This document shows positions 1 to 64,000 of a stretch of 64,000 bases of DNA, piece after piece; positions within the stretch are counted from its first letter, which is position 1; every line of letters begins with the position of its first letter. Location of the stretch: contig QCQA01000002.1 in NCBI GenBank assembly GCA_003212335.1, forward strand, positions 124,001 through 188,000, read 5' to 3'. Under the pieces are notes generated by a model. The model ran no database searches. It was not told the DNA's origin and saw nothing but the letters and a program-made list of their open reading frames with translations. Both the position numbers and the translations under genes were made by a program. Origin of the DNA: SAR86 cluster bacterium AG-447-A08. Its GTDB lineage: Bacteria; Pseudomonadota; Gammaproteobacteria; Magnimaribacterales; Magnimaribacteraceae.

Positions 1-755
1 ATCACTCCAACACCACCAGGTGTTCCAGTGAAAATAACATCCCCAATATTGAGAGTAACTATTTCAGATAAATAGTTAATTATCGAAGGTATATCAAATA
101 TAAGGTCATTGGTATTGTCATCTTGTCTTATTTCTTCATTAACTTTGCATTCAATTTTAAATCCTTTTTCATATTCCAATTCATCAAATGCAACCAAATA
201 AGGACCCATTGGTCCAAAAGTATCAAATGATTTTCCTAGATTAAACTGAGGTGGTTTTGCAGCAAATTGAACTACACGATCTGATATATCTTGGCCTACA
301 CACAAGCCTGCAATATGGCTCCATGCATCATCTTTACTGATATCTTTTCCAGATTTGCCTATAACTGCAACTAGCTCAGCCTCATAATCTACATGATCAC
401 TTCTCATCTCTACATCAGAAAAAGGGCCGACTAAGCACGTAGTATGTTTTGTAAATATCATAGGTACACTAGGTATCTCCATACCAGCTTCCTCGGCATG
501 ATTCCTATAATTCAAACCAACTGCGTAACAATTTTTTGGATTGGATATAGGGGCATCAATGCTTACATCTTTTAATAATCCTGTAGGATTAGTCTTATCT
601 AAGCTAGAATTCAGTTTGTGTAGCTCATCGAGATGGTTTAATGCATCGAGTGTATCGTCACTTAAAGCATTATTTGAAATTGTCTTAAGATCGTAATAAT
701 GTTCCCCTTTTACAAGAGCTGCTTGACCGGAAATGTTGGCTAATTTAAATGCCAT
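1..755 (-). CDS. Fumarylacetoacetate hydrolase (FAH) family protein, 3' end cut by the window
   Basis: The reading frame starts at an ATG at 755, preceded by a good AGGAG ribosome site, and stays open to base 1, so about 251 residues are visible and the C-terminus is missing. It shows the FAH fold's signature stretches: GLNYRNHAEE, the acidic metal-binding segment DYEAELVAVIGK, GQDISDR, and GTPGGVGV at the truncated end. Family members cleave or isomerise 2-oxo acid and acylpyruvate intermediates at the end of aromatic or related catabolic pathways, using a divalent metal. The exact substrate cannot be read from sequence. It is divergent from the hydrolase at 832 across a gap of 76 bases. Confidence 0.88.
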   Translation of the reverse strand, partial: MAFKLANISGQAALVKGEHYYDLKTISNNALSDDTLDALNHLDELHKLNSSLDKTNPTGLLKDVSIDAPISNPKNCYAVGLNYRNHAEEAGMEIPSVPMIFTKHTTCLVGPFSDVEMRSDHVDYEAELVAVIGKSGKDISKDDAWSHIAGLCVGQDISDRVVQFAAKPPQFNLGKSFDTFGPMGPYLVAFDELEYEKGFKIECKVNEEIRQDDNTNDLIFDIPSIINYLSEIVTLNIGDVIFTGTPGGVGV

Positions 756-815
756 GAGGACTCCTTTGATATAGAAATTGATTATAGGCAATTCTCGATA
801 ATTTATAAGCTTTTA

Positions 816-821
816 TATACT
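816..821 (+). promoter_or_regulatory. Candidate -10 element for the hydrolase at 832
   Basis: The hexamer TATACT would place transcription start near 828, four bases before the ATG. No good -35 is visible at the usual distance, and no Shine-Dalgarno site precedes this gene. It is one of several such cases in the window. Confidence 0.3.
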
Positions 822-831
822 AATAAAATTC

Positions 832-1710
832 ATGGAAAGAAAAAAATTTACTAATGCTTTGGGCGAAGATTTCTCTTATCTTGTCCATGAATCAACAAAG
901 AGTAAATTAAATTTTGTTTTTTTTCATGCAACTGGATTTAACTCTGAAACTTACCAAATTTTGTTTGAGAAACTCAAGAATCAATTTGACAACCAAATCA
1001 ATATTTACGCTTTAGATCAGCGTGGACATGGACTGTCCAAAGCAAAATCTGATCATAAGCAGTTAAAGTCTTGGGATATTTTTGTAGAAGACGGTAAAGA
1101 GTTTATCGATTCAATAGAAGGACCTGTTATATGCTCGGGACACTCTATGGGTTCTATAATTGCAGCGAAAATAGCTTCTCTATATCCTGATAAAGTTCCT
1201 AATTTATTTATGATAGAACCTGTTCTCTATGGGCCACTAGAATCCTTAAAATTTAGATTCATGTCCTTCATTAAATACAATAGAGGTCTCTCAATAGCAG
1301 ATGGTGCAGCTAAAAGAAGAAGGGAGTTTCCTTCTATTGAAGAAGCAGTATCTTCTTATACCGGAAGAGGGGCCTTTTCTACATGGACTCCAGAGTGGAT
1401 AAGAAATTATCTCATTGGTGGTTCAGTAAGCATTTCTTCGGGTATCGAACTATCTTGTGCACCTGAATGGGAAGCAGCAACATTTAGATCATCTTCTATG
1501 GATACTTGGGGGTATTTAAGAAAAGTTAAAAATAATGTGATGGTTGTATACGGAAGTTTAGGTTCAACCTTTTCTATTCAAGCTAGAAAGAATTTATTTA
1601 AGTTAGGCCCAAATTGGGGCTCAAAATATTATAAGGAAGCCTCACATTTTTTACCTATGGAATATCCAGACTCGGTAATTAAAGATCTGAAGGATTATCT
1701 AGATAATTAG
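832..1710 (+). CDS. Alpha/beta hydrolase
   Basis: This 292-residue protein has the alpha/beta-hydrolase layout: FFHATGF for the oxyanion strand, ALDQRGHG after strand 4, the nucleophile elbow GHSMGS near residue 105, and a late ASHFLPME histidine. No signal peptide is seen, so a cytoplasmic serine hydrolase or esterase is expected. The substrate is unknown. Its stop codon interlocks with that of the convergent haloalkane dehalogenase gene in a 4-base TTAG. It could form a small catabolic neighbourhood with the FAH-family gene upstream, but the two are divergent, so this is only context. Confidence 0.85.
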   Translation: MERKKFTNALGEDFSYLVHESTKSKLNFVFFHATGFNSETYQILFEKLKNQFDNQINIYALDQRGHGLSKAKSDHKQLKSWDIFVEDGKEFIDSIEGPVICSGHSMGSIIAAKIASLYPDKVPNLFMIEPVLYGPLESLKFRFMSFIKYNRGLSIADGAAKRRREFPSIEEAVSSYTGRGAFSTWTPEWIRNYLIGGSVSISSGIELSCAPEWEAATFRSSSMDTWGYLRKVKNNVMVVYGSLGSTFSIQARKNLFKLGPNWGSKYYKEASHFLPMEYPDSVIKDLKDYLDN

Positions 1711-2570
1711 AGGGCCTTTACAAAGTTCCTAAGAGCAGACCCAATTTCCTCTGAAGAATCCTCTTGTACGAAATGATTTCCACTTACTGTAACTTCAGTT
1801 TGGTTTTTCCATGTTCGCGCAAATTCTCTTTGTTCTCCAACCAGAATTGAACCTGGATCAGCATTTATAAAAAGCTTGGGAATTTCTGAATCTTTATGAA
1901 ATTCTGAATTTTTCCTTACTTCCTCCACAACTTCACTAGGATCGCCGTCCAAAGGAATTTGCCTAGGCCAGGTGAGGGTAGGTCTTCTATCTTCACCTGC
2001 ATTAATAAAGGGTCTTATATATTCTGCTTTTTCTTCATCTGTATAGCCTGTGGCAGAGTCAGCAAGCAAGATTCTTTCTACAAAGAAGTTTTTTTCAAGG
2101 ACCAATTCTTCACCTGCTTCAGATCTAAATAATCCAAATATCTTTGTTGCAGCATCCGGCCATTGCTCCCAAGTTAAAGGCATAACAATTGCTTCCATAT
2201 AAGTAATAGATTTAATCCTATCAGGGTTCTCTCTAGCGAACTGGAAACCCATTGCCGATCCCCAATCGTGAATAATAAGATGGATATTATTGCCTAGATC
2301 AAGTTGATCAAATAGCTCTGTTAAATATCCATACTGTCCATGGTATTTATAGCCTTCGTTATCAACACCATCTAACTTATCAGAATCCCCCATACCTATT
2401 AGATCAGGAATCACTACTCGACCTAAATCTTCTACATGAGGTGCTATGTTTCGCCATAAGTAAGATGAGGTGGGATTGCCATGCAAAAATAAAAAAGTAT
2501 CACCACTTCCTTCATCAACATAGGCCATTTTTTTATTTCTAATTTCTTGATATTTTTTAGTGTATTTCAT
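1707..2570 (-). CDS. dhaA: Haloalkane dehalogenase (HLD-II type)
   Basis: The 287-residue protein matches the DhaA/LinB class of haloalkane dehalogenases, which hydrolyse carbon-halogen bonds to give an alcohol and halide. The halide-stabilising Asn32 sits in HGNPTSS, the nucleophile Asp102 and halide-binding Trp103 in HDWGSA, the catalytic acid Glu126 in YMEAIVMP, and the catalytic His266 in GNHFVQED. TWEQWPDA near 133 resembles the cap start of DhaA. An Asp nucleophile followed by Trp, with Glu after strand 6, separates it from esterases and epoxide hydrolases. It is the last gene of a six-gene operon, two bases after the amidase stop. The true substrate is unknown. Confidence 0.88.
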   Translation of the reverse strand: MKYTKKYQEIRNKKMAYVDEGSGDTFLFLHGNPTSSYLWRNIAPHVEDLGRVVIPDLIGMGDSDKLDGVDNEGYKYHGQYGYLTELFDQLDLGNNIHLIIHDWGSAMGFQFARENPDRIKSITYMEAIVMPLTWEQWPDAATKIFGLFRSEAGEELVLEKNFFVERILLADSATGYTDEEKAEYIRPFINAGEDRRPTLTWPRQIPLDGDPSEVVEEVRKNSEFHKDSEIPKLFINADPGSILVGEQREFARTWKNQTEVTVSGNHFVQEDSSEEIGSALRNFVKAL

Positions 2571-2572
2571 AT

Positions 2573-4018
2573 TTAATCTAAATTAGGGACCACAAAAGCC
2601 TTAAATTCTTGTTCATAAAGCTCAGCAAACTTAATTGTTGTTTTGTCTTCATAAGCACCTCCAATAGCTTGTAAACCAATAGGCATTCCATCACTAGCAA
2701 GACCAGTCGGAAATACAGTGCTTGGGAGATGAGCATTGACAGCAAGACCAGGCCAAAATATTTGCTGGAAGAATCTCTGTTCTTGATTATCAATCATGAT
2801 TGTACGTTCGGAGATCTTTCCATGATCATGCTTAATAGCTGTAGTTGCTAACTGAGGACAAATTAGTATGTCCCAGTCCTGAAAGAATTTAGACCAAGAT
2901 ATCTTGATTTGTTCTCTAGCATAATTTTGTCGAATCCAGTTTCTATGAGATAGAACAGTTCCTTTAGCCAAGATAGCCTCTGCAGATAAGTCATTTTTAT
3001 CTAGATTTGATGCAATTTCTTCTATCTTCTTAAATTCATCATCAGACATTCCTGATTGCATTACAGATTGAAGTAGTAATTGATAATTAATTTCTCCCTT
3101 CAAAAAATCATGATCTGGTTTTGCCGTATAGGAAACATTGGCACCTACAGAAGCAAGATTCTTACCTACTTCTTCGCATCTTTGAGAAATATCCTTGGAA
3201 ACAGGTGCCATTTCGTCATTAGACCAAATAGCGATATTAAAATCTTTAAGACTAGATTTTCTTGATTCAGGGAGGTTTAGTTGCCATCCTCTTGCTTCTC
3301 TTTCTATAGGACCAGCCATAATATCCAGTGCAATCTCAAGGTCTTTGGCACTTCTTGCGAGAGGACCACAGACAGACAGATCCGGTTCAGGAACATTAGG
3401 TATCAATTCATGTCCAGATGAAGGAATAATTCCGTGACTGGGTTTATGACCAAAAACACCACAATAATGTGCTGGGTTTCTTATTGAACCGCCTATATCA
3501 CTACCTGCTTCTAGAGAGGTAAATCCAGCAGCTAGTGCAGCCGCACTTCCACCAGAAGAACCTCCTGGCGTTCTATTCACATCCCATGGATTACCGGTAG
3601 TTCCATAGATATCATTGTAACTTTGAAAGTCAGCAAGGTTCATCGGAACATTAGTCTTTCCTAAGAAATGGGCTCCTGCATTTTTAAATCTTTGCACAGC
3701 CAAACCATCCTCTTTTGCAATGTTACCCTTATACTCTGGTATACCCCAATTCGTACTTTGACCTTTAATGTTATAAGACTCCTTTATGGTCATAGGAACG
3801 CCATGAAGAGGACCTAAATTTTGATTAGTTGAAAGAGACTTATCAGCTTCTTTAGCATCTTCAATTGCTTGGTCAAATATTCTGACAATTACAGAATTAA
3901 TTTTATCATCGTACTTTTCTATCCTGTCTATGAAATGTTGAGTGAGTTCTAAAGAGCTTATCTCTTTACTTTTTATTTTCTCTGCTATTTCAAGGGCAGA
4001 TAAGTAATGAATCTCCAT
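2573..4018 (-). CDS. Amidase signature family hydrolase (GatA-like fold)
   Basis: This 481-residue enzyme carries the amidase-signature Ser-cisSer-Lys triad: Lys79 in TIKES, Ser154 in GGSSGGS and Ser178 in GSDIGGSIR. The family hydrolyses linear amides to acid and ammonia; GatA of the Asp/Glu-tRNA amidotransferase belongs to it, but no gatB or gatC lies here and the catabolic setting favours a free amidase. It follows an SDR gene by two bases and precedes the haloalkane dehalogenase by two bases, so co-transcription is near certain. A role releasing a carboxylic acid for the acyl-CoA ligase in the same operon is a reasonable guess. Confidence 0.87.
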   Translation of the reverse strand: MEIHYLSALEIAEKIKSKEISSLELTQHFIDRIEKYDDKINSVIVRIFDQAIEDAKEADKSLSTNQNLGPLHGVPMTIKESYNIKGQSTNWGIPEYKGNIAKEDGLAVQRFKNAGAHFLGKTNVPMNLADFQSYNDIYGTTGNPWDVNRTPGGSSGGSAAALAAGFTSLEAGSDIGGSIRNPAHYCGVFGHKPSHGIIPSSGHELIPNVPEPDLSVCGPLARSAKDLEIALDIMAGPIEREARGWQLNLPESRKSSLKDFNIAIWSNDEMAPVSKDISQRCEEVGKNLASVGANVSYTAKPDHDFLKGEINYQLLLQSVMQSGMSDDEFKKIEEIASNLDKNDLSAEAILAKGTVLSHRNWIRQNYAREQIKISWSKFFQDWDILICPQLATTAIKHDHGKISERTIMIDNQEQRFFQQIFWPGLAVNAHLPSTVFPTGLASDGMPIGLQAIGGAYEDKTTIKFAELYEQEFKAFVVPNLD

Positions 4019-4020
4019 GT

Positions 4021-4803
4021 CTAATCTTCTCCTGGTTTCCAGTCTTCATATCTTTCTTGAAGTCTTTGCATTCCAGATATCCAACGATCTCTGTCATTAC
4101 CTTTTCTTGAAACATATTCAAGAACTTCAGTATGAGGAGTGACTAAGAACCTTTCATTTTCAATAGCATCTAGAACATCAGCAGCGGCTTCATCGGCCTC
4201 AATCATTCCATCAACTCCTGCAACTCCAGCACCCTGAGCCGTCATTGCTGTTCTTACTGCTTGTGGACATAAACATGAAACACCAATACCTTTACTTCCA
4301 TATGTTATTTTTATCCATTCCGCAAAACTCACTGCAGCAGCTTTAGTTACAGAATAGCCAGCGGAACCAATTTGAGTGAGCAAACCTGCAGCAGAAGAGG
4401 TATTCATTAGATAGCCTTCACCTCTTTCTAACATTTGGGGTAGAACATGTTTAGCTGCAAAAATATGAGATTGAACATTCACTTCCCATATATTTTGCCA
4501 ATCTGAAGTTTCAACCTCGAAAAAGCCGTGAACTCCACCTATTCCAGCATTGGAACAGAATATGTCTATTCCGCCGGAATACTCATTCGCTTTCTCAATA
4601 ACATTAATAATATCTGCTTCCTGACCTACGTTAGCCTGAACTGCCAAACCATCTATATCATTCGCTGTTTCAGTGGCACCTTCTATATTCATATCTACAC
4701 AAACAACTGATTTTGCTCCAGCATTATTAAAAGCCTCACATAAAGCCTTACCGATACCACTGGCCGCTCCAGTTACTACAACTCTTTTGTCTTGAATTTG
4801 CAT
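4021..4803 (-). CDS. Short-chain dehydrogenase/reductase (SDR)
   Basis: This is a classical SDR of 260 residues. The nucleotide-binding TGAASGIG lies near the N-terminus, CSNAGIGG follows strand 4, TSSAAG carries the catalytic Ser, and YSVTKAA gives the Tyr and Lys. An Asp at the end of strand 2 (VCVDMN) suggests NAD(H) rather than NADP(H). The start ATG shares one base with the stop of the acyl-CoA ligase upstream (TAATG), which suggests translational coupling. It probably oxidises or reduces a hydroxy- or keto-acyl intermediate of this operon's pathway; the substrate is not evident. Confidence 0.87.
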   Translation of the reverse strand: MQIQDKRVVVTGAASGIGKALCEAFNNAGAKSVVCVDMNIEGATETANDIDGLAVQANVGQEADIINVIEKANEYSGGIDIFCSNAGIGGVHGFFEVETSDWQNIWEVNVQSHIFAAKHVLPQMLERGEGYLMNTSSAAGLLTQIGSAGYSVTKAAAVSFAEWIKITYGSKGIGVSCLCPQAVRTAMTAQGAGVAGVDGMIEADEAAADVLDAIENERFLVTPHTEVLEYVSRKGNDRDRWISGMQRLQERYEDWKPGED

Positions 4804-6521
4804 TAGTCTAATCCTAATTCCTTTATAGCTTCTTCTCGCATTTGTTTTTTGGCTATCTTTCCAGCAGCTACTTTTGGTAGTTCATCAGCTTGGAACCACA
4901 TATATTCAGGAACTTTAAATTTTGCAATTTTAGCTGCCAAAAAGGATGACAAATCTTCTTCAGAAAGTTCTGCCCCTGGATTAAGAGATACTCTTGTAGC
5001 GAGTTTTTCACCAAGTCTTTCATCGGGTATTCCAAATACCGAAGCTTCTCTTACTGAAGGGTGTTCATAGATGGCCGCTTCTATCTCTAAGCAAGCAATA
5101 TTTTCTCCACCTCTAATGACTATATCTTTGATTCTATCTTTAATGTACAGAAAACCATCTTCATCAATAATTCCAACATCACCACTTCGGAACCAACCCT
5201 CACTATCTAGTACTTCATTGGTTGCTTCTTCATTTTTTAAGTAGCACCTAAAATTGCAAGTAGATTTGATAGCAACTTCACCTAGTTCATTAGGTCCTAA
5301 TTCATTACCTTCTTCATCCATTATTTTAATTAAGTTTAGGAAGGGAGTAGGGTAACCAGCCGTACTTGGGCGCTCGTACAAGGTTATCCCTGAGGCATTT
5401 GTCGCGTGAGCATTAGTTTCAGTAAGACCATATCCAACTGTAGCAACTTTATCGGGGTGATCTTTTTCCTGAGCTTTAATTTGCTCAGGAGGTCTAGCTG
5501 CTCCACCTGATCCAAGACCCTTCAAACTAGATATATCTATTTCTGGATTATCCTTATGAGCTTGCAGTACTTCAGCAGACATTGTAGGTACACCAGTCAT
5601 ATCCGTTACCTTATGTTTTTCAATCAGTCGCAAGGCTTCAACAGCATCCCATTTGTACATAAATACAATCTTTCTGGCAGTTACTAATGAAAGTAAAAAC
5701 ACGGCATGAGATCCCGTTACGTGAAAGAGAGGTACTGCAGCAATTGTACAAGGGTTTTCCCCTGCGATTGGTGAAGCTAGTGGCTCACCATCAACTTCAA
5801 TTTGAGTAGCAAGTTGTCCCATAAGCGCCCAAGTGATGGGTGCAGAAACTACAGCTCTGTGCGTAGACACTACTCCCTTTGGATATCCAGTACTTCCTGA
5901 TGTATACATGATGCTTGCGTCATCTTCAGGATCAATTTCAACTTCAGGGAAAGCTTCCATTGGAGAAACCAGGTCATCAAATGACTCGGTATTTGTAAAC
6001 TTACTTGCATCACAACGAACAGCTATTCTGGGCATATTTTCAACATAGCCTTCTAATCTTTGTAACCTTTCTTCATCAGCAATAAATATGGAAGATTCAC
6101 TATGGGTTAATCCATAATCTAATTCCTCTCCTTGCCACCATGAATTCAGTGGAACTGCAACAGCACCTATAGAAGTGACAGCTATATATGAATTAATCCA
6201 TTCAGGATAATTTCTCATTGAAAAGGCAACTTTATCGCCTTTCTTGATACCATATTTATCCATTAGCACATGTGCCAATCCTGCAGAAGTATTTAAAACT
6301 TCTTGATAAGAATAAGTTTCTTCTTCATAGGCTAAAAAATCCCACTCTCCATGTATTAATGGAAACTGAAAATAATCTCGGAGTGTTTGAGGAAGGTTTG
6401 CAAAGACATGATAATTATTGCCTCGTATTTCTTGTTCTTTAAGCTCAAACAGTCCTTCTTTAGTGAATTCTCTTGCAAGACTTTCACGTGCTTCTTTTTT
6501 GACAAATTCTTTTATATCCAT
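4803..6521 (-). CDS. Acyl-CoA synthetase / AMP-dependent ligase
   Basis: The 572-residue protein is an ANL-superfamily adenylating enzyme. The P-loop is YTSGSTGYPKG, the A5 motif is GYGLTETNA, the A7 aspartate lies in GWFRSGDVG, the hinge region is DRIKDIVIRGGENI and the C-terminal catalytic lysine is in KVAAGKIAKKQ. It should activate a carboxylic acid with ATP and attach it to coenzyme A. Length and motifs fit medium- or long-chain fatty acid or aryl acid ligases; chain specificity cannot be judged. It starts three bases after the enoyl-CoA hydratase stop, so the activated acid probably feeds the hydratase and dehydrogenases encoded beside it. Confidence 0.88.
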   Translation of the reverse strand: MDIKEFVKKEARESLAREFTKEGLFELKEQEIRGNNYHVFANLPQTLRDYFQFPLIHGEWDFLAYEEETYSYQEVLNTSAGLAHVLMDKYGIKKGDKVAFSMRNYPEWINSYIAVTSIGAVAVPLNSWWQGEELDYGLTHSESSIFIADEERLQRLEGYVENMPRIAVRCDASKFTNTESFDDLVSPMEAFPEVEIDPEDDASIMYTSGSTGYPKGVVSTHRAVVSAPITWALMGQLATQIEVDGEPLASPIAGENPCTIAAVPLFHVTGSHAVFLLSLVTARKIVFMYKWDAVEALRLIEKHKVTDMTGVPTMSAEVLQAHKDNPEIDISSLKGLGSGGAARPPEQIKAQEKDHPDKVATVGYGLTETNAHATNASGITLYERPSTAGYPTPFLNLIKIMDEEGNELGPNELGEVAIKSTCNFRCYLKNEEATNEVLDSEGWFRSGDVGIIDEDGFLYIKDRIKDIVIRGGENIACLEIEAAIYEHPSVREASVFGIPDERLGEKLATRVSLNPGAELSEEDLSSFLAAKIAKFKVPEYMWFQADELPKVAAGKIAKKQMREEAIKELGLD

Positions 6522-6524
6522 TTT

Positions 6525-7343
6525 TTATTTTCCTGTAAATTTTGGTTCTCTTTTTTCAACGAAATGTGACACACCTTCTTTAAAATCGTCCGATTTAAAA
6601 CTTTCTAACATTGCTTGCATCGAACTATCTAAATTTTCTTTAATCGTCTCTCCCTGAGCATTATAAATTTGCTGCTTCATGATTCTGAGAGATCTCGGAG
6701 AGACATTTTTTGCAAGGTCGGCAGCATAAGCAAATACCGCATCATCAAAATTTTCTTCTGAAAAAGTTTTATTAACTATTCCCATTTGTTCTGCCTCTTC
6801 AGCACTAAATTTTCTTGATGAAAACAAAATATCATTAGCTCTAGCTATTCCTACCAACCTTGGAAGGATCCATCCCACTCCCCACTCAGCTATTAAACCT
6901 CTTTTTGAAAAAGCACTTGAAAAAACTGCTCCTTCTTTTGCGAATCTTATATCTGCATATAGTGCCATGATAAAACCTACTCCAGCAGCTGGTCCATTTA
7001 TTGCTGCAATGATAGGTTTAGGAACTGTTGGGAAATAACTAAAACCACCATCAAATCCTTTTACCTCGTTGGCTGCATACTCTCTTTCTTCTGCTTCAAC
7101 CTGAGATCCTTGAGATTCACCTTGACTAGTAGCAGCCAGACCATCCATATCCGCTCCGGCACAAAAACCTCTGCCAGCACCAGTGACTATAATGACTTTG
7201 ACTTCTTCATCTTTAGCTGCATCATCTAATTTTTCTCTTAATCCAGCTCTAATTTCATCATTGACTGCATTAAGTCTTTCGGGTCTATTTAATGTAACAA
7301 TTGCTACACCTTCTTTTTTTTCATACAAAACTGCATTATTCAT
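6525..7343 (-). CDS. Enoyl-CoA hydratase/isomerase (crotonase) family protein
   Basis: I place the start at the ATG at 7343, giving 272 residues, because AAGGAG sits just upstream; an in-frame ATG at 7376 would overlap the previous gene and has no such site. The crotonase fold is shown by VTLNRPERLNAV, the oxyanion-hole GAGRGFCAGAD and AAINGPAAGVGF. Family members hydrate or isomerise acyl-CoA double bonds. The insert around residues 75-105 rich in Glu, Ser and Gln lengthens the protein slightly. It is the second gene of the operon, 13 bases after the first SDR stop. Confidence 0.87.
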   Translation of the reverse strand: MNNAVLYEKKEGVAIVTLNRPERLNAVNDEIRAGLREKLDDAAKDEEVKVIIVTGAGRGFCAGADMDGLAATSQGESQGSQVEAEEREYAANEVKGFDGGFSYFPTVPKPIIAAINGPAAGVGFIMALYADIRFAKEGAVFSSAFSKRGLIAEWGVGWILPRLVGIARANDILFSSRKFSAEEAEQMGIVNKTFSEENFDDAVFAYAADLAKNVSPRSLRIMKQQIYNAQGETIKENLDSSMQAMLESFKSDDFKEGVSHFVEKREPKFTGK

Positions 7344-7356
7344 CTTAATCTCCTTT

Positions 7357-8121
7357 TTAAGCAGTTGAGCCGCCATCTATAACTAGCGTGTGGCCATTAA
7401 CAAATGTTCCGGCGCTTGAAGCTAGAAAAACTGCAGCTCCTCCTATTTCATCTGGCTCACCAATTCTTCTAAGAGGGCAGGTCGCTGTTGATTGTTTCAA
7501 TATTTCAGGATTTTCCCACAATGCTCTTGCAAAGTCGGTTTTAAATAGACCAGGTGCAATTGCATTGGTTCTTACATTATGAGGTCCAAATTCAGCTGCT
7601 AGATTTTTTACCAACATGATATCTGCTGCTTTAGATATATTATATGTACCAATAACTGTGCTTGATTTAAGTCCACCAATAGAGGAAACAATTATTATGC
7701 TTCCATCCTTCCTTTCAGTCATTTCTGGTATAACCATTTGGCATAACAAGTGATTGCTCTTGATATTGTTATTCATGACTTTATCAAAGGCATCCTCAGG
7801 AATATCCATCATAGATCCAAAAAAGGGATTGGATGCTGCATTGCATACCAAAATATCTATTTTTCCTAATTGAGCCCTTGTTTCATCTACTAGCATCTGA
7901 AGAGCAGCTTTATCTGAAATATTACAGGGGATTACAATCGCCCCGCCTTCTGTTCCTTCACATGCTTCATTAATCTCATCGGCCACAACCTGGCAGGCAT
8001 CCGCTTTACGACTTGAAACAACTACCTTAGCTCCATGAAGAGCCATTTGCATGGCAATAGATTTACCAATTCCTTTTGATGAGCCAGTAATAATTGCCGT
8101 TTTTCCTGTTAAATCAAACAT
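7357..8121 (-). CDS. Short-chain dehydrogenase/reductase (SDR), first gene of the catabolic operon
   Basis: This 254-residue classical SDR has TGSSKGIG for the cofactor, an Arg in SSRK after strand 2 that favours NADP(H), VCNAASNPF, a catalytic Ser in VSSIGG and Tyr-Lys in YNISKAA. NAIAPGLFKTDF and the C-terminal FVNGHTLVIDGG resemble the DHRS4-like and 3-oxoacyl reductase groups. The start has an AGGGAG site a few bases upstream. It is the promoter-proximal gene of the six-gene minus-strand operon that ends at 1707; the divergent DUF3604 gene begins 97 bases away. A stereoselective alcohol or ketone dehydrogenase is likely, with unknown substrate. Confidence 0.87.
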   Translation of the reverse strand: MFDLTGKTAIITGSSKGIGKSIAMQMALHGAKVVVSSRKADACQVVADEINEACEGTEGGAIVIPCNISDKAALQMLVDETRAQLGKIDILVCNAASNPFFGSMMDIPEDAFDKVMNNNIKSNHLLCQMVIPEMTERKDGSIIIVSSIGGLKSSTVIGTYNISKAADIMLVKNLAAEFGPHNVRTNAIAPGLFKTDFARALWENPEILKQSTATCPLRRIGEPDEIGGAAVFLASSAGTFVNGHTLVIDGGSTA

Positions 8122-8218
8122 ATTTTCTCCCTAGTAATAGACAGCAGTCTACTCTAGATTCTTTATAGAAAAAATACTTTCAAGAACTAAATGTTTTGAG
8201 TTTTGATACCATTAGAAA

Positions 8219-10438
8219 ATGATAAGGAAGTCAATCTACTTATTTCTACTAATAGTTGCAGTTTATTTTGGATTTGCTTATTTAGTAGCTATAGGATCAT
8301 TAGGCTCATATGAAGGTCCAGGAGAAATTACTACTATTCCTTTACCTGAAGAAGAGACAATTAAAAGAACAGAGAGACAATTAAAAGATAAAAATAAAAT
8401 AGGTATTCAAGATAAAAAAATTATTTTATTTGGAGACCTTCATGTTCATACCACTTACTCTTCAGACGCTTTTCTTACAAGCCTTCCTTTGATGGCAGGT
8501 GAGGGGACTCATCCTCCAGCCGACGCCTGTGATTTTGCTAGATACTGTTCCTCTTTAGATTTTTGGTCTAATACAGATCACGCTGAAGATCTTACTCCTG
8601 AAGATTGGCAAGAAATTAAAGAATCTGTTCGTCAGTGCAATAATGTAAGTGGTAACGGACAACAAGATACGATTGCATTCTTAGGATGGGAGTGGACGCA
8701 AGAGGGTGGTTTTGGGCAACCTCATTACGGTCATAAGAATATTATTTTGAAAGATCTAGATGAGGATAAAATTCCTGCAAGACCTATAGCTTCACCTCAG
8801 CTAGGATTTGCAAATATGCCTTTTTCAGGCAGATTTGCTTTATCTTCTTTGAAAGCTTTTGACGGAAGAGTTCAGGATTTAATGACTTACGCAAGAGATG
8901 GAGTGACCATACCCTGCCCATCTGGAGTGGACGTTCAAAAATTACCCACTGATTGTAAGGAATATGCTAGTAATCCAGGAGAGCTTTTCGATAAGTTGAA
9001 TCAATGGGGTCACGATGCAGTGGTAATACCTCATGGCACGGCATGGGGCAACTATACACCCCCTGAAGCTGATTGGAAAAACCAGCTAACAGAAGAATTT
9101 CATGATCCTAATTTTCAAACATTGATAGAAGTATATTCTGGTCATGGAAACTCAGAATTACATAGAAACTGGAGAAGCGTGCTCTATGATGAAGAAGGAC
9201 AAGCTATTTGTCCCAGTCCTTCTGAAAATTTTCTTCCAGCTTGTTGGCAGGCTGGTGTAATAATCGAAGAAAGATGTTTTGAAGAAGGGGAGTCAGATAG
9301 GGAATGTAAAAAAAGGGCTAAAGAAGCTAGACAAAATTATGCCAATGCAGGTAATGCTGGACAAGCGACTGTATTTAAAGAGGATCCAACGGAATGGCTT
9401 GACTCTAATCAATGTCAAGATTGCTTTTTACCAGCCTTTAATATGAGACCAAAGGGTTCTGCCCAGTATATTTTAGCTCTAAGAAACTTTAATCCTGACG
9501 ATACGATTGAAAGATTTAAATTTGGTTTTATTGGTTCAAGCGATACACATTCGGCTAGACCGGGAAATGGTTATAAGGATATCAATCGAATTGACTTCAC
9601 TGATGCGGCTGGTCCAACCGAATCTGTAGGATTTATTTTTGGTTTTAATGAAGGAGAGGGTATTTATGGCAAATCAACCCCTAAAATATATACAAAAGAT
9701 AATAAGCCATCGGGGCCTATAGAAGTTGATAGAGTAATGTCTTACTTTTACACAGGAGGATTAATAGCTACTCATTCTGAAGATAAATCTCGTGATGCAA
9801 TATGGCGTTCTATAAAAAATAAGGAAGTCTATGCAACGAGCGGTCCAAGGATTCTTTTGTGGTTTGATCTGGTTAATTCAGATGAGGGGATTTTGCCAAT
9901 GGGTTCAGAAACAAGTCTTAAATCTAATCCAAGGTTTATTGTCAAAGCTCTTGGCTCCTTAGAACAAAAACCAGGTTGTCCGGATTATGCCGTCAATGCT
10001 CTTGGCAAAGAAAGATTAGCTTTGCTCTGCAAAAATGAGTGTTACAACCCATCCGATATAAGAAGAGAAATAGATCGAATTGAAATCATCAAGATTATTC
10101 CTCAAGAATATCAAGATGAAAAACTTGACGATCTCATAATGGATCCTTGGAAGAGCTTTAAATGCAATGGAACTGAAGAATGTCTTGTCACTTTTACTGA
10201 TTCTGATTTTGAAATTCAAGCACGAGATGCTCTCTATTATGCAAGAGCTATTGAGAAAGAATCAAAAGTAGTAAATGCAGGAAATTTAAGATGTGAAGTT
10301 GATGCTTTTGGTCAATGCAAAGAGGTTAATATCTGTTACGGGAGTCCCATACAAAACCCTCGAGAAGAAGATTGCCTTGCCAACACACAAGAGCGGGCGT
10401 GGTCCTCACCAATATTTGTTGACTACAAAAAATATTGA
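8219..10438 (+). CDS. DUF3604 family protein, membrane-anchored
   Basis: A 739-residue protein with an N-terminal hydrophobic segment (about residues 5-27) that could be an uncleaved anchor or signal, followed by a large domain resembling the PHP metal-dependent hydrolase fold: GDLHVHTTYSSD at 72-83, NTDHAED near 118, and GSSDTHSARPG in the second half. These match DUF3604, a family common in marine proteobacteria with no established reaction. Several cysteines (for example CQDC and paired Cys near the C-terminus) fit disulfides outside the cytoplasm. It stands alone, 12 bases before the convergent enoyl-CoA hydratase stop. A phosphoesterase-like hydrolase is an inference. Confidence 0.83.
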   Translation: MIRKSIYLFLLIVAVYFGFAYLVAIGSLGSYEGPGEITTIPLPEEETIKRTERQLKDKNKIGIQDKKIILFGDLHVHTTYSSDAFLTSLPLMAGEGTHPPADACDFARYCSSLDFWSNTDHAEDLTPEDWQEIKESVRQCNNVSGNGQQDTIAFLGWEWTQEGGFGQPHYGHKNIILKDLDEDKIPARPIASPQLGFANMPFSGRFALSSLKAFDGRVQDLMTYARDGVTIPCPSGVDVQKLPTDCKEYASNPGELFDKLNQWGHDAVVIPHGTAWGNYTPPEADWKNQLTEEFHDPNFQTLIEVYSGHGNSELHRNWRSVLYDEEGQAICPSPSENFLPACWQAGVIIEERCFEEGESDRECKKRAKEARQNYANAGNAGQATVFKEDPTEWLDSNQCQDCFLPAFNMRPKGSAQYILALRNFNPDDTIERFKFGFIGSSDTHSARPGNGYKDINRIDFTDAAGPTESVGFIFGFNEGEGIYGKSTPKIYTKDNKPSGPIEVDRVMSYFYTGGLIATHSEDKSRDAIWRSIKNKEVYATSGPRILLWFDLVNSDEGILPMGSETSLKSNPRFIVKALGSLEQKPGCPDYAVNALGKERLALLCKNECYNPSDIRREIDRIEIIKIIPQEYQDEKLDDLIMDPWKSFKCNGTEECLVTFTDSDFEIQARDALYYARAIEKESKVVNAGNLRCEVDAFGQCKEVNICYGSPIQNPREEDCLANTQERAWSSPIFVDYKKY

Positions 10439-10450
10439 TGAGGAGAAGTT

Positions 10451-11239
10451 CTATTTACCTTTCCAGTTAGGTGCTCTTTTTTCTGCAAAGGCTACAGGAC
10501 CTTCAATAAAGTCCTCGCTGGTAAAAAGATCATGAACAGCTGTATATTGAGCGCTCATAGAAGCTTCCAAACTTGCTTCATTCAGACTGTCATATGCAAC
10601 TTGTTTTGTCGCTCTTATAGACATTGGTGAACAAGCTTCGATTTGCTTAGCCCAATCTCTTGCTCTGTCCATTAAATCGCTCTGCGATTCAACAACCTCA
10701 TTGACGATACCAAGTTCTTTTGCCTCAGCTGCTTCTACATGCCTCCCAGTAAGCATCATACCCATGGCATTCTTCATACCAATTTGTCTAGGAAGTCTTT
10801 GCATGCCACCAGCTAATGCTGCAAGGCCAACCTTAGGTTCTGGGAGAGCAAATCTAGCATTAGATGATGCAATAATTAAATCACAGGCTAAAGCAATTTC
10901 CATTCCACCTCCCATCGCAACACCATTGACGGCGGCAATGATAGGTTTATTGAGATTGAAACGACTCGTTAGTCCAGCAAACCCTGTCTCAGGCATTCCT
11001 GATCTATCTCCACCTGAGGCTTGATACTTCAAATCATTACCTGCAGAAAAGGCTCTATCGCCCGCACCAGTGATAATACCTACCCATAGATCTTCATTAT
11101 TTGAAAATTCACTCCACACTTCATCAAACTCTCTATGAGAAGGTGGGTGTAGCGAGTTCATTACATCAGGTCTATTGATTGTAACTTCTAAAATATGTCC
11201 GTTAATTTCCGTTGTAAGAAATTCGTAGTCATTTTTCAT
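10451..11239 (-). CDS. Enoyl-CoA hydratase/isomerase family protein
   Basis: The 262-residue protein is a crotonase-fold enzyme. VTINRPDVMNSL opens the domain, GAGDRAFSAGNDLK forms the first oxyanion-hole loop, and AAVNGVAMGGGMEIALACD is the conserved core; EPKVGL and the GLAALAGGMQRLPR stretch follow. The start ATG has a good AAGGAG site. Family roles include fatty acid beta-oxidation and carnitine or side-chain degradation; the specific reaction is not evident. It is a single-gene unit divergent from the amidotransferase, and its upstream region holds a motif shared with the promoter region of the dioxygenase gene. Confidence 0.87.
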   Translation of the reverse strand: MKNDYEFLTTEINGHILEVTINRPDVMNSLHPPSHREFDEVWSEFSNNEDLWVGIITGAGDRAFSAGNDLKYQASGGDRSGMPETGFAGLTSRFNLNKPIIAAVNGVAMGGGMEIALACDLIIASSNARFALPEPKVGLAALAGGMQRLPRQIGMKNAMGMMLTGRHVEAAEAKELGIVNEVVESQSDLMDRARDWAKQIEACSPMSIRATKQVAYDSLNEASLEASMSAQYTAVHDLFTSEDFIEGPVAFAEKRAPNWKGK

Positions 11240-11274
11240 GTAAATCTCCTTAATTTTTTTAAAAGAATATCAGT

Positions 11275-11291
11275 CATTCAATGATCAGTCA
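11275..11291. promoter_or_regulatory. Shared upstream motif, copy 1 (candidate operator)
   Basis: CATTCAATGATCAGTCA lies in the gap between the divergent enoyl-CoA hydratase and amidotransferase genes. It closely matches CATTCAATTATTCAGTCA at 12867-12884, in the next divergent gap. A 9-base direct repeat, ATCAGTCAT, with a 15-base period (11269-11277 and 11284-11292) overlaps it. A common regulator is possible; no regulator gene lies adjacent. Confidence 0.35.
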
Positions 11292-11317
11292 TGCTTTATA
11301 AGTTAACATTCTTACTA

Positions 11318-12049
11318 ATGGATAAACTAACTATAGGAATTCTTTTGACAGACCATGTTTTAGATGATCTTAAACCTAAGCACGGAGATCAAGATGATTT
11401 CTATTCCAAGATATTTGGTGAAGCAGATACAAACATTAAGCTCAAAATCTATGATGTTACCTTGAATAATTACCCAGCAGACATTAATGAATGTGATGGT
11501 TACATAATCACTGGCAGTAAATTAAGCGTTTACGATGACGAAAAGTGGATTAGAGATTTAGAACAATATATAAGAAATTTGAACCAAAATAAGAAGTCCT
11601 TATTGGGCGTATGTTTTGGTCACCAACTCATTGCTCAGGCACTAGGAGGAGAGGTATGTAAGGCGGAAATAGGTTGGGTAACCGGCCTACAATCCTACAC
11701 ATTTCATGACAACTTTCCTTGGTTGAAAGACCTCAATCAGGAAATAAAACTCATTCATTCTCATCAAGATCAGATTACAAAATTACCAGATCAGGCAACA
11801 TTGGTTGCCTCTAATAAGAACGTTCCAATATCAATGTACTATATTGATAATCATATTATGTCTATTCAAGGGCATCCAGAATTTACCAATGAATACGCTT
11901 ATGATGTGGTATGTAAAAGAAGAGATATCATTGGAGAGGAGCTTTTTAAAAGAACTGAACAAAGCCTTTTAAATGAAACATCAAGTTATCTTGAGGTGAC
12001 AAATTGGTGGATAGAATTCTTTAAATATCAATTCAAGATTCAATCGTGA
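11318..12049 (+). CDS. Class I glutamine amidotransferase (GATase1) domain protein
   Basis: I choose the ATG at 11318, giving 243 residues, because family members begin close to KLTIGILLTD and the upstream ATG at 11291 adds a hydrophobic tail without a ribosome site. The nucleophile Cys is in LLGVCFGHQ, and the His-Glu dyad in IQGHPEF. The protein resembles stand-alone GMP-synthase-like amidotransferases, which hydrolyse glutamine or, in the PuuD and gamma-glutamyl hydrolase group, gamma-glutamyl amides. No synthetase partner is nearby, so the acceptor is unknown. Its 3' end overlaps the convergent dioxygenase gene by 17 bases. Confidence 0.82.
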   Translation: MDKLTIGILLTDHVLDDLKPKHGDQDDFYSKIFGEADTNIKLKIYDVTLNNYPADINECDGYIITGSKLSVYDDEKWIRDLEQYIRNLNQNKKSLLGVCFGHQLIAQALGGEVCKAEIGWVTGLQSYTFHDNFPWLKDLNQEIKLIHSHQDQITKLPDQATLVASNKNVPISMYYIDNHIMSIQGHPEFTNEYAYDVVCKRRDIIGEELFKRTEQSLLNETSSYLEVTNWWIEFFKYQFKIQS

Positions 12050-12839
12050 TTCTTTCCATGCGTCTCAGCTGCGGCCAATAATCATTTACAGGCTTATGTA
12101 GCACGGATCTATTGTCCCAAAAAGCTATAGAGTTATTTTCCCAAGAAAATCTGCACTGGTACTTATCTTGATGAATATGTTCGAATAAGAATTTTAGGAT
12201 TGAACCAGATTCGTCATCTCCCTCTATATGAGAAGTAAATAGTTTATTGACGTAGATTATTTTGCGTCCAGTGACGGGATGTTTTTTTATAATCGGATGT
12301 GAAACAGGAGGGTTTTCTTTTAGAGCTTGTGCCAATCTTTCTCGACCACCTTCTTCAGCTAAGCTTTCTTTAAATCCAAATTCAAAGCTATGTATTGCAT
12401 TCATATTCTCTAATTTCATTTTCCAATCTTGGCTCAGATCGTCATAAGCTTTTGATAGACTAGAGAACAGAGTATCTCCGCCGGTTTCGGGGATAATTTT
12501 CCCTATTAATATACTGCCTAGTGGCGGGTTTTTTTTGAAAGTCATATCAGTATGCCATTCTTCAATTTTTGATGGATTGTCTTCATCATTCTCAAGTACG
12601 GTAATTTCGGGATAACCTTCTATGGTTGGGTAAGCAGGATGAGTTTGCATAGAACCAAAAGCAGAAGCAATTCTTCTGTGGTCCGCATGAGAGATATTTT
12701 GATCTCTAAAAAATAACACTTCATTCTCAGACAAGGCTTTATACAAATTGTTGAAGTCTTCGTCACTTACTGACTTGGTAAGATCTAAGCCATTTATATA
12801 TGCACCTAACTGATACTCTGTTTTCTCTATATGAAACAT
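12033..12839 (-). CDS. TauD/TfdA family Fe(II)/2-oxoglutarate dioxygenase
   Basis: The 268-residue protein matches the taurine/2,4-D dioxygenase family. The iron facial triad is visible as His96 and Asp98 in EWHTDMTF and His248 in SVLHKPVNDY; Arg259 in the C-terminal region probably binds 2-oxoglutarate. Such enzymes hydroxylate a substrate beside a sulfonate, ether or amine group, leading to cleavage. No taurine or sulfonate transporter lies beside it, so the substrate is open. An AGGGAG site precedes the start. The upstream gap carries the motif shared with the enoyl-CoA hydratase / amidotransferase gap. Confidence 0.88.
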   Translation of the reverse strand: MFHIEKTEYQLGAYINGLDLTKSVSDEDFNNLYKALSENEVLFFRDQNISHADHRRIASAFGSMQTHPAYPTIEGYPEITVLENDEDNPSKIEEWHTDMTFKKNPPLGSILIGKIIPETGGDTLFSSLSKAYDDLSQDWKMKLENMNAIHSFEFGFKESLAEEGGRERLAQALKENPPVSHPIIKKHPVTGRKIIYVNKLFTSHIEGDDESGSILKFLFEHIHQDKYQCRFSWENNSIAFWDNRSVLHKPVNDYWPQLRRMERITIES

Positions 12840-12866
12840 GAAATTCTCCCTAAAGCATTAAATAAA

Positions 12867-12884
12867 CATTCAATTATTCAGTCA
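12867..12884. promoter_or_regulatory. Shared upstream motif, copy 2 (candidate operator)
   Basis: CATTCAATTATTCAGTCA lies between the divergent dioxygenase and nucleotidyltransferase genes. It matches copy 1 at 11275-11291 with one base inserted and one substituted. Its placement in two neighbouring divergent promoter gaps suggests a regulatory site, but the AT-rich background makes chance possible. Confidence 0.35.
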
Positions 12885-12920
12885 ATCAAATTATCATAGC
12901 TATTAACAAGTAAACATATT

Positions 12921-13337
12921 ATGAAAAAAGGTATAACTTTTGGCGCTTTTGACTTGTTCCATGCAGGTCATGTACTTATGTTGCAAGAAGCAAAAACTGT
13001 CTGTGATTACCTAATAGTATGCATACAAACAGACCCAAGTTTTGATAGAAAGTCTAAAAATACTCCTATTCAGTCCCTATTAGAGAGAGAAATACAAATT
13101 ACGGCATGTAAATATGTTGATGAGGTAATGGTCTACGACACCGAAGCTGATCTAGTCGAAATTCTTGATACAGTTGAGTGGGATGTAAGGATTTTAGGTG
13201 ATGAGTATAAAGACAAATATTTTACTGGTAGAGATAAGTATTTAGATAAATGCTATTTCAATAAAAGACCGCATACATTTTCTAGCTCAGAATTAAGAGA
13301 AAGAGTTGCAGAAAAAGAAGCCAAAAAAAATTCTTAA
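12921..13337 (+). CDS. Cytidylyltransferase-like nucleotidyltransferase (glycerol-3-phosphate cytidylyltransferase type)
   Basis: This 138-residue protein is a single small Rossmann-type nucleotidyltransferase domain. TFGAFDLFHAGHVLML contains the HxGH catalytic motif (His14, His17), and FSSSELRERV near the end corresponds to the nucleotide-binding second motif. Length and form are close to TagD-like glycerol-3-phosphate cytidylyltransferase and to the C-terminal domain of HldE. Bacteria of this group do not make teichoic acid, so a role in a surface polysaccharide or lipid precursor is more likely; this is inference. It ends 56 bases before phoB and may be an independent unit. Confidence 0.83.
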   Translation: MKKGITFGAFDLFHAGHVLMLQEAKTVCDYLIVCIQTDPSFDRKSKNTPIQSLLEREIQITACKYVDEVMVYDTEADLVEILDTVEWDVRILGDEYKDKYFTGRDKYLDKCYFNKRPHTFSSSELRERVAEKEAKKNS

Positions 13338-13363
13338 CCAATTTTTTCTTTACAGTTTACATA

Positions 13364-13380
13364 TTTGTCACAAAGTGACA
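13364..13380 (-). promoter_or_regulatory. Pho-box-like site before phoB
   Basis: Read on the minus strand the site is TGTCACTTTGTGACAAA. It aligns with the sites before the porin and DUF47 genes (common form TGTYAMATTTG followed by a second TG/TT-ACA half). Enterobacterial Pho boxes are TGTCA repeats 11 bases apart. This copy is also a perfect TGTCAC-AAA-GTGACA inverted repeat. It abuts a -10-like TATGAT, as expected for an activated promoter and autoregulation. Confidence 0.45.
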
Positions 13381-13381
13381 G

Positions 13382-13387
13382 TATGAT
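13382..13387 (+). promoter_or_regulatory. Candidate -10 element of phoB (leaderless)
   Basis: TATGAT ends six bases before the phoB ATG, so transcription would begin at or next to the A of the start codon. No Shine-Dalgarno site precedes phoB. The Pho-box-like site directly upstream replaces a -35. Confidence 0.4.
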
Positions 13388-13393
13388 AATTCC

Positions 13394-14077
13394 ATGTCCA
13401 AAAGAATTCTGATAGTCGAGGATGAATTAGATTTAAGATCTACTTTAGAGTTTAAGTTTAAATCAGAAGGCTATACCGTAGAGTCTGTTTCTAAAGGCAA
13501 AGATGCTCTTGCTGCTTTATCTAGAAAAAAGCCTGATTTAATACTATTAGATCTCATGCTGCCCGATATGTCTGGTTTAGATATATGCAAAAAAGTTAGA
13601 AATAGTCCTGATGACCATGATATATCCATAATTATGTTAACCGCTAAAGGGGAAGAGGTTGATAGGGTGTTGGGTTTTGAGTTAGGTGCTGACGATTATG
13701 TTGTAAAGCCCTTTAGCGTTAGAGAGCTTGCATTAAGAGTATCAACTGTACTAAAAAGAAAAGAAAAACAAGAAGAGACAACTAAAATCTCTTTAGGTGA
13801 CATAGAAATTAATCTCTCTACTTATCGAGTTTTTATAAGCAGTACAGAAATTCAACTAACTGCTAAGGAGTTTCTTTTATTTAAGCATTTAGTGCAAAAG
13901 AATGGTCGTATACAACCTAGAGAAGTGTTACTCGAAGAGGTGTGGGGCTACAATTCTTCAGTTACCACAAGAACAGTAGATACTCATGTTAAAAGATTGC
14001 GAAGCAAAATAGGCGACATCGGTACAAAAATAGAAACTGTTCGTGGAGTAGGGTATAGATTCAATTATGTTGTCTAA
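13394..14077 (+). CDS. phoB: Phosphate regulon response regulator PhoB
   Basis: A 227-residue OmpR/PhoB-type regulator. The receiver domain (1-115) has the acidic pocket VEDE, phosphorylated Asp53 in LLDLMLPD, Thr83 and Lys105 in VVKPF. The C-terminal winged helix (about 130-227) has the recognition region TRTVDTHVKRLRSKI and ends GVGYRF. The next gene encodes its kinase and overlaps it by 11 bases. The following porin, DUF47 and Pit genes make phosphate limitation the likely signal, and the site upstream suggests autoregulation. It lacks a Shine-Dalgarno site. Confidence 0.93.
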   Translation: MSKRILIVEDELDLRSTLEFKFKSEGYTVESVSKGKDALAALSRKKPDLILLDLMLPDMSGLDICKKVRNSPDDHDISIIMLTAKGEEVDRVLGFELGADDYVVKPFSVRELALRVSTVLKRKEKQEETTKISLGDIEINLSTYRVFISSTEIQLTAKEFLLFKHLVQKNGRIQPREVLLEEVWGYNSSVTTRTVDTHVKRLRSKIGDIGTKIETVRGVGYRFNYVV

Positions 14078-15155
14078 AGTTTTACGTCTCTTTACAAAAG
14101 ATAAACAAATAAAATCTACAGAAGTTGTTGAAAGTACAGCTTTAACTGCAAAAGAGCTGCCACAAATATTAGATAAGACAGGAATCGGTCTAATTGTCTT
14201 GGATTCAAATGACTGTATTACTCAAATTAATTCAGTCGCTTCTTTGGATTTAAATATTCCTAAAAACTATGAAGGTAGTAAATTGGTTGAGGTTTTTAAT
14301 AACAGCGAGATCATTAATTTAATAAAAAGCGCGAAACTTGATACATCCACAGAAGAAGAAATCTTTGGCGTAGAGCCAGGTAATAAAAGTTTCTTAGTAA
14401 ATGCCACCTTTGACAGTGATTCATCAGAAACAACACTTGTCTTCATTGATATTACCCGTATCAAGAAATTAGAGAATATTAGAAAAGATTTTATTGCTAA
14501 TTTATCTCACGAATTAAGAACTCCCGTAGCCGTTATAAGGGCAAATTCAGAATCTCTAGTTGATGGAGCTTTAGATGATAAAGAGATTGCCCAAAAGTTC
14601 TCCAATGCAATATTAAAAAACTCAGAAAAACTATCATATCTTTTAGAAGATATCCTGAATCTATCAACTATAGAATCAGGTGAATACAATCTTGAGCTTG
14701 CTGAGAATGGCGTTTCAGATATTTTTAAAAATTCAATTAACTCTGTCATATCAAATAATCCTGATCTAAAGATTATTAATAATATCTCATCAGATGTAGA
14801 GGTAATTTGTGACGTTAAGGCATTATCTCAAGTTATTGATAATCTTATAGAAAATTCAGTTAAATATGGAATTTCTAAAGAATGCAATGAGATCATTATT
14901 AATATGAAAGACCAAGGCTCTAAAGTAAGATTTGAAATTGAAGATCACGGACAAGGCATACCCGCAGATCAAAGAGAAAGAGTATTTGAGAGATTCTTTA
15001 GAATTCAAAATAACAATACTTCTTTAAAGGAGGGAACCGGATTAGGTCTATCTATAGTCAAGAATTTAGTAAATCTTATGGGTGGTTCTGTAGGTAACGA
15101 AAAAGCCTATCCTAGGGGTACAATTTTCTGGTTCACCCTGAACAAAAAAAACTAA
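14067..15155 (+). CDS. phoR: Phosphate regulon sensor kinase PhoR, soluble form
   Basis: This 362-residue kinase has a PAS-like domain (about 33-130), a dimerisation helix with phosphorylated His148 in NLSHELRTPV, and an ATPase domain with NLIENSVKYG (N box), DHGQGIP (G1), FERFFR (F box) and GTGLGLSIV (G2). Escherichia coli PhoR has two N-terminal membrane helices; here residues 1-35 are hydrophilic and no membrane segment is present. No upstream extension can supply one, because phoB occupies that sequence in another frame. Kinase location and coupling to phosphate status must therefore differ, possibly through the DUF47 protein. Confidence 0.9.
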   Translation: MLSKVLRLFTKDKQIKSTEVVESTALTAKELPQILDKTGIGLIVLDSNDCITQINSVASLDLNIPKNYEGSKLVEVFNNSEIINLIKSAKLDTSTEEEIFGVEPGNKSFLVNATFDSDSSETTLVFIDITRIKKLENIRKDFIANLSHELRTPVAVIRANSESLVDGALDDKEIAQKFSNAILKNSEKLSYLLEDILNLSTIESGEYNLELAENGVSDIFKNSINSVISNNPDLKIINNISSDVEVICDVKALSQVIDNLIENSVKYGISKECNEIIINMKDQGSKVRFEIEDHGQGIPADQRERVFERFFRIQNNNTSLKEGTGLGLSIVKNLVNLMGGSVGNEKAYPRGTIFWFTLNKKN

Positions 15156-15181
15156 TTTTTTTCCATATCTGTTCCTATTCC

Positions 15182-15198
15182 GAAACACAAATGTAACA
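15182..15198 (-). promoter_or_regulatory. Pho-box-like site before the porin gene
   Basis: Read on the minus strand it is TGTTACATTTGTGTTTC, which aligns position by position with the sites before phoB and the DUF47 gene. It ends nine bases before a TAGAAT -10 candidate. Supports, but does not prove, PhoB control of the porin. Confidence 0.4.
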
Positions 15199-15207
15199 TT
15201 TGCTGCC

Positions 15208-15213
15208 TAGAAT
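15208..15213 (+). promoter_or_regulatory. Candidate -10 element of the porin gene
   Basis: TAGAAT would place transcription start about two bases before the porin ATG. No Shine-Dalgarno site is present between them. Confidence 0.35.
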
Positions 15214-15221
15214 TCATTTGT

Positions 15222-16148
15222 ATGAAATTTAAAGTACTTACGTTATTTGCATTTTTAATGGGTTTCAATCTTCAATCTGAACAACCTACAGTTTATGGGA
15301 AACTATGGATATCTATTGAATCTCAAAATACAGCTTCTGGTACCGAAGTGGATATGGTAAGCAATGCTTCTAGATTAGGTATAAAAGGAAGTATGGATTT
15401 TGGAGAAGGTATAGAAGCTATTTATCAAGCTGAATACGAAGTTGATCCGGTAGATGGAACTGCAGACGAATCAAAAGATAGAACTTTCAAACAAAGAAAT
15501 AGTTTTGTGGGTTTAAAAGGATCTATGGGAACTATTTTCCTTGGTAAGCACGACACAGCAACAAAAAGATCACAAAAGAAAATAGATCTTTTTAATGACC
15601 TTGCGGGTGATATTAAGAATATATTGCAAGGAGAGAACAGGATGAGCGACCTGGTAGGATACACAACTCCAAAGATTAACGGCTTTTCTGCAACTTTTAA
15701 TGCAATAAAAGGCACAGAAGGGCTCGGTGATGACAGCATAGGTGACTCAACTTCAACTTCTTTGAGTTACGACTCAGAAAACATTTATATTGCCTTGGCC
15801 TTTGATTCTGAACTTAAAGGCTATGACTCAACAAGATTAACACTTCAAATTCCATTCAGCCGCAGTCAATTAGGAATTATGTTTCAAGAAAGTGAAAAAT
15901 TATCTACAGGAAAAGAAGAAGACGGTTATGTTATTAGTTTTTCCCAAAAGGTAGGTAATAAGGGAACACTTAAATTTCAACAGACAGAATCGGATATGAA
16001 ATTAGATTCAGGAAAGCAATTTTCTTTCGGCTATGACTATAAATTAAGTAGTAAAGCCAAAGTTTTTTACTTCTTCACAGACTTAAATGGAAATCAAGAT
16101 TCTAAAGAAAAAGAAATACATGGAGCAGGGTTTGAATATAAGTTTTAA
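15222..16148 (+). CDS. Gram-negative outer-membrane porin
   Basis: The 308-residue protein has an N-terminal signal sequence (about 1-19, MKFKVLTLFAFLMGF core) and then alternating beta-strand sequence starting TVYGKLWISIES, typical of general trimeric porins. SNASRLGIKGSMDFGEGIEAIYQ and RNSFVGLKG are characteristic porin strands, and the last residues, GAGFEYKF, end in the phenylalanine used for outer-membrane assembly. It lies 66 bases after phoR, with a Pho-box-like site in the gap, and before the phosphate transporter genes. A phosphate-induced porin, analogous in role to PhoE or OprP, is the natural reading, although its selectivity cannot be seen. Confidence 0.85.
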   Translation: MKFKVLTLFAFLMGFNLQSEQPTVYGKLWISIESQNTASGTEVDMVSNASRLGIKGSMDFGEGIEAIYQAEYEVDPVDGTADESKDRTFKQRNSFVGLKGSMGTIFLGKHDTATKRSQKKIDLFNDLAGDIKNILQGENRMSDLVGYTTPKINGFSATFNAIKGTEGLGDDSIGDSTSTSLSYDSENIYIALAFDSELKGYDSTRLTLQIPFSRSQLGIMFQESEKLSTGKEEDGYVISFSQKVGNKGTLKFQQTESDMKLDSGKQFSFGYDYKLSSKAKVFYFFTDLNGNQDSKEKEIHGAGFEYKF

Positions 16149-16182
16149 ATCTTCTCAACCCTTTTTACAAACCTTTCTTATA

Positions 16183-16200
16183 TTTGTAACAAATTTGACA
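16183..16200 (-). promoter_or_regulatory. Pho-box-like site before the DUF47/pit operon
   Basis: Read on the minus strand it is TGTCAAATTTGTTACAAA, close to the phoB copy with one extra base. A weak -10 (TAAGAAT, 16204-16210) follows. It suggests PhoB control of the phosphate uptake genes. Confidence 0.45.
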
Positions 16201-16225
16201 CAATAAGAATTCAAAATGTCTCACA

Positions 16226-16273
16226 ATGAATATTCTTAAAAAATTTAAACCGATCTCTGGAGACCATTTATGA
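16226..16273 (+). CDS. Possible short upstream ORF (leader peptide) of the DUF47 gene
   Basis: An ATG at 16226 opens a 15-codon frame, MNILKKFKPISGDHL, whose TGA overlaps the ATG of the DUF47 gene as ATGA. The layout is that of a translationally coupled leader. It has no clear ribosome site and the peptide matches nothing I know, so it may be chance in a short untranslated region. Confidence 0.25.
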   Translation: MNILKKFKPISGDHL

Positions 16274-16947
16274 AATCTACTGGCTACAACGACATTATTA
16301 GAAAGTCACCTTTCGGCCCAATAAAGGCACATATGCAAGTTTCCACAAACTCTGTTGATGAGTTGCTTAGATTCATTGAATTTGTCGTAGCTTCAGATTG
16401 GAGTGGGGCAACTCAATCCAGGAAATTAATAGCTGATCTGGAAAATCAAGCAGATGAATTAAAGGCTGAAACTAGAAGTTTGTTGCCTAAAAGTATCTTT
16501 TTTGCTGTTCCAAGGGAAGATATATTGGATCTAATAAAATTAGCTGATGATATTCCTAATACTGTAAAAGATATTTCTGGTCTGATGATAGGCAGAAATA
16601 TGGAAATTCCCTCAGCCATACATCAATCATTTCAAAATTTCATTCTAGAGGCTAAAGAGATAACTTACGCAGCAGCTGAAGCTGTTGATCATATAGATGA
16701 ATTATTTCAATTTTCTTTTGGCGGAAAGGCTGCAGAGAAAATGGAGACTTTGATAGAAAAGCTGGATTCTTTAGAAAATAGTAATGATCAAACTGAAATT
16801 ACCCTAAGAGGGGAACTTTTTAAAATAGAAAAAGATCTGCCACCTGTAGATGTTATGTTTTTGTATGACGTAATAAATAAAATTGGAGAATTATCTGACA
16901 GGGCGGAACAGGTTGGACACAGAATCTCTTTAATCGCATCTAGATAG
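16270..16947 (+). CDS. DUF47 family PhoU-like protein (Pit accessory)
   Basis: This 225-residue helical protein matches the DUF47 / TIGR00153 group, distant relatives of PhoU, usually encoded just before a Pit transporter as here (nine bases). The opening IRKSPFGPIKAHM is characteristic, and acidic helices such as ENQADELKAETR correspond to the metal-binding helix repeats of PhoU. DUF47 proteins are thought to regulate the partner Pit transporter. Because no pstSCAB-phoU cluster is visible, this protein is a candidate link between phosphate uptake and the soluble PhoR. That link is inference. Confidence 0.87.
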   Translation: MKSTGYNDIIRKSPFGPIKAHMQVSTNSVDELLRFIEFVVASDWSGATQSRKLIADLENQADELKAETRSLLPKSIFFAVPREDILDLIKLADDIPNTVKDISGLMIGRNMEIPSAIHQSFQNFILEAKEITYAAAEAVDHIDELFQFSFGGKAAEKMETLIEKLDSLENSNDQTEITLRGELFKIEKDLPPVDVMFLYDVINKIGELSDRAEQVGHRISLIASR

Positions 16948-16956
16948 GAAATTAAT

Positions 16957-18222
16957 ATGGAAACAATTATCTTATACGGACCTTACTTACTTATTTCAGG
17001 CTGTGTTTTTGGTTTTTTTATGGCCTGGGGAATAGGTGCTAATGACGTAGCAAATGCTATGGGTACTTCTGTCGGTGCTAGAGCTCTTACTTTAGCGCAA
17101 GCTATTCTAGTTGCTTGTATTTTTGAATTTGCTGGTGCTTATTTAGCTGGCGGTGAAGTTACCTCTACTATTCGAAAAGGAATCATAGATCCTAACCTTC
17201 TTCAAGAAACACCAGATTTATTGGTATTCGGTATGTTGGCAGCATTACTGGCTGCAGGTACTTGGTTGCTAATTGCTTCATCTAGAGGATGGCCCGTTTC
17301 CACAACACACTCTATAGTTGGAGCTATTGTTGGATTTGCAGCCGTTGGTATCAGTGTTGATGCTGTTAGTTGGTCCAAAGTCGGATCTATTGTATCTAGC
17401 TGGGTAGTTTCTCCATTAATGTCAGGGACTATAGCTTTCATAATCTTCCTCTCAGTACAAAAATTAATTCTGAACACAAATAAGCCATTTGAAAATGCTA
17501 AGAAATATGTACCCGGTTATATGTTCTTAGTGGGCTTTGTTATTGCAATGGTGACTTTGTTGAAAGGTTTAAAGCATATAGGTCTGTCCTTAACCTTTGG
17601 CGAAAGCTTAACCTATTCAATTGTTATCGGTTTTGTCATAGCTATGATCGGTACTTTCTTTTTAAGAAAAATTGAAAATACTACTCAACAACGTGGCGAT
17701 GTGACGTTTGATGGCGTAGAAAAAGTTTTTGCAGTGTTAATGGTATTTACAGCTTGTGCTATGGCATTTGCTCATGGATCTAATGATGTTGCTAATGCAG
17801 TGGGACCTCTGGCCGCCATAGCTAGTGTTATTCAGTCGGGTGGCGAGATAGCCTCAAAATCATCGATGCCATGGTGGATTTTGCTTCTTGGTGCTACAGG
17901 TATTGTCGCTGGACTAGCAACTTTGGGTTACAAGGTTATCGAAACGGTTGGAAGGAACATAACTGAATTAACTCCAAGTAGAGGTTTTGCCGCTGAACTT
18001 GCTGCTGCAACAACTGTTGTTTTAGCTTCCGGAACGGGCCTACCTATTTCAACAACTCATACACTTGTTGGTGCTGTGCTGGGAGTAGGTCTAGCTAGAG
18101 GCTTATCCGCTGTAGATTTTTCTGTTGTAGGTCGAATCATTGTTTCTTGGGTTGTGACATTACCTGTTGGTGCTGGCCTTTCAATCTTATTCTTCTTTAC
18201 ACTTAAGGGAATATTTCTTTAG
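16957..18222 (+). CDS. pit: Inorganic phosphate transporter, PiT family
   Basis: A 421-residue polytopic membrane protein with the two inverted PiT signatures: GANDVANAMGTSVGARAL near residues 27-44 and HGSNDVANAVGPLAAI in the second half, each followed by a PVSTTH / PISTTH motif. PiT proteins import phosphate, usually as a metal-phosphate complex, with protons or sodium. It is co-transcribed with the DUF47 gene. PiT systems are often low-affinity and constitutive, so placement next to PhoBR and Pho-box-like sites is noteworthy. The sequence after the stop holds only a weak inverted repeat (TAGAT/ATCTA), not a terminator. Confidence 0.93.
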   Translation: METIILYGPYLLISGCVFGFFMAWGIGANDVANAMGTSVGARALTLAQAILVACIFEFAGAYLAGGEVTSTIRKGIIDPNLLQETPDLLVFGMLAALLAAGTWLLIASSRGWPVSTTHSIVGAIVGFAAVGISVDAVSWSKVGSIVSSWVVSPLMSGTIAFIIFLSVQKLILNTNKPFENAKKYVPGYMFLVGFVIAMVTLLKGLKHIGLSLTFGESLTYSIVIGFVIAMIGTFFLRKIENTTQQRGDVTFDGVEKVFAVLMVFTACAMAFAHGSNDVANAVGPLAAIASVIQSGGEIASKSSMPWWILLLGATGIVAGLATLGYKVIETVGRNITELTPSRGFAAELAAATTVVLASGTGLPISTTHTLVGAVLGVGLARGLSAVDFSVVGRIIVSWVVTLPVGAGLSILFFFTLKGIFL

Positions 18223-18280
18223 ATCATCAATCTAGACTGGATACTTATAGCAAAAAAAGTTGATGAGACAGGTGATTGAG

Positions 18281-18286
18281 TATAAA
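18281..18286 (+). promoter_or_regulatory. Candidate -10 element of the SRAP gene
   Basis: TATAAA, with TTGATG at 18260-18265 as a possible -35 (15-base spacer), would start transcription about two bases before the ATG at 18295. Confidence 0.35.
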
Positions 18287-18294
18287 AAGTATCT

Positions 18295-18912
18295 ATGTGT
18301 GGCAGATTTACACTTAGAAATTTAGATGAATTGAAATCTAGATATGGTGAAACTGATTTTGAATCAAGCTACAACATAGGACCGGGGCAAAAGTTATTAA
18401 CCTTAACCGATAAATTTCAAATTATTGACTGGGGATTTTCACCATACTGGGCAGAAAAACCTTTTAATTTAGTAAATGCAAGAGTTGAAACTCTAAATGA
18501 GAAACCTTCTTTCTCTAATTCAAATAGATGTCTTATTCCAGCAGACGGCTGGTACGAATGGAAACAAGAAGGGGATAAGAAGATACCTTACTTCCATCAC
18601 CTTAACGGAGATCTTTTTTTCTTTGGAGGAGTGTTTGGGGGTTATAGAGGAAAAGTTGGTTGCGCAATAGTGACAACTGGTGCTGTTGAATCACTAAAAT
18701 CAATTCACGAAAGAATGCCTTTAATTATTTCAAAACAGCATTTTAAGAGCTGGCTTAATGGAGATGACGTTGATTGTGAGGACATCAATTCAGCGAAATC
18801 TATATCTCATCACACTGTCTCTACTTTTGTAAATAATCCTATGAATAATGATCCTAAATGCGTATTCCCTACAAATGAAACTGAAGGAACAGATGAAGAT
18901 TTATTTAAGTGA
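18295..18912 (+). CDS. SRAP domain protein (YedK/HMCES family)
   Basis: The 205-residue protein starts MCGRFTL, so Cys2 becomes the N-terminal nucleophile after methionine removal. Asn61 in LVNARVET, Glu88 in GWYEWK and His138 in HERMPLI complete the SRAP active site. YedK and HMCES form a covalent DNA-protein crosslink with abasic sites in single-stranded DNA, shielding them during replication. The length is close to other bacterial SRAP proteins. The gene begins 72 bases after pit and its last 20 bases overlap the start of the channel gene. Confidence 0.92.
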   Translation: MCGRFTLRNLDELKSRYGETDFESSYNIGPGQKLLTLTDKFQIIDWGFSPYWAEKPFNLVNARVETLNEKPSFSNSNRCLIPADGWYEWKQEGDKKIPYFHHLNGDLFFFGGVFGGYRGKVGCAIVTTGAVESLKSIHERMPLIISKQHFKSWLNGDDVDCEDINSAKSISHHTVSTFVNNPMNNDPKCVFPTNETEGTDEDLFK

Positions 18913-19534
18913 ATACATAGGAACTGCCTTCCTTTTAATGATTGTTGTTGGCTCTGGGATTATGGGTCAATCGCTAACAGACAATAATGCTTTGGTACTT
19001 TTAGCCAATACAATTGCAACTGGCGCAGGTTTAACCGTGCTTATTTGGATGTTTGGAAATGTTTCAGGTGCACATTTTAATCCTGCGGTTTCCATGATTA
19101 TGTATGCAAATAATGAACTTAAGGCCAAAGAACTCGGTGGTTATTGTTTATTTCAAGTAAGTGGAGCTATTACCGGCACTTTATTAGCTAATTACATGTT
19201 TGGCCTAGATTTACTTCAATTTTCTACGAACTCAAGGACCGGAATTAATTTATATTTTTCTGAGATGATAGCTACTTTCGGTTTATTGTTGGTCATTTTA
19301 AGAGTAAGAACACTTAAATTTGAGTTAATAGCACCAGCAGTTGGTTTGTATATAACAGCTGCTTATTGGTTTACTTCCTCAACCTCATTTGCAAATCCAG
19401 CCGTGACTATAGGTAGGATGCTCACTGATACCTTTACCGGAATACAGCCTGAAAATGTGCTTCTCTTCATTATTTCTCAATTGATAGGTGCTTTTTTAGC
19501 CTATCTTGTTAACAAGCTAATTGAAGCCGATTAA
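18893..19534 (+). CDS. Aquaporin / MIP family channel
   Basis: I take the ATG at 18893 (213 residues) because AAGGA precedes it by four bases and the protein then begins directly with its first membrane segment; ATGs at 18848 and 18875 are also in frame. The two pore motifs are seen as AHFNPAVSM and SFANPAVTIGRM, each following a membrane helix. Short MIP proteins of this kind conduct water, glycerol or small uncharged solutes; some lie in arsenic operons, which is not the case here. The 5' end overlaps the SRAP gene by 20 bases and the 3' end interlocks with the TetR gene stop. Confidence 0.85.
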   Translation: MKIYLSEYIGTAFLLMIVVGSGIMGQSLTDNNALVLLANTIATGAGLTVLIWMFGNVSGAHFNPAVSMIMYANNELKAKELGGYCLFQVSGAITGTLLANYMFGLDLLQFSTNSRTGINLYFSEMIATFGLLLVILRVRTLKFELIAPAVGLYITAAYWFTSSTSFANPAVTIGRMLTDTFTGIQPENVLLFIISQLIGAFLAYLVNKLIEAD

Positions 19535-20091
19535 TTAGATAAATATAAAAGACATATTTTTTTTGTTTCTGAAATACACCTTGGTGTAATGCTATCTTCT
19601 TGATTAAGGTAATCTCCAAGACAAGACATAAGAACACTGAGAGTTAACATAATCTTTGTTTGCTCATCATGATTCTTGTGAAGAATTAGTTCTTGAATAT
19701 TTTTAATTAAAAATTCTTTAGAAAACTCATTGAAAATCAAATTTGAGAATGGATGATTTTTGTTGGCATAAATAGCGCATACATCAATTACTACCTTAAT
19801 TAGTTCTTTATTGTCCTTATATTGAAGATTGTTCAAATTCTTTTTAATCAATCTAAAAAGATCAGACGCGTATTTAAACGATAAAGCTTCAAGAATAGAT
19901 TCATTACTTGGAAAAAACTTATAAATAGAAGGTCTCTTCATTCCTGTAAGTTTTGATACGTCTTGAACAGTCAGGGCATAATTTTCCTGATGTGTATAAA
20001 TAAATTCAGCAGTTTTTAAAACTTCCTCGAATCTTTTTTTACTTCTCTCTTGTTTTGGCTCTATAAAGCTGAGATTTTTACTATTTGCCAC
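19531..20091 (-). CDS. TetR family transcriptional regulator
   Basis: The 186-residue protein starts with GTG and has an N-terminal TetR-type helix-turn-helix: LTVQDVSKLTGMKRPSIYKFF (about residues 38-58), with the typical YKFF end of the recognition helix. The rest is helical and poorly conserved, as usual for the ligand domain. It is divergent from the MFS transporter gene at 20152 over a 60-base gap containing AT-rich imperfect dyads (around 20108-20131), the standard layout for local control. The likely target is the transporter-aminotransferase operon. The ligand is unknown. Confidence 0.85.
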   Translation of the reverse strand: MANSKNLSFIEPKQERSKKRFEEVLKTAEFIYTHQENYALTVQDVSKLTGMKRPSIYKFFPSNESILEALSFKYASDLFRLIKKNLNNLQYKDNKELIKVVIDVCAIYANKNHPFSNLIFNEFSKEFLIKNIQELILHKNHDEQTKIMLTLSVLMSCLGDYLNQEDSITPRCISETKKICLLYLSN

Positions 20092-20151
20092 AATAAGTTT
20101 TCTTTATGTATACACTATATCTATATATTAAGGTTTCCAACTAAAAGATAA

Positions 20152-21285
20152 ATGCAATACAAGACTTATTTTCATCTATTGGCTGGTATGGCTATGTTGG
20201 AACTAGGAAATCTTGCTTCTTCTTTAGCTCCATTTAACGTTAGTGCTGTATCGGTTGGATTGAATGCAAATTCACAAGAAGCAGGTTTGGTTGTAACTCT
20301 TGAACTTTTTTTTGCAGCAATCAGCTCTTTATATTTTGGTACTGTGTCTTACAAAGGAAGGGCACTGGGTTTGATAGGAAGTATCATTGTCATGATTTGC
20401 TATTACTTATGCTCCATATCCGATGATGTAAATCAAATTACGATAATTAAAGCTTTTTCAGGCATAGGGTGTGGAATGCTTATTGCTTCTGGTCATTCTA
20501 TTCTTGCTTCTTCTAGAGATCCTAATCGTTCTTATGCATTATTTACTCTTTTTGCTTCCTTAACCGCAGCTTTTTTAATATACATTTCTAGTACTTGGAT
20601 AGAGGATGGAGGACACAGCTATTATTTCTTTAATTTTATATATGTATATATAGCTTTAACCTTACTATTTTTCTTATCAAGACAATCCAAAGACCAATCT
20701 GATAAACGTGATGGAGGCCCTATTACTAAAAAATGGTTATATTTCTTGCTGATAACTGCAGTTCTTTTCTATGAGATACCATCAAGTGGTATGTGGGCTT
20801 TTATGGAAAGGTTTGGTGTGGAGTATATAGATCTAGGAGTTGCAGAAGTGGGGAGTGTTATTTCTTTGGCCATCATTCTCAGTCTTCTAGGCCCAGTTTT
20901 TATAGGTGTATTTGGAAACAAAATTAGAAGAAAAGAAACAATCCTATTCTGTTTATTAGTATCCTCAATTTGCGTGTACGCAATTTTTGGAATCCCTTCA
21001 TTTAATACTTTCTACTACGGCAATATTATTTGGAATATTGTTTTTGTAATAATGGTTATTCTGATCTTGGCAGCAGCAGCTGACATAGATCCATCAGGGA
21101 GACTAGGAGCTTGGTTAAATGCCTGTATTTTACTTAGTGCTTCCTTGGCACCTGCAGTATTTGGTTGGGTAATGCTAGATAATGAAATGACTGTTATCTA
21201 TCCTTATTTAATCGTATTTCTAATAGTTGCAATGATTTGTATAGTTAGTACCAAAAAAGAACTTGAGCCTCAAGATAACGTATAA
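20152..21285 (+). CDS. Major facilitator superfamily (MFS) transporter
   Basis: This 377-residue protein is almost wholly membrane helices, about eleven or twelve in number, with a hydrophilic central loop around residues 180-190 (SRQSKDQSDKRDGGP) that separates two halves. The weakly conserved A-like loop GTVSYKGRALG follows the second helix. I recognise the superfamily, not the substrate. It heads a plus-strand operon with an aminotransferase and hydrolase, so uptake of an amino acid or amine is plausible, and control by the divergent TetR protein is likely. A weak TATATT -10 candidate lies at 20124-20129. Confidence 0.75.
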   Translation: MQYKTYFHLLAGMAMLELGNLASSLAPFNVSAVSVGLNANSQEAGLVVTLELFFAAISSLYFGTVSYKGRALGLIGSIIVMICYYLCSISDDVNQITIIKAFSGIGCGMLIASGHSILASSRDPNRSYALFTLFASLTAAFLIYISSTWIEDGGHSYYFFNFIYVYIALTLLFFLSRQSKDQSDKRDGGPITKKWLYFLLITAVLFYEIPSSGMWAFMERFGVEYIDLGVAEVGSVISLAIILSLLGPVFIGVFGNKIRRKETILFCLLVSSICVYAIFGIPSFNTFYYGNIIWNIVFVIMVILILAAAADIDPSGRLGAWLNACILLSASLAPAVFGWVMLDNEMTVIYPYLIVFLIVAMICIVSTKKELEPQDNV

Positions 21286-21286
21286 T
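21281..21286 (+). promoter_or_regulatory. Perfect -10 hexamer just before the aminotransferase ATG
   Basis: TATAAT spans the last codons of the MFS gene, so transcription could restart one base before the aminotransferase ATG at 21294. No matching -35 is apparent. It may be an internal operon promoter or chance. Confidence 0.3.
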
Positions 21287-21293
21287 TTGTAAT

Positions 21294-22613
21294 ATGAAAC
21301 CACAAGAAAATCTTAACTTAGACAACTATTGGCTACCTTTTACTGCCAATAAAAATTTTAAAGCCAATCCAAGGCTACTGACTTCAGCAAATGGTATGTA
21401 TTACAAAACCGATGACGGCAAAGATGTGCTTGATGGAATAGCAGGACTTTGGTGCACAAACGCAGGACATTGCCATCCAAAGATAGTTGCTGCTGTTCAA
21501 AATCAAGTGGCAGAGTTGGACTATGCAACTGCTTTCAATATGTCTCACCCGAAAGCTTTTGAATTAGCAGAAAGAATCTCCGCTCTAACTCCTGATGGTC
21601 TCGATAGGATCTTTTATGGCAATTCTGGATCAGAGGCTGTAGAGACAGCTCTAAAAGTAGCACTGGCTTACCATGCGTCAAAAGGAGAAGGACAGAGAAC
21701 AAAATTCATAGGAAGAGAAAAAGGTTATCACGGTGTAAATTTCGGAGGCGTTTCTGTTGGAGGAATTACTCCGAATAGAAAATCATTTGGACCTTTACTG
21801 CCAGGAGTAGATCATCTTCCTCATACTTGGGACCCAAATCATATGGCGTTTTCTAAGGGTCAACCTGAGTGGGGTCTTCATCTTGCCGACGAGTTAGAAA
21901 AAATATTAATGCTACAAGATCCATCAACGGTTGCTGCGGTTATTATTGAACCGGTTGTAGGCTCAGGAGGTGTGATAGTTCCCCCAAAAGGTTATCTTGA
22001 AAGGATTAGAGAGATATGTGATAAACACCATATTTTATTGATCTTTGATGAGGTTATAACTGGATTCGGCAGGTTGGGAGATGCTTTCGCTGCAAATCGA
22101 TTTAAAGTTAAACCTGACATGATCACCATGGCAAAAGGTTTAACAAGCGCTATGATTCCTATGAGTGCTGTTGCGTTTGATAATTCTATATATGATCAAT
22201 TGATGGAAGGTTCTGAAACACCTATAGAGCTTTTCCATGGATATACATATTCAGGACATCCTGTGGCTTGTGCTGCAGGTATAGCAACATTGGACGTATA
22301 TGAAGAAGAAGGTTTATTTGAAAACGCACAAAAGATGGAACCTATCTTTGAAGAAGCACTTCACTCCATAAAAGGATCTAATCAAGTTATAGATGTAAGA
22401 AATATTGGTCTGATGGGAGCTGTTCATTTTGGTTCTGACAAAATACCAGCAACTGAACTAGCACCAAAAGTATTTCAACATTGTTATGACAATGATGTAT
22501 TAGTAAGATTTTCAGCAGATTATTTAGTAATCTCGCCCTCATTGATTGTTGAACCTAGTCAAATTGAACGTATCGCAGAAGCAATAAAAGTCGCTATAAA
22601 GTCAGTTAGTTAA
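21294..22613 (+). CDS. Class III PLP-dependent aminotransferase (omega-amino acid:pyruvate type)
   Basis: The 439-residue enzyme has the class III aminotransferase signatures: GLWCTNAGHCHP, phosphate-binding YGNSGSEAVETALK, Asp252 in IFDEVITGFGR for the pyridine nitrogen and Lys281 in TMAKGL for the Schiff base. The opening YWLPFTANKNFKANPR closely resembles beta-alanine:pyruvate aminotransferase of Pseudomonas. It probably moves the amino group of beta-alanine or another omega-amine to pyruvate. It sits eight bases after the transporter gene and four before a hydrolase gene. Confidence 0.9.
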   Translation: MKPQENLNLDNYWLPFTANKNFKANPRLLTSANGMYYKTDDGKDVLDGIAGLWCTNAGHCHPKIVAAVQNQVAELDYATAFNMSHPKAFELAERISALTPDGLDRIFYGNSGSEAVETALKVALAYHASKGEGQRTKFIGREKGYHGVNFGGVSVGGITPNRKSFGPLLPGVDHLPHTWDPNHMAFSKGQPEWGLHLADELEKILMLQDPSTVAAVIIEPVVGSGGVIVPPKGYLERIREICDKHHILLIFDEVITGFGRLGDAFAANRFKVKPDMITMAKGLTSAMIPMSAVAFDNSIYDQLMEGSETPIELFHGYTYSGHPVACAAGIATLDVYEEEGLFENAQKMEPIFEEALHSIKGSNQVIDVRNIGLMGAVHFGSDKIPATELAPKVFQHCYDNDVLVRFSADYLVISPSLIVEPSQIERIAEAIKVAIKSVS

Positions 22614-22617
22614 AACA

Positions 22618-23478
22618 ATGTCTAATATAGATTGGTTCAAGGAATCACTATCAATCCAACCTGTCTCAAAGTATATCGAGGTTGAAGGTAAGAAAATTCA
22701 CTATTTGGTCTGGGGATCAGAAGAAAAACCAGGACTATTCTTTATTCATGGATATAGTGCTCACGCGCATTGGTGGGATTTTGTAGCTCCTGCTTTTATA
22801 GAGAAATATTGCGTTGTTGCTATCGATCTATCTGGCTCAGGTGAAAGTGAACATCGCGATCATTACTCACAAGAGATATTCGCCGATGAGATAAAAGCAG
22901 TATGTGCTGATATGAATTGGAATCAGGCTGACTTTATTGCCCATAGCATGGGAGGTTCTATTTCCTTAAACGCCACATCGATATATCCTGATTTATTTAA
23001 GTCCTTAACACTTCTTGATTCCATCGTTGTTCTTCCTCCAGATAAAGTTAGAAACTTTTCTTCAAATAAGTCTATGATCAGAGCTGATTTTATTTACGAT
23101 GATAAAGAGGCTGCTATGAGTAGTTTTAGACTAATACCGCCACAACCTTGTCGTAATGACTACCTCTTAGAACATATAGCCTCAAACTCATTTAAAGAAA
23201 CTGAGCAAGGTTGGATACTTAAATCTGATGGCAAGATTATGAAGACTTATAAGTCCAAAGACTTAACAGATATCCTCATGTCCATAAAATGCCCAATTAA
23301 TATTGTTTATGGTTTAATGAGCCAAATTTTTACGCAAGAGATTCTGGAATATACCCTCTATGTTGGAAATATTCCCAGTGAGAGAGTGATAGGTGTTCCG
23401 GGAACAATGCATCACTTATTTGTAGATGACCCCTTAAGTGTTATCGATGCTCTGAAAAAATTAATAGGAGAAAATTAA
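22618..23478 (+). CDS. Alpha/beta hydrolase
   Basis: The 286-residue protein has FFIHGYSAHAHWW at the oxyanion position, AIDLSGSGES after strand 4, the nucleophile elbow AHSMGGS, and a late MHHLFVDDP histidine. GYSAHAHWWD and the cap region are like those of proteobacterial esterases of unknown substrate. It starts four bases after the aminotransferase stop and shares a base with the start of the MoxR gene (TAATG), so all belong to one transcript. It may hydrolyse an ester or amide before the aminotransferase acts, but nothing in the sequence fixes this. Confidence 0.83.
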   Translation: MSNIDWFKESLSIQPVSKYIEVEGKKIHYLVWGSEEKPGLFFIHGYSAHAHWWDFVAPAFIEKYCVVAIDLSGSGESEHRDHYSQEIFADEIKAVCADMNWNQADFIAHSMGGSISLNATSIYPDLFKSLTLLDSIVVLPPDKVRNFSSNKSMIRADFIYDDKEAAMSSFRLIPPQPCRNDYLLEHIASNSFKETEQGWILKSDGKIMKTYKSKDLTDILMSIKCPINIVYGLMSQIFTQEILEYTLYVGNIPSERVIGVPGTMHHLFVDDPLSVIDALKKLIGEN

Positions 23479-24431
23479 TGTCAGATGGACCTAAAAAAAT
23501 AATCAAAGATATAACAAAAGGTTTTTCTAAACATGGTTATATCTGTAGTGAACAGATAGCCACGGCCGTTTATCTGGCTTCAGAATTGGAAAAGCCCATT
23601 CTCATAGAGGGCCCTCCAGGTGTTGGTAAGACAGAATTAGCTAATACAGCAGCTTTATATTTTAAAAAAGATATGATCAGACTCCAGTGTTATGAAGGTC
23701 TTGATGAATCAAAGGCACTATACGAATGGAGATATGGTAAACAGTTGCTCTACACCCAAATCTTAAAGGAGCAAATGCAGGAAGTTCTAGAAGGCGCCAA
23801 GGGCTTGAAAGAATCTTTAGATAGATTAATGAAATTTGAAGACATTTTCTTTTCTGAAGATTTTTTAGAGACACGTCCTTTACTTGAGGCTTTAACCTCA
23901 AAAAAAGGTTCAGTACTTCTTATAGATGAAGTCGATAAATCCGATGAAGAATTTGAAGCACTGTTATTAGAGATACTCTCAGAATTTCAAATATCAATTC
24001 CTGAGCTAGGTGTTAGGAAAGCTGAAGTTAAACCTTTAGTTGTTCTAACAAGTAATAATAGTCGTGAAATAGGGGATGCTCTCAAAAGAAGATGTTTACA
24101 TTTATACATACCATTTCCTGAAGCCAAACTTGAAAGACAGATTGTACAAGCTAGAGTCCCTGAGATTTCTGAATCTTTACAAATACAGCTAGTTAATTTT
24201 GTTCAAGGAGTAAGAGAGTTGGACTTAAAGAAACAACCAGCAATTAGTGAAACAATTGACTGGGCTAAAACAGTTATTCTTCTTAATTCTGAAGAACTAG
24301 ACACCAAGCTAGCTGAAGATACGCTCAATATCCTTTTAAAACACCAACAAGATATAGAGGTAGTGAAAAAAGAGATACCAGCTTTAGTTTCTTCAGCCAC
24401 CGAAACTTCAGATGGAAAAAGTATTAACTGA
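23478..24431 (+). CDS. MoxR-type AAA+ ATPase (CoxD-like)
   Basis: This 317-residue AAA+ protein has Walker A GPPGVGKTE (45-53), Walker B VLLIDEVDKSD, sensor 1 VVLTSNNSRE and the arginine-finger region DALKRRCLHLYIPFP. MoxR ATPases act as chaperones that insert cofactors or activate partner complexes together with VWA proteins. The next gene encodes such a VWA protein, overlapping by 20 bases. CoxD/CoxE pairs often serve molybdenum hydroxylases such as CO dehydrogenase, yet no such enzyme lies in this window, so the client is unknown. Confidence 0.88.
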   Translation: MSDGPKKIIKDITKGFSKHGYICSEQIATAVYLASELEKPILIEGPPGVGKTELANTAALYFKKDMIRLQCYEGLDESKALYEWRYGKQLLYTQILKEQMQEVLEGAKGLKESLDRLMKFEDIFFSEDFLETRPLLEALTSKKGSVLLIDEVDKSDEEFEALLLEILSEFQISIPELGVRKAEVKPLVVLTSNNSREIGDALKRRCLHLYIPFPEAKLERQIVQARVPEISESLQIQLVNFVQGVRELDLKKQPAISETIDWAKTVILLNSEELDTKLAEDTLNILLKHQQDIEVVKKEIPALVSSATETSDGKSIN

Positions 24432-25743
24432 CTTTGTTAAAGCATTAAGAAACTCTAATGTAAGAGTTTCTCCAGCTGAAACTATAGATGCTGTTTCAGT
24501 AGTAGATACTGTTGGATACGAAGATAAGGAACTACTAAAAAGAACATTATCTATTGTTCTGCCAAAGACCCCTGAAGAAAAGAAAAAATTTGAAGAATGT
24601 TTTGATGATTTTTTCACAGACGAAATCAAACAACAAATTTCAGTAGAGGCTAACGAGCTTACTGATATCAAAGATATTGATTCTGACTTAGCTAAGAAAT
24701 TACTGGAAGGATCTCAAGGCGAATTAATGCTTTCAATTGCTGATGCAGCTGAGGAAGCGGAAATAAGAGAGATTAGATACTTTACTCAAAGATCAGTCTT
24801 TACAAGACGTATTTTAGAGAAAATGGGTGTTGGCAAACTTGAAGATGAATTAATGCAGATGGGAGCCTCGAGAGAAGATGAACTTCCAAGTGAACTTGAA
24901 CAGGAATTAAGAAATCAACTTACTAATTTAAGAGAGAGAGTATCTGACTACGTACAACAACAATTCCTATTACACGGAGATGTATCTGGAGAACAACTTA
25001 GGGAGCAAGTTTTTAAATCAATGAATATGGCTCAAATAGATAGATCTTATTTACATGAAGTCCATTCGTTGGTGAGAAAAATGGCTAAAAAGCTTGCTAA
25101 TCTCCATTCAAGAAGAAAGAAGAATTTTAAAAAAGGAAAGTTGGATATTAGGAAAACTATCCGTGATAATTGGGTGAATCAAGGCATATTATTTGATTTA
25201 AGTTGGGCCTATAAAAAAGTAGATAGACCCAAGATATATGTCATATGCGATGTCAGTGGATCTGTAGGAGCTTATGCAAGGTTCATGTTGATGTTTTTAT
25301 TTAGTTTGACTGAAGTTGTATCTAAATTGAGAGCTTTTGTTTTTTCATCTAATTTAGGGGAGGTGACTAATGACTTCAAGGATGCTCAGCTTGATGAGGC
25401 TATAGAGAAGGCTCTTCAAAAGCATGGTGGAGGTTCAACTGATTACGGTCAAGCCCTTACAGATTTCGTCAGTCTTTGTTTAGACGAAATAGATAAAAAA
25501 ACTACAGTAGTTATTCTAGGTGATGCTAGAAATAATTTTGGACCAGAAAAGGCTCATTTAATGAAATCTATCAATGAGAGAGCTAAGCAAGTTTTTTGGC
25601 TTAACCCTGAGGGTAAGTACAGATGGGATACAGGTGATTCAGTCATGACAACATATTCTGCTTACTGTACAAAAGTATTCCAATGTGGAAATATTGATCA
25701 ATTAGAGAGAGTTATCTCAACTCTTCTAAAAACAGCAATTTAA
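24412..25743 (+). CDS. VWA domain protein (CoxE-like), partner of the MoxR ATPase
   Basis: The 443-residue protein has an acidic helical N-terminal half (about 1-230) and a C-terminal von Willebrand A domain whose metal site is VICDVSGSVG (DxSxS) with HGGGSTDYGQAL supplying the later threonine and VVILGDARNN the aspartate. This is the COG3552/CoxE arrangement. With the MoxR ATPase it probably forms a metal-dependent remodelling complex in the cytoplasm. The ATG lies within the last codons of the ATPase gene, a sign of translational coupling. Confidence 0.86.
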   Translation: MEKVLTDFVKALRNSNVRVSPAETIDAVSVVDTVGYEDKELLKRTLSIVLPKTPEEKKKFEECFDDFFTDEIKQQISVEANELTDIKDIDSDLAKKLLEGSQGELMLSIADAAEEAEIREIRYFTQRSVFTRRILEKMGVGKLEDELMQMGASREDELPSELEQELRNQLTNLRERVSDYVQQQFLLHGDVSGEQLREQVFKSMNMAQIDRSYLHEVHSLVRKMAKKLANLHSRRKKNFKKGKLDIRKTIRDNWVNQGILFDLSWAYKKVDRPKIYVICDVSGSVGAYARFMLMFLFSLTEVVSKLRAFVFSSNLGEVTNDFKDAQLDEAIEKALQKHGGGSTDYGQALTDFVSLCLDEIDKKTTVVILGDARNNFGPEKAHLMKSINERAKQVFWLNPEGKYRWDTGDSVMTTYSAYCTKVFQCGNIDQLERVISTLLKTAI

Positions 25744-25758
25744 TATTATTATTTTTAT

Positions 25759-26550
25759 ATGCAAAATTTATACAGACTACTATTAACATTAATCCTATCC
25801 TCATCTGTTTTTTCAATATCAGCTCACGATTTAAAAGGAGCCATTTCTAGTGAAGACAGAACCCCTGCGAATACATTAAGAGACTCCGAAAGAAATCCTT
25901 ATGAAACTTTATCATTTTTTGGAATAGAGTCCGATATGGTTGTAGTAGAACTTTCTCCAGGAGGAGGTTGGTATACCGAAATCCTTGCTAACTACATACA
26001 TTATCCTGGAACACTAATTGCTGCTCACTTTAGTGCTGACTCGGAGAGAGCTTATTTCAAAAGAAGTAGAGCAAATTTTGAAAAAAAGATAGCTGAAAAC
26101 CCCATGTATGGAAGAGTTGAGATAGTTGATTTAGACTCTCAATTGGCGGATGAAGGTACTGTTGACGCTGTTTTAACTTTCAGGAATTTACATAATTGGC
26201 TTGGTTCACCAATGGATAACATCTTTTCAAATACTTATAGAGCTCTAAAGCCAGGCGGTATATTTGGTGTTGTTGAGCACAGAGCTAAACCAGGTACTTC
26301 AATGGAATTAATGAAAAAAAGCGGTTATGTTACTGAAGAGCACGCAATAAAAATCGCAAAAAAACATGGTTTCGAACTTATTTCTAAATCAGAGGTCAAT
26401 GCCAATCCAAAAGATACAGCTGACCACCCAAAAGGAGTATGGACTCTTCCACCAAACTATAGACTCAAGGATGTTGATAGAGACAAATATTCGGAAATAG
26501 GGGAAAGTGATCGAATGACACTTTTATTTAAAAAGCCATCTAATTCTTAA
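25759..26550 (+). CDS. Exported SAM-dependent methyltransferase-like protein
   Basis: A 263-residue protein with an N-terminal signal sequence (about 1-22, LLLTLILSSSVFSISA) and a class I methyltransferase fold: VVVELSPGGGWYTEIL is motif I, VDLDSQ and VDAVLTFRNLHNW follow, and the later PGGIFGVVEHRA strand is typical. It matches a family of predicted methyltransferases that carry export signals (COG4798), whose activity is unclear because the cofactor is cytoplasmic. It follows the VWA gene by 15 bases and has a TATTAT -10 candidate at 25744-25749. Its 3' end overlaps the convergent hypothetical gene by 11 bases. Confidence 0.8.
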   Translation: MQNLYRLLLTLILSSSVFSISAHDLKGAISSEDRTPANTLRDSERNPYETLSFFGIESDMVVVELSPGGGWYTEILANYIHYPGTLIAAHFSADSERAYFKRSRANFEKKIAENPMYGRVEIVDLDSQLADEGTVDAVLTFRNLHNWLGSPMDNIFSNTYRALKPGGIFGVVEHRAKPGTSMELMKKSGYVTEEHAIKIAKKHGFELISKSEVNANPKDTADHPKGVWTLPPNYRLKDVDRDKYSEIGESDRMTLLFKKPSNS

Positions 26551-26878
26551 ATAGAGTAATTATTATATTTTTATAACTACAGGTCTGTAGAACATTTAAC
26601 TTATTTTCAAGACTAGCTTGATACTGTTCATTAAACACACTTTGAATACCTGTTTTTACAATAGGAATAGTAATTAGAAGGGTTATCTCTTCTTTTGAGA
26701 TAGATTTATTATTTGAAATTCTTATCTCACTGCTCTTCAATACGTTAATCAGTTTTTGGCCTTCATTATCCAATTCAGCATAGTTAATTAACGATCCATT
26801 CAATGATTGCATGACAAGATTAACATCTTTATCTTCAGCTAAAGTTTGAATATTTTGAATGATGGAATCCAATTTCAT
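26540..26878 (-). CDS. Hypothetical protein, 112 residues
   Basis: I do not recognise this protein. It is mostly helical with mixed charged and hydrophobic residues and no signal peptide or membrane segment. A TATACT hexamer on the minus strand (26885-26890) would start transcription exactly at its ATG. It is divergent from a small ORF only 21 bases away and its 3' end overlaps the methyltransferase gene. Amino-acid composition looks like a real protein, but no motif supports a function. Confidence 0.5.
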   Translation of the reverse strand: MKLDSIIQNIQTLAEDKDVNLVMQSLNGSLINYAELDNEGQKLINVLKSSEIRISNNKSISKEEITLLITIPIVKTGIQSVFNEQYQASLENKLNVLQTCSYKNIIITLFKN

Positions 26879-26884
26879 TTTATA

Positions 26885-26892
26885 AGTATAAT
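26885..26892. promoter_or_regulatory. Overlapping divergent -10 elements
   Basis: AGTATAAT holds TATAAT on the plus strand (26887-26892) and TATACT on the minus strand (26885-26890). Each would begin transcription at or one base before the start codon of its own gene (26900 plus, 26878 minus). This would be a compact bidirectional, leaderless promoter. Confidence 0.35.
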
Positions 26893-26899
26893 TCTATCA

Positions 26900-27109
26900 A
26901 TGGATGATAAAGATAAATATATTGAAAGGGCTAAAAAAGTAGAGAAAAGAATTAATAATTACTCCAAAGAAGCCGAAAGGTTGGTAAATCATTTATCAGA
27001 TTTATCAATCGAATTTATCACTGAGCTTTCTTCATTGAAAAAACATGATAAAAAAAGGAGGGCTAACCCTCCTTTTTTAATTAACCTAAAAGCTTACTTT
27101 TTGAAGTAA
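26900..27109 (+). CDS. Small hypothetical protein, 69 residues
   Basis: I prefer the ATG at 26900, opposite the divergent gene, over the in-frame ATG at 26846, which would overlap that gene. The product is highly charged and predicted helical (KKVEKRINNYSKEAERLVN), possibly a coiled coil. The last third is translated through a perfect terminator hairpin (27051-27078) and overlaps the 3' end of the Hsp20 gene by 29 bases. That makes the C-terminal residues, or the whole gene, doubtful. Confidence 0.4.
   Translation: MDDKDKYIERAKKVEKRINNYSKEAERLVNHLSDLSIEFITELSSLKKHDKKRRANPPFLINLKAYFLK
27051..27078. terminator. Bidirectional intrinsic terminator of the Hsp20 gene
   Basis: A 12-base perfect stem, AAAAAAGGAGGG with CCCTCCTTTTTT, closes a CTAA loop. 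It lies three bases beyond the Hsp20 stop and ends in a T run on either strand, so it should work in both directions. It is the only convincing intrinsic terminator in the window. Confidence 0.88.
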
Positions 27110-27530
27110 AGTCAATTTTTCTAGGTTTTTTATTCTCAGGTATTATCCTCTCTATTCCTATATATAACATTCCATTACTAAGAGCGGCTCCTTTTATGAT
27201 CATGTCATCGGACAATACAAATGTTTTAGTAAAATCTCTAGCTGCAAGCCCCTGATGTACTAATCCCTCAGATGCTTCTTTGTCTTTTGAACCTTTGATT
27301 GTCAAATTTTCTCCAGCAGCTTCGATATCTATTTCTTTTTCTTCGAAGCCAGCAACAGCTAGTTCAATTGTATATTTATCTTCACTTACCTTCCTTATAT
27401 TGTAAGGGGGGTAGTTCGAAGTCTGTTGTTTAGAATTGGCTAACAGTGCAAGTGTGTCAAATGTTCTGTCAAAACCAATAGTGAATGGAGAAATATCTCT
27501 CCACAATAGGTCAAATGTATTATTTATCAT
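27081..27530 (-). CDS. Small heat shock protein, Hsp20/IbpA family
   Basis: The 149-residue protein has an alpha-crystallin domain (about 40-130) opened by YPPYNIRKV, with VAGFEEKEIDIE, GLAARDFTKTF and GMLYIGIERIIPE, and a C-terminal extension KPRKIDF whose I-x-F resembles the IxI anchoring motif. Such chaperones hold unfolding proteins for refolding by DnaK and ClpB. AAGGAG precedes the ATG. A sigma-32-type promoter lies upstream and a strong terminator downstream, so it is a single-gene heat-shock unit. Confidence 0.93.
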   Translation of the reverse strand: MINNTFDLLWRDISPFTIGFDRTFDTLALLANSKQQTSNYPPYNIRKVSEDKYTIELAVAGFEEKEIDIEAAGENLTIKGSKDKEASEGLVHQGLAARDFTKTFVLSDDMIIKGAALSNGMLYIGIERIIPENKKPRKIDFTSKSKLLG

Positions 27531-27570
27531 TTTTATCTCCTTAAATTAAGCAAGTAATTAAACAATTTAC

Positions 27571-27591
27571 GTAAGCCCCGTAGGCACTTAC
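27571..27591 (-). promoter_or_regulatory. Inverted repeat in the Hsp20 leader
   Basis: GTAAG and CTTAC flank a GC-rich centre at the 5' end of the predicted ~60-base leader. It could stabilise the mRNA or form part of a temperature-sensitive fold, but it is 30 bases from the ribosome site and no RNA-thermometer consensus is evident. Confidence 0.25.
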
Positions 27592-27598
27592 ACTACTT

Positions 27599-27626
27599 AT
27601 ATGGGGTATATTTTTTAATTATCAAG
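27599..27626 (-). promoter_or_regulatory. Sigma-32 (RpoH) heat-shock promoter of the Hsp20 gene
   Basis: On the minus strand CTTGATA (27626-27620) and CCCCATAT (27606-27599) are separated by 13 bases. The E. coli heat-shock consensus is CTTGAAA and CCCCATnT with 13-15 bases between. Transcription would start near 27592, giving a ~60-base leader. The -35 overlaps the AAGGAG ribosome site of the divergent SDR gene. Confidence 0.82.
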
Positions 27627-27633
27627 GAGAAGT

Positions 27634-28425
27634 ATGAATAATTTATTTTCTATAGAAGGCAAAATTGCATTGGTAACAGGCGGTTCAAGAGGTATTGGCG
27701 AAATGATAGCAGCTGGTTTTCTTGCTAATGGAGCTAAGGTTTATATAAGTTCTAGAAAAGCTGAAGTATGTGATGAAACGGCAAATAGATTGCAAGAACA
27801 ATATGGAGGAGAGTGTATTTCTTTACCTGCAGATTTATCTAATTTGAATGGCATTGAATCTCTTGTGAACAGTCTTCCTGATGGAGAAAAGCTTGATATT
27901 TTAGTTAATAACGCTGGGGCTTCTTGGGGAGAGCCTATAGATGAATATTCTGAAAAAGGCTGGGATAAGGTCATGGACACTAATGTTAAAGGTGTTTTTT
28001 TCCTAACTCAGAAATTACTACCGTTATTGAGATCTTCAGCAACTGCCGAAGACCCATCAAGAGTAATCAATATTGGAAGTATAGACGGAATAAAAACAGG
28101 ATTATTTGATGCTTTTTCTTACGGTCCGTCAAAAGCTGCCTTACATCATTTAACAAGAGTTTTAGCAGCTTCACTTGTTAAGGAAAATATTATTGTTAAT
28201 GCAATTGCACCCGGACCATTTCCAACTTGGATGTTAAGTACTGGAGTTGGAGGTGGAGGAGACCTCGATATTAATTGGGATGAGGTGGGTAACTCGAATC
28301 CAAGAGGAAGAGTAGGTACTCCTGAAGATATAGCAGGACTAGCAATCTTTCTTTGTTCAAGAGCTGGCGCTTATACTGTAGGTGAAACTATTACTTGCGA
28401 TGGGGGTGCTGTAGCTAGTTCATAG
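27634..28425 (+). CDS. Short-chain dehydrogenase/reductase (SDR)
   Basis: This 263-residue classical SDR has TGGSRGIG at the cofactor site, SSRK after strand 2 (suggesting NADP(H)), VNNAGASWG, a catalytic Ser in NIGSIDG and Tyr-Lys in YGPSKAA. The region NAIAPGPFPTWM and the end VGETITCDGGAV are typical. AAGGAGA is placed ideally before the ATG. It is the first gene of a plus-strand run through DUF1295, serine hydrolase and dehydrogenase genes with gaps of three bases or less. The substrate is unknown. Confidence 0.87.
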   Translation: MNNLFSIEGKIALVTGGSRGIGEMIAAGFLANGAKVYISSRKAEVCDETANRLQEQYGGECISLPADLSNLNGIESLVNSLPDGEKLDILVNNAGASWGEPIDEYSEKGWDKVMDTNVKGVFFLTQKLLPLLRSSATAEDPSRVINIGSIDGIKTGLFDAFSYGPSKAALHHLTRVLAASLVKENIIVNAIAPGPFPTWMLSTGVGGGGDLDINWDEVGNSNPRGRVGTPEDIAGLAIFLCSRAGAYTVGETITCDGGAVASS

Positions 28426-28428
28426 ATT

Positions 28429-29295
28429 ATGAAAAAAAGTTACCTGGTAACTTTATTTACTTACATGGCTGCTTTTATTGCAGCCATTGTAACTTGCTAT
28501 TTCTTTTCTTCTTTAAATCAATGGCTCATGCTCCTAACAGGTCATTTATCAGCTACTTTAGTTGTTTTTATTAGTAGCCAAATCTTTAAGAATTCAAGTT
28601 TGTATGATCCTTTTTGGTCAGTTGCACCTTTACCTATTGCCATATACATATCTATTTACCCAGAATCAGGAGAGATTGATCTAGAAAAAATTTTTTTAGT
28701 TAATTTACCGATTATATTTTGGTCTATTAGGTTAACTTCTAATTGGGCCAGGGATTGGAGAGGATTAAGCGATGAAGATTTTAGATATGTTAATTTGAAG
28801 AGCAAACCTTTTAGTTTTTTTATTGATTTATTTGGTATACACATCTACCCAACACTACAAGTCAATCTATCTTTAGTCCCAATTTACTTTGCTCTATCTA
28901 TATCGGTAAGTGAAGTAAATATTTATCTTTATCTGGCAAGTGCATTTACTTTTCTTGCAGTGGTTTTGGAAACTATTGCGGATGAGCAAATGAGGATATT
29001 TAGAAGAAGTAACAATATCGGTTTAACTATGCAAAAGGGTCTATGGGCTTATTCTAGACATCCAAATTACTTGGGAGAAATATTATTCTGGTGGGGATTA
29101 TATTTTATGACTCTATCTTTAGAGCCCGATCTCTGGTACTTATTTGTTTGCCCATTGATTATGAATTTAATGTTTTCACTCATAACCTGCCAAATGATGG
29201 ACAACAGGAGTTTAGAAAAAAGACCAGATTATCAAGAATATATGAATTCAACACGTCAGTTGATAATATGGAAGTCAGTTAAAAAAGGGGAATAA
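28429..29295 (+). CDS. DUF1295 / steroid 5-alpha-reductase-like membrane protein
   Basis: The 288-residue protein has about seven membrane helices and the conserved C-terminal motif of the isoprenylcysteine methyltransferase / 5-alpha-reductase superfamily: GLWAYSRHPNYLGEI, then FWWGLYF, and RRSNNIG before it. DUF1295 proteins (COG3752) are widespread and are thought to be NADPH-dependent reductases of lipid-like substrates, without firm assignment. It begins three bases after the SDR stop and ends two bases before the serine hydrolase start. A lipid or polycyclic substrate shared with its neighbours is possible. Confidence 0.82.
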   Translation: MKKSYLVTLFTYMAAFIAAIVTCYFFSSLNQWLMLLTGHLSATLVVFISSQIFKNSSLYDPFWSVAPLPIAIYISIYPESGEIDLEKIFLVNLPIIFWSIRLTSNWARDWRGLSDEDFRYVNLKSKPFSFFIDLFGIHIYPTLQVNLSLVPIYFALSISVSEVNIYLYLASAFTFLAVVLETIADEQMRIFRRSNNIGLTMQKGLWAYSRHPNYLGEILFWWGLYFMTLSLEPDLWYLFVCPLIMNLMFSLITCQMMDNRSLEKRPDYQEYMNSTRQLIIWKSVKKGE

Positions 29296-29297
29296 AT

Positions 29298-30512
29298 ATG
29301 GTTGATGGATTTTGCGAAGAAAATTTCCTAGATGCAAAAAATATATTTGAAGAAAGTATAAATAGTGGATTTGAACTTGGAGGAGCTATTTGTATTGAAG
29401 TGAAAGGAAAAAAGGTTCTAGATCTTTGGGGTGGACATTTAGATCATGAACGAACAGAGCCTTGGCAAGAAAATACAATAGTAAATGTTTTTTCAACTAC
29501 AAAGGGTATAGCGGCAATCTGCTTACTTCAATTAATTGAAAAAGGATTACTCGATCTAGATAAACCTGTTGCTGATTATTGGCCTGAATTTGCTCAAAAC
29601 GGTAAAGAGAATATACCTGTGAGATATCTCTTTTGCCATAAATCAGGATTATGTGGAGTAAGAGAACCTCTTCAACCAGGTGCCTTCAGTGATTGGGAAT
29701 TAATTTGCGATGAATTGGCTAAACAGGAACCTCTTTGGGAGCCAGGATCTGCCCATGGTTACCATGCAATCACCTACGGACATTTAGTGGGAGAACTTCT
29801 GCGCAGAATAGATGGAAGAACTATTGGAACCTATTTTAGAGAAGAAATTGCAGAGCCCTTAGATCTCGATTTTTGGATTGGTTTACCTGATTCTGAGTTC
29901 CATAGAGTATCGAACATTTATCCATCTAAACCTAGTCCTCTACAATTTTTATTTCCTTTAATTGCTAAGTTGCCTAGATTTTTATTGCCAGGACCTACCA
30001 AATTTCTTGTAGATTTTGGAGACACTTCGAAACCAGTTGGTGCGGCATTCAATAACCCACCTATCTCATCTAATGAAGGTATGGAGGCAAATACCAAAAA
30101 ATGGAGAAATGCAGAGATACCTGCAGCAAATGGCCATGCTACTGCCAGATCTATAGCAAAATTATATGGAGTTTTAGCAAATGGAGGGTCTCTTGATGAT
30201 TTTCATTTACTGAGTCCAGATACTATTGAGAGAGGTCGAGAAACACAATCGGACGGAAAAGATCTAGTTTTGGGTGGTATGCATACTCGCTTTGGTCTTG
30301 GGTTTATGTTGGGAACTGAAAATGTAAGTATGGGCCCTAATCCTAATGCCTTTGGTCACGGAGGTGCTGGAGGTTCGTTAGGATTCTCAGATCCAGACAA
30401 TCATATTTCTCTGGGATTTGTGATGAATCAAATGCATCCTGGAATTACTGCATGGAAAACTGCAACCGATGTAGCTGAATCTGTTTATAAAAGTCTTTCT
30501 ATAATTAAATGA
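29298..30512 (+). CDS. Serine hydrolase, class C beta-lactamase / EstB family
   Basis: The 404-residue protein has the SxxK catalytic motif with Ser66 and Lys69 in VFSTTKG, a Tyr motif in GYHAITYGHLVGEL, and the C-terminal FGHGGAGGS that replaces the KTG motif. This combination is that of EstB-like esterases more than true AmpC enzymes. No signal peptide is visible, which also argues for a cytoplasmic esterase rather than an antibiotic-degrading periplasmic enzyme. It overlaps the next gene by four bases (ATGA). Confidence 0.87.
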   Translation: MVDGFCEENFLDAKNIFEESINSGFELGGAICIEVKGKKVLDLWGGHLDHERTEPWQENTIVNVFSTTKGIAAICLLQLIEKGLLDLDKPVADYWPEFAQNGKENIPVRYLFCHKSGLCGVREPLQPGAFSDWELICDELAKQEPLWEPGSAHGYHAITYGHLVGELLRRIDGRTIGTYFREEIAEPLDLDFWIGLPDSEFHRVSNIYPSKPSPLQFLFPLIAKLPRFLLPGPTKFLVDFGDTSKPVGAAFNNPPISSNEGMEANTKKWRNAEIPAANGHATARSIAKLYGVLANGGSLDDFHLLSPDTIERGRETQSDGKDLVLGGMHTRFGLGFMLGTENVSMGPNPNAFGHGGAGGSLGFSDPDNHISLGFVMNQMHPGITAWKTATDVAESVYKSLSIIK

Positions 30513-31450
30513 AAGCTGTTTCTTACGCTGATGGAAAAGTAAAAACGTCCAACATTAAAAAACCAATTGGTGATGGTGTCGTAGTTAACGTCTCTTCCGC
30601 AGGAATTTGTGGCAGCGATCTACATTTACTTAATTCTGGAGCTCATTCGCCTCATATAGCCGGTCATGAAATTTCAGGCATTACGGAAAATGGTAAACAT
30701 GTTGCAATTGAACCTATCATTCCTTGCTCTAAATGTGATGACTGCTACTCAGGAAATTACCATTTATGCAAAAATAATAGTAAAGGAATGGGGATGAGCA
30801 TCAATGGAGGAATGACTGAACAAATGATTGTTCCAGAAAGCTGCTTAATTGAACTTGATTCTAGAGTCCCAGTTCAAGATGCTTGTTTGGTTGAACCTTT
30901 AGCCGTAGCTATACACGGTTTCGTTAAAACGAAGACAAAAAATCACCACAGAATTGCCGTAATTGGAGGCGGAACTATTGGAATTTGTACAATTGCAGCG
31001 GCAAGATATCTAGGTTGTAAAGTAGATTTGTATGCAAAATATGATCATCAAATAGAAGCAGGACTAAAGTTGGGTGCTGGTGAATTAAATGGTCAATACG
31101 ATAGGGTTATGGATTGTGTTGGAAATGACGATACTTTGAAGTTATCTGTAAATCATTGCAAACCGGGATCTTGGCTAGTATTGCTCGGTATACCCTTAAA
31201 GGGCATTAACCTCCCTGGTCTTAAAACTATAATGAACGAAATTAAAGTACTTCCTTCAATTATGTATAGCTCTACTGATGGAGTAAAAGATTTTGAAATA
31301 GCTGCAAAAGTATTAGCTAAATTTCCCAATATAGGAAAAACAATTATTACTCACAGGTTTAGCTTAGAAGAATCCGAAGAGGCTTTTAGAGTTGCGGCTG
31401 ATAAAACATCAGAAAGTATCAAAGTTATTTTCGATCCAAATATCAGCTAA
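30509..31450 (+). CDS. Zinc-containing alcohol dehydrogenase (MDR family)
   Basis: A 313-residue medium-chain dehydrogenase. The catalytic zinc site is seen in ICGSDLH and GHEISG, the four structural-zinc cysteines in CSKCDDCYSGNYHLC, and the Rossmann glycines in VIGGGTIG. It is somewhat shorter than the usual 340-350 residues, with reduced loops in both domains. Threonine, sorbitol and similar polyol dehydrogenases share this pattern. Translation is coupled to the serine hydrolase upstream; substrate unknown. Confidence 0.87.
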   Translation: MKAVSYADGKVKTSNIKKPIGDGVVVNVSSAGICGSDLHLLNSGAHSPHIAGHEISGITENGKHVAIEPIIPCSKCDDCYSGNYHLCKNNSKGMGMSINGGMTEQMIVPESCLIELDSRVPVQDACLVEPLAVAIHGFVKTKTKNHHRIAVIGGGTIGICTIAAARYLGCKVDLYAKYDHQIEAGLKLGAGELNGQYDRVMDCVGNDDTLKLSVNHCKPGSWLVLLGIPLKGINLPGLKTIMNEIKVLPSIMYSSTDGVKDFEIAAKVLAKFPNIGKTIITHRFSLEESEEAFRVAADKTSESIKVIFDPNIS

Positions 31451-31469
31451 TGGTAAAATTATCGTATTC

Positions 31470-31495
31470 GGTTTAACAATCTTTGACTGTTAACC
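31470..31495 (+). repeat. Inverted repeat after the dehydrogenase gene
   Basis: GGTTTAACA and TGTTAACC can pair around a nine-base loop with one bulged T. A T run follows only about 14 bases later, so it is a poor terminator. It may be an operator or a weak attenuator before the next gene at 31519. Confidence 0.3.
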
Positions 31496-31518
31496 AAAAC
31501 TTTTCAAATTTTTTTTAG

Positions 31519-32556
31519 ATGTACGCAGTAACAATTAACAAATATGGAGATGCTTCTAATTTTCAAATTGAGAAAGATATAGATTTACCTAAACCAAAGC
31601 CTAATCAAATCTTGATTAAAGTGCACGCCTCGTCAGTTAATCCAATAGACCTAATGAAACGAGAAGGATATGGAAGAGCTATATTTGAAAAACAGAGAAA
31701 AATTTTATTTCCATGGATTTTAGGATCTGACTTTTCAGGTTCAGTGATAGAGCTTGGCTCTAAAGTTACAGGATTTAATATCGATGATGAAGTTTGGGGC
31801 TGTACTTCCAATGCAAATTCAGGGACTCATTCAGAATTTGTTTGCATTGATGTAGATGAGGTAACCCATAAACCAAACAACATAAACCATTTGGAGGCTG
31901 CATCTCTTCCGTATGTTGCCTTAACAACTTGGTCTGCTTTAGTTAGATGGTCAGGTTTACGTCCCAATGACCTTAAAGGAAAAAAAGTTTTTATTCAGGG
32001 CGGGGCAGGTGGAGTTGGTTGTTTCTCAATTCAATTATTTAACAATCTTGGATGTGAAATTGCCACTACATGCAGTAAAAAAAATATTGAATTAGTTCAA
32101 TCACTTGGAGCTAATCAAGTTATTGACTATAACGAAGAGAATTTTGAAGATGTGCTACATAACTTCGATATTGCCTACGATCTGCTAGGAGATAACGTTT
32201 CACACAATTCAATTGATAAATGCTGCAAGATTTTGACACAATCTCCTGATTCTCATTACATTACTTTAACTCATCCGCTCGTTAATACTCTTGATTCTAA
32301 AGGGCTGATAATGGGCGTACCGCATGCCCTTTACCTAAGACAAGTACAAAAAAATAAATATAGACCAATTAATATTCATTGGTCGATCTATAGACCAAGT
32401 CTTTCAGGTCTTGAACAACTAACCCAATTAGTGCAAGAAGAAACTATTAAACCAGTTATTGATTCAGTATATGCTATTGAAGATCTTCAACTGGCGCATC
32501 AAAAAATTGCCACTGGTCATGTAAGTGGAAAAGTAGTTATTGATCATAAGGTATGA
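31519..32556 (+). CDS. Zinc-independent MDR oxidoreductase (quinone oxidoreductase / RTN4IP1-like)
   Basis: The 345-residue protein is an MDR enzyme without the structural-zinc cysteines. VHASSVNPIDLMKREG, the cofactor loop VFIQGGAGGVG and the end AHQKIATGHVSGKVVI match the quinone oxidoreductase branch; WGCTSNANSGTHSEF is close to the RTN4IP1 group. These enzymes reduce quinones or conjugated double bonds with NADPH. It overlaps the start of pdxJ by four bases. A link with pyridoxal synthesis is not expected from known biology. Confidence 0.85.
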   Translation: MYAVTINKYGDASNFQIEKDIDLPKPKPNQILIKVHASSVNPIDLMKREGYGRAIFEKQRKILFPWILGSDFSGSVIELGSKVTGFNIDDEVWGCTSNANSGTHSEFVCIDVDEVTHKPNNINHLEAASLPYVALTTWSALVRWSGLRPNDLKGKKVFIQGGAGGVGCFSIQLFNNLGCEIATTCSKKNIELVQSLGANQVIDYNEENFEDVLHNFDIAYDLLGDNVSHNSIDKCCKILTQSPDSHYITLTHPLVNTLDSKGLIMGVPHALYLRQVQKNKYRPINIHWSIYRPSLSGLEQLTQLVQEETIKPVIDSVYAIEDLQLAHQKIATGHVSGKVVIDHKV

Positions 32557-33287
32557 CTAATTTAAGTGTGAATGTAAATAAAATTGCTTGGTTAAGGAAT
32601 GCCAGAGGAGAGAACAGGCCTAATTTATTAGTATTATCAGAATTATTAATTGATTCAGGCATCCAAGGAATTACCGTACATCCTAGGCCAGATCTAAGAC
32701 ATATAACTCCTGATGATGTTTATGAACTTTCTCTCCTTTGCACAAAAAAATCAGTTGAATTTAATATTGAAGGTAATCCTTACTCTGAACCAACAAAAAT
32801 TTATCCTGGTTTTATAAATCTAGTTAAAGAAATTGAGCCAGATCAATGTACTTTAGTGCCTGACTCACCGGATCAATTAACATCTGATCATGGTTGGGAG
32901 CTTAAAGTTACTGAACATAATGCTATCCGAAATATTGTTGAAGAAATTCAGACTGCTAAAACAAGAGTGAGCTTTTTTGTTGATCCAAATCTATCTCAAA
33001 TTAATTCTATAAATGAAGTAGGTGCAGAAAGAATAGAACTTTATACTGGACCTTATGCCTCTAATCCATCACCTAAAGTTTTGTCTCAGTATGAAAAAGC
33101 TTACCACCATGCCAAGGATATTGGTTTAGGTGTTAACGCCGGTCATGATCTTGATCTTAATAACTTGGAGCTTTTCTTATCAAAAGTACCTGCTGATGAA
33201 GTGTCTATAGGCCATGCTCTTATATCCGATGCTTTAATAAAAGGTTTAGATATTGTTGCAAAGCAATACCTAGATTTATGTAAATAA
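32553..33287 (+). CDS. pdxJ: Pyridoxine 5'-phosphate synthase PdxJ
   Basis: This 244-residue TIM-barrel protein opens with SVNVNKIAWLRNARG and shows GITVHPRPDLRHI, EFNIEGNPY, CTLVPDSPDQLTSDHGW and VNAGHDLDLNNL, all hallmarks of PdxJ. It condenses 1-deoxyxylulose 5-phosphate with 3-amino-2-oxopropyl phosphate to make pyridoxine phosphate. The second loop is SDHGWEL rather than the SEGG-type wording common in PdxJ, a minor variation. Its start overlaps the upstream oxidoreductase by four bases (ATGA). The pyridoxal-dependent enzymes in this window need its product. Confidence 0.92.
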   Translation: MTNLSVNVNKIAWLRNARGENRPNLLVLSELLIDSGIQGITVHPRPDLRHITPDDVYELSLLCTKKSVEFNIEGNPYSEPTKIYPGFINLVKEIEPDQCTLVPDSPDQLTSDHGWELKVTEHNAIRNIVEEIQTAKTRVSFFVDPNLSQINSINEVGAERIELYTGPYASNPSPKVLSQYEKAYHHAKDIGLGVNAGHDLDLNNLELFLSKVPADEVSIGHALISDALIKGLDIVAKQYLDLCK

Positions 33288-33290
33288 TGT

Positions 33291-33296
33291 AAAATT
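33291..33296 (+). promoter_or_regulatory. Candidate -10 element of grxD
   Basis: TAAAAT lies just after the pdxJ stop and ends six bases before the grxD ATG, so transcription could begin on the start codon. No Shine-Dalgarno site is present. Confidence 0.3.
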
Positions 33297-33302
33297 GCAT
33301 TC

Positions 33303-33620
33303 ATGACAATTATTGAAGAATTAGAACAGCAAGTTAAAGATAACCCCGTACTTCTATATATGAAAGGTTCACCTGAAGCGCCTCAGTGCGGTTTTTCTTC
33401 AAAGGCTTCTCAAATACTTATTTCGTGTGGAAAGCCTTTTTCTTTCGTTGACATACTTTCGAATCCTGAAATTAGAGCAAATCTTCCTCAGTTTTCAAAT
33501 TGGCCTACTTTCCCTCAACTTTTTGTTAATGGAGAACTTATAGGCGGTTGCGATATTATTACCGAGTTGCACGAGGCTGGAGAACTCCAAACAATAATAG
33601 ACTCAGCAGACTCAGAATAA
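33303..33620 (+). CDS. grxD: Monothiol glutaredoxin Grx4
   Basis: The 105-residue protein is a CGFS-type monothiol glutaredoxin: the active site is PQCGFSSKA, followed by WPTFPQLFVNGELIGGCD with the glutathione-binding TFPQ and GGCD. It binds a bridging [2Fe-2S] cluster with glutathione and delivers it to targets. Size equals that of E. coli Grx4. It lies 15 bases after pdxJ and three bases from the stop of the convergent methyltransferase gene. Confidence 0.94.
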   Translation: MTIIEELEQQVKDNPVLLYMKGSPEAPQCGFSSKASQILISCGKPFSFVDILSNPEIRANLPQFSNWPTFPQLFVNGELIGGCDIITELHEAGELQTIIDSADSE

Positions 33621-33623
33621 AAA

Positions 33624-34520
33624 TTAATTTACTAGGTTTTGTACCATGTGTTTTATATGGGACGGTCTAGTTCTGCAACATCCAGCAATTATTGTTGCCC
33701 CTTCATCTAACCATTTAGACACTTCACCCGTATAAGCCTTCTCATCAATAGTTGTAGCTGATTTCCAATGATCTTCTTCGGCATTTATTGTGGTTTCGTC
33801 ATTGATAGTTTTAATTAATTCTGAATTTGCATATCCACCAAAAGGTTTGTCAGTAAGATTTTTTAACTCTTTCATTGATTCAGTAACCATATTTGCACCA
33901 CAACAATTAATTAGATAAGCATCACATGCTAAGTCCTTAGTTACATTAAATGCTTCTTTAATATGTTCACCGCTTGGTAGTTTGTTGCTTCTATTTCCAT
34001 GCAAAGTCCAACTTAGCCATTTTTTCGAATTCGAATTTTGAATACTCTCAAGAGCTATTTCCGCTTCTTGGCTGTGAGCCATAGTCTCACAGATGATTAT
34101 GTCTGTTTTTCCTTCAATAATTCCTACCATTTCTGCATATTGGTCTTCAAGCATAGATCTATCTAAAACCAGATCGGCACGATAACTTGTCTCTAATGGC
34201 GGCAAGGAAGTTGCAAGCTGGATATCTTTTCCAGACTCTTTTATAGCCTCTCTAGCAATAGATATAGATAACAGTGTTAAATCTTCTAGCTGATCAGCCA
34301 TATCAGCTCTTTCAAGAATAGGTCGTGTAACTGTATAGTTATTTGCAGTTATATATTGAGCACCTGCTTCTATGTAGTCTAAATGAATCTCTTTGATTTC
34401 TTTTGTATTAGTAGTTAAGGCTAGTGCAGACCAAATAGACTCTATATGCGAAGGCACTTCAACTCCTCTGAATCTAAGCTCAGACCCCATGCCACCATCT
34501 CCAATAAGTATTTTCTTCAT
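33624..34520 (-). CDS. Homocysteine S-methyltransferase family protein
   Basis: The 298-residue TIM barrel has the opening DGGMGSELRFRG and the three zinc-binding cysteines in LINCCGAN and AGCCRTRPSHI. The family moves methyl groups from S-methylmethionine, betaine or related donors to homocysteine, giving methionine. It closes a minus-strand operon that also encodes a BCCT betaine-type transporter and a MetY enzyme, which suggests that an imported methylated osmolyte is the donor. The donor identity is inference. Confidence 0.88.
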   Translation of the reverse strand: MKKILIGDGGMGSELRFRGVEVPSHIESIWSALALTTNTKEIKEIHLDYIEAGAQYITANNYTVTRPILERADMADQLEDLTLLSISIAREAIKESGKDIQLATSLPPLETSYRADLVLDRSMLEDQYAEMVGIIEGKTDIIICETMAHSQEAEIALESIQNSNSKKWLSWTLHGNRSNKLPSGEHIKEAFNVTKDLACDAYLINCCGANMVTESMKELKNLTDKPFGGYANSELIKTINDETTINAEEDHWKSATTIDEKAYTGEVSKWLDEGATIIAGCCRTRPSHIKHMVQNLVN

Positions 34521-34535
34521 ATCAACTCCCCAGAC

Positions 34536-35300
34536 TTAATTGTCGAATAATTTTTTTAAATACTCTAGTACTTTATTTGGTTCTTCCATCATTAAAGAGT
34601 GTCCAGAACCTTTAACTTCTTCTACAGATGGATTTTTAAAAGCTTCAATTAAATTTTGAGCTTTAAATTTAGGTGTTAAAAAATCATTAGATCCAAGAAT
34701 AAGCTGAACTTTTCCTTGCACTTTATTAGCTTTTTCTAAACCGTTCTTAAAGTTTGCACAAGCCTTTAAATCTTTATAGATAACTCCTTTAGAACTTTTT
34801 TGCATTAGCCTTTTAGTAAGTTCTGTCATCCAAATACCAGGATTCTTATTACCTCCTAATCTCGATGCATAGCTGTAACCCATGAAGGTCAAAATATCTA
34901 TAGCAATTTGTGAATTATTTTTAGCAGAATCTAACAGAGCATCATTAACTTGCATGGGAAATGCAGTTCCTATCATCGATATGGCATTAACTCTTTCAGG
35001 TTGGCTAGAAGCCATTTCTAGGGCTATCAAAGAGCCCATACTATGTCCTACAACAGAGAAATTAGAAATAGAGTTTTTATCTAAGAACGCGTAGATATAG
35101 TCAGATATTTTTTCAATAGAAGAAAGTGTTTTATCCTTATTGTTGCCATGACCAGGAAGGTCAATAGCAATAACGTCTCTTCTCTTTCTAAGAAAATGTC
35201 TAACAGGTAAAGTCCAAACGGTATGGTCCATACCGGTACCGTGAATGAAAATAATAGGTTTAGTATTTTTAATATTCTTAGAAGTAGGGTGGTAATACAT
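34536..35300 (-). CDS. Alpha/beta hydrolase
   Basis: This 254-residue protein has FIHGTGMDHTVW, AIDLPGHGNN, the nucleophile elbow GHSMGSL and a C-terminal GSGHSLMMEEP histidine. It is a small cytoplasmic esterase-like hydrolase. It is much shorter than homoserine acetyltransferase MetX (which shares the fold), so it is unlikely to supply the MetY substrate, though that idea is tempting. It sits one base after the metY stop and 15 bases before the methyltransferase gene. Confidence 0.83.
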   Translation of the reverse strand: MYYHPTSKNIKNTKPIIFIHGTGMDHTVWTLPVRHFLRKRRDVIAIDLPGHGNNKDKTLSSIEKISDYIYAFLDKNSISNFSVVGHSMGSLIALEMASSQPERVNAISMIGTAFPMQVNDALLDSAKNNSQIAIDILTFMGYSYASRLGGNKNPGIWMTELTKRLMQKSSKGVIYKDLKACANFKNGLEKANKVQGKVQLILGSNDFLTPKFKAQNLIEAFKNPSVEEVKGSGHSLMMEEPNKVLEYLKKLFDN

Positions 35301-35301
35301 T

Positions 35302-36594
35302 TTATTTATTTGCCTGTTTCAATGCCTCTTCAATGTCTTCTTTTAAGTCTTCTATATCTTCTATACCCACGGATAATCTCACTGTATTTTCTGTTATGCC
35401 TGCTTTTTTAAGAGCTGCTTTGTCCATTCTATGATGAGTTGTGCTAGCAGGATGTATAACAAGTGATTTTGCATCACCCACGTTTGCAAGATGTGAGAAT
35501 ATGTTGAGAGATTCGATAAATTTCTTTCCAGATTCATATCCTCCTTTTATCTCAAAAGTAAATACAGCTCCTGAGCCTTTAGGCAATATCTTCTTGGCAA
35601 GATCATAATCTGGATGGCTTGGGAGTTCGGGATAAGAAACACTCTTGACCTCGGGGTGTGTCGAAAGAAAGTCCACAATATTACGTGTATTGGATATATG
35701 CTTCTCCATCCTTAGACTCAAAGTCTCTAACCCTTGTAAGACCAAGAATGCAGTATTAGGGCTCATACAAGCACCAAAATCTCTTGCTCCTTCCTTCCTT
35801 GCTCTATTGATAAAAGCTGCTGGACCAAATTCTTCTACAAACTGCATATTATGAAATCCTTCATATGGTTCATTTAGAGTTTTAAATTTTTTATTAGATT
35901 TCCAATTAAATTTTCCACTATCCACCAATAGACCTCCGATTACTACACCGTGTCCTGAAAGAAATTTAGTTGCAGAATGGAATACCAGATCTGCTCCTAG
36001 ATCAAAAGGTTTCATTAAGTAAGGCGTTGTGAATGTTGAATCTACAAGTAGAGGTAAGTTTTTCTTATGGGCGATATCTGAAATTGTTTCTATGTTCATT
36101 ACATCTAAGCCTGGATTCCCTAATGTTTCCCCGAACAACAATCCTGTATTTTTTTGAATCGCATCTCTGACTTGTCTATATTTTCTGAAATCCACGAAAG
36201 AAGTCTTGATACCAAATCTAGGCAAGGTGTATTCAAGTAAATTATGGCTACCTCCATATAAACTTTTTGAAGCAACTATGTGAGAATTTTTCCCTAGTAT
36301 TGTTGTTATTGCTAAAAAAAGTGCAGCTTGACCACTCGCTGTTGAAATTGCTCCTATTCCGCCTTCTAAAGAACTAATTCTTTCTTCTAATACTGCGTTT
36401 GTAGGGTTTGTTATGCGTGAGTAAACATGACCAGCCATCTCATTATTGAAGATACCAGCTGCTGTTTCAGAATCTGGAAAAACAAATGAAGAAGTTTGGT
36501 ATATTGGTGTTGCCCTTGATCCAAATTCTTTATCGGGTTTACTCCCTGCATGTAATGATAGTGTGTCTAAATTTAAATCCTTAGGTTTCTTCAT
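35302..36594 (-). CDS. metY: O-acetylhomoserine sulfhydrylase (MetY), PLP-dependent
   Basis: A 430-residue enzyme of the Cys/Met metabolism PLP family. LHAGSKPDKEFGSRATPIYQ, YSRITNPTN and the Schiff-base Lys210 in SATKFLSGHG fit MetY, which joins sulfide and O-acetylhomoserine to make homocysteine. The length of about 430 and the extended loop near residue 230 favour MetY over cystathionine synthase or lyase (near 390). It overlaps the BCCT gene by 14 bases. The product, homocysteine, is the acceptor for the methyltransferase in this operon. Confidence 0.9.
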   Translation of the reverse strand: MKKPKDLNLDTLSLHAGSKPDKEFGSRATPIYQTSSFVFPDSETAAGIFNNEMAGHVYSRITNPTNAVLEERISSLEGGIGAISTASGQAALFLAITTILGKNSHIVASKSLYGGSHNLLEYTLPRFGIKTSFVDFRKYRQVRDAIQKNTGLLFGETLGNPGLDVMNIETISDIAHKKNLPLLVDSTFTTPYLMKPFDLGADLVFHSATKFLSGHGVVIGGLLVDSGKFNWKSNKKFKTLNEPYEGFHNMQFVEEFGPAAFINRARKEGARDFGACMSPNTAFLVLQGLETLSLRMEKHISNTRNIVDFLSTHPEVKSVSYPELPSHPDYDLAKKILPKGSGAVFTFEIKGGYESGKKFIESLNIFSHLANVGDAKSLVIHPASTTHHRMDKAALKKAGITENTVRLSVGIEDIEDLKEDIEEALKQANK

Positions 36595-38107
36595 AACTCT
36601 TTAACTCTTTCACAATGGAGATTGCCATTAAAGGATATACAAGCATCAATGGCAATGAAGTAATTAAAATAATATCCAGGGCTACACTGTGATCAGAATA
36701 TAAAACTAAAGCTGCAGGTAATATCCCTAAAATAATTGCCCAGAAAAGCCGTAAATTTTTATGTGGATTCGAAGCTTGCCCGTCTTTTTTTAAGACATGG
36801 TAAGAGATAACGTAAGACATTGAATCATATGAAGTAGTAACAAACACGACCGTAATAACGCAAAAAATTAGTAACATTAAATTTTGCAAAGGTAAGCTAG
36901 TTATTACTTGAATAGCTGTATCAGCATGACCGTAGATTTTCATGTTTTGAACTACATTCATTTCGCCATTCATATCACTAATCATTGCGTAGCCACCTAG
37001 GATTGTATAAAAAAGCCAAGTTCCCAACGTTCCAAAAAACAACATCCCGAATATAATTCCTCTTAAAGTTCTGCCTTTGGATATTCTTGCTATAAATAGA
37101 CCCACTAAAGGACCAAAGGCTACCCACCAGGCCCAGTAAAATATTGTCCATTCTTTTGCAAATTCTGATTCTTCTTTAATCCCTAATGTACTCATATCCC
37201 AGAAATAGATAAAAGAATAATAAATTCCAGAAGCTCCTATTTGAGCGAGTTCTATAAAATCAATTGAAATTAGTATTAAAACTAAAAAAAACAATGCTAA
37301 GCCTAAATTAAAATTACTTAAATTCTTAATACCCTTATTGAGTCCTTTATAAACACTAAACCCAAATAAGCTTACACATATACCAATCACTCCAAGATCT
37401 AGATAAATATTATTATTTATATTGACCAAGCTACTAAATCCGCTGGATAACATAGGAACATAAGAACCAATAGTTCCTCCAGCAGCGCCTACAGTAGAAA
37501 GTATAAAAATAAGATCAATAAATCTTCCAAATACAGAAGATTCAATATTTTTAAAACCTAGGCCAGTAAGACTTGAACTTAATCTAAGTGAATGAAGATT
37601 GTATTTATAAAAGGCTATTGAAAGAGCTATAGCAGGAATGCCGTAAATTGACCAAGCACTTATTCCCCAATGGAATAATCCATAGGCTGTTGCAAGTGAA
37701 TAGGCTTCATCAGAATAAGGAGATATTCCAAACTGAGGTATTTCTATATAGTAAGCCCATTCCACACCTGACCAATAAATAATACCTCCACCAATACCAG
37801 AACAAAACAACATACCAATCCAACTAAAATACGAAAACTCTGGTAAAGAACTTTGCCCACCAAGTTTATAAGATCCATATTTTGAACAGCTTAAGAAAAT
37901 TAAGAATACAAAACAGCACAATGTTAAAACTAAGTATGATGACCCGAAAACACTAGTAACAAGAGCATAAGTGTTTTCGATAGTTAATTTTGCAAACTCC
38001 TCGTCACTAAGAATAAAAAGGGCTGTAAGAAATACAATTGATAAGCTTATTAAAAGTGTTACTCGATCAATACTATACTTATCTAGGGTTTTATTTAGCG
38101 TAAACAT
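36581..38107 (-). CDS. BCCT family transporter (betaine/choline/carnitine type)
   Basis: This 508-residue protein has about twelve membrane helices and the conserved BCCT segments: GGIIYWSGVEWAYYI for the early Trp box, GFSVYKGLNKGIK, and TIFYWAWWVAFGPLVG with RISKGRTLRG in the core. BCCT carriers import quaternary ammonium compounds or sulfur analogues such as DMSP, driven by sodium or protons. No long regulatory C-terminal tail is present, so osmosensing as in BetP is unlikely. It heads the methionine-related operon, which suggests use of the solute as methyl or sulfur source. Confidence 0.9.
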   Translation of the reverse strand: MFTLNKTLDKYSIDRVTLLISLSIVFLTALFILSDEEFAKLTIENTYALVTSVFGSSYLVLTLCCFVFLIFLSCSKYGSYKLGGQSSLPEFSYFSWIGMLFCSGIGGGIIYWSGVEWAYYIEIPQFGISPYSDEAYSLATAYGLFHWGISAWSIYGIPAIALSIAFYKYNLHSLRLSSSLTGLGFKNIESSVFGRFIDLIFILSTVGAAGGTIGSYVPMLSSGFSSLVNINNNIYLDLGVIGICVSLFGFSVYKGLNKGIKNLSNFNLGLALFFLVLILISIDFIELAQIGASGIYYSFIYFWDMSTLGIKEESEFAKEWTIFYWAWWVAFGPLVGLFIARISKGRTLRGIIFGMLFFGTLGTWLFYTILGGYAMISDMNGEMNVVQNMKIYGHADTAIQVITSLPLQNLMLLIFCVITVVFVTTSYDSMSYVISYHVLKKDGQASNPHKNLRLFWAIILGILPAALVLYSDHSVALDIILITSLPLMLVYPLMAISIVKELKSYEET

Positions 38108-38185
38108 GTAAAAGATCTTAATTTTATTGTATTGAGGGATAGTTAAAGGGTTACAAAGTCATCAGCAAATTAAATGTACTAGGTA

Positions 38186-38191
38186 TACAAT
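38186..38191 (+). promoter_or_regulatory. Candidate -10 element of argG
   Basis: TACAAT in the run TATACAAT would start transcription about six bases before the argG ATG. I looked for an ArgR-type palindrome in the 96-base gap and found none. Confidence 0.3.
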
Positions 38192-38203
38192 AGCGAACTT
38201 ATT

Positions 38204-39427
38204 ATGAGTGACAAGAAAATAAAAAAAATAGTTTTAGCTTATTCCGGTGGTTTAGATACTACTGTGATACTTCACTGGTTGAAAAATACTTATGATGCAG
38301 AAGTGATTGCTTTTACAGCTGACATTGGACAAGACCATGATCCGGAGTTAGTTAAAAGTAGAGCAAATTCTATAGGTGCATCCAAGATCATAATTGAGGA
38401 TCTAAAAGAAGACTTTACCAAAGACTATATTTTTCAAATGCTGAAGGCAAATACACTTTATGAAGGTGAATATTTACTCGGAACATCTATAGCACGACCT
38501 TTAATCAGTAAACGACTTGTTGAAATAGCTGAGGAAGAAGGTGCAGATGCAATTGCACACGGTGCAACTGGTAAAGGAAATGACCAGATAAGATTCGAAA
38601 TTGGTTCTTATAGTTTAAACCCCGAAATAGAAGTTATCGCACCCTGGAGGACTTGGGATTATTCATCTAGGGCAGATTTAGTCGAATATTGTAAGCAACA
38701 TCAAATAGAGATCGAGTCTAGTCCTGACGAGCCACTTTATTCAACAGATGAAAACCTGCTTCACACTTCATATGAGGGAGAAATTTTAGAAGATCCATCT
38801 GTTGAAGCTCCTGAAGAGATATGGCAAAGAACATCATCTTTGGAGAATGCACCTGATAAAGCGGAGAGAATATCTATCTCTTTTGAAGAAGGTCTCGCTA
38901 TTTCCATCAACAACGAACAACTAAGCTCCGCTGAAATTCTTTCTCGTTTAAATGAATTGGCTGGTATACACGGAATAGGGAGACTGGATTTAGTTGAAAA
39001 TAGGTTCACTGGCATGAAGTCTAGGGGTTGTTATGAAACTCCCGGTGGCACTATACTTTTAAAGGCTCATAGAGCTATTGAGTCAATTACCCTGGATAGC
39101 CAAGCTGGACATTTAAAAGATGAAATCATGCCCAAATATGCTCAACTTATCTATGACGGTTTTTGGTGGAGTCCTGAGAGAGAAGCTCTTCAGGCATTAA
39201 TAGATAAAACTCAAGAACAGGTAACTGGTTCAGTTGATTTATCTTTGTATAAAGGAAACGTTACTATACTAGGCAGGTCTTCAGAATTCAGCCTCTACGA
39301 TTCTAAAATAGTAACTTTTGAAGATGATGAGAATGCTTATAATCAGGCTGATGCCACTGGTTTTATAAAGATTAATTCGCTGAGATTAAAACAATTTGCA
39401 AGAAGGAAACGTAAGATTAATCGGTAA
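38204..39427 (+). CDS. argG: Argininosuccinate synthase
   Basis: The 407-residue protein has the ATP-pyrophosphatase P-loop AYSGGLDTT at the N-terminus, [20 protein letters not shown] and [13 protein letters not shown], all standard for ArgG. It joins citrulline and aspartate at the cost of ATP in arginine synthesis. argH is not adjacent. The 3' end overlaps the convergent reductase gene by 11 bases, so the last residues (KRKINR) are encoded opposite that gene. Confidence 0.95.
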
Positions 39428-40460
39428 CTCCTAATTTCTTTTGTAGTTTAGTATTAGAAGTTGTATAGCCGAAAGGTACTCTTTCACCAGGGTTGCTGCG
39501 CCTATAGGCTTCTTGTACAGCCAGTGTCGTTTCATGAAAACCACACAAAATAAGATCTAACTTCCCGGGATAATCATTTATATCTCCAACGGCAAATATT
39601 CCTTTTGTTGAAGTTTCAAATTTTTCAGTATCAACAGATATTTTTTTATTGCTCATATCAAGACCCCATTCGGAAATAGGTCCAAGTTTCTTATTTAAAC
39701 CAAATAAGAAAAGCAGTTCGTCAGCTTGAACTTCTTCAATCACTTTCGTTTCAAAGTTTTTAAGCTCAACACCAGTAACCTTTTCTTTTCCAATAAGATT
39801 TTCAATCACATAAGGTGTCTTTAGTTCAACTTTTCCTTCATTTACTAATTCTCTCATTTGAGCTTCAGTATTAGGCGCGCCTCTAAATTCATCTCTTCTG
39901 TGAACTAGTTTTATTGACTTTGCGATATCTGATAGTTCTACAGTCCAGTCAAGAGCACTATCTCCACCTCCAAAAATTAATAAGTTTTTATCTCGAAATT
40001 TTTCTTTAGATCTTACCGAGTAGGAAACACCTTGTTCCAAAAACCTATCTGGATTTTCTATATTAGGAGGTCTTCGAGGTTCAAATGAGCCTGCACCAGC
40101 AGCTATAAAAATACTTTTAGCGATAAATTCTTTTCCTTCTGAGGTAGTTACTTTCCATGAATTAATATCTTCTTCCGATATTTCATCAATCTTTTCAACC
40201 CTTTCATTAAGAAAAACTTCGTAATCAAATGGTTTGATTTGCTCTAATAAAGCATCTACATGCTCTTGAGCAGTTTGATTGGCTACTCCGGGAATATCAT
40301 AGATGGGTTTTTCTGGGTAAAGCTCACTGCACTGACCTCCTATTTTGTCTAGATTATCAATGAGAACGCAATCTAGTCCGAGCAGGCCTGCTTCAAATAC
40401 TGTAAATAATCCTACTGGACCAGCACCTATAATTAGAATATCTGTTTCTTTTTTCATCAT
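39417..40460 (-). CDS. Ferredoxin/flavodoxin-NADP+ reductase, thioredoxin-reductase-like type
   Basis: A 347-residue flavoprotein with FAD site [35 protein letters not shown], the NADPH site [10 protein letters not shown] with HRRDEF, and [14 protein letters not shown] near the C-terminus. It lacks the redox CxxC of thioredoxin reductase, which marks the YumC-like ferredoxin-NADP reductases. Its start overlaps the stop of the tRNA-binding protein gene by four bases (ATGA), placing it in a transcript with metG. It should supply reduced ferredoxin or flavodoxin, for example for iron-sulfur assembly. Confidence 0.9.
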
Positions 40461-40789
40461 CTCACTTGCATACCAGGAACTGCGCCATCATCTGGAGATA
40501 ATATGAAGATACCTAAATCATCATCTCCTGCAGCAAGTATCATCCCTTCGGATGTTCCAAACCTCATTTTTCTATGCTGTAAATTATTAACACAAATTAC
40601 AAGTTTATTAATTAAAGATTCAGGCTCGTATGCTTTTTTCATACCTGCAAATACAGTTTTATGTCCTGACGCACCTACATCTAGTTCAAGCTTTAAGAGC
40701 TTGTCAGCTTCCTCAACAGATTCAGCATTTACGACTTTAGCCACTCTTAGATCAAGCTTTATGAAATCTTCAATTGTTATCTCATCCAT
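40457..40789 (-). CDS. Stand-alone tRNA-binding domain of methionyl-tRNA synthetase
   Basis: I use the ATG at 40789 (110 residues), one base after the metG stop; a TTG at 40801 is also in frame. The protein is an OB-fold EMAP/Trbp111 domain: [49 protein letters not shown] and the end [10 protein letters not shown] match the C-terminal dimerisation domain fused to E. coli MetG. Here it is a separate gene in another frame, straight after the catalytic gene. The two products probably associate. Confidence 0.88.
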
Positions 40790-40790
40790 A

Positions 40791-42440
40791 TTAACTTCCA
40801 AGTAATTTGTTTATTTGGTCCTCATCTATCCTAGTGATGATGGGATTAAAATCGTTGATCTTACATCCTGTAAGAGGGGATTCCATACTTTTCCAGGATA
40901 TATTTGTTTCATTTAGAAATGCAAAAGCTTTTTTTGTGAATCCCGGTATTACGGGCTGCAACATAATAGTGATTATTCTAAATAAATTCAAAGATGTAGT
41001 GCAAATTGAGTGAACTTTATCTTTATTAATTTCATCTTTTATAAGCACCCAAGGTTCTTTTGAATCAATATACTGATTAGCTCTATCAGCCAGAGACATA
41101 ATTTCTTTAATTGCTTTGCTAAATTCAAGATCTTCAAATAGGCCAGATATAATTTCTGATTTATCTAGGAACTCTTGAATTAATTCTGGTTGATCTAGTT
41201 CGTTTGAAAGAACCCCATCGTAATTATTATTTAAAAATTTTGCTGTTCTGCTGGCTATATTTGCATATTTATTTACCAAATCAGAGTTACTTTTTTGCCT
41301 AAAGTCTTCTAAATTAAGATCAATGTCATCTACTCCGGTTCCTAGTTTAGAAGCAAAAAAGTAACGCAAGTAATCTGCATCTAATGTATTAATATAATTT
41401 TCAGCAGAAATAAAGTTTCCTCTTGATTTGGACATCTTGTCACCATTCAAAGTTAGAAAACCGTGAACAAAAACTCCATTGGGTGTTTTGAGGTTTGATT
41501 CTGATAACATCACAGGAAAGAAAAGGGTATGAAAGTACATTATGTCTTTCCCTATGAAATGAAATACTTCTCCATTTGATTTTGTATTCCAAAACTCTTC
41601 AAATTTTGCTTCTTGATCATTTTTTTTTAGATAATTTAAATGACTCGCGAGGTAACCAATAGGTGCATCCAACCAAACATAAAAAAATTTATCTTGATAA
41701 TTGGGTATTTCAAATCCGAAATAAGGACTGTCCCTGCTTATATCCCAATCTCTTAAATCGCCTTCGAGCCATTCATTGAGTTTGTTTCTTACAGGATCTT
41801 GTATGTTTGAGTTATTTAACCAATTAATTATCTGTTCTTTCAAAGAGCTTAGCTTAAAGAAGAGATGATCTGATTCTTTAATAATTGGTTTAGTACCAGA
41901 GATAACCGATACAGGGTCTATTAATTCAACTGCATCATAAGTTGCGCTGCATTTTTCACAATTATCTCCATACTGATCTTTTGCATGACAAAGAGGACAA
42001 CTGCCTTTTACATACCTATCGGAAAGAAACATTTGTTTGGTAGTATCAAACAATTGATTTATTTTCTTTTGTTCTATTAAGCCATTTTCTTGCAGAGCAT
42101 TGAAAATTCTTTCAGATAATATTCTGTTTTCTTCACTGTGTGTTGTATGAAAGTTATCATGAGAAATTCTATAGTCTTCAAATGTAGATTTATGTTCTTT
42201 GTATATATCTTCAATAAGATTTTCTGGAGTAATATCAAGTTCTTCTGCTTTAAGCATAATTGGAGTACCGTGGGCATCATCAGCGCAAACGTAGATACAC
42301 TCATTGCCTAAAAGTCTTTGATACCTAACCCAGATATCTGTCTGTGTATGTTCTAAAATATGACCCAGATGCAAAGGTGCATTTGCATAAGGCAACGCGC
42401 TTGTCACTAAAATTGATCTTTTTTCGGAACCTTGGCTCAT
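40791..42440 (-). CDS. metG: Methionyl-tRNA synthetase, catalytic and anticodon domains
   Basis: I take the ATG at 42440, giving 549 residues; the in-frame TTG at 42470 would add ten residues that family members lack. The class I HIGH motif is in [16 protein letters not shown], the zinc knuckle in [17 protein letters not shown] and the KMSKS motif in [11 protein letters not shown]. The protein ends with the anticodon-binding helices ([13 protein letters not shown]) and lacks the C-terminal tRNA-binding domain, which is the next gene. A TATAAT at 42475-42470 on the minus strand gives a ~23-base leader. Confidence 0.94.
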
Positions 42441-42469
42441 TGTAAGGTTAAAATACTGGCTAAAAGACA

Positions 42470-42475
42470 ATTATA
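42470..42475 (-). promoter_or_regulatory. -10 element of the metG operon
   Basis: TATAAT on the minus strand, with transcription expected near 42463 and metG starting at 42440. A consensus -35 at 17 bases is not evident. Confidence 0.45.
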
Positions 42476-42507
42476 ACCTACTTGAATAACTTCTCTTTTA
42501 AGAAAAT

Positions 42508-43332
42508 ATGGCACAAACAGAAAATAAATTAAGAATTCCTGAAACCCTTAGAAAAGTAAAAAATATAGTCGGAATTTTTTCTGCAAAAGGTGGAGTAGGA
42601 AAGTCAGCTATTTCCCTACAAATAGCACTAGCACTTAAAGATAAGGGGTTTAAGGTTGGTTTAGTTGATGCAGATATATACGGCCCATCTCAATCAGTTA
42701 TGCTCAATTCATCTCCGGGTGAATTGCAATTAACACAAGATCAAATCATTGAACCTTTAGCCAAAGAAGGTATCAAATTTATTTCCATGGGATTGATTTC
42801 AAATGAAAAAATGCCCGTTATATGGAGAGGTCCAATGGTAAGTGGAGCTGTTATGCAACTCTTATCTCAAACCAACTGGGGAGAATTAGATTATTTGATT
42901 GTGGACACTCCTCCTGGAACTGGTGACGTTCAGCTTACTCTTCTACAACGAATTCCATTAACCTCATCCATTGTAGTTACCACTCCACAAAAAGTAGCGA
43001 TTTCGGATTGTAAAAAAGGCATCGAAATGATTAACAAACTAAATATCCCAATTTCTGGTCTTATTGAAAATATGAGCTGGTTTCAACCAGATCAGTCTGA
43101 AAAAAAATATTATTTATTTGGAAAAGATGGTGGAAAAAACCTATCTGTTGAATATTCTCTCGACCTATTGGCTCAGTTGCCATTAGTTGAATTGAGTGAG
43201 GAAGATAATATTCAAAATAATCCAATTTTAAAAAAAGAATTTGTTAATATATCTGACAAGTTGGCGGTATCCATTAATAATCTTAAGGAAAAGAAATCTA
43301 CAGGCATCCCTCAGATAAATATTACTCAATGA
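42508..43332 (+). CDS. apbC: Mrp/ApbC-type iron-sulfur carrier ATPase, lacking the CxxC motif
   Basis: The 274-residue protein has the deviant Walker A SAKGGVGKSA (25-34), VDADIYGPSQ, VDTPPGTGDVQ and IENMSWF, all typical of Mrp/ApbC. The family carries [4Fe-4S] clusters on a C-terminal CxxC that follows ENMS; here that position reads WFQPDQSEKKYY and Cys168 is the only cysteine. The N-terminal MIP18-like domain of E. coli Mrp is also absent. It may still act as an ATPase partner of another scaffold. It lies divergent from metG as in many gammaproteobacteria. Confidence 0.88.
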   Translation: MAQTENKLRIPETLRKVKNIVGIFSAKGGVGKSAISLQIALALKDKGFKVGLVDADIYGPSQSVMLNSSPGELQLTQDQIIEPLAKEGIKFISMGLISNEKMPVIWRGPMVSGAVMQLLSQTNWGELDYLIVDTPPGTGDVQLTLLQRIPLTSSIVVTTPQKVAISDCKKGIEMINKLNIPISGLIENMSWFQPDQSEKKYYLFGKDGGKNLSVEYSLDLLAQLPLVELSEEDNIQNNPILKKEFVNISDKLAVSINNLKEKKSTGIPQINITQ

Positions 43333-44021
43333 TTAAACCATTCTTCATTAAATTAATTTTACTACTCCTTCTTTCTCCTTTTACCTATGCAGAAGTAGAC
43401 CCTTTTCAAAATATCAATGAAAAGACGCATAATTTAAATCAAACTTTAGATCTACAAGTTGCATCTCCTGTTGCAAGATTCTATAAAAGAATAACTCCTG
43501 ATTTTTTAGAAAAGGGTATTACTAACTTTACTCATAATATTGAAGACTTAAGTATTGGTATCAATAATATACTTCAAGGAAAATTTAATGAGGGACTTTC
43601 AGATTTTTCTAGGTTTACTCTAAACACCTCTATTGGGCTGCTCGGCTTCATAGATATTGCTTCTGATTTAGGTCTAACAAAACACGATGAAGACTTTGGT
43701 CAAACTCTAGCAGTTTGGGGAGTTCCAGATGGTCCTTACTTAGTATTACCAGGATTAGGACCAAGCACTACTAGAGATACTTTAGCAATGATTCCAGATG
43801 CTTTTTTAACGCCTTTATGGTTAATTGATCATGATAGAACGAGCTATTCACTAACTGCTATTGACTTAATTGATACTCGTGCTCGTTACTTAGGTCTTGA
43901 GAGCGTTGTAATTGGAGATGAATACCTATTTTATCGAGATGCCTATCTTCAGAGCAGAAACTTTGAAATAAAAGACGGTGAGGTCGAAGACGATTTTGAT
44001 GATTTTGATGATTTTAACTAA
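43329..44021 (+). CDS. mlaA: MlaA (VacJ) outer-membrane lipid asymmetry protein, no lipobox
   Basis: The 230-residue protein begins with a signal sequence (1-21, LILLLLLSPFTYA) and then VDPFQNINEKTHNLN, SPVARFYKRITPDFLEKGITNF, TLNTSIGLLGFIDIAS, FGQTLAVWGV and YLVLPGLGPSTTRD, all characteristic of MlaA. MlaA removes misplaced phospholipids from the outer leaflet and passes them to MlaC. E. coli MlaA is a lipoprotein; this one has no cysteine at the cleavage site, so it is probably held by its own amphipathic ring. The C-terminal tail is strongly acidic (DDFDDFDDF). It overlaps apbC by four bases. Confidence 0.9.
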   Translation: MIKPFFIKLILLLLLSPFTYAEVDPFQNINEKTHNLNQTLDLQVASPVARFYKRITPDFLEKGITNFTHNIEDLSIGINNILQGKFNEGLSDFSRFTLNTSIGLLGFIDIASDLGLTKHDEDFGQTLAVWGVPDGPYLVLPGLGPSTTRDTLAMIPDAFLTPLWLIDHDRTSYSLTAIDLIDTRARYLGLESVVIGDEYLFYRDAYLQSRNFEIKDGEVEDDFDDFDDFN

Positions 44022-44470
44022 TCATCTCTAACTTTTAGTTTGATATTGATATAGTCGCTATGACTTATGTGTATTAGATCTGATATTTTTCTAATAAGAT
44101 GTTCTTCATATTTATCTAAAACATTATCTGCGTAAGCCACTTTCCAAAGATTCTCCAGTAAACTTAACTTATCACTGTATTCAAATTCATCATTAACTGT
44201 TCTGGTATATTCGTATAGAGAGGTACTCTCGGCCACTGTAGATTCTGCATCTTTTATAATCTCTTCTATAGCATCTGCTTCGAGATTATAGGTTTCAATT
44301 AGAGATTTTTTTAAAGACTCTTTTTCATTGAGATCAAATTGCTTATCCGCAAAGGCTATTTCAACAAGTAATGCAGCGCATGCTTCATTGAGTTTTATTA
44401 AGGCAGAACTTTCTTCAACTTTATCTTCGCTGGAATAATTAGAAATTAAGTCTTTAATTTTTTTTATCAT
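44018..44470 (-). CDS. TerB-like / DUF533-type helical protein
   Basis: This 150-residue all-helical protein resembles the TerB (tellurite resistance) fold: ACAALLVEIAFADKQFDLNE and NLWKVAYADNVLDKYEEHLI are the two copies of the acidic metal-site helix pair. Many bacteria carry such short TerB proteins next to unrelated genes; their role is not established. It starts within the dusA stop (ATGA) and its own stop interlocks with that of mlaA. There are no other ter genes, so tellurite resistance is not implied. Confidence 0.82.
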   Translation of the reverse strand: MIKKIKDLISNYSSEDKVEESSALIKLNEACAALLVEIAFADKQFDLNEKESLKKSLIETYNLEADAIEEIIKDAESTVAESTSLYEYTRTVNDEFEYSDKLSLLENLWKVAYADNVLDKYEEHLIRKISDLIHISHSDYINIKLKVRDD

Positions 44471-45426
44471 ATTGTTTCTTCTTTAAGTAAAAATTCAAAG
44501 TTTTCTATTGGGTTTATTGCATTATTTAGGGATATTAGATATTTCCTCATATTTTTTGCACCATCGAACCCTCTGAATAGACCCATTAAATGTCTAGTTA
44601 TATGTGAAATCTTTGTACCGCGCTCTAGTTCATCACCTATATATGGAATAAGGCTTTTAAGGATATCCGATCTACACGTAGATACTTTTTTATCTGAAAA
44701 TATAACACTATCAACTTCAGCTAGAAGAAGGGGATTCTCATAGGCCTCTCTACCGATCATCACACCATCTACATGCTGCAAATGTATTGATGACTCATGT
44801 AGAGATTTAATACCCCCATTTATAATAAATTTTAAGTCAGGAAATGTGTTTTTCAATTTATATACTCTTTCATAATTTAATGGCGGTATTTCTCGGTTAT
44901 CTTTTGGACTTAATCCTTTTAGCCAAGCTTTTCTTGCGTGAATGATGAAAGTATTACATCCAGCAGAACTTACTTCGTTTATGAAGTTATCAAGATGAAT
45001 ATTTTGATCCATATCATCAACACCGATTCTGCATTTCACAGTTACAGGAAGAGTAGTGGCTTCCTTCATTTGACTAATGCACTTAGCAACTAATTTAGGT
45101 TCTTTCATTAAAACAGCACCAAATCTCCCTTTTTGTACTTTGCTACTTGGACATCCAACATTCAGGTTGACTTCTGAATATCCAAATTTCTTAGAGATAG
45201 ATGAAGCTTCAGCAAGTGCAGAAGGATCACTCCCACCTAATTGTAAGACCAAAGGATGCTCATCTGTATGATGGTTTAGAAGTTTTTCTGTATCACCTTT
45301 CAATACTGCATTGGCATGCAGCATTTCTGTATAAAGAAAACTTCTTTTGGTTAATAGTCTATGAAAGTACCTACAATGACGGTCAGTCCTATCCATCATA
45401 GGAGCAACGCTAAATCTATGGCTCAT
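44467..45426 (-). CDS. dusA: tRNA-dihydrouridine synthase A
   Basis: The 319-residue flavoenzyme opens with FSVAPMMDRTDRHCRYFHR, a DusA hallmark, and has NLNVGCPSSKVQKGRFGA with the catalytic cysteine, TVKCRIGVDD, FIIHARKAWLKGLSPK and NGGI...GVMIGREAYENP for FMN phosphate. It reduces uridine 20 and 20a in tRNA. It shares one base with the stop of the permease gene upstream (TAATG) and four with the TerB-like gene downstream. Confidence 0.95.
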   Translation of the reverse strand: MSHRFSVAPMMDRTDRHCRYFHRLLTKRSFLYTEMLHANAVLKGDTEKLLNHHTDEHPLVLQLGGSDPSALAEASSISKKFGYSEVNLNVGCPSSKVQKGRFGAVLMKEPKLVAKCISQMKEATTLPVTVKCRIGVDDMDQNIHLDNFINEVSSAGCNTFIIHARKAWLKGLSPKDNREIPPLNYERVYKLKNTFPDLKFIINGGIKSLHESSIHLQHVDGVMIGREAYENPLLLAEVDSVIFSDKKVSTCRSDILKSLIPYIGDELERGTKISHITRHLMGLFRGFDGAKNMRKYLISLNNAINPIENFEFLLKEETI

Positions 45427-46796
45427 TAAGGATGCAGTGGTAACGAGTAATAATCAAAGAATAGATACATTATCACTGTGCAAATCACTAATGTAAGAAC
45501 CATAACAGGCAATCCCTTCTTGGCCCACTTTAAAGGGGTAATTGCTAAGTCTGGATTTCCGGTGCTTTTAGCAAGTTTCTCTGAGACAGTAACAATATAG
45601 ACATTAGCAGTCGAACCAATATGAGTACCATTTCCACCCATACCTACACCTATTGCTAAACACCAACAAAGTGCTGCTATGTTTACACCTACAGTTTCAA
45701 GTGAAGCAATGATGGGAATCATAGCTGCGGTAAACGGTATGTTGTCTATAGCAGCTGACATTATTGCAGCAACCCACATTAAGGCTATGCAAGTGTACAT
45801 AAAGTTTTCTTGTATAACTTCACCAGATACAGGATCAATTAAGAAAGGAATAATATATTGCCCAAGATATTCTAAGAATTTACTTCCCTCTACTCCTCCA
45901 ACAAGCATAAATAGAGCAACAAAGAACATTAAGAGTGGTATTTCATGAGTCATATTCTTCATAACATCCTCAAACTCAATTTCTTTAGCCAAAACTACCA
46001 GGAGAATAAGTCCTGTACCAGCTACCATCCATGGTTCCCAATGAATGGTGTTATGAATAACAAATAGGATGACCATCAAACCTAAAATAGACAGAGATTT
46101 ATTCCAGAGACTTTTATCTTTATAAGGAATACTGTCTTCAAACTTACCTTCAGGGACTATTGCTAATTCCTCTTTAAATAAATAACGCATGAAGAATAGG
46201 GTGGCTATCCAGGCTACGAAAACTATTGGAAACATCTTGTAGGCAAATGGCATAAAGGCAATGTCGAATGCTGAACCTATCATCAAATTAGGTGGATCAC
46301 CAACTAAAGTAGCCACACCCCCTGTATCAGACAATAAAGCTGCTGCAAGAAGATAAGGTATAGCACTAACCTTCATTTTTTGGCAAATCAAAACAATAAG
46401 AGGTCCAAAAATAACTACAGTCGTAACGTTATCTAATAGAAGTGAAATAACTGTTACAGCAGTTCCAAGTAATGCAAGAAGCAAAAATTGTCTTCCCTTT
46501 GCTATCCTTCCAATATTTGCTGCGAGTACCTCGAATCCACCCGTATTTACCATGATTGCTACTACAGCCATCATAGAGCCAAGCAGAAATACTACATTCC
46601 AGTCTACGGCTTCAAAGGCCTCTTCAGGAGAATAGAATCCGTAGGATTGGCCAACTACTAACATCACAGCAGCACCAGCCATGGCCACTTTTACTCTATG
46701 GAATCCATGCAGTGTCTCAGTAAAAATTAAAATAAAGCTTGCTGCTAAAATTATTCCTGAAACCAACATTCCTTGATTCATTACAATAGTTTCCAT
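45426..46796 (-). CDS. ArsB/NhaD-family ion transporter
   Basis: A 456-residue protein with about eleven to thirteen membrane segments. TETLHGFHRVKVAMAGA, the repeated polar-helix motifs LLDNVTTVVIFGPL and AIDNIPFTAAMIP, and LSDTGGVATLVGDPPNLMIG are those of the NhaD / ArsB branch of the ion transporter superfamily. NhaD members exchange sodium for protons and suit a marine cell; arsenite export or dicarboxylate transport cannot be fully excluded. GAGGTAGGT precedes the ATG. It is followed by dusA with one base of overlap. Confidence 0.85.
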   Translation of the reverse strand: METIVMNQGMLVSGIILAASFILIFTETLHGFHRVKVAMAGAAVMLVVGQSYGFYSPEEAFEAVDWNVVFLLGSMMAVVAIMVNTGGFEVLAANIGRIAKGRQFLLLALLGTAVTVISLLLDNVTTVVIFGPLIVLICQKMKVSAIPYLLAAALLSDTGGVATLVGDPPNLMIGSAFDIAFMPFAYKMFPIVFVAWIATLFFMRYLFKEELAIVPEGKFEDSIPYKDKSLWNKSLSILGLMVILFVIHNTIHWEPWMVAGTGLILLVVLAKEIEFEDVMKNMTHEIPLLMFFVALFMLVGGVEGSKFLEYLGQYIIPFLIDPVSGEVIQENFMYTCIALMWVAAIMSAAIDNIPFTAAMIPIIASLETVGVNIAALCWCLAIGVGMGGNGTHIGSTANVYIVTVSEKLAKSTGNPDLAITPLKWAKKGLPVMVLTLVICTVIMYLFFDYYSLPLHP

Positions 46797-46854
46797 ACCT
46801 ACCTCTTCTTATTAATTTATTTCAAACTAGTATTTATTAGCTTAAACTTAAAAA

Positions 46855-47688
46855 ATGATATCTATTTACGATAATTTGGTTTTTACCCCTGAAAACTTCG
46901 ATACAACATCTGAGTCTTCAATAAACATTATACTAAGAAATCAAGAATTCTTAACATCAAAAACGTCCGAAATCTTATTATTCGAGGAAGATGATTTGAA
47001 GTGGACTGAAATGTCATTCTCAAATAAACATTTTTTGGGTTATCTCAATCAAAGACCTTGTTACGTTTCTGTTTTAGATGACTCTTCAAGGCCATCCGAT
47101 GAAATGATGCTGAGCCCGTTAAGGAATTTATTAGGAAGAATACCAGATAGTTTGTTTGTTATTTGTTCCAGATCTCTACAAATTTCGGAGTGGTATGCAG
47201 CTAACCAATTTTGTGGTTATTGCGGTAAAAAAACATCAATGCATGATACTGAAAGGGCAATGGTTTGTAGTTGCAATAACGTGATGGTTTATCCAAGAAT
47301 TTCACCTTGTATTATTGTATTGGTGACTAAAGGCGAGGAATTATTGCTAGCGCATAATAAAAATTTCCCCGGAGATTTTTATAGCACTTTAGCTGGATTT
47401 ATTGAACCTGGTGAAACAGCTGAATCGGCAATAGAAAGAGAAGTTTTTGAAGAAGTAAATATAAATGTAACCAATATTCAATATTTTGGGAGTCAATCAT
47501 GGCCTTTTCCAAGTCAGCTCATGCTTGGATATCATGCTGAATATTTAGACGGAGAGGTTAAGCCCGATGGCGAGGAAATAGATAAAGCAGGTTGGTTTCA
47601 TTATGACAATCTCCCGCAAGTACCAACTGGCAATATATCTATCTCAGGTCAATTAATAGAAAGCTATTTAGAAAAACTAAAATCTTAG
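46855..47688 (+). CDS. nudC: NADH pyrophosphatase NudC (NAD-cap decapping)
   Basis: The 277-residue protein has an N-terminal domain, a zinc ribbon with CGYCGKK and CSCNN, and a Nudix box beginning GFIEPGE and ending REVFEEV. The following [16 protein letters not shown] is the NudC signature that selects NAD(H). It hydrolyses NADH and removes NAD caps from RNA. The zinc ligands are spaced as in E. coli NudC. Its stop codon interlocks with that of the convergent rne gene, an RNA-processing neighbour by chance or design. Confidence 0.93.
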
Positions 47689-49892
47689 ACTTTATTTCTT
47701 GGATCATTCGAAGCTCTTCCCCAATCCTTTGCTTTCTTGGCTTCTTGCTTTGATTCTTCTTTAGGCAATTCATTTGATTGAATTTTGCTAGATTCTTTTA
47801 GGTCTTCTTTAGTTGCCTTATTCTCAACAGTTTTTTTAATAGAGTCTTGGTCTTTAACATTTTTATTACTAACTTGTTTTGAAGTTTCTTTTCTTTCTGA
47901 AGGTTTTGTAGATTTATCTTCATTATTATTCTTAGCTTCTGGTTTCAAAGTTTGATCTTTTTTTCCAGTTTTTGGAGACTTTTCAGTCTGAGGCTTCACT
48001 TGAGGTTTAGAATTTTGTTCTGAATCTTTTTTTGCAAGATCCTTGGATTTGCCCTGATGCTTTCTTCTATTGTCTTTTTTATCTGTTTTATTTTTATCTT
48101 TTGCTTCAGTACTACTTTTCGATTTATTTCTAACAGGTTTTTTCTTTTCAGAGTTTTTATTATCTCTAGCCTTAATTGGTTTAGAGTTATTTCTTTGTTG
48201 AGGTTTTTTGTTCCTATTGTCCCGACGTCTTTGATTTCGAGCGTTTCTTTTCCTTTGATTAGGTTTTGATTTGCTCTCATCTGAACCCTCGAATAATTTT
48301 AAGAATTTCTTAAAGATACCTTCACCTTTTTTCTTAGGCTTTTTGGGAGGAGTTAAGTTAACAGCAGGTTTTTCTAATTTCGGTTTTTTGTAATCATTAC
48401 CTAAATTACCATTTGACTCTATTTCGCTTTGTATATCGTAACTTGCATGATCTTTATTCTTCTTATCGTCAGATCTTAATCTTGTTACCTCAAATCTATT
48501 ATCAGACCTTGTTGGATCTGAAACCACAATCACTCTTACTCCAGACCTTTCTTCAATTTCATTAACCCTAGCTCTCCTTTCATTTAATAAAAAAGTTGAC
48601 ATATCTGAAGATACAACAGCTCTTACTTCACCACTTTTCTTTTTACTGGCTTCTTCTTCAATGAGTCTAAGAACAGCAGTGGAAAGACTGGCAACATCTT
48701 GAGTCCACCTCTCTTGAAGAGACGGCCTAAGTCTCTGTCTGGACATTTCCATTAGACCAAATCTAGAAATTCTTCCAACTTGCACTTTAGCTCTATCAAT
48801 AGAAAGGGCAGACCAAAGCTTATCTTCTACAGCCCTTTTATTTTTTAGAGACAGCATATCTATGAAATCTATGACTACTAACCCCCCAATATCTCTTAGC
48901 CTCAACTGTTTTCCAATTTCTATCGCGGACTCTAAGTTAGTATTAAGTGCAGTTTCTTCAATATCACTTCCACCAGTAGCTTTTGCGGAATTTATATCTA
49001 TTGCAACAAGTGCCTCAGTTTGGTCTATGACTATCGATCCGCCGCTAGGCAGTGAAACCTCTCTTTGATAGGCAGTTTCAATTTGGCTCTCTATTTGATA
49101 GCGAGTAAACAAAGGGATTGCTTCATCGTATTTTTTAATTTTATCTTCAAAATCAGGCATTAGTTTTGAAGTAAAATCATAAGCTTTTTCAAAAGCTTCA
49201 TCGGTATCTACTAAAACTTCCGTTATATCATCCCTTAAAAAGTCTCTTAACGAGCGAGAGATAAGATCATTCTCTCTAAATATTAAAAAAGGAGCTTTCT
49301 TAAGTTGGTTTGCTTCTAAAATTGCATCCCATAAATTGAGTAGATAATCTAAGTCCCACTTTAATTCTTCAAGAGAAACACCGTCACCAGCTGTTCTTAC
49401 AATTAAGCCCATATCTTTAGGTATCTCTAATTGCTTGAGTTTATCTCTTACCTCATCTCTGGCTTTACCTTCTATGCTTTTTGATATCCCACCGGCCTCA
49501 GGGTTGTTTGGCATTAAAACTAGATAATGTCCTGGAAGTGAAATAAATGTACTTAATGCAGCACCTTTATTTCCTCTTTCTTCTTTTTCTACTTGGACAA
49601 TAATTTCTTGTCCTTGACTTAATATTTCGTTTATAGGAGTTTTTGCTTGTTTATCTTGATAAAGTCCAGGGTTTAATTCTTTGACAGGTAAGAAACCATG
49701 TCTTTCAGATCCAAAATCAACAAAGGCAGCTCCAAGACTTTGTTCTATTCTAGAAACTCTGGCTTTATAGATATTAGATTTCTTTCTTTCTTGACCAACC
49801 TGCTCTATATCAAAATCATAGATACTCTGACCATCTACAAGAGCGACACGCAACTCTTCAGGTTGAGTTGCATTTATAAGCATTCTTTTCAT
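47685..49892 (-). CDS. rne: Ribonuclease E, lacking the Zn-link
   Basis: I take the ATG at 49892 (735 residues) because [21 protein letters not shown] equals the E. coli start; an in-frame ATG at 49922 lies upstream. The S1 domain, 5' sensor (Arg166-Thr167 in LIVRTAGDG) and DNase I-like site (Asp299 in VAIDINSA, Asp342 in VVIDFIDM) are conserved. After SRQRLRPSL, where E. coli has CPxCxGxG, the sequence runs [12 protein letters not shown] with no cysteine. A likely membrane helix, [12 protein letters not shown], precedes a long Lys/Asn/Ser-rich disordered tail ending in [10 protein letters not shown]. Confidence 0.94.
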
Positions 49893-50122
49893 GTTTTTTC
49901 CCATTAGGGAAGCAGATAGCAAAAGCTGGAAATGTGTTTATATGTTGTAGGCGGATTACTTTAATATGCCACACCTACGTAGCGTTTGTTCTTGAGAGCT
50001 TTAGCCTCTCTGCTTCTTATTTTCTATTTAATTCTTTATGCGCCTTACAATTAACTCATCAATATGCGCAAACACGCGCGTATAATAGCCTAATAACAAG
50101 CTATATTAAAGCTTTCATTAAA
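49893..50122. promoter_or_regulatory. rne/rluC intergenic region, probable long rne leader
   Basis: At 230 bases this is the longest gap in the window. A hairpin GAGAG / CTCTC (49994-50010) lies where the rne leader would form; E. coli RNase E controls its own mRNA through a long structured leader. TTGATG followed by ATAAAG with a 17-base spacer, read on the minus strand near 50062-50034, is a possible rne promoter. TATAAT at 50081-50086 fits rluC, starting about 30 bases before its ATG. There is no ORF of its own here. Confidence 0.45.
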
Positions 50123-51040
50123 ATGGACGATATTTATCACCCAGTATCATCATTCGAAGTAACCTCTGATTATGCAGGAATGAGGTTGGACAATTGTCTT
50201 ATTTCGATAATGAAAGGCTTACCAAGAAGTAAAATTTATTCCATCATAAGAAGAGGAGAGGTTAGAGTAAATAAATCTAGATCAAGGCCTAGTTTAAAGT
50301 TAAATGAAGGGGATATTGTTAGAATTCCGCCTTATAAAGTTTCAACTAAAGAAGAAACTTTTACGCCTTCTAAAGACAAAGAAAAAATTCTTAAATCTAT
50401 AGTAATTAAAGAAAAAGATTTCTTGGTAATAAACAAGCCAGTTGGCATAGCCTCTCATGGTGGAAGTGGAATATCTTCTGGAGTTATTGAGATTATTCGA
50501 CAACTTGATCCCAAATACAAAGATGCGCATTTAGCTCATCGTATCGATAGGGATACATCTGGATGTTTGGTTATTGCGTTAAGAAAATCTTTTTTGAGAA
50601 AATTACATCAAGAAATAAGAAACAAAAATGTAGATAAAATATATGATCTTATTGTTTTTGGAAATTGGCCAAAAGAATTAAAAATCATTGATGCTCCTTT
50701 GTCGAAGAGAAAATCTAAAACTGGTGAAAAAGAAGCAGTCGTAGAAAATAATGGAAAAAAATCTTTAACTGAGTTTAGCTTAATTGAGTCTAATAATATG
50801 TATTCTCATTTGAAAGCAAAAATAATTACAGGAAGAATGCACCAAATACGTGCACATGCCACCTATAAAGGCTTTCCTATTGTAGGGGATAGAAAATATG
50901 GAAATGAATTACTAAATAAACAGGCTAAAGAAATTGGTCTAAATAGAATGTTGCTTCATGCAACCTCTATAAGCTTTAAGAATCTTGAGATATCATGCTC
51001 AGCAGAATTGCCTAAACTATTTTCCAAAATCATGTCATGA
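50123..51040 (+). CDS. rluC: 23S rRNA pseudouridine synthase, RluC type
   Basis: I start at the ATG at 50123 (305 residues); an upstream frame to 49934 would add 63 residues of unlikely cysteine-rich sequence. An S4 domain (LDNCLISIMKGLPRSKIYSI, then RRGEVRVNKSR) precedes the catalytic domain with the active aspartate in AHRIDRDTSG and RMHQIRAH later. RluC modifies uridines 955, 2504 and 2580 of 23S rRNA. The position divergent from rne and before yceD-rpmF is the standard gammaproteobacterial one for rluC. It overlaps yceD by four bases. Confidence 0.93.
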   Translation: MDDIYHPVSSFEVTSDYAGMRLDNCLISIMKGLPRSKIYSIIRRGEVRVNKSRSRPSLKLNEGDIVRIPPYKVSTKEETFTPSKDKEKILKSIVIKEKDFLVINKPVGIASHGGSGISSGVIEIIRQLDPKYKDAHLAHRIDRDTSGCLVIALRKSFLRKLHQEIRNKNVDKIYDLIVFGNWPKELKIIDAPLSKRKSKTGEKEAVVENNGKKSLTEFSLIESNNMYSHLKAKIITGRMHQIRAHATYKGFPIVGDRKYGNELLNKQAKEIGLNRMLLHATSISFKNLEISCSAELPKLFSKIMS

Positions 51041-51495
51041 AAATCTTAAACCTAAATGAAGGCTCTTTTCCTATCAAACTTTCATTTGAATTGGAAAATC
51101 ACAATGTTCCTAATATAGGCAAATTAATAAATAATTTATCCGTTGAAGCTCAAATACTTAAAATATCTAAAAACCTTTATAAGTGTGATGGCAGTGTAGA
51201 AGGAAATTTCCTAGATACTTGTCAAAACTGCTTAAAAGACACAGAAATCAATATTTCCAATATTATTAATGTAACGATTAAAGATTCAGCTGAAATTCAT
51301 ACTGATTCATCTGATCAAGATCAAACTCACTATCAAGAACTTGAATATTTCGATTTATACCGTTTTATTGAAGAAGAAGTAGCAATCATCTATCCAGATA
51401 TAGTGAAATGTAATAAAGATTGTCTAGAAGAACCACATCCTGAAGAACAAGAAAAAAACCTCCCTTTCAAAAAAATTAGAGACTTGATCGAATAG
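51037..51495 (+). CDS. yceD: YceD (DUF177) family protein
   Basis: The 152-residue protein matches YceD: KCDGSVEGNFLDTCQNCLKD holds two of the cysteines, followed by an acidic stretch and EEVAIIYPDIVKCNKDC. In E. coli and plants this family is tied to 23S rRNA or ribosome accumulation and is always encoded before rpmF, as here. It starts within the rluC stop (ATGA) and ends 29 bases before rpmF. The two Cys pairs (CQNC and CNKDC) could bind a metal. Confidence 0.9.
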   Translation: MKILNLNEGSFPIKLSFELENHNVPNIGKLINNLSVEAQILKISKNLYKCDGSVEGNFLDTCQNCLKDTEINISNIINVTIKDSAEIHTDSSDQDQTHYQELEYFDLYRFIEEEVAIIYPDIVKCNKDCLEEPHPEEQEKNLPFKKIRDLIE

Positions 51496-51524
51496 TTCAT
51501 TTAAAATTCGCGCCGGAGCACATT

Positions 51525-51722
51525 ATGGCAGTACAAAAAAGTAAAAAATCAAAATCAAAAAAGCTACAAAAAAGAGCACATCAATCTCTTTCAAACCCGA
51601 CTCTCTCCAATGATCCTGTAACTGGCGAGAGACACTTACGACATCAAATGACAGCCGATGGATTCTACAAAGGTAAAAAAATAGTAGAAATCAAACAAAA
51701 AGAAGAAATTGTAGAGGAATAG
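51525..51722 (+). CDS. rpmF: 50S ribosomal protein L32
   Basis: This 65-residue basic protein starts MAVQKSKKSKSKK and has RAHQSL, DPVTGERHLRHQMTADGFYKGKK, all standard for L32; the C-terminal EIKQKEEIVEE tail is several residues longer than in E. coli. A GGAG ribosome site precedes it. In most gammaproteobacteria plsX and fabH follow; here fabD begins four bases after the stop. Confidence 0.96.
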   Translation: MAVQKSKKSKSKKLQKRAHQSLSNPTLSNDPVTGERHLRHQMTADGFYKGKKIVEIKQKEEIVEE

Positions 51723-51726
51723 TACC

Positions 51727-52659
51727 TTGACTAGAAAACTCGGTTTTGCTTTTCCTGGGCAAGGCTCTCAGTCTGCTGGTATGTTGGCTGAACATTTCGT
51801 TACACATAAAGCGTTCAGCAATGTATTTGATATTTCTAAAGAAGTTTTAGGAACTGACTTCAAAAAACTTATAGAAGAAGGAACTGCAGAAGATCTAGCT
51901 GCAACTCAAGTAACACAACCTCTTTTACTAACTGCTAACTATGCATTGTGGAAAGCAGCGAACATAGATCCAAAGTCTGTAGATATCATGGCAGGACATT
52001 CACTAGGAGAATACTCAGCTTATGTGGCTGCGGAAACAATCAAATTTGAAGATGCTTTAGAACTTGTATCTTTAAGAGCAAAGTATATGCAAGAAGCAGT
52101 AAAAGAAGGTGAAGGAGGTATAGCAGCCATCATTGGACTAAATATAGAAAATTTAGAAACTATCTGTAGAAATATAACAGAGGATGGTGATCTAGTTAGC
52201 ATGGCAAATCTGAATTCTGATAATCAGATAGTAATATCAGGAACCAAAACAGGTGTTGATAAAGCAATAGTATCTTGTAAAGAGAATGGTGCTAAACGAG
52301 CCATACCTCTTGCAATGAGCGTACCATCTCATTGTAAATTAATGACACCAGCTTCAATTAAATTCTCAGAAGATTTAAATAAAGTAGAATTTTTGGAACC
52401 TAAAACAAAAGTCATACAAAACTTTTCAGTAATGCATTCTGATGATGTAGATACAATTAAAGAAAATCTCATATCTCAGCTATATAGCCCAGTTAGATGG
52501 TCTGAAACAATGCATTTATTCAAGGAAAACAATATAACGGAATTTTATGAATGTGGACCCTCCAAAGTTCTAACAGGTCTTATAAAAAAACAATTTGTAG
52601 ATATTGCGCTTCACTCACTTGATGATATTGAAACTCTAACTTCTATACAGGAAAATTAA
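51727..52659 (+). CDS. fabD: Malonyl-CoA:ACP transacylase
   Basis: The 310-residue enzyme starts at TTG, which is the only start that gives the conserved [13 protein letters not shown] opening, with GAGGAA upstream in the rpmF tail. Ser92 in [10 protein letters not shown] is the acyl nucleophile, QVTQPLL and VPSHCKLM contribute the remaining active site, including the histidine. It loads malonyl groups on to AcpP. The gene lies directly after rpmF without plsX or fabH, and one base before fabG. Confidence 0.95.
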
Positions 52660-52660
52660 T

Positions 52661-53371
52661 ATGAAAACAGCCTTAGTAACAGGTGCCTCTAGAGGAATAG
52701 GAAGGGCTATTGCTCTAGAATTTAAAGAAAAAGGTTATTCTGTCATTGGTACAGCTACCTCTGAAACTGGTGCTGCTGAACTGAATGACATTGGAATTAA
52801 AGGGTATGTTTTAGATCTTAATTCTCATGAATCCATAGATAGTTTTTGGCAAAAACTAGAAGACAATAATCAAAATATATCTCTCTTAGTCAACAATGCC
52901 GGTATCACTAGAGATAATATAGTTTTAAGAATGTCTGATGAAGAGTGGTCAGATATTATGAATGTTCATCTTTATGGCACTTTTCAACTTTGTAAGCGAT
53001 CCTTAAAAATGATGCTGAAATCTAAATGGGGACGTATTATTAATATTTCCTCTGCATCAGCCTCAATCGGCAATAGAGGTCAATCAAATTATGCTGCAGC
53101 CAAAGCAGGTGTAGAAGCTTTCACTAAATCTCTAGCTAAAGAGGTGGGAAAAAGAGATATAACTATCAATGCTGTAGCTCCTGGATTTATTACAACAGAT
53201 ATGACTGAAAATAATGACGGTGTGAATGAGGATTACCTCATTAAAGAAATACCATTAGGTAGATTTGGTGAGCCAGCTGAAGTTGCTAATTTAGTAACTT
53301 TCTTATGCTCAGAAGAAGCCTCATATATAACTGGACAAACAATACATATTAATGGTGGACTTTATATGTAA
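52661..53371 (+). CDS. fabG: 3-oxoacyl-ACP reductase
   Basis: A 236-residue [11 protein letters not shown] cofactor loop, [10 protein letters not shown], catalytic Ser131, Tyr144 and Lys148 within [11 protein letters not shown], and [13 protein letters not shown]. The GITRDN stretch and genome position are specific for FabG, the NADPH-dependent ketoreductase of fatty acid synthesis. It starts one base after the fabD stop. A 109-base gap with its own promoter separates it from acpP. Confidence 0.95.
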
Positions 53372-53427
53372 AATTTGACTTTACTTGAATTATTAAAGTT
53401 ATCTAAAGAAAAAATTTTAAAAATTAG

Positions 53428-53433
53428 TATAAT
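53428..53433 (+). promoter_or_regulatory. -10 element of the acpP promoter
   Basis: TATAAT would start transcription near 53440, leaving a ~41-base leader that ends with a GGGAGAT ribosome site before the acpP ATG. The matching -35 is weak. A separate strong promoter for acpP is usual, since ACP is needed in excess of the enzymes. Confidence 0.5.
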
Positions 53434-53480
53434 GCGCATTTCTTAAAACTAACAATTGCGTTTTAGGTGGGAGATATAAT

Positions 53481-53711
53481 ATGAGCGTTGAAGATAGAGT
53501 CCAAAAAATTGTTTGTGAACAACTTGGTGTTTCTGCTGAAGAGGTTAAATTAGAAGCTTCTTTCATTGATGACCTAGGCGCAGATTCACTTGATACAGTT
53601 GAATTAGTTATGGCTTTTGAAGAAGAATTTGAAATAGAAATTCCTGATGAAGAGGCTGAAAATATTCAAACTGTAAAGAATGCTGTTGACTATATAAATA
53701 GCAATTCATAA
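53481..53711 (+). CDS. acpP: Acyl carrier protein
   Basis: The 76-residue acidic protein has the phosphopantetheine attachment Ser36 in [10 protein letters not shown] and the usual four-helix sequence ([43 protein letters not shown]). It carries growing acyl chains in fatty acid synthesis. Unlike most neighbours it has a clear leader and ribosome site. A small hairpin (AGCC/GGCT, 53717-53728) lies between its stop and fabF. Confidence 0.97.
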
Positions 53712-53730
53712 ATCTTAGCCATTAGGCTCC

Positions 53731-54969
53731 ATGTCAAATAGAAGGGTAGTAGTTACTGGTCTAGGTATCTTGTCGCCAGTAGGAAACGACGTAAATTCCT
53801 CATGGAATAATATAATCCAAGGTCTATCTGGTGTTAAACCGATAACTACTTTTGATGTTTCTGACTGTGAAACTAAATTCGCAGCAACAGTAGAAGTTGA
53901 TACTTCAGAAAAATTAGATAAAAAAGAAATACGCAGAACCGATCCATTTATTCAATATGGTCTAATTGCTTCTCAGGAGTGTTTAGAAGACTCTCTTATT
54001 GATCTAAACAATACAGACCTTAATAGATTTGGAGTTTCTATAGGGTCAGGCATAGGGGGATTGGGAACTATAGAAGAAAATAAAATAAAACTTTCAGAAA
54101 ACGGTCCAAAAAAAATATCACCTTTTTTTGTTCCTGGAGCTATAGCAAATATGGTTTCCGGCTATGCTTCCTTAAAGTACGGATTAAAAGGTCCAAATAT
54201 CTCTATAGCTAGTGCATGTTCAAGTGCAAGTCATTCTATTGGATATTCTTTTAGAAATATTGTTCATGGGGATGCAGATTTGATGCTAACAGGGGGTGCT
54301 GAAATGGCCACTACACCATTAGGAATTGCTGGTTTTAATGCTGCTAAAGCACTGTCAACAAATAATAGCAATCCTGAAGCTGCAAGCAGACCTTGGGATA
54401 AAGATAGAGATGGATTTGTTTTGGGAGAAGGTGCAGGATGTCTTCTATTAGAAGAGTATGAGCATGCAAAAGCTAGAGGTGCAAAGATTTATGCTGAGAT
54501 TGTAGGTTTTGGGATGAGTGCTGATGCTTATCATATTACATCTCCACCAGACGGAGGTAGTGGAGCCGCTTTATCTATGCAAAATGCAATCAATGATGCT
54601 CAATTAAATCCTTCTGATATTGATTACATAAATGCACATGGCACTTCTACTCCTGCAGGCGATATTGCAGAAACTGAAGCAATTAAAACTGTCTTTAATG
54701 AATCAACTAAAGATCTCATAGTCAGCTCTACTAAATCAATGACTGGACATTTATTGGGTGCAGCAGGAGCAATAGAGGCAATCTTTTCAGTTCTTAGTAT
54801 CAAAAATAATCTTTGCCCACCTACAATTAATCTAGATAACCCTGATGTTGGTTGTGATTTAAATTATTCAGCTCACCAAGCAAGCGAAAAGAGTGTTAGT
54901 TATTCTTTATCAAATTCTTTTGGATTTGGAGGCACAAATGCTACTCTAATTTTTAAAGAATTAGATTAA
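53731..54969 (+). CDS. fabF: 3-oxoacyl-ACP synthase II
   Basis: The 412-residue condensing enzyme has Cys163 in ASACSSASH, His303 in [11 protein letters not shown] and His340 in [10 protein letters not shown], exactly the E. coli FabF numbering. [11 protein letters not shown] closes the fold. It extends acyl-ACP chains and, with fabH absent from this cluster, may need a KAS III encoded elsewhere for initiation. It ends with its last base directly before the GTG of mltG. Confidence 0.96.
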
Positions 54970-55929
54970 GTGCAAAGTTTTAAAATCTCGATTTTCTCTT
55001 TAATTTTTGTATTAGTAATACTTTTATCTGCTATTCACTATAGAGTGGAGATTAAGAATACAATCATCCTAGATATAGCCAATGGCTCTTCCACTTCTTC
55101 GATTGCAACTAGCTTGCACGAAAACAAAATAATCCTTAATCCTACAGTCTTTAAGATTTATGTAAGGCTCTCATCAAATGATCATAAATTTAAAGCTGGG
55201 GAATATAAGTTTAAATCTACACAATCTATTCATTCTATTGTCGAAAAATTAACGAAAGGAGATTTCTTTTATAGAAAATTAACTTTAATACCCGGATCAA
55301 CCATCTCAAATATTTTAAAATTAGGAGATTCTGAAGGTTTAATAAATGATCTGGCAACTGATCCAGAAAAATTGTTGAAAAAAAAAGGTATAAACTTACA
55401 AGAAGGGATATTTTTTCCAGACACTTTTTTTTATCTTAAGGGAGAAAATTTCTCCTCAATATTAATAAAGTCTCATGAAAATTGGAAAAAAATATCAAAA
55501 GAATTATGGAGAAATAGAAACTTAAACCTTCCTTTTAAAAACTTAAATGAAGCAGTTACATTGGCATCAATAATTGAAAAAGAGGGTCTAGAAAAAAGAA
55601 AAATAGCTGGAGTTTTTGTTAATAGGTTAAACAAAAACATGAAGCTGCAGTCTGATCCGACGGTGATCTATGCATTGGGTAATGAATTTGACGGCAATTT
55701 AACTAGAAAGAATTTAAGGATTGATAATCGCTACAATACCTATCGTTATAGAGGATTGCCTCCAGGGCCTATCTCAATTGTGAGTTATGATTCCTTAGAA
55801 GCTGCCCTAAACCCTTTATTAACAGACTATCTATACTTTGTTTCTATGGGCAATGGATTTCATAAATTTTCAAAAACATTAACTGAACATAATGAAGCTG
55901 TTTTAAAGTACCAAATAAATGACAGGTAA
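54970..55929 (+). CDS. mltG: Endolytic murein transglycosylase MltG
   Basis: This 319-residue protein starts with GTG immediately after fabF. A membrane segment (about 6-24) is followed by a LysM-like region and the catalytic YceG domain: SIIEKEGLEKRKIAGVF contains the catalytic Glu, then NRLNKNMKLQSDPTVIYALG and YRGLPPGPISIVS. It cleaves nascent glycan strands at the inner membrane and so sets chain length. pabC, which often sits between fabF and mltG, is missing. It overlaps tmk by 11 bases. Confidence 0.94.
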   Translation: MQSFKISIFSLIFVLVILLSAIHYRVEIKNTIILDIANGSSTSSIATSLHENKIILNPTVFKIYVRLSSNDHKFKAGEYKFKSTQSIHSIVEKLTKGDFFYRKLTLIPGSTISNILKLGDSEGLINDLATDPEKLLKKKGINLQEGIFFPDTFFYLKGENFSSILIKSHENWKKISKELWRNRNLNLPFKNLNEAVTLASIIEKEGLEKRKIAGVFVNRLNKNMKLQSDPTVIYALGNEFDGNLTRKNLRIDNRYNTYRYRGLPPGPISIVSYDSLEAALNPLLTDYLYFVSMGNGFHKFSKTLTEHNEAVLKYQINDR

Positions 55930-56536
55930 ATTTATAACTCTAGAAGGTATTGAAGGCTCGGGTAAGTCTACAAGTTTAAAAGATATTACTGCAATTCTAG
56001 ATGAGTGTTCTATCAAATACATTACAACCAAAGAGCCCGGAGGAGGTCCTTTAGGGTCCGATCTTCGATCCATGCTGCTCAATAAAGATTCAAAGATTTC
56101 ATCAGAAGTAGAACTATTACTAATGATGGCAGATAGAAAAGATCATATAGATAACCTGGTAATACCTAACTTAAAAAAAGGTATATGGGTTTTATCTGAC
56201 AGATATCTTGATTCCACTTATGCCTATCAAGGTGGAGGTAGAGAAATAGATACTTCAGTTATAGACAGATTGGTCGATATCTTAAAATTACCACAACCTG
56301 ATTTAACATTCCTGTTTGACTTACCACCAGAAGCTGCATTGGAAAGGGCAATTCAAAGATCTGCTTTAGATAGATTTGAAAGTGAACCAATTGATTTTCA
56401 TACAAGAATTAGAAATGCTTACATCCAATTAGCCAAGAATAATAAAAGGAGATTCAAAATTATTGATTCATCAAAAGATTTTGATGGTGTTAAGGAACAA
56501 GTAGTTAAAATAATGTCTCAATTTCTAAATGACTAA
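55919..56536 (+). CDS. tmk: Thymidylate kinase
   Basis: The 205-residue kinase has the P-loop LEGIEGSGKST, the dTMP-binding KEPGGGPLG, the DRYLDSTYAYQGGGR segment and a LID region RSALDRFESEP. It phosphorylates dTMP to dTDP. It overlaps mltG by 11 bases and holB by eight, in the conserved mltG-tmk-holB order. Confidence 0.95.
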   Translation: MTGKFITLEGIEGSGKSTSLKDITAILDECSIKYITTKEPGGGPLGSDLRSMLLNKDSKISSEVELLLMMADRKDHIDNLVIPNLKKGIWVLSDRYLDSTYAYQGGGREIDTSVIDRLVDILKLPQPDLTFLFDLPPEAALERAIQRSALDRFESEPIDFHTRIRNAYIQLAKNNKRRFKIIDSSKDFDGVKEQVVKIMSQFLND

Positions 56537-57512
56537 TCAATTACCTTTTTGGCTAAAGCCGCATGTTAGCTTCCTAAATAAAGATTCTATGCATCATGCT
56601 TTTTTAATTTCTGGAAGAAAAGGAGTAGGAAAAGGTCAACTTGTTCATTATCTATCTGCATTTATATTATGTAATGATAATGACATTGATGTTTGTGGAA
56701 ATTGTAGTAGTTGTAAATTTTCATCCCTTGAGAACCATCCTGATCATCATGAATTACAAGTTCTTCCGGATAAAAAATTAATTGGTATTTCACAAATCCA
56801 TGACCTAAGGAATAAGTTGTATGAGTCATCATTTTTAGGAAAAAATAAAGTTGCCTCTCTCATAGATATAGAAAAGATATCTATGGATGGATTGAATGCG
56901 GTACTCAAGATTTTAGAAGAACCACCAAAAAATACATTTTTCTTTTTAACAACAAATTTCTTGAATCAAATTCCTTTGACTATTCAGAGTAGAAGTCTAG
57001 ATATTAAAATTGATCCACCAAATCTAGAAGAAACATTAGATTGGTTAACAGATTATCCAGAGGAAGATGTCCTAAAAGCACTTCGTCTTAATGATAATTT
57101 ACCCCTTGCAGCAAAACATTTTCTTGATGAAGGCTTGTTAAAAATAAGAGATGATTTTATTTCTGATATATCAGGGATTATTAAAGAAGGTAAAGATATA
57201 ACTGCATTATCGACCAGATGGATCAATGAAGAGAGCTCTATTAATATCAAGCTTGAATGGATGTCTTTGTTACTCTCTGACACGATAAAATTTAATGCTG
57301 ATGAAGCAAAAGATACGATAAATCCAGACACAGACAATATTAGTAAATATTTAAGTAAGCACTCAAATATCGAAAAATTACACCAACTTTTAAATAAAAC
57401 AAATTCTCTATGGAATCTTTTTTCTAGAGAAACTAATCTCCGTAAAGATTACCAGCTCAATTCATTATTCGTAGATTGGGAAAGGGACTTAGGAATTAGT
57501 AAAAAAATTTAA
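56529..57512 (+). CDS. holB: DNA polymerase III delta' subunit
   Basis: A 327-residue clamp-loader AAA+ protein. LISGRKGVGKGQLVHYLS is the degenerate P-loop region, CGNCSSCKFSSLENHPDHHEL the zinc module, and KILEEPPKNTFFFLTTN the Walker B/sensor 1 region with QSRSLDIKI after it. Delta' is the non-hydrolysing stator of the clamp loader. The C-terminal collar domain is divergent. Its last 24 bases overlap the convergent hydrolase gene; no pilZ or tatD follows, unlike many relatives. Confidence 0.92.
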   Translation: MTNQLPFWLKPHVSFLNKDSMHHAFLISGRKGVGKGQLVHYLSAFILCNDNDIDVCGNCSSCKFSSLENHPDHHELQVLPDKKLIGISQIHDLRNKLYESSFLGKNKVASLIDIEKISMDGLNAVLKILEEPPKNTFFFLTTNFLNQIPLTIQSRSLDIKIDPPNLEETLDWLTDYPEEDVLKALRLNDNLPLAAKHFLDEGLLKIRDDFISDISGIIKEGKDITALSTRWINEESSINIKLEWMSLLLSDTIKFNADEAKDTINPDTDNISKYLSKHSNIEKLHQLLNKTNSLWNLFSRETNLRKDYQLNSLFVDWERDLGISKKI

Positions 57513-58346
57513 AAGCTCTTCATTAAACTCATCTGGTTTCTCAATATGCAGAAAGTGGCCGCAATTTTCTAAAATTTTTATCTCTAAATCCTCAAAATAC
57601 TCTTCCATTCCACTTGATAGTTTATAGTCTATACATCCGTCATTTTTGCCATGAAAATATAGACAAGCCGGCAGGATTTTTGAAGAAAGTAATTCTAGCG
57701 ATTTTTGATTTATACGATCTAATTGAAGTGATTCTTGAAATGTTGACCTGTAATAAGCCAAAGCCTTAGAAAGTACATTGGGTTTGCCTAAAACAGAAAC
57801 AACTTTTTCAGAATAATCTTTGTATTCCTTCAAATCTGGTGACCATTCTCTCCATAATCTATGAATGAATTCATAGTCATTCATGGGCACTGCAACTTCA
57901 GCAATAGGTAGTTGAAAGAAAAACATATACCAAGACATTCTTTGTTGATCACCGTTTGTCAGGAAAGCAGATTGCACATTAATTCCGTGAGGTACTGAAG
58001 CGCTAGAGAATTTATCAATTAAGTCAGGTCTCAATTGAGCAATACCGTAAGCTATAGGTGCCCCCCAATCATGTCCATAGAGAAATATTTTTTCTTTACC
58101 GCTTACCGATTCAATAAAATCTATTAGAACTTCAGCTATTCTTAAAGTTTGATAAGTATCTAATTCGTCATCATTTTCATGATAACCAGGTAAATATGGA
58201 ACTATCACCTTAAAGCCTCTTTCGGCAAAAAAATTAATCTGATGCTTAAAATTTTCAGCACAGTCAGGAAAACCGTGAATAAGATATAACGGAGTACCTT
58301 GTCCTGAAGAGAGGTAATTTATGTTATTACTTTGATTCAATTCCAT
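57489..58346 (-). CDS. Alpha/beta hydrolase, epoxide-hydrolase-like
   Basis: The 285-residue protein has LIHGFPDCAENF (the HGxP type oxyanion strand), VPYLPGYHEND, an aspartate nucleophile in YGHDWGAPIA and a C-terminal CGHFLHIEKPDEF histidine. The GHDWGA elbow with Asp suits epoxide hydrolases; cap tyrosines (for example YRSTF and SWYMFFFQLP) are present as expected for them. A dehalogenase is less likely because the Asn of the halide site is replaced. It overlaps the upstream membrane protein gene by 20 bases. Confidence 0.85.
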   Translation of the reverse strand: MELNQSNNINYLSSGQGTPLYLIHGFPDCAENFKHQINFFAERGFKVIVPYLPGYHENDDELDTYQTLRIAEVLIDFIESVSGKEKIFLYGHDWGAPIAYGIAQLRPDLIDKFSSASVPHGINVQSAFLTNGDQQRMSWYMFFFQLPIAEVAVPMNDYEFIHRLWREWSPDLKEYKDYSEKVVSVLGKPNVLSKALAYYRSTFQESLQLDRINQKSLELLSSKILPACLYFHGKNDGCIDYKLSSGMEEYFEDLEIKILENCGHFLHIEKPDEFNEELLNFFTNS

Positions 58347-58977
58347 TGAAATTACTTTTGATTAAATTGTATAAATAATAGGTGTAGGTTGTAAAAAATA
58401 AAATTAGTACATAATTATATAGAAGTGAAAGTATCATTATTTCAACATATGAAAATATCATCACAGTTATCAAGATTGCGATAAATAACGGTGGTAAAAA
58501 ATATAAGAAAATTTGTATTGCCTTTCCATTTGTCATAGCAAATGTATCTTTAAATGCTTCGGAACTTTTCTTTTGTGAAAGTAAAATTTCAAAAGTATAA
58601 AAAGAATATCTCAAAGCAATATATATACCCGGGATGATGAGTAAAAGAAGTCCTAAAGATACCAAGAGCGCAACAAATAAACCCCACAAAATTATTAATG
58701 GCAGTTTATATAAAGTATAAATAGATATGTCAGATAATGACCTATTAGTAGCCTGATTGTGTATATAGAAAATGAGCATACATTGTGCCCAAGTTTGAAT
58801 TAATAGAGTTAACAAACCAAAAATAAATCCAGTAAAAGAATTGGCATTAGTTAAGTATAAAGCTGAAATTAAATTGATCAGAAGTTCAAGAATGAAAGGG
58901 AGAGAGACAATAAGTAATAGCTTGCTTAAATTATCTTTTAAAAAACTTATAGAAAATTTAAAACCATCAAGTATCAT
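58327..58977 (-). CDS. Polytopic membrane protein of unknown function
   Basis: I set the start at the ATG at 58977 because GGAGG lies five bases before it, inside the frame that begins at the alternative ATG at 58989. The 216-residue protein has about five or six membrane segments separated by short loops, with LLLIIPGIYIALRYSF as the most conserved stretch. It resembles the YciC/UPF0259 kind of inner-membrane protein, but I cannot assign a role. It is co-transcribed with the epoxide-hydrolase-like gene. Confidence 0.72.
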   Translation of the reverse strand: MILDGFKFSISFLKDNLSKLLLIVSLPFILELLINLISALYLTNANSFTGFIFGLLTLLIQTWAQCMLIFYIHNQATNRSLSDISIYTLYKLPLIILWGLFVALLVSLGLLLLIIPGIYIALRYSFYTFEILLSQKKSSEAFKDTFAMTNGKAIQIFLYFLPPLFIAILITVMIFSYVEIMILSLLYNYVLILFFTTYTYYLYNLIKSNFNGIESK

Positions 58978-59019
58978 AAAAACCTCCATTACATACTGAC
59001 ATTAAACTGAGAAATAGCA

Positions 59020-59238
59020 ATGATAGAAATCTGGTCAAAACCAAATTGTGTATTCTGTGATAAAGCAGAAATGCTCTGCAAAATGAAAGCTCTAGATTAT
59101 AAAAAATATATGCTTGATGTAGATTACACTAGAGAGGATTTTGTTAATAAATTTCCTGAAGCAAGAACATTTCCACAAATCACAATGGACGGAAATTACA
59201 TCGGTGGTTTTACTGAATTAGATGCCCATCTAGGATAG
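59020..59238 (+). CDS. Dithiol glutaredoxin
   Basis: The 72-residue protein is a very short glutaredoxin with active site KPNCVFCDKAE, RTFPQITMDG and the glutathione-binding YIGGFTELDAHL. It should reduce disulfides with glutathione. It lacks the usual last helix (most are near 82-87 residues). CVFC is an uncommon variant of CPYC. Its stop shares one base with the GTG start of the symporter gene. Confidence 0.88.
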   Translation: MIEIWSKPNCVFCDKAEMLCKMKALDYKKYMLDVDYTREDFVNKFPEARTFPQITMDGNYIGGFTELDAHLG

Positions 59239-60881
59239 TGGAAACTTTTACATCTGTACTTGAGTTTTTAACCTATTGGTTAGTTGACCAGTATTGGTTC
59301 CCTGCATTTTTAATAGGGTCCGGAATATTCTTTACAATCTATTTGGGTTTCCCTCAAATTAAATACTTCAAACACGGTTGGAGAATTCTTAGCGGCCGAT
59401 ATGTCAAAGAAGATACAAAAGGGGAAACAACTCCCTTTCAAGCATTGACTACAGCACTCTCGGGAACTGTAGGAACTGGAAATATTGGTGGTGTCGCTTT
59501 AGCAATCTTTCTAGGAGGGCCTGCTGCTATATTTTGGATGTGGATCACAGCCTTTTTTGGAATGACCACAAAATTTGTAGAAGTAACACTGGCCCATAAA
59601 TACAGAGAAACTTTACCTGATGGCTCTATTTCAGGAGGACCTATGTATTACATTGAAAATGGTCTCAATATGAAATGGTTAGCTATCCTCTTTTCAATCT
59701 GCCTTTTATTGATGTGTTTGGGCACAGGCAATATGCCTCAGATAAGCAGTATAGCTGTAGTCATGAATGACACTTTCCATATACCTAAGATTGTGACAGG
59801 TGCAGTTTTAGCTGTCTTATTATGGATGGTCATAATAGGTGGAATTAAAAGAATTGCTCAAATAGCTTCTAAATTAGTTCCTTTCATGGCCTTTTGGTAT
59901 CTGGTTGGATCATTTGCAGTGATTATTTCAAATTACGAGAATATTATTCCTTCACTCCAGTCAATCTTTATACATGTCTTTACTCCTGCAGCGGCAGTAG
60001 GGGGGTTCCTAGGAGCTTCTGTAGCAGCAGCACTAACAAGAGGTGTGAATAGAGGTCTTTATTCTAATGAAGCAGGACAGGGATCTGCACCAATTGCCCA
60101 CGCATCTTCTAAGACAGAAAATCCTATAGAAGAGGGCATGGTTTCAATCCTAGAACCATTCATTGATACGATAATTATATGCACCATCACCGGTCTAGTT
60201 ATTTTATCTTCTGGTGTATGGACTGAAAAATTTGAGAATAGATTTGAAGAAAGTTCAATGTGCTACTTAGACGGTACTTACTCAGATACTGATCAAGAGG
60301 ACATTTATATTTTACAAGACTATATCCTTTCATGTTCAGGTCCTTTGGTTTATTCGGGAACTGAAGAAGTAAAAGGTGGACTATTATCAAATACCGAGAT
60401 TACTCTGATGCACAACCGGTCAGTTTCAGAAAATGTTATTTACAATATTGATGGAGAGCCATTAAGCGGCTCTATTGAAATCATAAACGGCAAGCTCTCA
60501 ACTAATGATATAACAATAGTTGGAGATTCTTTGTTGTTAGGAGCTGACCTAACGGGAAAAGCTTTTACAAGAAGTATATTTGGTGAATTTGGTCAATATA
60601 TAGTTGCTATCGGATTGCTTCTCTTTGCATTCTCAACAGCTATAGCATGGTCTTACTATGGCGACAGGGCTACTGTACATCTTTTTGGAGAAGGTTGGAT
60701 TCTATATTACAGAATAATTTATGTTGGAGCCTTTTTTACAGCAGCAGTGATTGATACAAAAATAGTATGGGATATTGCAACAGTTATAGGACCAATCGCA
60801 ACAGTACCTAACCTATTGGCTATTTTGTTTTTAAGAAAAGAAATCAAAAAACTGGATAGTGAATACGTTATAAAAAATTAA
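59238..60881 (+). CDS. Sodium:alanine/glycine symporter (AGCS) with an inserted extra domain
   Basis: The 547-residue protein starts with GTG. The core has AGCS signatures: TTALSGTVGTGNIGGVALAI, SGGPMYYIENG, ALTRGVNRGLYSNEAGQG and GQYIVAIGLLLFAFSTAIAWSYYGDR. Normal members are about 450-490 residues. The excess is one hydrophilic block, residues about 329-434, between TGLVILSSGVW and LTGKAFTRS, rich in short beta-like segments and with two cysteines (342, 366) that could form a disulfide on the periplasmic side. The transported solute is probably alanine or glycine with sodium. Confidence 0.9.
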   Translation: METFTSVLEFLTYWLVDQYWFPAFLIGSGIFFTIYLGFPQIKYFKHGWRILSGRYVKEDTKGETTPFQALTTALSGTVGTGNIGGVALAIFLGGPAAIFWMWITAFFGMTTKFVEVTLAHKYRETLPDGSISGGPMYYIENGLNMKWLAILFSICLLLMCLGTGNMPQISSIAVVMNDTFHIPKIVTGAVLAVLLWMVIIGGIKRIAQIASKLVPFMAFWYLVGSFAVIISNYENIIPSLQSIFIHVFTPAAAVGGFLGASVAAALTRGVNRGLYSNEAGQGSAPIAHASSKTENPIEEGMVSILEPFIDTIIICTITGLVILSSGVWTEKFENRFEESSMCYLDGTYSDTDQEDIYILQDYILSCSGPLVYSGTEEVKGGLLSNTEITLMHNRSVSENVIYNIDGEPLSGSIEIINGKLSTNDITIVGDSLLLGADLTGKAFTRSIFGEFGQYIVAIGLLLFAFSTAIAWSYYGDRATVHLFGEGWILYYRIIYVGAFFTAAVIDTKIVWDIATVIGPIATVPNLLAILFLRKEIKKLDSEYVIKN

Positions 60882-63475
60882 AAAAGATATCCAACCTTCA
60901 GCTCCAACGCATTATTATTTCCTTTGTGCAAATAACTAAATTTCCCGTATATCGAATCATTATATACACTCGATACATATAAATTAGCAGTCATATTTTC
61001 ATTTAAATTAATTTCATCCTGCAAATACAAATCTATAGCTGCGTTATCTAAGTTTATTTTTGTAGAAAGTTTTTCTGAACTGTAAAAAGTACCGCGTAAC
61101 TCAAAACCCAAAGAAACTTTATTTTTCGCAAATTTTAAATTTTTGGAAAATTCAATATATGGTTGAGTTAGTTTTATTTCTATATCTTTTAGATTGTAGG
61201 ATATGGAAACATCGTTATAGTTTTCCTTAAACGGCTGTGTAGAAATATTAAGAATAGAATAAGAAATACCGGCTTTTAACTTACCAATATTTGTCTTTAA
61301 ATTTTTTTCTAAAACAAGAAATTGTTTTCCTATATCTATAGATCTATTGTGCGACCCAATAAATTGCTTAAGGTTAATATCATTAACTCTAGAGCTTTTA
61401 GTCTCCATCTCTTCTTCATATAAACCAAAATAAAAGTCTAAAATATCAATGGGTACATTAATACTTATCTCATAGGCAGAAGATTCGGAATTTTCTTTTG
61501 TATTGTTGTTTGATAACACGGATTCAATATCTAAATGAGATAAATTAATGCCTAAATAATTAAGATCAAATCTATTTATGTCAGAGTCATAATCTATGTC
61601 TGTTTTTTTTAATTGGAATTTTGAATCGCTAATAAATATACCAGGCTCATAGTTGTTGCTATCTATATCAATTCTCTCTATAAAAGGTTGATAGATGTTA
61701 TGTAGTACTAGGTTTTCAATATGCTCAGAGGCCTGGTTATCAGAAGAAACATAATTTATCTGATCAAGAATTGATTGGAATTTTATACTTGTATTTGCAG
61801 TATGAAGATCTAAGTACTTTCCAATTGCTTTAGATTTGGAGTTACTTCCTAGATTCTCGTAAGAAGGATTGAATAGATTAAGATCTATGGACTTATCTCT
61901 ATAAACCAACTCATGTCTAAGTCTTCCAAGGTTTGTCCTATCAATTTCGAAATTATCAAATTCCAAACCATTTTTTCTCTGAAACTCTAATAATGCATAG
62001 GATGTATTGCCAGAATAAAGGTTAATTGCAGGTTTGATAACTAGCGATCCTCCCATAGTCAATTCTTCTAGAATTAAATTATCACTCTGACTTTTATTTA
62101 TATCTAGTTCAATAGTACCTTCATTTATTAAATTCGCTTCAAATGTGAGAGTACCAAACAAATTGCTTTCTGAACCTGGGTTTATCTTTCCGTTATTGAA
62201 AAACTCAGAAGAATTAAAAAATCCTGTTCCGTAGACTGTTCCTTTATCTATTTGAATCTTATTTGCATTGATGGTTCCCTCATTAAAGATCGAAGTATTT
62301 GTAGCTATAAAATTATTATCTACAAAAGTGTTGTGCAAGTTTTCGAAAATTCCATCAACAAATATAAGGTTTCTCCCTCTTAGAATATTCCCATTCTTCA
62401 ATGAACCAGAATTGATATTTACATCAAGTAATACCTCAAGATCAGCCTTATTTTCTATGAATAAATTTCCCTGACGAGAAATCTGTAATTCATCAATCTG
62501 AACTTTGTCATTTAAATTTATAGAGTGAAAAATATTAACTGAGTAATATTTTGCTGCTTCAAAGTTATAATTTGAATCGAGAGGAATGAAATTTGATGGA
62601 GAAGCTGTATCACTCCAATTTGAACCTAAGCTCCACTCTCCGTTCTTTAAAGAAGACACATCTCTTAAGGAATTATTCTCATTAATCCATTGAAGGTTTT
62701 GTTGTATAGATGCAAAACCCGCTGCAGATCCATAGCCTCGATTTTGCGTTTCAGGATTCTTTTTTATCCAAGAAGCTATGCCAGCAACTAGAAATTGACC
62801 ATTATTTTTAATGAAGAGAGGGGACCCGCTATCACCGAGACTGATCATACTTTCAAATTGATCTTTGTTCTCGTCAAAATAAAATCCCAGAATAACTTTG
62901 TCTGGTGAGTTATTTGTAGAAATTCCATTTATAACATCTTCTTCCGAGATTATTGAAAGTATGTTTGTGCCCCATCTTTTGTTTTTATCAAAATTTAAAT
63001 CTGGCAATGAGCCTGTTCCGTGCAATCCAAATCCACTTATAAACACCTTGCTATTTAAAGGAGGTAGTTCCGAATATAATTTATAAGTTGTAATGTTAAT
63101 TAGGGGTTCTTTGAGGCTTATAAGAGCTAGATCATAAGAAGCTCCATTGAAAGTTGAGTATCTTCTGTCTTCAGGTAATTTAATAAAACTTGTTGTTTCT
63201 AATGGTATTGCTCCATCATCAATACTTTCGCCGGTTAAAATCTCAGCTTTTACGCCATCAGATAAACAATGAGCTGCAGTGAGAATTGATCTGTGATTTA
63301 TTAGAACACCTGAACATATCGTATTTCCGATTTTAAGATAAACAACTCCCTCAAAATCATCTAAACCTTCAAATGGATCTGTTCGATTATCGTCTAAATT
63401 AATTGCATGAATCTTTCCATTAAATATCAAAAATGCAAAAACAAACCACTTTAAAATCCTGATATTTTTGAACAT
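60878..63475 (-). CDS. Trypsin-like serine protease autotransporter
   Basis: The 865-residue protein has a signal peptide (1-24, cut after GKIHA), a chymotrypsin-fold protease with His69 in LTAAHC, Asp115 in SYDLALIS and Ser216 in SLGDSGSPLF, then a repetitive passenger stem of beta-helix type (about 280-540), and a C-terminal beta barrel of about 280 residues ending in the aromatic ELKVGYLF. This is a type Va autotransporter carrying its own protease. The barrel puts the protease on the cell surface or releases it. The gene is divergent from a large poly-glycine lipoprotein gene. Confidence 0.87.
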   Translation of the reverse strand: MFKNIRILKWFVFAFLIFNGKIHAINLDDNRTDPFEGLDDFEGVVYLKIGNTICSGVLINHRSILTAAHCLSDGVKAEILTGESIDDGAIPLETTSFIKLPEDRRYSTFNGASYDLALISLKEPLINITTYKLYSELPPLNSKVFISGFGLHGTGSLPDLNFDKNKRWGTNILSIISEEDVINGISTNNSPDKVILGFYFDENKDQFESMISLGDSGSPLFIKNNGQFLVAGIASWIKKNPETQNRGYGSAAGFASIQQNLQWINENNSLRDVSSLKNGEWSLGSNWSDTASPSNFIPLDSNYNFEAAKYYSVNIFHSINLNDKVQIDELQISRQGNLFIENKADLEVLLDVNINSGSLKNGNILRGRNLIFVDGIFENLHNTFVDNNFIATNTSIFNEGTINANKIQIDKGTVYGTGFFNSSEFFNNGKINPGSESNLFGTLTFEANLINEGTIELDINKSQSDNLILEELTMGGSLVIKPAINLYSGNTSYALLEFQRKNGLEFDNFEIDRTNLGRLRHELVYRDKSIDLNLFNPSYENLGSNSKSKAIGKYLDLHTANTSIKFQSILDQINYVSSDNQASEHIENLVLHNIYQPFIERIDIDSNNYEPGIFISDSKFQLKKTDIDYDSDINRFDLNYLGINLSHLDIESVLSNNNTKENSESSAYEISINVPIDILDFYFGLYEEEMETKSSRVNDINLKQFIGSHNRSIDIGKQFLVLEKNLKTNIGKLKAGISYSILNISTQPFKENYNDVSISYNLKDIEIKLTQPYIEFSKNLKFAKNKVSLGFELRGTFYSSEKLSTKINLDNAAIDLYLQDEINLNENMTANLYVSSVYNDSIYGKFSYLHKGNNNALELKVGYLF

Positions 63476-63618
63476 TTTTTTATCTTTTTTCCCTGAATTT
63501 TAACTTTCTAAATCCCTTGTAATTCTAGACACTTTGTACATAATGAATATGAATTACAAAAATGTACATATTCTTCTATAAGTGCAAGAAGGATATAAAG
63601 AAATATTAAGGTGACAAA
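63476..63618. promoter_or_regulatory. Divergent promoter region with paired TGTACA palindromes
   Basis: Between the autotransporter and lipoprotein genes lie two TGTACA palindromes (63535-63540 and 63563-63568), 28 bases apart, and an inverted repeat GAATATG / CATATTC (63545-63551 and 63567-63573). The spacing, near three helical turns, suits a dimeric regulator touching both sites. No regulator gene is adjacent. TAAGGTG precedes the lipoprotein ATG. Confidence 0.35.
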
Positions 63619-64000
63619 ATGGGTGACATACGTCAAAAAGATTTAAATAAATTTGAATTAAATACTACTGAAGAATTAAAAAGGAAGCTGATTGAAACTC
63701 TTAGAGATACGAATAAGACAAAACAAGTTATTCAGCTAAACGGAAGATCGTCTCTAATTTTTGCCAATCTTGCTGCTCTTACACTTGCTTCATGTGGCGG
63801 TGGGGGCGGCGGAGGAAGTTCAGCACCTACACCTGTAGCTTCTATATCAAATGCTTCTTTTAGTTTCACAGAAGATGAGCCCAGCACTTTTTCCATTTCA
63901 AGAAATGACTCTAGCGTTACGATTTCCATCGGAACTATACCCGAAGGAATCACATTAACAGCATCCGATGGTACCGTTCTAACTAATGGCTTAGAACTGA
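63619..64000 (+). CDS. Poly-glycine lipoprotein, probable large surface protein, 3' end beyond the window
   Basis: The frame is open from the ATG at 63619 to the end of the window (127 codons). A long hydrophilic N-terminal segment (1-43) precedes a hydrophobic stretch and a lipobox, LTLASC, with Cys59, followed directly by seven glycines and a Ser/Pro/Thr-rich linker. After that, beta-rich sequence begins (ASFSFTEDEPSTFSIS). Marine proteobacterial surface and repeat proteins often have this SCGGGG-type linker after the lipid anchor. The N-terminal extension before the lipobox is unusual. Function is unknown; a cell-surface adhesin or repeat protein is a guess. Confidence 0.75.
   Translation, partial: MGDIRQKDLNKFELNTTEELKRKLIETLRDTNKTKQVIQLNGRSSLIFANLAALTLASCGGGGGGGSSAPTPVASISNASFSFTEDEPSTFSISRNDSSVTISIGTIPEGITLTASDGTVLTNGLEL

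Follow-up and report, generated by a model that had tools for sequence, protein, structure and literature searches.

The window, by which we mean the whole 64,000-nucleotide stretch of SAR86 DNA that was analyzed, contains a cluster with the following genes and features:

13394..14077, + strand: phoB-type response regulator (receiver and winged helix; PF00072, PF00486)
14067..15155, + strand: phoR-type histidine kinase of 362 amino acids without a transmembrane segment (HisKA and HATPase_c; 11-base overlap with phoB)
14067..14099, + strand: N-terminal residues 1–11 of the kinase, a possible amphipathic helix (moment 0.78; holds the invariant F9 and K11; model confidence low)
14181..14450, + strand: predicted PAS-fold domain, about residues 39–128 of the kinase (AlphaFold2 model; Foldseek match 4i5s)
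14508..14510, + strand: codon of H148, the predicted phospho-acceptor (HELRTP, phosphatase motif HExxT; invariant in two alignments)
14811..15146, + strand: HATPase_c catalytic domain of the kinase (Pfam match)
15222..16148, + strand: porin (PF13609, 99 bits)
16184..16201, + strand: Pho-box-like direct repeat TTGTAACAAATTTGACAC upstream of DUF47 (12/14 to the consensus from other SAR86 families)
16270..16947, + strand: DUF47/PhoU_div (PitR-type) protein (PF01865, 133 bits; TIGR00153, 124.5 bits, cutoff 104.3)
16957..18222, + strand: Pit-family phosphate transporter (PF01384, 404 bits)

The DUF47 protein and the Pit transporter named in a preliminary description of this DNA were both recovered by profile matches (PF01865, TIGR00153, and PF01384), and the nearest solved structure of the DUF47 protein was 2iiu/2olt. 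Their genes are 9 bases apart, and this adjacency was kept in all DUF47 loci that we read. The porin between the kinase and DUF47, absent from the preliminary description, was kept at this position in the other soluble-kinase loci that were read past the kinase. The best NCBIfam match of the phoB-type regulator was PhoB TIGR02154 (244 bits, below the cutoff of 296).

Pfam placed HisKA at residues 139–205 and HATPase_c at residues 249–360 of the kinase. H148 and the N, G1, F, and G2 boxes were all intact in the sequence and in the orthologue alignment, in agreement with the complete core claimed earlier, and the core motifs of the soluble kinase were invariant across four genera. The AlphaFold2 model (mean pLDDT 85.8, built on 43 sequences) resolved into PAS, DHp, and CA domains behind a disordered N-terminus, and Foldseek aligned it along its length with the PAS-DHp-CA kinase 4i5s (TM score 0.75). 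The PAS domain of the preliminary description was therefore recovered as a predicted fold, whereas the Pfam search was silent on PAS. The kinase scored 205.4 bits against the curated PhoR profile TIGR02966, below its cutoff of 334.2, and two membrane PhoRs of the SAR86 order also missed this cutoff (247 and 235 bits). Among the traits of a canonical PhoR, the kinase has the core with its phosphatase motif, a PAS fold before the core (in the model), an adjacent phoB, and, as read from sequence, a Pho-box regulon; it lacks the N-terminal transmembrane segments and a TIGR02966 score above the cutoff.

The membrane prediction proposed in the preliminary description was run as a hydropathy scan and gave no transmembrane segment, as no 19-residue window of the kinase reached a Kyte-Doolittle value of 1.6 (maximum, 1.04). 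An in-frame stop lies five codons upstream of the kinase ATG, which itself overlaps the phoB stop, so that only five codons of extension are possible and no hidden segment can lie upstream, as had been argued. A segment missed through a wrong start was ruled out by this stop and by the same architecture in relatives. Residues 1–35, described as hydrophilic, indeed contain no hydrophobic segment but are not uniformly hydrophilic: residues 1–11 (MLSKVLRLFTK), modeled as a helix, have a hydrophobic moment of 0.78 (99th percentile within the protein), and the first 20 residues carry a net positive charge. F9, K11, and K13 were invariant in an alignment of ten orthologues, forming an F-x-K-x-K motif (14067–14105) in an N-terminal stretch of the soluble kinases that is disordered and, apart from this motif, variable. 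Peripheral membrane contact is possible in view of the amphipathic residues and these three invariant positions.

The search for pstSCAB-phoU that had been proposed was conducted on the window's own genome (1.54 Mb, 88% complete) and detected neither PhoU (PF01895) nor PstB over the cutoff, with only sub-cutoff cross-matches for PstB; the genome beyond the cluster thus yielded no Pst or PhoU at this completeness. Within the family, PhoU was found over the PF01895 cutoff in 0/35 genomes and PstB in 1/35 (G026), while DUF47 occurred in 17/35 and Pit in 25/35. Across the order, PhoU exceeded the cutoff in one of 203 genomes (G187, which carries porin-pstSCAB-phoU), PstB was found in 14/203, and PhoR-type kinases were present in at least 134. 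DUF47 over the cutoff was confined, among these 203 genomes, to the window's family, and families f2 and f3 carry pst clusters without PhoU or DUF47. The SAR86 lineage of the window is without PhoU and, in most members, without PstSCAB. Since PhoU absence is order-wide and includes genomes with membrane PhoR, it is not specific to the soluble kinase, and the loss of PhoU precedes the soluble kinase or is independent of it.

Eleven genomes, spread over four genera of a single SAR86 family, carry the soluble kinase. DUF47 was located at the same locus in all ten assessable genomes (in the eleventh, the contig stops at the kinase) and in none of the seven membrane-PhoR genomes of the family (Fisher p 5e-5, uncorrected for relatedness). 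In the phylogenetic tree, this family's soluble kinases formed one clade (support 100), and its membrane kinases grouped with family f2 (support 98). Because the soluble kinases form a single clade, their co-occurrence with DUF47 represents few independent events, and linkage by itself may account for it. A second soluble PhoR, from another SAR86 family (G150; L211:5636-6718), was nested among f3 membrane kinases (support 96), which indicates a separate loss of the membrane segment. Neither DUF47 nor PstB was detected in G150, a single incomplete genome (73% complete); its soluble PhoR is followed by genes matching type II secretion genes of a relative. Membrane PhoRs elsewhere in the order were about 590, 450, and 402 residues long in the loci read, compared with about 360 for the soluble forms. 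The 402-residue form (L217–L220), shorter than the 450-residue one, carries a membrane hairpin immediately ahead of its PAS domain and is possibly an intermediate in N-terminal loss. A class-wide search at a strict threshold returned no equally close kinase outside the order except one 646-residue frame.

We then compared the gene content of the locus among genomes of the family. Several cassettes alternate at a single syntenic position. The type A cassette, comprising phoB, soluble phoR, porin, DUF47, and pit, occupies it in the window and eight others. Type B comprises phoB, a 577-residue membrane phoR, Ppx/GppA, PPK2, a different pit, a TonB receptor, and phytase; it was seen in L071, L078, L080, L214, and L215, with the last two genes, which point to organic phosphate use, found where the locus was more complete. 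Type C contains porin, DUF47, and pit without phoBR, and DUF47-pit without phoBR was found at the locus in G016, G004, G011, G015, and G006. The locus of G009 has a 445-residue membrane kinase near the porin. The G026 cassette keeps the type A order with pstSCAB inserted before DUF47 (L070:2718-8120); its pst operon lies directly behind the Pho box, and its DUF47 and Pit proteins are 84 and 99% identical to those of the window. Owing to this insertion between the box and DUF47, the DUF47 gene follows pstB, in the slot usually held by phoU.

Sequence identities pointed to exchange of these cassettes. G014 and G029, which belong to different genera, were 93–99% identical from cytidylyltransferase through pit (phoB 97%, phoR 93%, pit 99%), with SRAP at 94% and the upstream GATase at 62%. 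Between G014 and its genus-mate G013, the upstream enoyl-CoA hydratase was 99% identical, whereas phoB, phoR, and pit were 33–64% identical (phoR 33%, pit 59%). These values indicate that, in at least one lineage, the type B cassette (phoB, membrane phoR, and pit) crossed between genera in one piece, and kinase type and transporter type therefore changed together. Such joint change fits functional coupling, but linkage alone could explain it.

To avoid circularity, the SAR86 Pho-box consensus (TTGTCAC-N4-TTGTCAC) was derived from family f2 promoters only; an earlier, broader consensus had been drawn up with type A sequences in view, and under it the repeat at 16184..16201 was the best match of the window. 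The box before DUF47 scored 11–13/14 in 9/9 soluble-kinase (type A) loci and 8–10/14 in 5/5 type C loci without phoBR (p 0.0013, uncorrected for relatedness), and 13 of 2000 random 130-base stretches of the window reached at least 11/14. The E. coli consensus (CTGTCAT twice) gave chance-level matches only in the window, and candidate boxes before phoB and the porin were weak (11/14 and 10/14; shuffle p 0.06 and 0.25). As judged by these scores, the DUF47-pit box is present in soluble-kinase genomes and weak or absent where phoBR is missing, which is a correlation.

We consider that the DUF47 protein, of PitR type, serves as the phosphate input to a soluble PhoR in a PhoU-less Pho system, with a rough probability of 0.52. 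The best reading is that the already known PitR-Pit-to-PhoR circuit occurs here in a new, soluble form. This reading starts from direct observations of gene content, PhoU and Pst absence, loss of the membrane segment, conservation of the gene set, cassette exchange, and the Pho-box correlation. We infer DUF47-kinase binding, the sign of the effect, and the kind of signal; an input through DUF47, probably acting on the PAS domain, is likely by analogy with S. aureus, in which PitR together with PitA represses PhoPR (PMC13170248), and with E. coli, in which PhoU acts via the PhoR PAS domain (PMC4423584). A two-hybrid study of S. aureus reported no PitR-PhoR or PitR-PitA contact, and its authors cautioned against weighing negative results (PMC11705898). 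In the proposed circuit, the kinase, having lost its membrane module, would work from the cytoplasm, and DUF47 would be made together with Pit from a PhoB-controlled promoter. DUF47 would most likely report the state of Pit or cytoplasmic phosphate to the PAS domain, holding the kinase in its phosphatase state at sufficient phosphate; under scarcity, the kinase would phosphorylate PhoB and thereby raise DUF47-pit.

The preliminary description had proposed a rewired path in which a soluble kinase reads the Pit/DUF47 pair or an internal ligand through its PAS domain, and this is partly supported. Synteny, cassette exchange, and the Pho box do tie the kinase to DUF47-Pit, but PhoU loss is order-wide, and pstSCAB is present in G026, a sister species that has the soluble kinase. 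Persistence of DUF47-pit without phoBR and the soluble PhoR of G150 without detected DUF47 also argue against a special wiring of soluble kinases to DUF47. A broader proposal, that SAR86 rebuilt Pho as a wholly cytoplasmic sensor in which soluble PhoR has DUF47 as its sole partner, serving mostly Pit but also Pst in G026 and replacing PhoU altogether, is tentative and somewhat doubtful.

The main rival is direct sensing: the PAS domain of the soluble kinase would itself detect a signal of phosphate sufficiency in the cytoplasm (phosphate, a nucleotide, or another metabolite), and DUF47 would regulate only Pit, as a target of the pathway rather than an input. The Pho box of DUF47 promoters is consistent with such a target, and the independent transmembrane loss in G150 is consistent with sensing that needs no DUF47. 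Moreover, PhoU was missing in 202/203 genomes of the order despite the frequency of PhoR-type kinases, so that PhoU-free sensing already existed; elsewhere, Salmonella PhoR answers a signal from inside the cell, and the B. subtilis PhoR functions with no PhoU (PMC10055408, PMC13170248). However, every assessable soluble kinase of the family travels with DUF47, and PitR is an established PhoPR repressor in S. aureus. We regard direct sensing as less likely than an input through DUF47. Less probable again is that the basic amphipathic N-terminal helix holds the kinase at the inner membrane face beside Pit/DUF47, so that it is not truly cytoplasmic and the change of topology is minor. The moment, the positive charge, and the invariant F9, K11, and K13 favor this placement, yet the strong amphipathic pattern occurs only in the window's genus, with just F-x-K-x-K left elsewhere, and model confidence at the N-terminus is below 50; such anchoring would be compatible with DUF47 as the kinase input. 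That the kinase is decaying or repurposed and no longer tied to phosphate, as its lost membrane module and low TIGR02966 score might suggest, is highly improbable given its invariant core, the Pho boxes kept where it is present, its place with DUF47 and Pit, and the equally sub-cutoff membrane PhoRs of the order.

Signaling from PitR to PhoPR has already been published. As far as we searched the open-licence literature, a PhoR without its membrane module, order-wide absence of PhoU, and DUF47 in the PhoU slot behind pst are undescribed. Phosphate sensing by PhoR is still debated between transporter flux at the membrane and a cytoplasmic signal, and a natural PhoR without a membrane part in abundant, PhoU-less ocean bacteria puts the cytoplasmic model directly to the test, together with the idea that DUF47 can stand in for PhoU. 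In mesocosm data, SAR86 was one of the leading contributors of pit and pst transcripts, and levels of both were higher at low phosphate (PMC12981677). Our results suggest that finding phoU or pst in a marine survey is a poor guide to phosphate sensing.

Finally, we compared the SAR86 system with known systems. The Frankia SenX3/PhoR-type kinases L169 and L177 likewise miss the hydrophobic N-terminus (L171 is cut at a contig end), but a PhoU-like gene lies divergently nearby, and the L169 kinase is far from the SAR86 kinases in the tree. A PhoR/SenX3-type kinase without a hydrophobic N-terminus was also seen in a member of Thermoleophilia (L166). In the planctomycete Mariniblastus sp. (L162), DUF47-pit adjoins pstSCAB and a membrane PhoR, which makes this a further case, separate from SAR86, of DUF47-Pit next to PhoR. 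B. subtilis PhoPR similarly works without any PhoU homologue, although its kinase is a membrane protein answering wall teichoic acid intermediates. The E. coli PhoR-PhoB/PstSCAB-PhoU system shares the phoB-phoR pair, the PAS-DHp-CA kinase, and a Pho box of 11-base period, whereas the window's genome lacks kinase transmembrane segments, PhoU, and Pst. S. aureus PitR-PitA/PhoPR resembles the SAR86 system in having a DUF47/PitR gene adjoining pit and a PhoR-type kinase; its PitR represses the kinase at sufficient phosphate, and repression by the SAR86 DUF47 protein would follow by analogy. The S. aureus PhoR is a membrane protein, its pitR-pitA lies apart from phoPR, and PhoU, Pst, and NptA are also kept; by comparison, the SAR86 genes all lie in one cluster, with a kinase that has no membrane segment.
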